IMG/VR virus record: IMGVR_UViG_3300017708_000291
Location: 1-26,976 of that record
Length of the DNA: 26,976 nucleotides
Strand: one strand, 5' to 3'
Source of the DNA: a virus
The notes beneath the pieces are model-generated. The model did no database searches, was not told where the DNA came from, and saw nothing but the letters and a program-made list of their open reading frames with translations. A program made the translations under genes and the position numbers. Of this stretch, positions 1-26,976 are shown one piece after another. Position 1 is the stretch's first letter. The number at the start of each line of letters is the position of its first letter.

Positions 1-14
1 CTTAGAGGTAAAGC

Positions 15-323
15 ATGACAGATAAAGATTACAGTTTATCTTCTATTGAAGAAGATTTAATAGCAGAATTAGAAGATAACAAAGAAGAAATACTAGAAAG
101 CAAAGGCGATTATTTGCATGAATATGTAGACAGCAGTATCTCAGTTTATACTTATGACCAGATAATGATTTATGCTGATAATTCAGAGCTATGGCATATG
201 TCATCTGGGTTAGGTGGCGAAACAGTACAAGAACAAATAGTAGATGTTATCTATGAACATTTATCTGGTGTTGCTCATCAATGGCTACATGAACAACAAG
301 AACTATTAAAGGAGGAAGCATGA
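15..323 (+). CDS. Small early protein, 102 aa, unknown function
   Basis: I do not recognise this protein. It is acidic, with a Glu-rich N-terminal half (about residues 10-30), a Tyr/Asp-rich middle and a helical C-terminal part containing HEQQELLKEEA. There is no signal peptide or membrane segment. The ATG follows AGAGG at positions 4-8, a normal ribosome binding site. Its TGA overlaps the next gene's ATG (ATGA at 320-323), and its last codons (GGAGGAAGCA) form that gene's ribosome binding site. It sits first in a run of small early phage genes, so a host-takeover role is possible but only inferred. Confidence 0.75.
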   Translation: MTDKDYSLSSIEEDLIAELEDNKEEILESKGDYLHEYVDSSISVYTYDQIMIYADNSELWHMSSGLGGETVQEQIVDVIYEHLSGVAHQWLHEQQELLKEEA

Positions 324-484
324 AAACATATAGAGTAACAGCAACAAAACAATCTGTATATGCAACTACGATTGAAGCTAACTCAAAAGAGGAAGCTAAA
401 GAAATAGCAACAAAAGGTACTGATGATTGGTCTTGGTCTATGGATTTAAAGTGGATTGATTATCATGCTGAGGAGGAAGAATGA
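320..484 (+). CDS. Small early protein, 54 aa, DpnD/PcfM-like type
   Basis: The reading frame starts at the ATGA overlap with the upstream gene, behind GGAGGA at 311-316, and ends in TGA overlapping the next ATG (481). The product begins MKTYRVTATKQ and has the pattern MKxYxV...IEAxSxEEA, followed by a Trp/Asp-rich end. This beta-strand / 'EA-S-EEA' / helix pattern resembles small DpnD/PcfM-like phage and plasmid proteins, whose function is not established. The acidic end AEEEE is produced by the embedded GAGGAGGAAGA ribosome binding site of the next gene. The frame is well supported; the family assignment is tentative. Confidence 0.7.
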   Translation: MKTYRVTATKQSVYATTIEANSKEEAKEIATKGTDDWSWSMDLKWIDYHAEEEE

Positions 485-702
485 AGTTTAAATTCTTAGA
501 TGAAGATATAGCACTTGAAATTACTAGAGTCTTTGCTGAGTTAAGTGATAAAGAACTAAAAGAAACTTTAGATGAAATAAATTATCTTGGACAAACTTCA
601 AGGACTATTAGAAAAATAAATGTTTTAAATAAGTTTGAGCCGAAGATTAAAAAAGTGAAACCAAAACTTAGACTAATTAAAAATGAGGAGGAAACCAAAT
701 GA
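481..702 (+). CDS. Small early protein, 73 aa, unknown
   Basis: The first ~35 residues are acidic and helical (LDEDIALEITRVFAELSDKE). The second half is strongly basic (FEPKIKKVKPKLRLIKN) and the protein ends EEETK. A charge-segregated protein of this kind could bind nucleic acid or a host protein, but there is no recognisable domain. The start is fixed by GAGGAGG at 471-477 and by ATGA coupling with the gene before. The tail EEETK is read from the GAGGAGGAAACCAAATGA junction that starts the next gene. Confidence 0.72.
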   Translation: MKFKFLDEDIALEITRVFAELSDKELKETLDEINYLGQTSRTIRKINVLNKFEPKIKKVKPKLRLIKNEEETK

Positions 703-878
703 AATTACCCTATGAACAATGGAAAAAACTAGATGAAGCTATGGCACTATTAGATGAAACTGTTAATGCAGTACCTATGGGTATTCAAATAGAGCCAGAA
801 GCCCCAAGTTTAGTACAGCTTTCGGCAGAAATGTGGGAGTTGATAGATGAATTAAAACCAGACGAGGAAACTAAATGA
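699..878 (+). CDS. Small early protein, 59 aa, unknown
   Basis: This short frame is coupled at both ends by ATGA overlaps (699-702 and 875-878), with GAGGAGG at 685-691 upstream. The product begins MKLPYEQWKKLDEA, is acidic and predicted mostly helical, and ends DEETK. I see no membrane segment or known motif. The coupling and ribosome binding site make translation likely; the function is unknown. Confidence 0.68.
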   Translation: MKLPYEQWKKLDEAMALLDETVNAVPMGIQIEPEAPSLVQLSAEMWELIDELKPDEETK

Positions 879-1018
879 AAAATTATAAGGTAACTTATTA
901 TGATGAAATAGAAGCTGAAACAATAAAGGAAGCTTATGAAATATTACTAACACATTTAGCATTTGATGTTAAATTTGGGGATATTAGTTGTTTTGAATTT
1001 GAGGAGGAAACTAAATGA
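875..1018 (+). CDS. Small early protein, 47 aa, DpnD/PcfM-like type
   Basis: It begins MKNYKVTYYDEIEAETIKEA, the same MKxYxV...IEAxxxxEA layout as the 54-aa protein at 320-484, so the two may be distant paralogues. It ends EFEEETK, again because its 3' end carries GAGGAGGAAACTAA, the ribosome binding site of the next gene. Coupling is by ATGA on both sides. There is no further motif, and the function is unknown. Confidence 0.68.
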   Translation: MKNYKVTYYDEIEAETIKEAYEILLTHLAFDVKFGDISCFEFEEETK

Positions 1019-1209
1019 GTGTAGAACTTACATTTAAAAGAGAAAGCAAAGAACTAGAAACAGCTTTAGAAGTTGTTAGAAACTTAATTAATGTTTCTAG
1101 GAATCAAATTAAATCAGAACCAGAGAACGGCATATTCCAAGAAGAATTATATCAACTACAAGCAGTAGAAGATATAATAGAATATGCTGATTTTTATTAC
1201 GAAGACTGA
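1015..1209 (+). CDS. Small early protein, 64 aa, unknown
   Basis: This acidic, probably all-helical protein begins MSVELTFKRESKELETALEV and ends with an aromatic/acidic stretch (YADFYYED). The ATG follows GAGGAGG at 1001-1007 with ATGA coupling. It ends six bases after a GAAGAC codon pair and, unlike its neighbours, does not carry the next ribosome binding site inside its coding sequence. No domain is recognisable. A helical hairpin is a reasonable guess only. Confidence 0.7.
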   Translation: MSVELTFKRESKELETALEVVRNLINVSRNQIKSEPENGIFQEELYQLQAVEDIIEYADFYYED

Positions 1210-1217
1210 GGTAAATT

Positions 1218-1352
1218 ATGAGTATGACAATGAAAGAACACATGGAAATGATGGATAGAATTAGGCAAGGCAAGAATGCCAAGCTTAGTAAAACTAAAAC
1301 TATTAAAATTAATGGAGGTATTAATGGTAAAAGTAAGAAACATGAAGAGTAG
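1218..1352 (+). CDS. Small Met/Lys-rich protein, 44 aa
   Basis: The frame begins ATGAGTATGACAATG behind GAGG at 1208-1211. The product is unusually rich in Met in the first 12 residues (MSMTMKEHMEMM), then basic (RIRQGKNAKLSKTKTIK) and ends GKSKKHEE. The last 29 bases overlap the start of the next gene in another frame, and GGAGGT at 1314-1319 lies inside it. It is small and of unknown function. The case for it being real is its position in a gene string with no other gaps. Confidence 0.55.
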   Translation: MSMTMKEHMEMMDRIRQGKNAKLSKTKTIKINGGINGKSKKHEE

Positions 1353-1593
1353 TAATGGTAATTCAGTTGCTAATCAGTTTGAAATAGAGACTGATGATGC
1401 GACCTATTTGCAAAGTTACAACTCAATCATAGCTAAGAGAATGGATAGTGGTGTAACATATCTTGATGAATACTATTGGGATTATTCTGTTACTACAGGT
1501 CGCTACAGAAATATGTTTTTAGGCGAGAACAAAGGTGTTACTCAAATGAAAATAGATAGTGGCGAATATATATTAACTAACTTAAATAACTAG
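1324..1593 (+). CDS. Conserved small phage protein with YWDYSVTT-type motif, 89 aa
   Basis: I chose the ATG at 1324 rather than the in-frame ATG at 1276, because GGAGGT (1314-1319) sits 4 bases before it and the upstream 16 codons overlap the 44-aa gene. The C-terminal part has DEYYWDYSVTTGRYRNMFLG followed by a short sequence ending SGEYILTNLN. I recall this Trp-Asp-Tyr-Ser...Tyr-Arg...Phe-Leu-Gly pattern from small phage proteins (DUF8033-like). The biochemical function is not known. The protein is soluble, with no cysteines or membrane segment. Confidence 0.75.
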   Translation: MVKVRNMKSSNGNSVANQFEIETDDATYLQSYNSIIAKRMDSGVTYLDEYYWDYSVTTGRYRNMFLGENKGVTQMKIDSGEYILTNLNN

Positions 1594-1603
1594 AGAGGTA
1601 AAA

Positions 1604-1885
1604 ATGAAACAAATAATAGCTAACTTTTTAAGAAAGCTAATTAAACTTGATGACTATATAGAAGATAGAGTCTTTACTGAGATTAATAATCTTGGTACTT
1701 CTATTGATAATCTTTCCGAAGACTTACAAAATAATATCGAAGAAACTGAGTGTCATAGAACTGACTTAGATGACAGACCAACATTCTACGATATGGAAAG
1801 CCAAGTAGAACAACTGGTTAGTGATTGGGTTAATGATGCTTTAGAGGATATAGTTGAACGCTTAAAAAAATTGGAGGATAAATAA
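1604..1885 (+). CDS. Small acidic helical protein, 93 aa, unknown
   Basis: It begins MKQIIANFLRKLIKLDDYIE, a short amphipathic basic start, followed by a long acidic helical region with a central Glu/His/Asp patch (EETECHRTDLDD, about residues 46-57) and a helical C-terminal end (DALEDIVERLKKLEDK). It may be a coiled-coil protein. AGAGG at 1593-1597 precedes the ATG. The stop TAA abuts the next ATG at 1886, and TTGGAGGA near its end serves as that gene's ribosome binding site. Confidence 0.72.
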   Translation: MKQIIANFLRKLIKLDDYIEDRVFTEINNLGTSIDNLSEDLQNNIEETECHRTDLDDRPTFYDMESQVEQLVSDWVNDALEDIVERLKKLEDK

Positions 1886-2077
1886 ATGTCTAACGAATAC
1901 AACGACATAATCAAAGACCATATAGAAAGCAAAGTAGTAAACGCTAACTTTTCAGCAGAAGATTTACTAGCTGAACTTGGTATGAAATATCAAGATGCTT
2001 ACGAAAATAAATTATCTTATGATGAGTTAATTAATCTTGTCATTGAGAAAAGATTTGAAGAATTTGCAGAGGTGTAA
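1886..2077 (+). CDS. Small early protein, 63 aa, unknown
   Basis: The protein begins MSNEYNDIIKDHIESKVVNA and looks like a small two- or three-helix bundle, acidic throughout, ending EKRFEEFAEV. The ATG directly follows the previous gene's TAA, with GGAGG at 1873-1877. The gene ends one base pattern before the next ATG (GTAAATG), with GAGG just inside its own end. Nothing in the sequence points to a function. Confidence 0.7.
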   Translation: MSNEYNDIIKDHIESKVVNANFSAEDLLAELGMKYQDAYENKLSYDELINLVIEKRFEEFAEV

Positions 2078-2194
2078 ATGAAAGTCAAACATAATGGTAA
2101 GGTAACTGAAAAGACTCTTGATAATATCAGAGCTAGTTTAATTAGAAGAAATAAAATAGAGGTAAATAAATATGGCAGATTATCAGATATATGA
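2078..2194 (+). CDS. Very small basic protein, 38 aa
   Basis: The frame starts right after the stop of the 63-aa gene, 6 bases after GAGG, and encodes a basic peptide (MKVKHNGKVTEKTLDNIRAS, then RRNKIEVNKYGR). Its 3' end overlaps the next gene by 23 bases in a different frame, and AGAGGT inside it is that gene's ribosome binding site. A 38-aa frame can arise by chance, but it fills what would otherwise be a 94-base gap in a gapless gene string. The pattern ENxRASLxRRNKI suggests a helix followed by a beta strand, possibly a nucleic-acid contact. Confidence 0.5.
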   Translation: MKVKHNGKVTEKTLDNIRASLIRRNKIEVNKYGRLSDI

Positions 2195-2339
2195 AAAACC
2201 TACTTCGGTAGCAGAAGCTATGAAGTACATTGAAGAAATTGTATTTCTTTACACAGACCAATATGAAGGAGAAGCTGATACAGAAGTAGCAGAATTTATT
2301 CATGCTTGTTGGCATATAGTTAAAAATAATACGAGGTAA
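2172..2339 (+). CDS. Small early protein, 55 aa, unknown
   Basis: The ATG lies 8 bases after AGAGGT (2158-2163). The product begins MADYQIYEKPTSVAEAMKYI, is acidic and helical, and carries one Cys and one Trp near the end (HACWHIVKNN). The stop overlaps GAGGTAA, the ribosome binding site for the next gene at 2343. Function is unknown and there are no membrane features. Confidence 0.65.
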   Translation: MADYQIYEKPTSVAEAMKYIEEIVFLYTDQYEGEADTEVAEFIHACWHIVKNNTR

Positions 2340-2342
2340 AAC

Positions 2343-2585
2343 ATGACAATAAACATTTCGGAAGAAAAAGAAATGGAACTACAACAAATCTATAGCATGA
2401 CTGTAGAAGAAAAGTTCCAGTACATAAAAGACAAAGGACATATTATAGACCCACATGAGCTTGATATTTTCTTTCAATTTGAAAATCCTGACAAGCCTAC
2501 TAAGAGTGAGCTTCGTACTTTGGATTTAATAGTGGGAGAAATTATGAGTGAATGGAGGTATCTTAAATGGGAGGAAGAAGCATGA
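2343..2585 (+). CDS. Small early protein, 80 aa, unknown
   Basis: It starts behind GAGG (2333-2336) with MTINISEEKEMELQQIYSMT. The body is acidic with several aromatic residues (DIFFQFENPDKP) and the end is EWRYLKWEEEA. The EEEA tail is encoded by GGAGGAAGAAGCA, which is the ribosome binding site of the next, ATGA-coupled gene. I recognise no domain. A long open frame on the opposite strand (2474-2674) is a shadow. Confidence 0.7.
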   Translation: MTINISEEKEMELQQIYSMTVEEKFQYIKDKGHIIDPHELDIFFQFENPDKPTKSELRTLDLIVGEIMSEWRYLKWEEEA

Positions 2586-2710
2586 AAATAAAAGAAGCAA
2601 TAGCTATTGTAGATGATGTAATAACTTGTGAAATGGAGTGGTCTGATGATAAGAAAATGAAAGACGAACTTCAAGAAGCATGGAATAAAATTATAGAGGA
2701 GGTCGCATGA
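2582..2710 (+). CDS. Small early protein, 42 aa, unknown
   Basis: The frame is coupled by ATGA to the gene before and to the gene after, with GGAGG at 2571-2575. The product begins MKIKEAIAIVDDVITCEMEW, looks helical, and ends NKIIEEVA. The EEVA tail and the following start lie in a 21-base sequence (2696-2716) that is repeated exactly at 2851-2871. No function can be read from it. Confidence 0.65.
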   Translation: MKIKEAIAIVDDVITCEMEWSDDKKMKDELQEAWNKIIEEVA

Positions 2711-2865
2711 CTAAAGAAGAATGGGCAGAGATGGTAATTGATAATATGGATTGGAAAGAATTATATAGAATAGCTTTTGATGTTATGTTTAATTCTGTCA
2801 AAGATATGTCTGATAAAGAGTTTAAAGAATACATAATTGAATTAGGTTATGAGGAGGTCGCATGA
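2707..2865 (+). CDS. Small early protein, 52 aa, unknown, flanked by 21-bp direct repeats
   Basis: It begins MTKEEWAEMVIDNMDWKELY and ends EYIIELGYEEVA, a small acidic helical protein with a pair of Trp residues. Its start junction (GAGGAGGTCGCATGACTAAA plus G) is copied exactly at its end, where it starts the next gene. As a result this gene and the upstream 42-aa gene both end EEVA, and this gene and the downstream one both begin MTK. Function is unknown. The repeat suggests insertion, duplication or exchange of this gene as a cassette. Confidence 0.68.
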   Translation: MTKEEWAEMVIDNMDWKELYRIAFDVMFNSVKDMSDKEFKEYIIELGYEEVA

Positions 2866-3134
2866 CTAAAGTTAGATATGTAGAAGCAAAGTATGACACT
2901 ACCCTTTCATGGGATATTGAAGCCATTGCTGAAAAAAACAATTTTAAAATGGAAGAGATTGAAGACATAAAAGTAGGTAAATGGACAAGACTATTTATTA
3001 CTTTAAAAGATGGTGCACAATTTTGGGAAGATGGTAATGAGTCAGATGCTACTGATTGGAAGTGGGCAGAACATCAAGGCTTTTATGATAAAGATTGGTT
3101 TTCAATAGACGAGGAGGAAATAAATGAAACCTAA
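2862..3134 (+). CDS. Small Trp-rich acidic protein, 90 aa, unknown
   Basis: The protein begins MTKVRYVEAKYDTTLSWDIE and is rich in Trp in its second half (ATDWKWAEHQ, DKDWFSID). It has a mixed beta/helix look (RLFITLKDGAQFWEDG) and could be a small compact domain that binds a partner protein. It starts by ATGA coupling behind GAGGAGG (2851-2857). The last 11 bases overlap the next gene, and its GAGGAGGAAATAA is that gene's ribosome binding site. There is no known family. Confidence 0.72.
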   Translation: MTKVRYVEAKYDTTLSWDIEAIAEKNNFKMEEIEDIKVGKWTRLFITLKDGAQFWEDGNESDATDWKWAEHQGFYDKDWFSIDEEEINET

Positions 3135-3393
3135 ATTAATAGACAAAGGTACAACTGTAGCCGAAGATTATGTCGCAGGTACAGTTCATGTGGAGTATGA
3201 TAATACTGATAGCATTCTCCCATTTAAAAACAGAGTAATAGATTGGTGGCGAAGAGCTGATGATAACTATGAAGCTATTGAAATCTTTGAGATTAAGAAT
3301 AGGTCTGAATGGGAAACAAGACAGAAGCTTATGAAGGTTGAGAAGTCTATGCAAAATTTAATTACAAGACATTTGAAGGAGAAAGATGAGTAA
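3124..3393 (+). CDS. Small early protein, 89 aa, unknown
   Basis: It begins MKPKLIDKGTTVAEDYVAGT, with a beta-rich N-terminal half followed by a basic helical C-terminal half (KNRSEWETRQKLMKVEKSMQ). The ATG is 6-7 bases after GAGGAGG. It overlaps the previous gene by 11 bases and the next by 8. There is a Trp-Trp-Arg-Arg cluster in the centre. Function is unknown. Confidence 0.7.
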   Translation: MKPKLIDKGTTVAEDYVAGTVHVEYDNTDSILPFKNRVIDWWRRADDNYEAIEIFEIKNRSEWETRQKLMKVEKSMQNLITRHLKEKDE

Positions 3394-3637
3394 ATTAATA
3401 ACTGTAAGAGCTTATGAATATCAAGAGCTAGATAATGAAGCAAAAGCTAGATTTATAAATTATATGTATGACAGTCCTTTTGACTTTGAAGACGAAGATG
3501 AAAATGGTAATACAGTAGTTAAGTATAGCTACTTTGCTGATATGGATTTGGAGGAACAAATAGATTTGTGTGAAGTAAATAATTATTTTTTCAATAGATA
3601 TGGCGAACTAATTGGACATTTAGAGGAGGAAGCATGA
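3386..3637 (+). CDS. Small early protein with 'Y-E-Y-x-EL-xxx-AK' start, 83 aa
   Basis: The start MSKLITVRAYEYQELDNEAK resembles a motif seen in several phage proteins, where a V-x-x-Y-x-F-x-EL-s-x-x-A-K stretch begins a small domain of unknown function. The middle is very acidic (FDFEDEDENGN) and the protein ends GHLEEEA. AAGGAG precedes the ATG by 5 bases. It is coupled to the next gene by ATGA, with the ribosome binding site GAGGAGGA inside its end. Confidence 0.72.
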   Translation: MSKLITVRAYEYQELDNEAKARFINYMYDSPFDFEDEDENGNTVVKYSYFADMDLEEQIDLCEVNNYFFNRYGELIGHLEEEA

Positions 3638-3888
3638 GTAAATATCGCACAAGCAGTTATGCTTTTACTGTATTTAATCCTAATGATAAAGATAAATCAA
3701 AAGGCTTAGATAAATTAAAAAAGCTAAGAAAAACAATAGCTTACACTAATAAGTTAGGACTTACTAACCATTATGTTAAGTGTCAAGGTAGGTGGGGTAA
3801 AAAAAATCCTAACTACAATCATAGAAGAATTACTTTTTGCCCATTAGAACATGCGGTAAAATGGGATGTATATTTTTATAGGATGTAA
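3634..3888 (+). CDS. Small basic protein, 84 aa, unknown
   Basis: This protein is strongly basic, unlike its neighbours: it begins MSKYRTSSYAFTVFNPNDKD and contains LDKLKKLRKTIAYTNK and QGRWGKKNPNYNHRR. It has two separated Cys (about residues 50 and 70) but no zinc-finger spacing. The charge suggests contact with DNA, RNA or the ribosome, which is inference. The start follows GAGGAGGA with ATGA coupling, and the gene ends two bases before the next ATG. Confidence 0.7.
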   Translation: MSKYRTSSYAFTVFNPNDKDKSKGLDKLKKLRKTIAYTNKLGLTNHYVKCQGRWGKKNPNYNHRRITFCPLEHAVKWDVYFYRM

Positions 3889-3890
3889 TT

Positions 3891-4217
3891 ATGGAACACT
3901 ATTATTTTTATCATGATGATATGAAGACTGGACTAAGAGGAGAAGGTTGTGGCTATCGCAAAGCTACTATTCGTTCTGTTGGTCGCAAGTGGGTCTACAT
4001 TAGATTCGCTAAAGAAGGAAACTTTAGAAAGCTTTCAATCAAAAAGTGGCAAGACATTTGCCGACAAAAAGATTTTAAGACATGGGAAGGTCATGTTGCA
4101 GAAAGTAAAATAAAAAGAAAAGCTCTTGATATGGGTTTATCTTTTTATAAAAAAAGGTATAATAAAAATGTTCCAAAGACTATTGAGGAACTACAAGAAG
4201 AACTGGAGGTAAGTTAG
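3891..4217 (+). CDS. Basic protein, 108 aa, unknown
   Basis: It begins MEHYYFYHDDMKTGLRGEGC, then has a beta-rich basic segment (YRKATIRSVGRKWVYIRFAK) and a helical Lys/Arg-rich C-terminal half ending EELQEELEVS. The segment VGRKWVYIRF looks like a small SH3-like or Tudor-like beta unit, but that is a structural guess. AGGA precedes the ATG. GGAGGT at 4205-4210 inside the gene's end is the ribosome binding site of the next gene. Confidence 0.7.
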   Translation: MEHYYFYHDDMKTGLRGEGCGYRKATIRSVGRKWVYIRFAKEGNFRKLSIKKWQDICRQKDFKTWEGHVAESKIKRKALDMGLSFYKKRYNKNVPKTIEELQEELEVS

Positions 4218-4218
4218 T

Positions 4219-4434
4219 ATGATGTGGATATTAGTAGCTTTGTTTGAAGTAACTACTATTGCAGTAGTGATTGAGGATATTCATATCTTTGAATATTTAT
4301 TTAAGTCTGAAATAGATTGTTTAAATTTTTTAACAGAAAATTATGACGGCTTAGAAAATTATATTAAAGAAGAGTATCAAACTTATGCAGAAACTTTTGT
4401 TTGTGTAAATTCAGAAAGAATAAATAGAGGTTAA
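4219..4434 (+). CDS. Small protein with hydrophobic N-terminus, 71 aa
   Basis: The first ~18 residues (MMWILVALFEVTTIAVVI) are hydrophobic and could be a short membrane segment or signal-like start. The rest is acidic, with two Cys (SEIDCLNFL and TFVCVNSE) and many aromatic residues. Similar short 'MW-hydrophobic ... F-x-x-E-x-x-C' proteins occur in marine phages, with no known role. Two adjacent ATGs are possible; GGAGGT 8 bases upstream favours the first. A Cys pair after a hydrophobic start would fit a periplasm-facing protein. Confidence 0.65.
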   Translation: MMWILVALFEVTTIAVVIEDIHIFEYLFKSEIDCLNFLTENYDGLENYIKEEYQTYAETFVCVNSERINRG

Positions 4435-4436
4435 AT

Positions 4437-4568
4437 ATGGACAATAAAATTTATCATTTTAAAGCATTGGTCAAAGAATTACCGATTACATCTATGACTA
4501 ATATAGAATACAAAGATGCAGTAGAAAAAATCTATATGGAAGTTTATTATCCAGAAGAAAGAATATGA
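4437..4568 (+). CDS. Very small early protein, 43 aa
   Basis: The frame follows GAGG at 4428-4431 with a good spacing and encodes a peptide that begins MDNKIYHFKALVKELP and ends VYYPEERI. The end overlaps the next gene as ATGA at 4565-4568. It fills the space between two better-supported genes. It has no recognisable motif. Confidence 0.6.
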   Translation: MDNKIYHFKALVKELPITSMTNIEYKDAVEKIYMEVYYPEERI

Positions 4569-4720
4569 AGTTTGTAATTTACATTGGTAAGTTAAAGACA
4601 GTAACTGTTGAGGCAGAAGATAAAGATTATGTTAGAGCAGTTATACTTGATAACTCAAGAGTTTTTCTTGAAGACTTATTTGATGACGGAGTAATAGAAA
4701 TTGAACAAGAAAAAAGTTAA
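4565..4720 (+). CDS. Small early protein, 51 aa, DpnD/PcfM-like layout
   Basis: It begins MKFVIYIGKLKTVTVEAEDK: a beta strand, a second strand ending in VEAED, then a helix with AV, then DDGVIEIEQEKS. This is the same strand-strand-helix-strand order seen in the 54-aa and 47-aa proteins further left, so it may be a third member of that small family. Coupling with the upstream gene is by ATGA. The ribosome binding site comes from GAAGAAAG, which is weak. It overlaps the next gene by 20 bases. Confidence 0.62.
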   Translation: MKFVIYIGKLKTVTVEAEDKDYVRAVILDNSRVFLEDLFDDGVIEIEQEKS

Positions 4721-4976
4721 AGAATTAAAAAAAAGAGTTAAGCTAATTCAAGTGCAGTGGCTTAAATCTATGATGACTGAAGAAGAAGGTAATAAGATTA
4801 CCCTTGACAATGTTGATAGTATGCTACCTCAAGAAACTCATGTACATACTACTGGAAGAACTCATTTGTCTTTCATGACAGATAAGTGGTTACTTAAAAA
4901 ATTAAAAAGTAATCCTAATATTAAAAACTATAATCAATTAAAAGAGGAAATAAAAGATGCAAACATATATATGTAA
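4701..4976 (+). CDS. Conserved small phage protein, 91 aa, TTG start
   Basis: The start is TTG at 4701, supported by GGAG at 4688-4691 nine bases upstream and by the lack of an ATG before residue 24. The N-terminus is very basic (NKKKVKELKKRVK). It is followed by QVQWLKSMMTEEEGNKIT, a LPQETH motif and LSFMTDKWLLKKLK. I recall proteins with this 'WL-S-x-x-EEE...LP-Q-H...KW' order in T7-like and marine phages, without a proven function. The C-terminus overlaps the next gene by 20 bases. Confidence 0.7.
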   Translation: MNKKKVKELKKRVKLIQVQWLKSMMTEEEGNKITLDNVDSMLPQETHVHTTGRTHLSFMTDKWLLKKLKSNPNIKNYNQLKEEIKDANIYM

Positions 4977-5232
4977 AGTTATGTTAGATAAAGAAGAAGA
5001 TGAAATAAAAACTTACGCTTATTCTATATTAGAAGCGTTTGATAATCTTATTTCTATGGAGGGAATTACAAATATTGTTTCTGTTACTAATGAAATAACA
5101 AAAGAAAAGTTTCTTTTTGAAGGAAATTATATGGCTCTAAAAGAAGCAAGAAGCAATATCAAAGATGAACACTTAATTGTTGAGGAACTATACAAACTAG
5201 ATGGCACAGAGAAGAGAAACAGTCTTAATTAA
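4957..5232 (+). CDS. Small protein, 91 aa, unknown
   Basis: It begins MQTYICKVMLDKEEDEIKTY and shows a strand-strand-helix start (YICKVML, IKTYAYSILEAFDNL), somewhat like the small MKxYxV proteins further left. It then continues with a second mixed half (KEKFLFEGNYMALKEARS). GAGG precedes the ATG. The last 32 bases overlap the basic 52-aa gene. Function is unknown. Confidence 0.7.
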   Translation: MQTYICKVMLDKEEDEIKTYAYSILEAFDNLISMEGITNIVSVTNEITKEKFLFEGNYMALKEARSNIKDEHLIVEELYKLDGTEKRNSLN

Positions 5233-5359
5233 ACATGTCAAGAAGGCAACTTCTCAAGGCATGGCAGGGCGAGGTAGAAAAGTTAAACAGTCTACTAAGC
5301 ATTTAAATAAACATAAACGTAGACAACAAAAAATTAAATATCGAGGACAAGGAAGATAA
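5201..5359 (+). CDS. Very basic small protein, 52 aa (possible nucleic-acid binder)
   Basis: The ATG lies inside the end of the previous gene, with GAGGAA about 17 bases upstream, so initiation probably depends on coupling. The product is extremely rich in Lys, Arg and Gln. Its C-terminal half reads KQSTKHLNKHKRRQQKIKYR and it ends GQGR. Short phage proteins ending in a similar 'NKHKRR...YRGQGR' pattern are known to me from other phages and are of unknown function. The charge predicts RNA, DNA or ribosome binding, which is inference. It is the last gene before the promoter at 5363. Confidence 0.68.
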   Translation: MAQRRETVLIKHVKKATSQGMAGRGRKVKQSTKHLNKHKRRQQKIKYRGQGR

Positions 5360-5362
5360 CTC

Positions 5363-5391
5363 TTGACAACAAGAATGTTATTCTCTAAAGT
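5363..5391 (+). promoter_or_regulatory. Sigma70-type promoter before the replication module
   Basis: A consensus -35 TTGACA (5363-5368), a 17-base spacer and a -10 TAAAGT (5386-5391, 4 of 6 consensus bases) lie in the only gap between the early small genes and the SSB gene. The expected transcription start is at about 5398, which is also an ATG. It is well placed to drive SSB, primase-helicase and polymerase from host RNA polymerase. Confidence 0.75.
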
Positions 5392-5397
5392 ACAACT

Positions 5398-5559
5398 ATG
5401 GAATTAATGGATAGATTAGAACGAGTAATCAGGAAGCCCTCTCTATCTCCATTTAAGTTACTTGATTTGGCTCATGCCACAACCGAGAGAGTGGTTGGCT
5501 CAAAACTCTCACAGATTTTTAATAAGCTAAACGGAGGTAATACACTATGGCTATATTAG
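5398..5559 (+). CDS. Possible leaderless 53-aa ORF upstream of SSB
   Basis: The ATG is 6 bases after the -10 box, so a transcript from the 5363 promoter would begin at or next to it, with no room for a ribosome binding site. The frame encodes MELMDRLERVIRKPSLSPFK, then a helical part, and overlaps the SSB start by 13 bases. The SSB ribosome binding site (GGAGGT) lies inside its end. It could be a genuine leaderless gene, a leader peptide coupled to SSB, or simply the 5' untranslated region of SSB. A second ATG at 5407 is another possible start. Confidence 0.42.
   Translation: MELMDRLERVIRKPSLSPFKLLDLAHATTERVVGSKLSQIFNKLNGGNTLWLY
5476..5499 (+). other. Hairpin in the SSB leader
   Basis: GCCACAACC (5476-5484) pairs with GGTTGGC (5493-5499) as a 7-bp stem with a 2-base bulge and loop GAGAGAGT. 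There is no T-run after it, so it is not a terminator. It lies 48 bases before the SSB ATG and could affect leader stability or translation. Confidence 0.3.
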
Positions 5560-5963
5560 AAGGCTCAGTAAAATGGGCAAGTATAACGACCCCAAACACA
5601 AAGTTTGAACCAGTATATACTGTTGACTTAATTGTCGATGAGACTACTGCTAATGATTTTGCGGCAAGAGGTCATAAGGTAAAGCAACATGACGAAGGTC
5701 CTGCTTTAGTTATCAAAAGAAAGGTACATGGTCCTAATGGAATAACCAGACCTGCACCTAGACTTTTAGATAAGGATAAGCAAGAGATTAGTCTTGCTGT
5801 TGGTAATGGCTCTAAGGTTAGAGTTCAGTACAATGAGTATAGTGGTGAGGGTAAATTTGGTCCTTACGTAGGTCTTGACTTACAAGCTGTACAAGTTGTG
5901 GACTTAATCGAATATAAAAATGCTGATGGTGCTGAACTATTAGCAGATGGCGAGGAGTTCTAA
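5547..5963 (+). CDS. Single-stranded DNA-binding protein, T7 gp2.5-like
   Basis: The 138-aa protein is beta-rich, as expected of an OB fold: it starts MAILEGSVKWASITTPNTKF, has VYTVDLIVDE, a central VIKRKVHGPNG and a KVRVQYNEYS strand. It ends in an acidic tail finishing ADGEEF. Phage SSBs of the T7 gp2.5 kind carry a similar acidic tail with a terminal Phe that docks on the polymerase. It is shorter than T7 gp2.5 (232 aa). The start is fixed by GGAGGT 8 bases upstream. It is the first gene of the replication module and is coupled (TAATG) to the next gene. The role in coating ssDNA is inferred from the fold, tail and neighbours. Confidence 0.82.
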   Translation: MAILEGSVKWASITTPNTKFEPVYTVDLIVDETTANDFAARGHKVKQHDEGPALVIKRKVHGPNGITRPAPRLLDKDKQEISLAVGNGSKVRVQYNEYSGEGKFGPYVGLDLQAVQVVDLIEYKNADGAELLADGEEF

Positions 5964-6238
5964 TGACAGAACAAGAACAAAAACCTTACATTACCATTGA
6001 TGATGTCAATGTTTATGTTGAAGATTTACCCGAAGAGGGTCAACAAATCTTTGGCAGATTACAGAGACTGAATCAAAAAAAAGCTGCACAGACTTTAGAC
6101 CTTGAAGAAACTCAAGGTGCTATTAATTATTTTTCTACCAGAATTGTAGAAGTAATTAATGCAGATAAGTCTGGTGTTAAGGTAGAGGAATCTGAAACAA
6201 AAGAAGTACCATCAGATACTGAAGCACAAGACAGTTAG
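5963..6238 (+). CDS. Acidic small protein between SSB and primase-helicase, 91 aa
   Basis: It starts in a TAATG overlap with the SSB gene, behind GAGGAG (5952-5957). The N-terminal part has YITIDDVNVYVEDLPEEGQQ, a beta pair followed by a helical middle (IFGRLQRLNQKKAAQTLDLE). The C-terminal ~25 residues are disordered and acidic (VEESETKEVPSDTEAQDS). The 'YITIDxxxYxVEDLxEE' start resembles small phage proteins of the DUF6447 kind. The function is unknown. Its fixed place next to SSB suggests a replication accessory role. Confidence 0.72.
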   Translation: MTEQEQKPYITIDDVNVYVEDLPEEGQQIFGRLQRLNQKKAAQTLDLEETQGAINYFSTRIVEVINADKSGVKVEESETKEVPSDTEAQDS

Positions 6239-6248
6239 TAAAAACATT

Positions 6249-6296
6249 TAGCTAGATTAGGTTTTTTAACCTCTATTATTTATCCTAGTCTAGCTA
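6249..6296 (+). promoter_or_regulatory. Two mutually exclusive hairpins in the primase-helicase leader
   Basis: A 13-bp outer stem pairs TAGCTAGATTAGG (6249-6261) with CCTAGTCTAGCTA (6284-6296), with a single G-U pair. The inner hairpin AGGTT-TTTT-AACCT (6259-6272) uses three of the same bases, so the two compete at the tip. Only TTCTTCT follows the outer stem, so it is at best a weak terminator. It occupies most of the 74-base gap, the longest non-coding stretch in the window, and ends 16 bases before the primase-helicase ATG. It may be an attenuator, an RNA stability element or an origin-like structure. Confidence 0.55.
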
Positions 6297-6312
6297 TTCT
6301 TCTGGAGATAGA

Positions 6313-7977
6313 ATGAATCAAGATAAAAGCAAATTCGTAAAGCATAGGCAACCTTGTCCTAAGTGCGGTGGCTCTGACCCCGTATCAATTAACGCAGACA
6401 ACTCAGCTTACTGCTTTAGTTGTTCAACATTTTTTACCGATTATGAAACTGCAAGTGAGGGCAGAATAGTGGAAACAACACAGAAACCAACTAATACATT
6501 TTTAGAATCTTATACTGGAATATATGGACAGTTAACTGACAGAGGTATCTCTGAAGATACTGCGAAGAAGTTTGGTGTAAGAATTGTAAAGAACAGAAAT
6601 GGAGATATAACGCAACATATATATCCATACTTTAATGGCAATGAAGTAGCCATAACTAAAACAAGATTTGTTGCAGATAAAAACTTTGCAACCAAAGGTA
6701 TGTTTGAAGGTACAGGATTATTTGGCGAACAGTTATACAGAAATACTGGCGGTAAATATCTAACCATTACTGAAGGCGAGTGTGATGCTATGGCAGTAGA
6801 CGAACTCTTTCAAGGTAAGTGGGCAGTCGTATCTCTTAAACGAGGGGCTGCAGGTGCAGTAAAAGATATTAGAGAAAGCATAGAGTTTGTTGAGAGCTTT
6901 GATAATGTCGTGCTTTGTTTTGATAATGACAAGGCAGGTCGAGAAGCTTCACGAAATGTTGCTCGTATTTTAAAACCCGGGAAGGTAAAGATAATGACTT
7001 TACCCAATGGCTATAAAGATGCTAACGACATGCTTAGACAAAAAGAATTTCAAGGCTTTACTAAAGCATGGTGGGAATCTAAGACTTATACTCCGTCAGG
7101 TATCATGGAACTGTCTAGTCAAAAATCAGACTGGCTACATAGAGAGGTAAAAGAAAGTATTGCTTATCCTTGGGAAGGTTTAAATAAAAAATTATATGGC
7201 ATGAGACGAGGCGAGTTAGTAACCTTAACAGGTGGTACAGGACTTGGTAAGTCTTCAGTAACTAGAGAGCTTGAACATTGGCTAATTAAAACTACTAAAG
7301 ATAACGTAGGTATTATTGCTCTTGAAGAAAACTGGATGAGAACAGCAGACGGATTAATTTCTATTGAAGCTAATGACAGAATATATCTTAATGAGAAAAG
7401 AGATAATTATAGTGACGAAGAACTTAATACTTTATTTGATAAAGTAATAGAAAAGAACAGAGTATTTATTCATTCACATTTAGGAGCAACTGACATTGAC
7501 GAAATCTTTGCCAAACTTAGATACATGATTGTAGGGTGTGAATGTAAATGGGTAGTGGTTGACCACTTACACATGTTAGTAAATGTCTTATCCGAAGGCG
7601 ATGAACGTAGAGGTATTGATTCTCTTATGAATAGACTGCGTAGTTTAGTTGAAGAAACTAATGTAGGCATGATACTTGTTTCACACTTACGTAGAGCTGC
7701 AGGAGAGAAAGGACATGAGCAAGGCATTGAAGTATCTCTGTCTCACTTAAAAGGTTCACAAGGAATCTCACAGTTATCTGATTGTGTAATTGCTCTTGAA
7801 AGAAATCAACAGGCTAAAGACCCTAAAGAAGCAAATAAAACTAAGGTAAGAGTTTTAAAATCAAGGTATACTGGAGATACTGGATTAGCTTGTGCATTAA
7901 GATATGATAGTGAAACGGGTAGATTACATGAGTTAACAGAACAGGAGACATTCGATAATGAAGAAATTGATTTTTGA
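6313..7977 (+). CDS. Bifunctional DNA primase-helicase, T7 gp4-like
   Basis: This 554-aa protein (T7 gp4 is 566) makes RNA primers and unwinds the fork. An N-terminal zinc-binding domain has Cys15, Cys18, Cys34 and Cys37 (CPKCGG...YCFSC). The TOPRIM primase domain shows TITEGECDA (Glu154) and LCFDNDKAGR (Asp204, Asp206). The RecA-like DnaB/gp4 helicase domain has Walker A TGGTGLGKSS (Lys313), the catalytic ALEEN, Walker B WVVVDHLH (Asp417), SHLRR (His458) and LKGSQGISQLSD. The C-terminus ends DNEEIDF, an acidic tail with a final Phe as in T7 gp4, where it contacts the polymerase. GGAG sits 5-6 bases before the ATG. The last 20 bases overlap the polymerase gene, so the two are translationally linked. 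All key residues are present. Confidence 0.96.
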   Translation: MNQDKSKFVKHRQPCPKCGGSDPVSINADNSAYCFSCSTFFTDYETASEGRIVETTQKPTNTFLESYTGIYGQLTDRGISEDTAKKFGVRIVKNRNGDITQHIYPYFNGNEVAITKTRFVADKNFATKGMFEGTGLFGEQLYRNTGGKYLTITEGECDAMAVDELFQGKWAVVSLKRGAAGAVKDIRESIEFVESFDNVVLCFDNDKAGREASRNVARILKPGKVKIMTLPNGYKDANDMLRQKEFQGFTKAWWESKTYTPSGIMELSSQKSDWLHREVKESIAYPWEGLNKKLYGMRRGELVTLTGGTGLGKSSVTRELEHWLIKTTKDNVGIIALEENWMRTADGLISIEANDRIYLNEKRDNYSDEELNTLFDKVIEKNRVFIHSHLGATDIDEIFAKLRYMIVGCECKWVVVDHLHMLVNVLSEGDERRGIDSLMNRLRSLVEETNVGMILVSHLRRAAGEKGHEQGIEVSLSHLKGSQGISQLSDCVIALERNQQAKDPKEANKTKVRVLKSRYTGDTGLACALRYDSETGRLHELTEQETFDNEEIDF

Positions 7978-9688
7978 TATAGAAGCAGACGGATTAAATC
8001 CTAGTAAAATCTGGTGCATTGTTGCCAAAGATTTAGCAGAAGATACTTGCCGTACATTTAACCCTAATCAATTACTTGACGGGGTAGAATATTTACAAAG
8101 TGCTGATGTTTTAATCGGACATAATATTATAGGCTATGATATTCCTGCAATAGAAAAAATACTTGATGTTAAATTAGAAGCCAAAGTTGTTGATACTTTA
8201 GTTATGTCTAGGTTATTTCAACCTGTTAGAGAAAACGGACATAGTTTAAAAACATGGGGCTATAGAATTAACTTTCACAAGCAAGAACAACCTGATGATT
8301 TTGATACCTATACACACGAAATGCTAGAGTATTGTGAACAAGATGTATTACTTAATGAGAAAGTTTATTATGCTTTAGAAAAAGAAGGGGTAGGATTTAG
8401 TCAGGATAGTGTAGATTTAGAAACACAAGTTGCTCAAATCATGCACCAACAAGAACAAACTGGTTTTCTATTTGATACGGAAAAAGCCACAATGCTTTTA
8501 GCTAAGTTAAAAGCTAGAATGATAGAAGTAGAAGATGAAGTACAAACTACTTTTAAACCTAAATGGGTAGAGGATAAACTTGTAACTCCTTATATAAAGA
8601 AAGATGGTACTTTATCTAAACGTGGCATGACTGATGAAGAATATGAAAAGCGTTTGACTACTAAGAACTATGACCCATTTATGCGTAAGAAACTACAAGA
8701 GTTTAATCTTGGTAGTCGCAAACAGATTGGCGAATACTTAGTAGACTTTGGGTGGAAACCTGAAAGATTTACACCTACTGGACAGCCTATAGTTGATGAA
8801 GGCACTCTTAAAAAGATAAATCATATACACGAAGCTCGGCTCATTGCCGAGTTTTTATTATTACAGAAACGTATAGCTCAAATATCTTCTTGGATAGATG
8901 AGTTAAAAGGTGAAAGAGTTCATGGTTCGGTGATACCTAACGGCACTATTACTGGTCGTATGTCTCACAGAAGTCCTAATCTAGCACAAGTTCCCGGTGT
9001 ATATAGTCCTTACGGAGAAGAGTGTCGTTCTTGTTGGACTGTACCAGAAGGGTATAATTTATTAGGTATCGATGCTAGTGGCTTAGAACTTAGAATGTTA
9101 GCTCACTACATGAATGATGAAGAATATATTAACGAGGTAATTAATGGCGACATACACAAAACAAATCAAGAACTTGCAGGACTTGAATCAAGAGATAAAG
9201 CAAAAACTTTCATCTATGCACTTATCTACGGAGCTGGAGATGAAAAGCTTGGTACAGTGGTTGGAGGAAAAAGAGAAGACGGTAAGCGACTTAGAAAGCG
9301 TTTTCTTACCAACTTGCCATCACTTGAAACTCTTACGAACAGAGTTAGAGAAGCTTCAAAAAGAGGATTCTTAAAAGGTTTAGATGGTAGAAAGATTTAT
9401 GTAAGGCACGAACATGCTGCTCTAAATACTTTACTACAGGGTGGAGGTGCGATAGCTATGAAAAAAGCCATGTGTATCTTTGATAATAAAATAAAACTAA
9501 ATACACTTGATGCTAAGTTTGTTGCTAACATTCACGATGAATGGCAGATGCAAGTTAAACAAGACATAGCAGAATTTACTGGTCTTATGGGTGTTGAATG
9601 TATTGAAGAAGCAGGACAGCAGTTGGGCATGAGATGTGCTTTGACTGGTGAGTACAAGCTAGGAGGTAACTGGAGTGAAACCCACTAA
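7958..9688 (+). CDS. Family A DNA polymerase with 3'-5' exonuclease, T7 gp5-like
   Basis: The 576-aa replicative polymerase carries proofreading motifs ExoI (LIFDIEADG, Asp7/Glu9), ExoII (GHNIIGYD, Asp61) and ExoIII (YCEQD, Asp129). The polymerase motifs are A (GIDASGLELR, Asp372), B (Arg412, Lys416, Tyr420 in KTFIYALIYGAG) and C (NIHDEW, His526-Asp527-Glu528). All catalytic residues are intact. The residue equivalent to E. coli Phe762 is Tyr420, as in T7, a state linked with virulent phages. The protein is about 130 residues shorter than T7 gp5. The region around residues 198-240, collinear with the T7 thioredoxin-binding loop, is short and different in sequence. It overlaps the helicase gene by 20 bases and the next gene by 14. 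A terminator-like hairpin lies inside it at 8832-8855. Confidence 0.97.
   Translation: MKKLIFDIEADGLNPSKIWCIVAKDLAEDTCRTFNPNQLLDGVEYLQSADVLIGHNIIGYDIPAIEKILDVKLEAKVVDTLVMSRLFQPVRENGHSLKTWGYRINFHKQEQPDDFDTYTHEMLEYCEQDVLLNEKVYYALEKEGVGFSQDSVDLETQVAQIMHQQEQTGFLFDTEKATMLLAKLKARMIEVEDEVQTTFKPKWVEDKLVTPYIKKDGTLSKRGMTDEEYEKRLTTKNYDPFMRKKLQEFNLGSRKQIGEYLVDFGWKPERFTPTGQPIVDEGTLKKINHIHEARLIAEFLLLQKRIAQISSWIDELKGERVHGSVIPNGTITGRMSHRSPNLAQVPGVYSPYGEECRSCWTVPEGYNLLGIDASGLELRMLAHYMNDEEYINEVINGDIHKTNQELAGLESRDKAKTFIYALIYGAGDEKLGTVVGGKREDGKRLRKRFLTNLPSLETLTNRVREASKRGFLKGLDGRKIYVRHEHAALNTLLQGGGAIAMKKAMCIFDNKIKLNTLDAKFVANIHDEWQMQVKQDIAEFTGLMGVECIEEAGQQLGMRCALTGEYKLGGNWSETH
8832..8859 (+). terminator. Intrinsic-terminator-like hairpin inside the polymerase gene
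   Basis: CTCGGC (8835-8840) and GCCGAG (8846-8851) form a perfect 6-bp GC-rich stem around loop TCATT. The stem extends outwards by one G-U and two A-U pairs, and the transcript continues TTTTTATTATT. This is the textbook form of a rho-independent terminator on the plus strand, but it lies within codons 292-300 of the polymerase. In such AT-rich DNA it stands out. It may cause partial termination or be a chance effect of the codons. Confidence 0.4.
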
Positions 9689-10097
9689 AAAAGATAGAAA
9701 AAAGTTTGACCTTGACTTAACATACGGCTCTATCAGAGAAGATAGAATTGCAGATATGTTAACCAACAAAAAGATTGAGGTTAAATCAGAAAGAGATATA
9801 TGGGTAGGAACTAATAACATTTGTATTGAGTATGAATCATGGGGCAAACCCTCTGGTATTCGTGCTACTGAATCAGATTATTGGTTTCACAACCTTTGTA
9901 TTGGAGAAGAAGAATACTGTACTTTAGTTTTTAAGACTGATGTACTCAAAAAGATTGTAGATAAATTAGATACTTTTAAAACTGTAAGCGGTGGCGACCA
10001 CAATGCTAGTAGAATGTTCTTAGTTAATTTACCAAAATTATTTTCAACAGACGTAATAAAAGCATTTAAGGAGTTAGATGATGATACCGAAAAGTAA
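9675..10097 (+). CDS. PD-(D/E)XK-type nuclease candidate, 140 aa, GTG start
   Basis: The start is GTG at 9675, supported by AGGAGGT (9661-9667) seven bases upstream inside the end of the polymerase gene. The protein has the nuclease-like layout DLDLTYGSIREDRIADML, then KKIEVKSERD (Glu35-x-Lys37), then ICIEYESWGKPSGI (Glu52) and SDYWFHN. The Asp...E-x-K core preceded by a helix and followed by an 'IEYE...SGI' strand fits a small PD-(D/E)XK endonuclease or Holliday-junction-resolvase-like fold. Its position next to the polymerase and two other nucleases supports a role in DNA recombination or breakdown. It is soluble and ends in a very acidic tail (ELDDDTEK). Confidence 0.7.
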   Translation: MKPTKKDRKKFDLDLTYGSIREDRIADMLTNKKIEVKSERDIWVGTNNICIEYESWGKPSGIRATESDYWFHNLCIGEEEYCTLVFKTDVLKKIVDKLDTFKTVSGGDHNASRMFLVNLPKLFSTDVIKAFKELDDDTEK

Positions 10098-10932
10098 TAA
10101 AAACGAAGAAGAGTTTGACTTAATTAAAGTAGACAACTATAATAAGTTCACATCCGAATCAGGTCATTGGTATGACCAAGACGGAGAACCAATGTATACT
10201 ATCATTGGTGCTAATGGTAGAGAAAGAAACACTACATTAAGAGATGCTAAAACATTAGGTTTAGTACCCTCTGTTACTACTATTATAGGCACGATAGCTA
10301 AACCATCTTTAGAAAACTGGAAAATAAATCAGGCTCTAAACTCAGCACTATCTTTAGAAAGATACGAAGATGAATCTACTGAATCATTTTCAGCTAGATG
10401 TAAATATGATTCTAAAAAGATTAGTATTCAAGCTGCTGAACAAGGTACAAAAATACATGGGATGATTGAGAAAGGATTCTTAGGTAAAGAAAAAACTAAA
10501 CCTTATAAAATTATTAAGGCTTGGTTAGATGAAACTTATCCTGACGAAGAGTGGATAGCCGAAGATTCTTTCTGTGCTAAACAAGGCTATGGTGGTAAGG
10601 TTGATTTATATTCTAAGTCTGGAATATTTATTGACTTTAAAACTAAAGATAACTTAGAGGGTAAAGACCCTGCTAAATTAGTTTATGATGAACATGGTAT
10701 GCAACTCTCAGCTTATGCTCAAGGTTGTGGCTTTAAAGATGTAGAAAGAATATCTATATTTATAGATAGAAAAGATACTGAAACTATTTTGTATTATGTT
10801 TGGGATAAAGAATCACAAAAGAAACATTTAGGAATGTTTAATAATATTTTAGAATATTGGAAACTTGCTAAGAATTATGACTCAACTGTAAAGAAAAATG
10901 GCAAGAAGAAAACCAAGAAAACCAAGACCTAA
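10078..10932 (+). CDS. PD-(D/E)XK exonuclease, RecB/Cas4-like, 284 aa
   Basis: The family pattern is clear: GTKIHGMIE (His127), the acidic AEDSF (Glu162), GGKVDLY (Asp176), IFIDFKTKD (Asp186-Phe-Lys188) and the QLSAYAQG motif (Gln209). These are the active-site elements of RecB-like phage exonucleases, which resect dsDNA ends for recombination or degrade host DNA. No Cys cluster is seen, so it lacks the iron-sulfur cluster of true Cas4. It could replace the T7 gp6 exonuclease, which is not visible here. Two ATGs are adjacent (10078, 10081); AAGGAG at 10068-10073 favours the second by spacing. It overlaps the genes on both sides and ends in a Lys-rich tail (KKNGKKKTKKTKT). Confidence 0.85.
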   Translation: MMIPKSNKNEEEFDLIKVDNYNKFTSESGHWYDQDGEPMYTIIGANGRERNTTLRDAKTLGLVPSVTTIIGTIAKPSLENWKINQALNSALSLERYEDESTESFSARCKYDSKKISIQAAEQGTKIHGMIEKGFLGKEKTKPYKIIKAWLDETYPDEEWIAEDSFCAKQGYGGKVDLYSKSGIFIDFKTKDNLEGKDPAKLVYDEHGMQLSAYAQGCGFKDVERISIFIDRKDTETILYYVWDKESQKKHLGMFNNILEYWKLAKNYDSTVKKNGKKKTKKTKT

Positions 10933-11344
10933 GAAAGAGGCAGGTATTCCTAGAGGCTATGATAGTCATTGGGAATATGAATTACATCAAAGATTGTTTG
11001 CTGACTGGCGACATCATTGGGAAACTATAGATTATGTTATTCAACACAAATACGAACCAGACTTTGTACGTAAGTTTGATGATGGTAGTGTTGTTTTAAT
11101 TGAAGCTAAAGGTAGGTTCTGGGATTTTCCAGAGTATAGTAAATACGTACATATTAAAAAAGCTTTACCGAAACATATTGAGTTGGTGTTTTTCTTTCAA
11201 AAACCTTATGCTCCTATGCCCGGAGCTAAAGTAAGAAAAGATAAAACTAAAAGAACCCATGCTGAATGGGCAGAAGCTAACGGCTTCCGTTGGTTTAGCG
11301 AAACTAAATTACCTGAAAAGGATTGGATAAATAATGAAATATAA
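10898..11344 (+). CDS. T7 endonuclease I (gp3)-like Holliday junction resolvase, 148 aa
   Basis: The protein matches the layout of phage T7 endonuclease I (149 aa). A basic N-terminus (ARRKPRKPRPKKEAG) is followed by SHWEYEL (Glu26), YEPDFVRKF (Asp55) and VVLIEAKGRF (Glu69, Lys71). Later come HIKKALPKHIELVFFF and a C-terminal part with HAEWAEANGFRWF. The Glu/Asp/Glu-x-Lys set corresponds to Glu20, Asp55, Glu65 and Lys67 of T7. The enzyme cleaves branched DNA, resolves concatemers and helps degrade host DNA. The ATG has no clear ribosome binding site and lies 35 bases inside the preceding exonuclease gene, so it probably depends on coupling. Confidence 0.85.
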   Translation: MARRKPRKPRPKKEAGIPRGYDSHWEYELHQRLFADWRHHWETIDYVIQHKYEPDFVRKFDDGSVVLIEAKGRFWDFPEYSKYVHIKKALPKHIELVFFFQKPYAPMPGAKVRKDKTKRTHAEWAEANGFRWFSETKLPEKDWINNEI

Positions 11345-11573
11345 AACAATAAATGACCTTGTTAATAATCCAGCACATTATAACCAAGGCAAAATAGAAT
11401 GTATTGATTCTATTGAAGCTATGCTAACTAAAGAAGAGTTTATAGGTTATCTGCGTGGTAACTCTCATAAATATAGATGGCGATTTACTTATAAAAACGG
11501 TATCGAAGATTTAAAAAAAGCAGAGTGGTATGAAAATAAATTAATAAAAGTATTAGAGGAAACAAATGAGTGA
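11334..11573 (+). CDS. DUF3310 protein, 79 aa
   Basis: The signature is plain: VNNPAHYNQGKIECIDSIEA, then MLTKEEFIGYLRGNSHKYRW, then a run matching R-x-x-x-KNGxEDLKKAEWYxxxL. DUF3310 proteins occur widely in T7-like and other phages, often near nucleotide-metabolism genes. In T7 the same kind of domain is part of gp1.7, a nucleotide kinase, but here only the short domain is present and no kinase activity is shown. It overlaps the endonuclease end by 11 bases and the nrdA start by 8, which fits co-expression with dNTP synthesis. Confidence 0.9.
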   Translation: MKYKTINDLVNNPAHYNQGKIECIDSIEAMLTKEEFIGYLRGNSHKYRWRFTYKNGIEDLKKAEWYENKLIKVLEETNE

Positions 11574-13458
11574 TAAAAAAGGAGAACACCCTTACTTAGG
11601 AATCATAATAAATTATGATAGAGATAAAAAATTAGATAAGTTTAGTTTAGATACGCTTCAAGATAGATACTTATGGCAGAATGAAACTTCGCCACAAGAA
11701 GCATTCGCTAGAGCTTCTATATTTGTTTCTACTTTTAAAGAAGAAACCGACTTTGATATGGCTCAAAGAATTTATAACTATGTTTCTAATCTTTGGTTTA
11801 TGTTTTCTACCCCTATTCTTTCTAATGGTGGTACTACTAGAGGCTTACCTATTAGTTGTTTCTTAAACTATGTACCAGATAATCGTGAAGGTTTATCTAG
11901 CCACTATGATGAAAACATTTGGTTAGCTAGTTCTGGTGGTGGTATTGGTGGTTACTGGGGAGATATTAGAAGTGATGGTATACCTACAAGTAATGGTAGT
12001 AAATCTACTGGCTCAATACCTTTTATGAAAGTAGTAGACTCTCAGATGTTAGCCTTCAATCAAGGTGTTACTAGAAGAGGTAGCTACGCTGCTTACATGG
12101 ATATATCTCATCCAGAGATTGAAGAGTTTATGGTAATGAGAAAAGAATCCGGTGGCGATGTAAATAGAAAATGTTTGAACTTACATAATGGAGTTAACAT
12201 AACTAATGCTTTCTTAACTGCTGTAGAAGAAGATGATGATTGGCGATTGATTGACCCAAAAACAAACGAAGCTGTTAAGATTATAAAAGCTAGAGAACTC
12301 TGGTCTAAACTATTAGATGCCAGAGCAGAAACTGGAGAGCCTTACATTGTCAATATAGATAACTGTAACGATGCTCTACCACAAGGACAAAAAGATTTAG
12401 GATTAGAGGTAAAACAAAGTAACTTATGTTCAGAGATAACCTTACCTACTAATGACGAGAGAACTGCAGTATGTTGTTTGTCAAGTGTTAACCTTGAACA
12501 CTTTGATGAATGGTCTAAAGATGATAAATTTATAGATGATTTAGTTACTATGCTTGACAATGTACTAGAACACTTTATTGAAAATGCAGTCGATTTAAAT
12601 TCACTTGGAGGTTATAATGCAAATTATGAAAGATTTAAAAAACACATTAAAGAAGGTAAAGAAGGCTTTACAAAAGCTGCTTATTCAGCCTATCGTGAAA
12701 GGTCTATTGGTCTTGGAGCAATGGGTTTTCACTCTTATCTACAAAATCAAAACATTTCCTTTGAGGGAATCTTCTCGACTGGAATCAACTATAAATTATT
12801 TAAGTTCATCAAAGGAGCTGCTGTTCTTGCATCTAGAAGACTTGCTGTATTACGGGGGGAAGCTCCTGATATTTCTAATTCTGGTCTTAGGAATTGTCAT
12901 CTCCTTGCTGTTGCACCTAATGCTAGTTCCAGTATTATTTGTGGGGGAACTTCTCCGTCCATCGAGCCTATCAGGGCTAACGTCTTCACTCACAAAACGC
13001 TATCTGGAAGCTACAAAGTTAGAAATAAAAACCTCGAAAAACTCATCAACAAAAAAGTAACTGACCCTAAAAAGCGAAAGAAAGTTTGGCAAGATATTAG
13101 TGATAATCGTGGGTCAATACAAGAGTTAAAGTTATTTACAAAAGAAGAAAAAGAAATATTTAAAACCGCAGATGAGATAAATCAAATCTGGGTTGTCGAA
13201 CATGCATATAAGCGACAAGAGTTTATATGTCAAAGTCAAAGTGTTAATCTATTTTTTATCTTACCTGATTCAACTCAGAATCAAGAACAACATAATGAAT
13301 ACTTACAGTATGTCAGTGATGTTCATTGGTACGGTGCTAATAAATTAAAATCACTTTACTATTTTAGGTCTGATGCTGCTAAAGCTGCAGAGAATGTTAA
13401 CATTAAAGTTCCACGAATTAAGTTAGATGAAGTGGAATGTATTGCTTGTGAGGGATAA
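11566..13458 (+). CDS. nrdA: Class I ribonucleotide reductase, large (alpha) subunit
   Basis: The 630-aa protein reduces ribonucleotides to dNTP precursors. The active-site set is intact: Cys98 (PISCFLNY), Asn286, Cys288 and Glu290 (SNLCSE), Cys303/Cys304, the radical-path Tyr598-Tyr599 (LKSLYYF) and the C-terminal CIAC pair (Cys625, Cys628) for reduction by thioredoxin or glutaredoxin. It is ~130 aa shorter than E. coli NrdA because the N-terminal ATP-cone is absent, which predicts no dATP feedback shut-off (inference). The ribosome binding site is GAGGAAA, overlapping the DUF3310 gene. Codons for residues ~396-495 (12751-13050) are unlike the rest of the gene: C-ending and GGG/AGG/CTC codons dominate there. 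A zinc-ribbon gene and nrdB follow. Confidence 0.97.
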   Translation: MSDKKGEHPYLGIIINYDRDKKLDKFSLDTLQDRYLWQNETSPQEAFARASIFVSTFKEETDFDMAQRIYNYVSNLWFMFSTPILSNGGTTRGLPISCFLNYVPDNREGLSSHYDENIWLASSGGGIGGYWGDIRSDGIPTSNGSKSTGSIPFMKVVDSQMLAFNQGVTRRGSYAAYMDISHPEIEEFMVMRKESGGDVNRKCLNLHNGVNITNAFLTAVEEDDDWRLIDPKTNEAVKIIKARELWSKLLDARAETGEPYIVNIDNCNDALPQGQKDLGLEVKQSNLCSEITLPTNDERTAVCCLSSVNLEHFDEWSKDDKFIDDLVTMLDNVLEHFIENAVDLNSLGGYNANYERFKKHIKEGKEGFTKAAYSAYRERSIGLGAMGFHSYLQNQNISFEGIFSTGINYKLFKFIKGAAVLASRRLAVLRGEAPDISNSGLRNCHLLAVAPNASSSIICGGTSPSIEPIRANVFTHKTLSGSYKVRNKNLEKLINKKVTDPKKRKKVWQDISDNRGSIQELKLFTKEEKEIFKTADEINQIWVVEHAYKRQEFICQSQSVNLFFILPDSTQNQEQHNEYLQYVSDVHWYGANKLKSLYYFRSDAAKAAENVNIKVPRIKLDEVECIACEG

Positions 13459-13459
13459 T

Positions 13460-13627
13460 ATGAAATGTTGGCACTGTAGTACAGAATTAATTTGGGGTGG
13501 AGACCACGATATTGAAGAAGAAAACGAAGATTTTATTATGGAAACTAATTTAAGTTGTCCTAACTGTAAAACTTTTGTTTTGGTTTATTTACCAAAGGAG
13601 GAAAAAAATGAGCTTATTAAAAACTAG
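13460..13627 (+). CDS. Small zinc-ribbon protein between nrdA and nrdB, 55 aa
   Basis: The product has two Cys pairs: MKCWHCSTELIWGGDHD near the start and LSCPNCKTFVLVYLP later, i.e. CxxC...CxxC with an acidic stretch between. This is a compact zinc ribbon. The frame is open further upstream to 13427, but GAGGG (13450-13454) and the start of the CxxC unit favour the ATG at 13460. The ribosome binding site of nrdB lies inside its end, with a 20-base overlap. I recall similar small CWHC...CPNC proteins from other phages. The function is unknown; its place inside the RNR operon suggests a link to RNR, perhaps in regulation or metal supply (inference). Confidence 0.8.
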   Translation: MKCWHCSTELIWGGDHDIEEENEDFIMETNLSCPNCKTFVLVYLPKEEKNELIKN

Positions 13628-14600
13628 AGATTACTACAAACCATTTGACTACAGTTGGATGTTTGAGTATTACGATTTACAAAACAGAATGCACTGGCAT
13701 CCAATGTCAGTACCACTACATACCGATGTAAAAGATTGGAATGAAAGATTAACTGATTCAGAAAAGAATCTTTTAGTTCAGATATTTAGATTGTTTACTC
13801 AATCAGATGTAGATGTTGCTTCAGGATATGTAGAAAAGTATATGCAACTTTTCAAACTTCCAGAAGCTAGAATGATGATGTTGTCCTTTGGTAACATGGA
13901 AGCAATTCATCAACATGCCTACAGTTTACTATTAGATACTGTTGGTATGCCTGAAATGGAGTATAAAGCTTTTGCCGAATACGAAGAAATGTCTAACAAG
14001 CATGAGTACATTACAGACCTTAAAACTATTAAGTCTGATAAAAGGACTATCGCTAAAGCTTTAGCCGTTTATTCAGCCTTTACGGAAGGCTTACAGCTAT
14101 TCAGTAGCTTCGCTATACTCATGAACTTTCAAAGATATGGAAAAATGAAAGGCATGTGTCAGATTGTGGCTTATTCTATTAAAGATGAAAGCTTACATGT
14201 AGAAGCAATGACTAAATTATTTAGAGAATTTATCAAAGAAAATCTAGACATCTGGACAGATGACTTTAAAAAAGAAATCTATCAGATATGTAGAGAGATG
14301 GTAAAACTAGAAGAAAAGTTCTTGGACTTAGTATTTGAAATGGGAGATATAGAAGGATTAACTAAAGAAGAAATGTATGCGTACAACAAATACATTGCTG
14401 ATAGAAGGTTATTACAGTTAGGACTTAAACCTAACTTTAATCAGAAAGATAATCCTTTAGGTTGGTTAGATGATGTGTTAGGAGTAGAGCATCAAAACTT
14501 TTTTGAAGGTAGAGCTACCTCATATCAAAAAGCCGGACTGAGAGGTGATTATGGACAATTAACCTTTACAGGATTTAACAATGAAAACGAAACGAAATGA
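13608..14600 (+). CDS. nrdB: Class I ribonucleotide reductase, small (beta) subunit
   Basis: The 330-aa protein holds the diiron/tyrosyl radical needed by NrdA. Metal ligands are in place: Asp67 (TQSDVDV), Glu98 and His101 with radical Tyr105 (MEAIHQHAY), Glu160 (FTEGLQ), and Glu194 and His197 (KDESLH). The Tyr is kept, so it is a class Ia/Ib-type rather than a Phe-containing Ic-type subunit. I chose the ATG at 13608 because AAAGGAGG lies 5 bases upstream; the open frame to 13575 would need a TTG without a binding site. The last 20 bases overlap the next small gene. No separate glutaredoxin or thioredoxin gene is seen in the window. Confidence 0.97.
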   Translation: MSLLKTRDYYKPFDYSWMFEYYDLQNRMHWHPMSVPLHTDVKDWNERLTDSEKNLLVQIFRLFTQSDVDVASGYVEKYMQLFKLPEARMMMLSFGNMEAIHQHAYSLLLDTVGMPEMEYKAFAEYEEMSNKHEYITDLKTIKSDKRTIAKALAVYSAFTEGLQLFSSFAILMNFQRYGKMKGMCQIVAYSIKDESLHVEAMTKLFREFIKENLDIWTDDFKKEIYQICREMVKLEEKFLDLVFEMGDIEGLTKEEMYAYNKYIADRRLLQLGLKPNFNQKDNPLGWLDDVLGVEHQNFFEGRATSYQKAGLRGDYGQLTFTGFNNENETK

Positions 14601-14814
14601 AGCACAACTTTTAGCTTATAGATTATTGTATGATAAAAGTGGCAACTTAGTTACAGAAAGAACTAAAGTTGATATAACGAAACTTAAAAAACACCTAGCC
14701 CCACAAGACTATGAAAATCTTAGGATTATAATTAGGGAAGCTACAGTTAAACTTGATGCAATACATAGTTATATTGAATCATATTTAAATGCTCGTGTTC
14801 AAAATAGTGATTAA
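14581..14814 (+). CDS. Last plus-strand gene, 77-aa protein, unknown
   Basis: It begins MKTKRNEAQLLAYRLLYDKS, is basic, and is predicted to be two or three helices (DYENLRIIIREATVKLDAIH). AGGA lies 7 bases before the ATG, inside the nrdB end. I recognise no family. It closes the early/middle arm, and its stop codon overlaps by 4 bases the end of the 27-aa gene on the opposite strand. An anti-repressor or host-acting role is possible but unsupported. Confidence 0.68.
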   Translation: MKTKRNEAQLLAYRLLYDKSGNLVTERTKVDITKLKKHLAPQDYENLRIIIREATVKLDAIHSYIESYLNARVQNSD

Positions 14815-14894
14815 ATAGTTATACTAGCATAAAACATAGCTAGTCCAACCCAAAACATTATGCACAATACGCATACAGTTTCGTCTGTTCTCAT
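14811..14894 (-). CDS. 27-aa membrane microprotein at the end of the lysis gene cluster
   Basis: On the minus strand a perfect AAGGAG sits 7 bases before ATG at 14894. The frame encodes MRTDETVCVLCIMFWVGLAM, then FYASITI, and stops at 14811. Residues ~7-27 form one hydrophobic stretch able to cross a membrane, with two Cys (positions 8 and 11). It follows the holin and membrane-protein genes, so it may be a small holin-like, antiholin or spanin-type partner (inference). The start signal is among the best in the window. Its 3' end overlaps the end of the convergent plus-strand gene. Confidence 0.6.
   Translation of the reverse strand: MRTDETVCVLCIMFWVGLAMFYASITI
14823..14844. other. Palindromic hairpin at the convergence point
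   Basis: ACTAGC (14823-14828) and GCTAGT (14839-14844) are perfect inverted repeats around a 10-base AT-rich loop, 9 bases after the last plus-strand stop codon. No T-run follows on either strand, so terminator function is doubtful. It lies inside the 27-aa minus-strand gene. Confidence 0.3.
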
Positions 14895-14926
14895 GTTTTT
14901 TCTCCTTTAGAAAATAGTTAATTCTA

Positions 14927-14947
14927 CCGAATAGACAAGCTATTCAG
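14927..14947 (-). other. Hairpin between the 94-aa and 27-aa genes
   Basis: Read on the minus strand, CTGAATAG and CTATTCGG pair over 8 bases (one G-U) with loop CTTGT. One pair works only in the minus-strand RNA (G-U) and would be C-A in the plus-strand RNA. No U-run follows. It fills part of the 74-base gap and may be a processing or stability element for the lysis transcript. Confidence 0.35.
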
Positions 14948-14968
14948 CACCTGATAAAGTTTTTATGG

Positions 14969-15253
14969 TTAGTCTTTGCGTTGGTCTTTTTTACCGTCTG
15001 CTCTGGCTATTCTATTCGTATCGGGCTTAATACCCATTGCTGCTCGACACATTGCATCTATACGAATCATATCATTATCCATTTGCCTGATTCTATCTAT
15101 CAAGGCAACAATCATTTGATGTTGAGTATCTAACTTTTTATGTAAGTCAGCTATCAAAGATTTAAATAATGTCCAAACTAGATAACCAAGACCTATCGCT
15201 ACCACTGCTGGTATGCCAATAGTTTCTACTACTGTTATCCATTCGCCTGTCAT
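14969..15253 (-). CDS. Membrane protein with one TM segment and coiled coil, 94 aa (holin-like)
   Basis: The N-terminal part has one membrane segment (IGIPAVVAIGLGYLVWTLF, about residues 12-30). It is followed by an amphipathic helical region (LIADLHKKLDTQHQMIVALI) and a basic C-terminal tail (RIARADGKKDQRKD). This one-TM-plus-coiled-coil layout is typical of small holin-like phage proteins. The ribosome binding site is weak. It directly follows the 3TM holin gene, so a role in lysis timing is likely. It could also be an unrelated inner-membrane protein. Confidence 0.72.
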   Translation of the reverse strand: MTGEWITVVETIGIPAVVAIGLGYLVWTLFKSLIADLHKKLDTQHQMIVALIDRIRQMDNDMIRIDAMCRAAMGIKPDTNRIARADGKKDQRKD

Positions 15254-15258
15254 TATTA

Positions 15259-15660
15259 TTAATCGTCACCCTTAGCAACTTTCTTTTGCTTTTCATATGT
15301 CCTAAGTCCTGCCATGCCGAGCATAGCCATTAGAATAGTGGACAGTTGTGAAAAGTCAAACTCAGGTAAACTTACTTGAATACCTGCAATGTTAACACCG
15401 AACTCAACTATTGGAGCTAAGATGAAGTGGTATGCCATAGCAATGCTACATACCCAACCTACAGAAGGTCTCCAACCTGCTACAAATAAAGATTTGTGTC
15501 CAGCTTCTATTTTATTAATTTGTACTTGAGCAAGATTAGCAGTCTGTAGTTGTGTCTTGAGTTCATGCTCAAGTTGCATTTTTAAGTTTTTGTCTGCTAC
15601 AAACTTATTTAAAACACTACCTGCTATTCCTACTACTGAATTTGTTATTGGGTCTGGCAT
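15259..15660 (-). CDS. 3TM holin, GTA-type (GTA_holin_3TM)
   Basis: The 133-aa protein has the family hallmark AGHKSLFVAGWRPSVGWVCS (about residues 53-72), leading into the membrane segment IAMAYHFILAPIVEFGV, with a further hydrophobic segment LSTILMAMLGMAGLRTYEK near the end. This holin family is known from gene transfer agents and marine phages. It opens the inner membrane so that the endolysin can reach the peptidoglycan. The N-terminal part (residues 1-50) is an amphipathic helix. GGAGG lies 5 bases before the ATG. It is encoded two genes after the M15 peptidase, a normal lysis cassette. Confidence 0.88.
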   Translation of the reverse strand: MPDPITNSVVGIAGSVLNKFVADKNLKMQLEHELKTQLQTANLAQVQINKIEAGHKSLFVAGWRPSVGWVCSIAMAYHFILAPIVEFGVNIAGIQVSLPEFDFSQLSTILMAMLGMAGLRTYEKQKKVAKGDD

Positions 15661-15905
15661 TATTCCTCCGGTTCAAAATGTAAACTTTTATTTAATATTC
15701 CTTTTAGTGAGTCTAGTAATACTTCTGGTATCTCTTCAACCTCTAAGAGCTGTCTAGGATTTAGTTGTATCATATACAAATCCATCAAGTCTTCGTATAT
15801 CTTTCTAAAATCTTCTCGCTTTATCCAAGGCATGTCATTACGAGTACGAGCTTTACAATCTATCTTGTAAGCTTCGTCTAAATCTTTTTCTCTATAAAGT
15901 ATCAA
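15660..15905 (-). CDS. Acidic small protein in the lysis cluster, 81 aa, TTG start
   Basis: The start is TTG at 15905, immediately after the stop codon of the M15 peptidase gene. GGAG lies 7 bases upstream and is itself encoded by that gene's last codons (WSY). An ATG at codon 25 is possible but has no binding site. The protein begins MILYREKDLDEAYKIDCKAR, is soluble and mostly helical, and ends NKSLHFEPEE. I do not recognise it. Its place between endolysin and holin suggests a lysis accessory or a small structural protein. Confidence 0.7.
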   Translation of the reverse strand: MILYREKDLDEAYKIDCKARTRNDMPWIKREDFRKIYEDLMDLYMIQLNPRQLLEVEEIPEVLLDSLKGILNKSLHFEPEE

Positions 15906-16271
15906 TTAGTAGCTCCAAACTCTAGGAGTAGCTCTAGAGTTATCCATATCTAAATGAATAAATCTTGAAGCACGGTCTCCTTTCTGTGCGACTCCAATTC
16001 TGTTAATACCCTCTTCGACAGCTATTTTTATAAGAGTCATAGCTTGTTCGCCACTAACCAATATATCCATAGCCTTACCTGTTGTATGAGCACCCGGATT
16101 ATCCTTTGCAGCTTCTATAGGGTGCTCAGTGGAACGATAGGCACTGCTTACTTTAAAAGGAAAACCACAGCGTTCCCTAATTCTTTCTATGGTCTGCATA
16201 AATGCCCAGTCCATATCACACTGACCAGTATGCCTACACTTTAATTCGTCTTCGTTAAAATATTTATACAT
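15906..16271 (-). CDS. M15A-type D-Ala-D-Ala peptidase, endolysin candidate
   Basis: The 121-aa zinc peptidase has the M15 fold signature: VSSAYRSTEH (residues 41-50), then GAHTTGKAMDI with ligands His62 and Asp69, and FIHLDMD with the third ligand His106. Such enzymes cut peptide cross-links of peptidoglycan. With no signal peptide or membrane anchor, it needs the holin encoded downstream to reach the wall. It starts in a TAATG overlap with the 1556-aa gene. Unlike T7, which uses an amidase (gp3.5), this phage seems to use a peptidase for lysis. It could instead be a virion-associated enzyme, given its upstream neighbour. Confidence 0.9.
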   Translation of the reverse strand: MYKYFNEDELKCRHTGQCDMDWAFMQTIERIRERCGFPFKVSSAYRSTEHPIEAAKDNPGAHTTGKAMDILVSGEQAMTLIKIAVEEGINRIGVAQKGDRASRFIHLDMDNSRATPRVWSY

Positions 16272-19200
16272 TATTTTTCAAAGTCTTTTGTTTTTTCTTT
16301 GTCATACTTTTCTAAGTAATCTTCAAAATCTTTTCTTATTTTTCCTATATTTTTAAATAATTCATAAGAGATAATTCTTTTATCGTCTTCATATAAATTA
16401 TATAGACTGGTTCTAAATTCAATATCTTCTCTTAACTTGTCATCTTTTAAATCATCATATTCGTATGAATGAGCTAGTGCTTCTTCAATTATTGGTTTTA
16501 ATTGTTTTCCTCTGCGTCCTGCAAAGTCTGGAGCTTCTTTTTTTAAATATTTACTTTTATAAAAATTATCAAAATATCCTGTTTTATCTGCAGCCCTGTG
16601 CACAAACTCATGTTTTTGAGTTCCTACTTTGTTAGCTCCTATACTTCCTAGTACGTCATCTAAATCTTTAAATGCTACCACATCTTTTTCAGAATCATAA
16701 AAACCTAGTTGTTGTATATTACTAATTCTGTCAGGTCCTTCAACACCAATCTGTTTACTTGAAGGTATAAGTCCACTCCCTTCTGCTGGAAAAGGTCGCA
16801 TACCATACTTATCAATTAAAGCATTACCCGTGCTTTTAATAAATCTAGGGTCAGTATAACCTTCTCCCATTAGCATATTCATTTGAGCTTCTTTGTTAAC
16901 TAATTTCATGTTAGCTCGTTTTTGATATTCTTCTAATCTTTTGTCGTATTCTTTTTCATTAGAAAAACCACCGTCCTTTAAATTTTGTCTAGGATTGTCA
17001 TTTACAAAAGGGTTTACGCCCTTCTCTAAGCTTTCTCTGTAATGCTTTCTAGCATTCATGTTCATTTCTTTGCCTTCTTTAGTTTTAAATATATCTTCTT
17101 TTGTGTAATCAAAGTTTTTTATAAAATCTATTTGTTTGTCTGTGGTATATGGATTTATTAATGGATAAAATCCTTCTTCAGTATCTGGTTTACCTACAGA
17201 AAATTCTGTCATTATTTCTCCAGTAACATTATTTTTAATTCTACCTTTCCAACCTATCTGAGATTTTTTAGTTCCGTCTAGTCTTAGAGAGTTATCTACT
17301 TCTTTTCCTTCAGCAAAACTTAGTCGTTCTTCTGCATCTTGAAAAGCTGTTCCTGCTTGTTGATTATATGGAAGACCAGTAAATTTATCTATTCTTTCAT
17401 CTGGCTCATCTGGAGCTTGAGGCACTGCTACTTCTCCTCCAGTTTTAAATTCATCTCTAGGTCTTAAAAATTCAGGAATAGTAGTGCCTAATTCTTCATC
17501 AATATTTCTCATAAAGTCTTTAACATTTTTAGTTGCATTGTCACCAAATAAATCATAAGCAGCCGAGCCGGGTAAGTTTCTACCAATAAGACCAAACAAG
17601 CCACTACCATATCTAATTTCATCAATTATATCTTGCGGTAATGGACCTGCAAAAGACTTACCAAGACCTACTAATAAATTATCATTGTATTTTATTTCTT
17701 TAGCAAATCTAGAACCGTAATCAAATGGTCCAAAACCACCCCATCTTCTGATAGCATTAAATATAACTTCACTATCTTCTGCAATTCTATTTAAATTTTG
17801 TTTATTTTTTATATTCTTTTTAAGTGCACGAACTTGTTTTTCTACTTCATTTGGCAGACCTTTAGCTGTTAGTATTTCTTTAAAGTCTAAATTATCTTCA
17901 TCAATACTTTTACCTTTACTTCTAATATAATCACCAACAACTGCAACGGCTGTCATTGTCATAGCAGCTCCAAAAGTTCTTGGTGAAGTTAAAAAAGCTC
18001 TTTTAACATCTCCTTTTGCTAAATCAATAACACCCATATCTTTAACAAATCTTTTCAAAACAGTATTTGTAAACACAGTAGGATAACCAGCAAATTGCAT
18101 AAGCAGTTGTCCTGCAGGTGAACTAAACCAAAGAGGTCTGTTAGCTTCTGCAGTACTTGGGTTTAGAATAACTTCTTTAGTAAATCTATTAGCTCCACCT
18201 AAAACAGACTCTCTATAAAAATTAGCTTGACTTAAATTATCTTGACCTTTAAAAGTTTTTTTACTTGCTTTATTTATATCAAATTGAAAATTATCATTTA
18301 AAGAGTTACGATACCAAGTTGCAGCTTTTTCAGGATTTATACCTAATTCCTTTAATTGTCCTTCTAAATATTTTACGTTAGCTGAATTTAATTTTTTTAT
18401 ACCACTATAATGTTCAAATAATTTTTCAGAGTTCCTAGTTATTGCTCTTTTGCCACTTGTAAATGAAGCTAATTGTACAGTTCTAGTCCATTGGTCTAGT
18501 AAGTTCATTTTAAAGAAAGCATTTTGTCCTGACCTAGCCCACTGATTTGTTAAAGCATCTCCAGTCAAACCTTCAAGTCTATCCATGACTGCTTGTTCTA
18601 AAGCTAATCCAGTTTCATATAGTTCAAACCAAGCATCATTATCTAAATCATTTATATTAAGATTTGCTCCAGTTTCTTTTGAAATCTTTTTACCTACTTT
18701 AGTTTCTGCTACAGTTTTACTTATTCCAGTTCCTTTTGTTTTAGCTCTAAAAACTCCTCTAGCTATAAAACCTAAACCCCTATCTATTTCTCTTACTAAA
18801 TTTTTACCAAGTGCAGCAGTCATATCTCTAACAGCTTGTGGAGAATCTGTTAATCCTGCTCTTTGTAATAAAATTATAGGCTCTGAAATACTAGAAATAG
18901 TAGCTAGAGGTAAGTGAGCCATTTGTTGAATAAGTCTACCCCAATTAGATGCTTCTTGAAAAAATTTATTTTTAAATTGAGTTCCTGCATAATCTAAACC
19001 AGTAATTCTTTGATGAGTTTCTCTAATTTTTTCTAAAGCTTTTTGGACTTGCTCCTCAGAAAAACCAGCATCTTTTAATTCATAATAAATACCAGTTTTA
19101 TTTTCAGTATCTTTTATAAACTTTGTATCAAAATCAGCTACTGTTCTGCCAAAAAAATCTGTTCTAGTTACTGTTTGTGCTGCACTGGTGTAATAATTTC

Positions 19201-20941
19201 TTAATACATGCTCTACATCGGTTTCTAGATACGGTAGTAAGTCTTCATCTTTTATATTACTAAATACTCTATTTTGCAACCAAGTTTGACCGCCACCTCG
19301 ACCACCATCCATTCTTACTTCAATAGGTCTAATTTTATTATCAAGCATACCGTCAACAATAACACCTGCTTTTATTTCTTTAGCTAATTTTAAATTACCA
19401 TTGGCTTCTTTTAAAAAGTCTCTACCAAAAAGTTCTCTATCACTTGCAACAAGATTTTCTTCAACTCCTTCAATTACTCCTACACCTTCTACAGTCTCTG
19501 TAGTTTTTTTTTTTTGAACTTTATTTATTGGATTAGCATGACCGCTTTTAATTAATAATTTTTCAAACTTATCTCTCCCTTCACTAATTGCAGTAAAGTT
19601 AAACATTCTTGGAAAATAGTTAGGTACTTCTTGAGCTGCATCAAAAAGCCCAACTTCTAAACCTTCATCAAACATTTTTTTGTTTAAATCCCTTATCTCT
19701 TTACCAGCTTCTTTTACATAATCAGGAATGGCTTCTGTTTTATTTGTTGTTGGATTTAAAAATGTTCTTTTTCTAGGATTAGTAATATAAGAAAGTAATG
19801 CTATATTATCCTTTTCATCAATCTTTCCAGACCAACCTCGTCTGTAAAGTTTGTTAAGACTTCTGTCTAATCTAGCTAAATAAAAACCCATTCTTCTGCC
19901 TTTAGCTTCACCATAACTTTGCGTAAGAACTCTGGCAGTATCTCCACCAAACATAGACTCTCCAAAATCATATCTAAAATGTTGCATTAGTTTAGTTAAA
20001 GTTTCAGATGATTTGGCTTTTTCAATAAACTTAGTAGTTGATTTACCAAATAATGCACCAACAACATTTTCGTCTATAATCTCTTTTGCTCTAGAAAGTT
20101 TAGAAGGACTTTTAACTTCGAAAGCTTTATGTACTTCAAACTCATCTACAATATCATCTACTGATTTGCCTCTTATAGTTTTACGAATATCATCTTCATT
20201 AGCATATTTATTAAGTTTATTTAAATACTTATAACCGTTTAATAAACCAAGACCAGCTCCAGCACCTAATCCGATTCCTCCACCTAACGCTGTAGCTGAA
20301 GCAATACTTTTCCAATCTTTGCCTTCAGGTCTTACATCTAATGTAACATCTTGGTCTTGTAAAAAATATTCATGTGCTCCATTCCATGTTGCACCTTCTG
20401 CTGCTCCAAAAATAGCAGGTCTTTTAGCAGCTTCTAAGCCTACTTTACCTAATTTTGAAGCACTGTATTTTTTAAGTCCTTGTTTTACTAACTCTCCTGC
20501 AGCAGTTCTTGCAGCCAAAGAAGTTCCCATAGAAGGTATAGCAAATAAAGCAGTAACTACATTTAAAGGGTCAGCAACCATATCAATAGCAAAATCTTTT
20601 GCAAATCCTGCCCATTCTTTTGAGCCTGTTAAATCAGCTTTAGAATATTTATCTCTTAAATAAATATAATCTTGTTTTGTTTGGTCACTCCAGTTTCCAA
20701 TTTCAGAAGCTCTTTGCATAGCCGAAGTTAAACTGTAATCAGAATCTCTTAAATATTCTATTATATTGTCGTCTTCACCTATAGTTTCTAAAAATCTTTC
20801 AGCTCTTGTATTAAACTCTCTGTCTTGTTGAAGTTGAGTCATGCTATAAGTTTTACCTAATTTAGATTTGTATTCAGTACCATAGGTTTTACTAGCTTTA
20901 TTAAGACTATCTTGTAGATTAAAATTAAACTCTTCTTTCAT
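16271..20941 (-). CDS. Giant internal-virion / DNA-ejection protein with C-terminal metallopeptidase motif, 1556 aa
   Basis: The length and order (large protein just before the lysis genes) match the internal core proteins of T7-like phages, which enter the cell with the DNA. A hydrophobic stretch lies at about residues 117-147 and a Gly-rich, membrane-active-looking stretch at 212-236. From ~1180 there is RIDKFTGLPYNQQAGTAF, then WKGRIKNNVTGE and TEFSVG, which I recall from the C-termini of marine podovirus virion proteins. Near the end, HEFVH (His1444, Glu1445, His1448) and EEALAH (Glu1486/1487) form a gluzincin-like zinc peptidase site. No lytic transglycosylase motif is obvious. A run of 12 A occurs at codon ~476. 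The ribosome binding site is weak (AGAA). Confidence 0.85.
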   Translation of the reverse strand: MKEEFNFNLQDSLNKASKTYGTEYKSKLGKTYSMTQLQQDREFNTRAERFLETIGEDDNIIEYLRDSDYSLTSAMQRASEIGNWSDQTKQDYIYLRDKYSKADLTGSKEWAGFAKDFAIDMVADPLNVVTALFAIPSMGTSLAARTAAGELVKQGLKKYSASKLGKVGLEAAKRPAIFGAAEGATWNGAHEYFLQDQDVTLDVRPEGKDWKSIASATALGGGIGLGAGAGLGLLNGYKYLNKLNKYANEDDIRKTIRGKSVDDIVDEFEVHKAFEVKSPSKLSRAKEIIDENVVGALFGKSTTKFIEKAKSSETLTKLMQHFRYDFGESMFGGDTARVLTQSYGEAKGRRMGFYLARLDRSLNKLYRRGWSGKIDEKDNIALLSYITNPRKRTFLNPTTNKTEAIPDYVKEAGKEIRDLNKKMFDEGLEVGLFDAAQEVPNYFPRMFNFTAISEGRDKFEKLLIKSGHANPINKVQKKKTTETVEGVGVIEGVEENLVASDRELFGRDFLKEANGNLKLAKEIKAGVIVDGMLDNKIRPIEVRMDGGRGGGQTWLQNRVFSNIKDEDLLPYLETDVEHVLRNYYTSAAQTVTRTDFFGRTVADFDTKFIKDTENKTGIYYELKDAGFSEEQVQKALEKIRETHQRITGLDYAGTQFKNKFFQEASNWGRLIQQMAHLPLATISSISEPIILLQRAGLTDSPQAVRDMTAALGKNLVREIDRGLGFIARGVFRAKTKGTGISKTVAETKVGKKISKETGANLNINDLDNDAWFELYETGLALEQAVMDRLEGLTGDALTNQWARSGQNAFFKMNLLDQWTRTVQLASFTSGKRAITRNSEKLFEHYSGIKKLNSANVKYLEGQLKELGINPEKAATWYRNSLNDNFQFDINKASKKTFKGQDNLSQANFYRESVLGGANRFTKEVILNPSTAEANRPLWFSSPAGQLLMQFAGYPTVFTNTVLKRFVKDMGVIDLAKGDVKRAFLTSPRTFGAAMTMTAVAVVGDYIRSKGKSIDEDNLDFKEILTAKGLPNEVEKQVRALKKNIKNKQNLNRIAEDSEVIFNAIRRWGGFGPFDYGSRFAKEIKYNDNLLVGLGKSFAGPLPQDIIDEIRYGSGLFGLIGRNLPGSAAYDLFGDNATKNVKDFMRNIDEELGTTIPEFLRPRDEFKTGGEVAVPQAPDEPDERIDKFTGLPYNQQAGTAFQDAEERLSFAEGKEVDNSLRLDGTKKSQIGWKGRIKNNVTGEIMTEFSVGKPDTEEGFYPLINPYTTDKQIDFIKNFDYTKEDIFKTKEGKEMNMNARKHYRESLEKGVNPFVNDNPRQNLKDGGFSNEKEYDKRLEEYQKRANMKLVNKEAQMNMLMGEGYTDPRFIKSTGNALIDKYGMRPFPAEGSGLIPSSKQIGVEGPDRISNIQQLGFYDSEKDVVAFKDLDDVLGSIGANKVGTQKHEFVHRAADKTGYFDNFYKSKYLKKEAPDFAGRRGKQLKPIIEEALAHSYEYDDLKDDKLREDIEFRTSLYNLYEDDKRIISYELFKNIGKIRKDFEDYLEKYDKEKTKDFEK

Positions 20942-20945
20942 TATT

Positions 20946-22868
20946 TTATTCTGTTCTATTTAATAGACTTTGTTGCTGTAGAAGTTCTTCTAATTGTTTT
21001 TCTAAACTATCTCTAGTAGAACTTCCTTCCTGATAAATTTGAATATTTTCTTGTAGTTTACCTATTTTATCTTGTAATTGTTCTTCTTTAGTTCCAAATA
21101 AAAAACTTAAAAATCCACCTTCGTCATCCTCAACTTCTATTTCAATAGGTTTTGGTTCTGGTAATGAATCTACAATTTCTTGTAATTCTGGAAAAACTTG
21201 TCCTGCTGCTTTTTCAAAGTCATCAAGAATAAGTTGTCCTTTGTCTTTAGTAATTTCACCTGCTCTACTTCCTCCTTTGATAAGACTTCCTTGATATTCT
21301 TCTGGAGGTTGAAATAAAAATTTAATAGCATCTCTATTTCTACTAATTTCATCTTGATTATTTATTTCTGATTTTCTTTCAACTAAATTATCTTGTTCAG
21401 TTACATTAAGTTTATAAAAGTCATCATTAACTAAAAGTTGATTTATTTTATTAATTTCTTCATTTTGAAATTTATCATATAAAGAAAATGCATCAGGAGC
21501 AACCTTATCTTGTTGCCTCATATAACCAGTTAATAAAATACTCATTTTTCCTTCAGAACTTAAACTACTTAAATCTTTTTTTGGAATATCATAAAAATAT
21601 CTATCTGTTCTAGGTTTGTTAAAAATTAAATTATTTTTATCATGAGTTATAATACCAGCATCTAAAAAAGCTTGAGTAGCTTGTTGAACAGCTAAGTCAT
21701 TGTCCATATTTAATTTTTCTTGATATGGTGCTATGAAACTACTTAAAGAATCTCTTAGAGCATCAGCACCATTTACATTAAGAGTTACCATTTCTCCTGT
21801 TTTAGGATTATATTCTTTAACTACCATTTTATTTAACGCACCGGGTCTAAAAAGGTAAAAAGCATCTTCTTGAAAAACATCCTGACTATTTGGTTGAGAA
21901 TCTATTAACTGACCATTTTCTACTTTAAAATGATTTGTTGGTCTAATATTAAAACTTAAATCTCTATATTCATTTATACGACCTCCCATTGCTGACTTAA
22001 TATGTTTATCAATTTTTTCTTTTCTTTTTACATTTGTAGCAGCTAAACTCATATTTTGGTCTTCTACTTGTTCAATAAGCTCTTCAAAAGTTCTACCATC
22101 AGTTATATTGGTTGTATCAGTTAAAACTTCTGCACCTCTTTTGACTTCATCAATTTTTTTAATTGTTTCAGGATTATCTAATACAACATCTGTTTTAACT
22201 ATTGCAGCATTTTTTTTACCGTGATTTTTTTCAATAGATTGTCCTATTAGTTCAAACAAATTGCCCGGCTGGTCTTTAGCAGCTTTTAGTTGTTCTGCAA
22301 ATTTATTTCTAGTATCATCGGCTAATGCTGTATAAGTAGGTGTACTAATATATCTATTTTGAGAAAAATTATTGTATGTATTAGTTAGTTCACCAAGTTC
22401 AGATTCTACATAATTTAAATAAACATCATTAAATTCAGCATCTGCTTGTCCTCTAGCTTGTTCTACACTACCGTATTTAGTTTTAAAAAGTGATTCATTA
22501 AAAACATCTTTTTTAAAATTCTCTTTAGCAATTCCTTCTAAATAGTCTTTACCGTCAGTATTTAATTTTCCGTCTGTAAACTTACCTCCAGCATTTGCAA
22601 ACTTTTGATAATCATTTCTATAAGATGTATTATCTGCCCAAGAAATTCTATCATCGCCTAATGCTTCATTTATATTATTTTGAATACCAGTAGCCGCTTC
22701 TCGTTTAGCTCCCGGTAAAGCTTGAAAATAACTTATACCAAAATCAAAAAGTGAACCTATCAGCAAATCTTTTATAAAATCTCCGGTGCTTTGTTCATTA
22801 TCATAAACACCTTGTTTTTGTAAAATTTGTTGGACTGTAGGATTTTTAAAAAATGAATCGTCTGACAT
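20946..22868 (-). CDS. Probable internal virion protein, 640 aa
   Basis: This mostly helical, soluble protein begins MSDDSFFKNPTVQQILQKQG. It has a short hydrophobic stretch at ~residues 32-52 (LLIGSLFDFGISYFQALPGA). Near the end are FLSFLFGTKEEQLQDKIGKL and a coiled coil rich in Leu/Gln/Glu (to LLQQQSLLNRTE). I recognise no enzyme motif. Its place between the 247-aa and 1556-aa genes fits a T7 gp15-type core or ejection protein. The start has GAGGTG 6 bases upstream and lies in a TAATG overlap with the preceding gene. Confidence 0.75.
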   Translation of the reverse strand: MSDDSFFKNPTVQQILQKQGVYDNEQSTGDFIKDLLIGSLFDFGISYFQALPGAKREAATGIQNNINEALGDDRISWADNTSYRNDYQKFANAGGKFTDGKLNTDGKDYLEGIAKENFKKDVFNESLFKTKYGSVEQARGQADAEFNDVYLNYVESELGELTNTYNNFSQNRYISTPTYTALADDTRNKFAEQLKAAKDQPGNLFELIGQSIEKNHGKKNAAIVKTDVVLDNPETIKKIDEVKRGAEVLTDTTNITDGRTFEELIEQVEDQNMSLAATNVKRKEKIDKHIKSAMGGRINEYRDLSFNIRPTNHFKVENGQLIDSQPNSQDVFQEDAFYLFRPGALNKMVVKEYNPKTGEMVTLNVNGADALRDSLSSFIAPYQEKLNMDNDLAVQQATQAFLDAGIITHDKNNLIFNKPRTDRYFYDIPKKDLSSLSSEGKMSILLTGYMRQQDKVAPDAFSLYDKFQNEEINKINQLLVNDDFYKLNVTEQDNLVERKSEINNQDEISRNRDAIKFLFQPPEEYQGSLIKGGSRAGEITKDKGQLILDDFEKAAGQVFPELQEIVDSLPEPKPIEIEVEDDEGGFLSFLFGTKEEQLQDKIGKLQENIQIYQEGSSTRDSLEKQLEELLQQQSLLNRTE

Positions 22869-23611
22869 TATACACCTCGTTCTAATAAACTTTTAGCTAG
22901 TTTAGTTTGTTCAGAAAAATTTTCTGGCATAGCTTTTAAATTTGGTTCTTTAGCCATGACTGTTTTTCTAATATCTTTAATACTAGAAAGAGTTTCTTGT
23001 TCTTTTTCTTTTGGATTATTATCTAAATCATTTATTTTTAAATTTTCATCTAGTCTATAATTTATTGGACCTGCAGCTTCACCAATATTCATTACTGAAT
23101 AAAAAACAGGCTCATATAACATTAACATAACATCAACCGAATATTTACCTTCATGGTAATCATTATATAAAATTAATTCAGTAACATTACCTACACTTGC
23201 TCCTTTCTGTAAAGACTGTGCAACTGCTTTAATACTTTCAGGTTGAAAAAGTCTTTGTGTTACATCTTCTAAAGCATCTTTAGGATTAGCAAATAGTGGC
23301 GGTCTTTCCCAAGGTTTAGCACTGTCAGGATTTTCTGTTAATGATTGTCCGGGAATAGCTTTAGGTTTACTTTGCATCCTCATAAATTCTTTAAGTTCTT
23401 CTTCACTAGGCTCAGAATCATCTATTTCAATTCTTTCTTTATCCTCATCAATCTGCATACCCATAGAAGCAAAAACTTTGTCCATAGAAGTACCGTTATC
23501 TTCTGCGAACTCCATAATATCTTTAGCTGTATCAGTTAAACTAGTTCTATTAAAACTTTGAAGTTCTTCTAAAGTTGGTTGTTTTTCTTGTGTGTCTTTT
23601 TTTTCTGCCAT
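22868..23611 (-). CDS. Acidic virion-associated protein, 247 aa, unknown
   Basis: I chose the ATG at 23611 (MAEKKDTQEKQPTLEELQSF). The open frame continues four codons to a TTG, but that has no binding site, whereas GGAT lies about 6 bases before the ATG. The N-terminal half is acidic and probably disordered (DKERIEIDDSEPSEEELKEF). The middle contains a Pro-rich linker and a helical segment (TQRLFQPESIKAVAQSLQKG). There are no enzyme motifs. Position in the late operon suggests a structural or chaperone-like role for the internal core. Confidence 0.7.
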   Translation of the reverse strand: MAEKKDTQEKQPTLEELQSFNRTSLTDTAKDIMEFAEDNGTSMDKVFASMGMQIDEDKERIEIDDSEPSEEELKEFMRMQSKPKAIPGQSLTENPDSAKPWERPPLFANPKDALEDVTQRLFQPESIKAVAQSLQKGASVGNVTELILYNDYHEGKYSVDVMLMLYEPVFYSVMNIGEAAGPINYRLDENLKINDLDNNPKEKEQETLSSIKDIRKTVMAKEPNLKAMPENFSEQTKLAKSLLERGV

Positions 23612-23632
23612 ATCTATATCCAATAATAATTA

Positions 23633-24325
23633 TTAACTTACATAAGGATTTACTGTAGAGCCGCCTATTCCAAAATTTAAAGTTTCCATAGAAGGTCTAT
23701 CATATCTTTGACCAATTCCTTGTCTAGAAAATCTAGGACTTCCGGGTCTAAAAGGTGCATCTGGAGTTCCTGCTAAAGCAGACATTGCTTCCGAAGTACC
23801 TAAAGTTGTAGCACCTCCATAAGCTGCTGTAGAACCTGCTGCTAATCCTGCACTAGAAGCTGCTGCTGATGTACTACCTGCAGCTAATAAAGAAGGATTA
23901 ACAGGACCAACAAAACCAGCAGCTAAAGACGATGAACCTGTTGCTGCTAATCCTGAAGTAGCTGCTGTTAGCTGAGTTGCTGATACTCCAGCTTTAGCTG
24001 CTGCCATCGCTGCTGCATTACCTGTAGCTGTTCCAGCAGTAAGTGCTGAAGTAGCTGCTGTTAATTCTGTGGCAGTTACTCCTGCTGCTGCTGCTGAACT
24101 TGCTGCATAAGAACTAGCACCTATACCAGTAGCTCCTGCAAAACCACTAGCCCAACCAGCTCCTGCCAGTGCCCCTCCGGTAAATACTAAACCTGTAATT
24201 AGTGCTGCAGTAAGTAAAGTCTTTTTGTGTTTTCTTAAAAATCTTTCTGTAGGTTTTAAGATTTTATTTTTAATTCCTTTAAAAACACTTTTTACTGGTT
24301 TAAATAAACTTTTAAATATTCCCAT
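23633..24325 (-). CDS. Ala/Gly/Ser/Thr-rich virion protein with membrane segment, 230 aa
   Basis: The N-terminus is a basic amphipathic helix (MGIFKSLFKPVKSVFKGIKN), followed by a membrane-like segment at about 37-58 (TLLTAALITGLVFTGG). Residues 59-190 are low-complexity Ala/Ser/Gly/Thr. They include two copies of an 18-residue unit, AGVTATELTAATSALTAG at 81-98 and AGVSATQLTAATSGLAAT at 112-129. The C-terminal 40 residues are different (FRPGSPRFSRQGIGQRYDRP). T7 gp14, another ejection protein, is also small and membrane-inserting, so a channel role is plausible but inferred. AAGGAG lies 8 bases before the ATG. Confidence 0.72.
   Translation of the reverse strand: MGIFKSLFKPVKSVFKGIKNKILKPTERFLRKHKKTLLTAALITGLVFTGGALAGAGWASGFAGATGIGASSYAASSAAAAGVTATELTAATSALTAGTATGNAAAMAAAKAGVSATQLTAATSGLAATGSSSLAAGFVGPVNPSLLAAGSTSAAASSAGLAAGSTAAYGGATTLGTSEAMSALAGTPDAPFRPGSPRFSRQGIGQRYDRPSMETLNFGIGGSTVNPYVS
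23939..24085 (-). repeat. Internal duplication in the Ala-rich protein gene
   Basis: The two 18-residue units AGVTATELTAATSALTAG and AGVSATQLTAATSGLAAT are encoded 93 bases apart (31 residues). They differ at five of 18 residues and their DNA has drifted. This is consistent with an old in-frame tandem duplication within the low-complexity region. Confidence 0.6.
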
Positions 24326-24348
24326 GATTTATACTCCTTTATTAATTA

Positions 24349-26721
24349 TTAAGCTCCGGTTTCATTTGAACCAATTATATCACTATAAAGATTTTCTGCT
24401 GCTCCAACTCCTGCTGAACCAGACATACTTCGAGCAAGACCTTTTAAAGATTCTTCACTTTTTACCCACTTACCACCTGCTTCTGTAGACATTGCTGTAG
24501 CAACTATATCAGCTTCTCTACTTCTTTCATTTTGATAAGCTTTCCAATCTCTGTCTGCTTTATCTCTCATTTCTTGCCAAATCATTGCATTAGCTTGAGA
24601 AGTGAGTCCAAACATATTTTGAGCATTTTGTTGATTAACTTGATTTTGAGCAGCAGTATCTGCTAAGTTAATTTGTCTTCGCCATTGAACATTAGCTTGT
24701 TCTATTTGTTGAGCTGCTCCAGTATTAAACTGTTCTCTTTGAAACTCTAACTGCGAGTTATGTAAATCTGTTTGTTGTAACATTTGTGCATTTGCAGTTG
24801 CTATAGCTACATCATTTTGAACTCGTCTAGCTTCAGAAGCATTTGCAGCAGAAGCATTAAATTGTTTTATAGCATTCATTTGTTGTGTATTTGAAATATC
24901 AATTCTAGTATTTAGTTCTGCTAAGAACTGCTGTGTTTGATTTTCAGTAGTAGCATTAAATTGTCTAGCTGCATTTACGGCTGCTTGATTAGATAACATT
25001 CTTTGTTGTTCTTGCTGTGAAGTTAAAACATTAGTTTGTTGTTCATTATTTAAATTAGTAATGTCCATTGTTAAAAAAGCTTTTGAGTTTTGAATAGCTC
25101 TCCTAGTATTTAAATCTGCTTCTGAAATATTTGCTTGAGACATTAATACTGCATTCTGTAAAATAGCTTGTTGGTCATTAGTAGCTTCAGTTAAACTAAC
25201 AGTTTGTAAGAATTTACTATTAGCTAAAGAAGTTTGTTGGTCAGCACTAAATTGTGCCAAGTCTAATTGAAAAACATTCTGTGCATTTTGTTGAGCTGTT
25301 TGTTGTCTAAACTGTGCATTTTGTAGAGCTACTCTAACTTCAGCTTCTCTTTCTTGTCCAACAGAAGTTTGTATAGCTTGAGCATTAGATTGTGCAATAG
25401 GTAAAGCACTTTGAATAATCGCATTAAATAAATTATCTCTACCTACACTTGAAGCACTTAATCCTCTTTCAGCTAATATTTGCTCAACACTATCAACTGC
25501 AGGTCTTGCCCAAGTAGGTATTTCATTATTTTCAATACCTTCTAATAGTTTACCCATTTGAGTACTTACTAATGCTTCTTGAGGTAATCCTTGAATAAGT
25601 CCTCTTTCTGTGTCTGTTAAATCTAATAAAGCACCTTCAAGAGCTTCTGGGTCATCTCCTAAAGTATTTATAGTAGCTTCAGATATACCAGCAGTTCTAA
25701 GTTGTTCTTTAGCTCTAGTAATTCTTCTAACACTTTGTCCAGTAACTTGTTGAGCTATTGCCATAGCATTAGGACTTAATGTACCAACAACTCTATTAGC
25801 TACTGCTCCCGGCTCTATACTAACATCTGCTCCTTCAATAGTTGGTACTCTATCTATTTGTAAAGTTTGTGCTATGCCTTCTGGAGAAAGTTGTCCTTGA
25901 GCTGCAGTAGTAGTTGGAGTTTGAGCAACTTGAGCAGCTTGTATACCCGTAGCTGTTAAAGGAGCAACTTGTTGTGCTTGAGTTCCATCAGCCATAAAAG
26001 CTGTTTCTTGTGTATCTGCAGAAATTTGTTGACCTGTTACAGGAGCAAGTTCTCCCATAGTCTGTAATGAAGCACCAGTAACCGGTATAGGATTACCTTG
26101 AGCATCTAATAATAAATTACCACTTGTGTCTCTTTGAAATCCTGCTCTTTCTATTTGAGATTTTTCAAACCCTTGCTCTAATATTTGAGGTGCTAATTGT
26201 GTAGCTCCTCCAGTAAATTGAAAATTATCTGTAACACTAGCATCCGGTGTACTCGTAGTTGCAAGTATTGGATTAGGGTTAGGGTCAATATATGTTGGAG
26301 CAGTTCCTGTACTAGGTGTATTATCTGCAGGATTAACACTATAAACTGGAGCTGGAGCTGGAGCTGGAGTTACTGAAGGTGTACTTTGTAATCCCGGAAT
26401 AACTCTTGGAGCTGTTTCTGGACTAGGGTCAGTAACAGGCTCAGTACTTACTGCAGGAGGCGGTGTAGTTTTAGTTTGCGGAATAGGAGGAATAGGAGAA
26501 ATAGGAGGAAAATTAAATTTTAATCCAGAAAAATCTATATTACCTAAATTAATATTACCAGCATTAGCAAGTTGTCTGCTAAAGTCAGCACCCATAGCCG
26601 CAGTCATACCACCGGGCATAAGTTTTACTCTTTCATGACCATGTTTAGAAACACTTCCACCTTTACTATAATCCATACGATTATCAGTAGTAGTTCTTGC
26701 TCTATTTTTATTCTTCTTCAT
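24349..26721 (-). CDS. Large fibrous virion protein with 11-residue repeats, 790 aa
   Basis: The N-terminus is basic (MKKNKNRARTTTDNRMDYSK) and followed by a Pro/Thr-rich, probably disordered stretch (residues ~70-165, e.g. PPISPIPPIPQT). A helical middle contains QGLPQEALVSTQMGKLLEGI. Residues 459-711 can be written as 23 uninterrupted 11-residue units (e.g. TNDQQAILQNA, VLMSQANISEA, NNEQQTNVLTS, QQMNAIKQFNA), very rich in Gln, Asn and Ala. Such hendecad repeats form long coiled-coil rods. It has no enzyme motif. A tail or internal-core rod or fibre are both possible. A near-consensus promoter lies directly before the ATG, and AAGG gives a modest binding site. Confidence 0.8.
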   Translation of the reverse strand: MKKNKNRARTTTDNRMDYSKGGSVSKHGHERVKLMPGGMTAAMGADFSRQLANAGNINLGNIDFSGLKFNFPPISPIPPIPQTKTTPPPAVSTEPVTDPSPETAPRVIPGLQSTPSVTPAPAPAPVYSVNPADNTPSTGTAPTYIDPNPNPILATTSTPDASVTDNFQFTGGATQLAPQILEQGFEKSQIERAGFQRDTSGNLLLDAQGNPIPVTGASLQTMGELAPVTGQQISADTQETAFMADGTQAQQVAPLTATGIQAAQVAQTPTTTAAQGQLSPEGIAQTLQIDRVPTIEGADVSIEPGAVANRVVGTLSPNAMAIAQQVTGQSVRRITRAKEQLRTAGISEATINTLGDDPEALEGALLDLTDTERGLIQGLPQEALVSTQMGKLLEGIENNEIPTWARPAVDSVEQILAERGLSASSVGRDNLFNAIIQSALPIAQSNAQAIQTSVGQEREAEVRVALQNAQFRQQTAQQNAQNVFQLDLAQFSADQQTSLANSKFLQTVSLTEATNDQQAILQNAVLMSQANISEADLNTRRAIQNSKAFLTMDITNLNNEQQTNVLTSQQEQQRMLSNQAAVNAARQFNATTENQTQQFLAELNTRIDISNTQQMNAIKQFNASAANASEARRVQNDVAIATANAQMLQQTDLHNSQLEFQREQFNTGAAQQIEQANVQWRRQINLADTAAQNQVNQQNAQNMFGLTSQANAMIWQEMRDKADRDWKAYQNERSREADIVATAMSTEAGGKWVKSEESLKGLARSMSGSAGVGAAENLYSDIIGSNETGA
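24589..25347 (-). repeat. 23 tandem 11-residue (hendecad) repeats
   Basis: Codons for residues 459-711 of the 790-aa protein divide exactly into 23 x 11 residues. Positions 7-9 tend to be hydrophobic and positions 10-11 are often NA, NS, EA or similar. Recurring words recur at multiples of 11: DQQ to DQQ is 22 residues, DQQ to EQQ 44, NSKFL to NSKAFL 44, QFNA to QFNA 33 and QFNA to QFNT 44. Confidence 0.75.
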
Positions 26722-26726
26722 AATCT

Positions 26727-26755
26727 ATTTTACCTTAATTCAAAGAGCTTGTCAA
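26727..26755 (-). promoter_or_regulatory. Sigma70-type promoter for the late (minus-strand) genes
   Basis: On the minus strand, TTGACA (26755-26750), a 17-base spacer and TAAAAT (26732-26727, 5 of 6 consensus bases) lie just upstream of the 790-aa gene, whose ATG follows 5 bases after the -10 box. The -35 box is inside the last codons of the upstream 80-aa gene. It matches the consensus better than any other site I found on either strand and suggests host sigma70 transcription of virion genes. Confidence 0.72.
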
Positions 26756-26972
26756 GCTTTTCGTCTAATTTATCTAGCCTATCTACTAAGTCTCTCATAA
26801 CTGCTCTGGACTCATTTTTTGTAACATAGTCTCTAGCTATTTCTTCTCTAGTTTTATTTAACAAAATATCAATACGTTTATTTTCTTGAGAGTTTTGTCG
26901 AATGTTATAGAGTATTGGAGCTAGGACTAATGTTATAAAAGCATTCCATATCAGGTATGAAGATAGTTCCAT
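26730..26972 (-). CDS. Small membrane protein with coiled coil, 80 aa or longer (holin-like)
   Basis: The first ATG in view is at 26972, only 4 bases from the window edge, so the true start may lie outside. A membrane segment (YLIWNAFITLVLAPILYNI, about 6-24) is followed by a charged coiled coil (NKRIDILLNKTREEIARDYV, then LVDRLDKLDEKLDKLFELR). This layout occurs in many small phage membrane proteins that are often called holins. It resembles the 94-aa protein near the other end of this arm in layout, though not clearly in sequence. Its end carries the -35 box of the promoter for the next gene. Confidence 0.7.
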   Translation of the reverse strand: MELSSYLIWNAFITLVLAPILYNIRQNSQENKRIDILLNKTREEIARDYVTKNESRAVMRDLVDRLDKLDEKLDKLFELR

Positions 26973-26976
26973 ATTA

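Follow-up and report, generated by a model that had tools for sequence, protein, structure and literature searches.

The linear IMG/VR virus record analysed here, 26,976 bases long and referred to below as the window, contains a gene whose product carries 23 consecutive units of 11 residues. What holds such a repeat in register, and what does a protein built around it do for a phage? A preliminary description of the window had recognized the repeat, had read it as a right-handed or nearly straight coiled coil, and had suggested a fibre or a scaffold inside the virion. The repeat observation is confirmed, and it is stronger once homologues are compared. The gene and its parts are as follows.

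24349..26721, minus strand: gene for the 790-aa rod protein, a homologue of HMO-2011 phage1322_25 (open reading frame, tblastn relatives)
25612..26721, minus strand: residues 1-370, variable N-terminal region rich in Pro/Thr/Ala, probably disordered (alignment A1, Pro content, lengths)
25378..25584, minus strand: residues 380-448, conserved module V..Q...L....P.WA....RG...S.......PIAQ (A1, block HMM, AlphaFold)
24589..25347, minus strand: residues 459-711, rod of 23 x 11 residues (translation, period tests, anchor distance)
24502..24705, minus strand: residues 673-740, conserved C-terminal module QANVQWRR...W.E.RD (A1, block HMM, AlphaFold)

The eleven-residue repeat

The coordinates, strand and length first given for the rod are exact, its 23 units follow one another without a gap, and its translation contains no proline (and two glycines), as had been claimed. 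Direct reading of the units also bears out the reported spacing of recurring words: DQQ/EQQ occurs in units at 492, 514 and 558, which are 22 and 44 residues apart, NSK-FL recurs at 44 residues, and QFNA/QFNT occurs at 587, 620 and 664, which are 33 and 44 apart. Periodicity was assessed with a G statistic relating residue class to position modulo P, for P = 2-33 and against 500 shuffles. The rod scored z = 11.3 at P = 11, 8.7 at P = 22 and 6.5 at P = 33, with all other periods at or below 1.2, so that the 11-residue peak on which the repeat claim depended stands well clear of shuffled sequence. Self-identity reaches 0.19-0.21 at lags of 11, 22, 33, 44, 66, 77 and 88, against a mean of 0.10, and sliding windows confine the periodicity to approximately residues 430-715 of the 790. 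The register shared by the family begins at about residue 448, ahead of residue 459, and the weakest units are the first one or two (448-469). The Fourier analysis that the preliminary description had called for agrees: at 11/3 residues the power of Gln is 20 times the shuffled mean, that of Asn 9.6 times and that of Asp/Glu 10 times, and each of these peaks was matched by none of 4,000 shuffles. Hydrophobicity in the window's rod has no peak at 11/3 residues.

As controls for the period test, the phiX174 H protein returned period 11, P22 gp26 and T7 gp17 returned period 7, and P22 gp7, gp20 and gp16 and T7 gp14, gp15 and gp16 showed neither 7 nor 11 clearly. A weak period of 11 (z = 3.2) was also seen in residues 63-150 of H (L276:2931-3917), upstream of the tabulated H-tube hendecads. 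Other descriptions of the repeat were tried and rejected: a heptad coiled coil, because the 2/7 frequency in the Fourier analysis of the window's rod stands at chance; a purely DNA-level tandem array, because nucleotide identity between units is too low; a strictly 22-residue unit, because the family has odd as well as even unit numbers; and a Gln/Asn-rich beta-solenoid, because neither AlphaFold model contains a strand and Gly and Pro are almost absent.

A rule of eleven across HMO-2011-type phages

HMO-2011-type phages have been described as dominant and widely distributed among marine viruses (PMC9038755); the large conserved protein described here carries no name or function in them. Searching with tblastn, we found relatives in 27 phage records, all of them HMO-2011-type podoviruses or their kin, with hosts among Roseobacter, SAR11, SAR116, Vibrio, Aeromonas, Pseudoalteromonas and rhizobia. 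Homologues are present in HMO-2011 itself (phage1322_25) and in CRP, HTVC, CHOED, MQM1, Slicky01, phiM6 and Rhizobium phages, and nearly all are annotated 'hypothetical protein'; the homologue in ctYwJ313 (L018:7149-9740) is mislabelled 'huntingtin'. These named proteins are true homologues that share architecture, anchors and register with the window protein, and where measured their rods have 13-30 units.

A larger sample came from four IMG/VR scans and one GTDB scan, the latter with patterns built from an alignment narrower than the first one, and comprises at least 247 distinct proteins with both conserved modules among the matches listed. The block HMM of the PIAQ module matches about 270 ORFs. 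Architecture is constant throughout: after a variable Pro/Thr/Ala-rich N-terminus come a module that ends in PIAQ, then the rod, and finally a module that starts with QSNVQWRR. The window protein carries the PIAQ and QWRR modules in this order, by alignment A1 and block HMMs, and thus belongs to the HMO-2011-type rod family. Directly upstream of its gene lies an 80-aa ORF (26730-26972, minus strand) whose N-terminus is hydrophobic and whose charged C-terminus may be coiled; small ORFs occupy the matching place in many relatives.

Other collections added little. The window's rod protein has no match in PHROGs or Pfam, and seven homologues gave one marginal PHROG only; against PDB sequences, neither the protein nor the rod nor the family profile gave more than chance-level matches, and a PDB fold search with the better of our models, that of a 14-unit relative, returned nothing significant. 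A BFVD fold search matched three unnamed proteins significantly and otherwise gave helix noise; the three are apparently homologues, since the lengths 460 and 1021 correspond to those of CHOED and CRP-9. A plasmid search found no relative of the rod protein. Relatives in the GTDB scan sit solely on phage-looking contigs binned into bacterial MAGs. In one instance (L106-L109) contigs of equal length with an equal match sit in two unrelated MAGs, from Flavobacteriales and Neomarinimicrobiota, and are apparently misplaced phage.

The regularity of the family is seen most clearly between two anchor residues, P441 (25399-25401) inside the PIAQ module and N677 (24691-24693) inside the QWRR module. 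In the window protein they are 236 residues apart, or 21 x 11 + 5. The distance leaves the same remainder of 5 modulo 11 in 246 of 247 distinct homologues among the matches listed, as it did in the first alignment (19/19) and the first sample (97/98). The single exception (L032) has lost 4 residues, about one helical turn, in the first units, at the edge of the rod. Length itself is far from constant: rods among the matches listed range from 10 to 68 units and fall into 20 whole-unit length classes, the commonest counts being 20, 14, 21 and 38, and a tree of both modules requires at least 35 changes of unit number, an approximate figure given that the tree is short (~140 columns). Flanks obey no such rule: 177 distinct lengths occur on the N-terminal side of the anchors and 53 on the C-terminal side, and on both sides every remainder modulo 11 is represented. 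Proline is likewise partitioned, with one in 61,245 rod residues across the family against 7.0% in the N-terminal region. Rods of 14 units (e.g. L147, L150) exist in two arrangements; compared with one, the other is 22 residues longer in its first half and 22 shorter in its second, so that the total is the same.

Unit duplication probably supplies the length steps. One homologue (L003) holds two block copies 330 nt, or 10 units, apart that are 91% identical over 66 nt, and long rods cluster at 28, 38, 48, 58 and 68 units, neighbouring clusters differing by 10 units (110 residues); self-identity is raised where the lag is 5 or 10 units (L072 among those noted). In the window, nucleotide identity at unit lags is 0.35-0.43 against a background of 0.32, and the best 66-nt pair has a median identity of 0.61 across the family. 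The units of most members are thus too diverged at the DNA level for easy slippage, and the natural reading is that off-register variants have been removed by selection. We infer that the near-total lack of off-register indels needs purifying selection beyond duplication. A rod held to whole 11-residue steps is an unusually clean structural constraint to be legible from sequence, and it yields concrete predictions on face, barrel and register.

Helix faces and predicted structure

On a helical wheel of 11 residues per three turns, Gln centres at 6 degrees, apolar residues and Ala at 94 and 274 degrees, and Asn and acidic residues at 172-212 degrees. Expressed as family medians of power over variance (chance = 1), the first harmonic of Gln is 10.6, and for apolar residues plus Ala the second harmonic is 8.8 and the first 0.60, the second exceeding the first in 245 of 246 members. 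The window's rod taken alone shows the same strong Gln face, with the apolar second harmonic at 8.8x and the first at 0.1x. In a coiled coil of two to four strands a single apolar stripe would be expected, and in the family this stripe at 11/3 residues is at chance. Two apolar flanks with a polar inner face is the pattern of each helix in an alpha-helical barrel; a bifacial helix fits sheets or layered bundles as well as barrels.

Single-chain AlphaFold models were obtained for the C-terminal 417 residues of the window protein (40 homologues) and for the 14-unit relative L150 (23 sequences). In the former, two short helices are followed by helices at 425-551 and 560-704, with a mean pLDDT of 61.6 and a minimum around residues 502-562. 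In the latter, two short helices lead to one helix at 49-297, with a mean pLDDT of 82.7. The short helices are those predicted for the PIAQ module (residues 380-448), which run into the rod, and in the better model the helix runs on through the C-terminal module. The rod also has the continuous, proline-free 11-residue register of a hendecad helical rod, and it is predicted to be one continuous alpha-helix. At a helix rise of 0.15 nm per residue, the 253-residue rod of the window would measure about 38 nm, and the 533-753 residues of rods with 48-68 units would, if straight, reach about 79-112 nm.

The long hendecad rod first proposed is well supported by the family register, the near absence of proline and the AlphaFold models, but its simple one-stripe form is contradicted. 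The same split applies to the idea of a right-handed or nearly straight coiled coil: the period agrees with it, whereas the absence of an apolar first harmonic, together with the strong second harmonic and the Gln face, goes against the one-stripe version of it.

Gene neighbourhood and a possible role in DNA ejection

At the end of the structural module the family shares one order of genes: rod gene, small gene(s), a 251-aa family, a middle gene and a large gene. In the window these are:

23633..24325, minus strand: 230-aa Ala/Gly-rich gene, next downstream of the rod gene, small ejection-protein candidate (ORF, sequence, position)
22868..23623, minus strand: 251-aa gene with the motif IPG.SLT..P....PWE.PP (A3 family)
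20946..22868, minus strand: 640-aa gene, fast evolving, candidate middle ejection protein (synteny, alignment A2)
16271..20941, minus strand: 1556-aa gene, candidate large T7 gp16-like ejection protein (endolysin-like segment)

The 230-aa protein has a basic N-terminus and a hydrophobic segment, and matches no PHROGs or Pfam family. The 251-aa family, absent from Pfam and PHROGs, has 107 matches among the fetched loci; it occurs in the same phage groups, and nearly all relatives have it downstream of their rod gene. No family or PDB match was found for the 640-aa protein. In the 1556-aa protein, residues 768-1012 are endolysin-like (phrog_7348 at 1.6e-38), and relatives in its family match 'internal virion lysozyme motif' (phrog_2083) and Phage_lysozyme (PF00959), so the cluster closes, as podoviral ejection clusters do, with a large protein that bears a muralytic domain. 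Other members of this family bear different lysis domains, which suggests domain exchange. PDB searches with profiles of three downstream families found no match, and the cluster has no sequence match to known ejection proteins; the likeness lies in synteny and domains. Podoviral ejection proteins are ordered small, middle and large-with-enzyme (PMC8954989), and the clusters of T7 (gp14, gp15, gp16), P22 (gp7, gp20, gp16) and Sf6 (gp12) share this succession of small Ala-rich, middle and large enzyme-bearing proteins. The rod gene is an addition upstream of such a cluster, and its product resembles none of these proteins in sequence; those of T7 and P22 lack a clear period of 11. We infer from gene position that the rod protein belongs to the virion of an HMO-2011-type podovirus, since our literature search yielded no virion proteomics or structure for any family member and no prior description of the repeat.

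Helical tubes are known for Sf6 gp12 and T7 gp15, and the nearest parallel to the rod is the tube of phiX174 H (Microviridae, PDB 4JPP). Residues 151-271 of H form a decameric helical tube of 170 Å that starts with hendecads such as QKELTKMQLDN; of its 23 inward positions, 18 are occupied by Gln, Asn or Arg (PMC7354561). Like the rod, H has hendecads with recurring Gln (e.g. QKEIAEMQNET), a long helix and a Gln/Asn-rich face in hendecad register, which in H lines the DNA channel, and both return period 11 by the same test. When three H hendecads were slid along the family profile, the best register placed H Gln position 1 on rod Gln position e (permutation p = 0.03), a match that is suggestive only. 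The two also differ: H, from an ssDNA phage, combines 3-4 hendecads with 11 heptads, whereas the rods consist of 10-68 hendecads, lack heptads and belong to dsDNA podoviruses. PDB sequence searches gave no homology between rod and H, and there was no significant fold match. Sf6 gp12, for its part, forms a decameric channel of 25 Å whose stem accommodates the H tube (PMC4755594).

We favour, at a probability of roughly 0.4, a role for the rod protein as part of a Gln-lined DNA-ejection conduit assembled during ejection, a preference that follows from the Gln-lined hendecads of the H tube and the Sf6 gp12 decamer. A conserved two-helix head module, preceded by the variable Pro/Thr-rich tail, would lead into one continuous helix of 11-residue units at three turns per unit and then into the conserved helical end module. 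With two opposite faces apolar or Ala, one rich in Gln and one in Asn and acidic residues, copies of the helix most likely assemble, several at a time, into a side-by-side alpha-helical barrel, in which Gln side chains would point toward the lumen and Asn and acidic side chains would lie outside. The protein most likely exits the capsid together with those encoded just downstream, and the rod would form part of a conduit taking DNA across the envelope, much as the tube of phiX174 H does and as the ejection proteins of podoviruses do. Whole-unit changes would adjust rod length without rotating the faces, whereas any other change would disrupt the face pattern, which would explain the 11-residue rule. 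Such a conduit would show how short-tailed marine phages bridge the envelope, and would offer a naturally graded set of lengths for work on helical tubes that translocate DNA. Several points weigh against it: a rod of 48-68 units seems longer than simply spanning the envelope would call for, the resemblance to H is one of pattern and finds no echo in profile or fold, and duplication of whole repeats could alone yield steps of 11.

It is also possible, though we consider it doubtful, that the ejected Gln-lined dsDNA conduit is length-adjustable in equal-geometry steps of 11 from 10 to 68 units, with duplication, often of 10-unit blocks, tuning the count to the host envelope or capsid. If true, this would join the principle of the H tube with tape-measure-like unit counting in tailed phages.

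Such counting is known from tape measure proteins, in which Belcaid et al. 2011 described variable numbers of 11-aa units with W/F markers (PMC3271669), units being duplicated and lost as in the rod. One might therefore expect the rod to be a virion-internal tape or scaffold, extended in the head or along the portal axis, with the unit count setting a length. The quantised rod length, the recurrent Phe of QFNA units, which recalls the W/F markers, and the two arrangements that reach the same 14-unit total, as if total length mattered, all fit this reading. Yet tape measure proteins belong to long-tailed phages. RCA phages are podoviruses with short tails (PMC6918029), and the hosts of the rod, being short-tailed podoviruses, have no long tail to measure. 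Rod length has no obvious relation to genome length (13 units in 68 kb, 28 units in 54 kb, 14 units in 53 kb), and none to downstream gene lengths was evident on listing. The rod is Gln/Asn/Ala-rich, no homology to a tape measure family was found in PHROGs or Pfam, and the Gln stripe is left without explanation. We regard a tape or scaffold as unlikely.

An external fibre or needle, with the rod as the stalk of a trimeric or other coiled-coil structure on the tail, appears improbable. In HMO-2011 and CRP phages the rod gene comes directly after tail-fibre or tail-related genes, long rods of varying length are common among fibres, and the fibre and needle proteins among our controls (P22 gp26, T7 gp17) are strongly periodic too, at period 7. 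But every helix of a classical trimer has to carry a single apolar stripe, a harmonic that the family lacks; a short conserved helical module closes the rod, with no C-terminal domain of receptor-binding type; and the protein is conserved with the downstream ejection-like genes, not with fibres. Gene context and precedents point more towards an ejection conduit than towards the fibre or internal scaffold of the preliminary description.

Finally, it is very unlikely that the 11-residue rule is a mere by-product of whole-unit duplication and deletion by unequal recombination, with a functionally unconstrained register: such duplication makes steps of 11 without selection, and recent block copies and the favoured counts of long rods show it at work, but the units of most members have diverged at the DNA level, small off-register indels are almost nil in the 247 proteins (among the matches listed) while the flanks vary freely, and prolines are excluded from the rod as well.

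Two further observations concern annotation in these phages. A gene in the structural region of CHOED (L007:1708-3267) is mislabelled as a nonribosomal peptide synthetase. The window encodes a two-subunit ribonucleotide reductase (11566-13458 and 13575-14600, both plus strand), whereas HMO-2011 is annotated with a cobalamin-dependent one.
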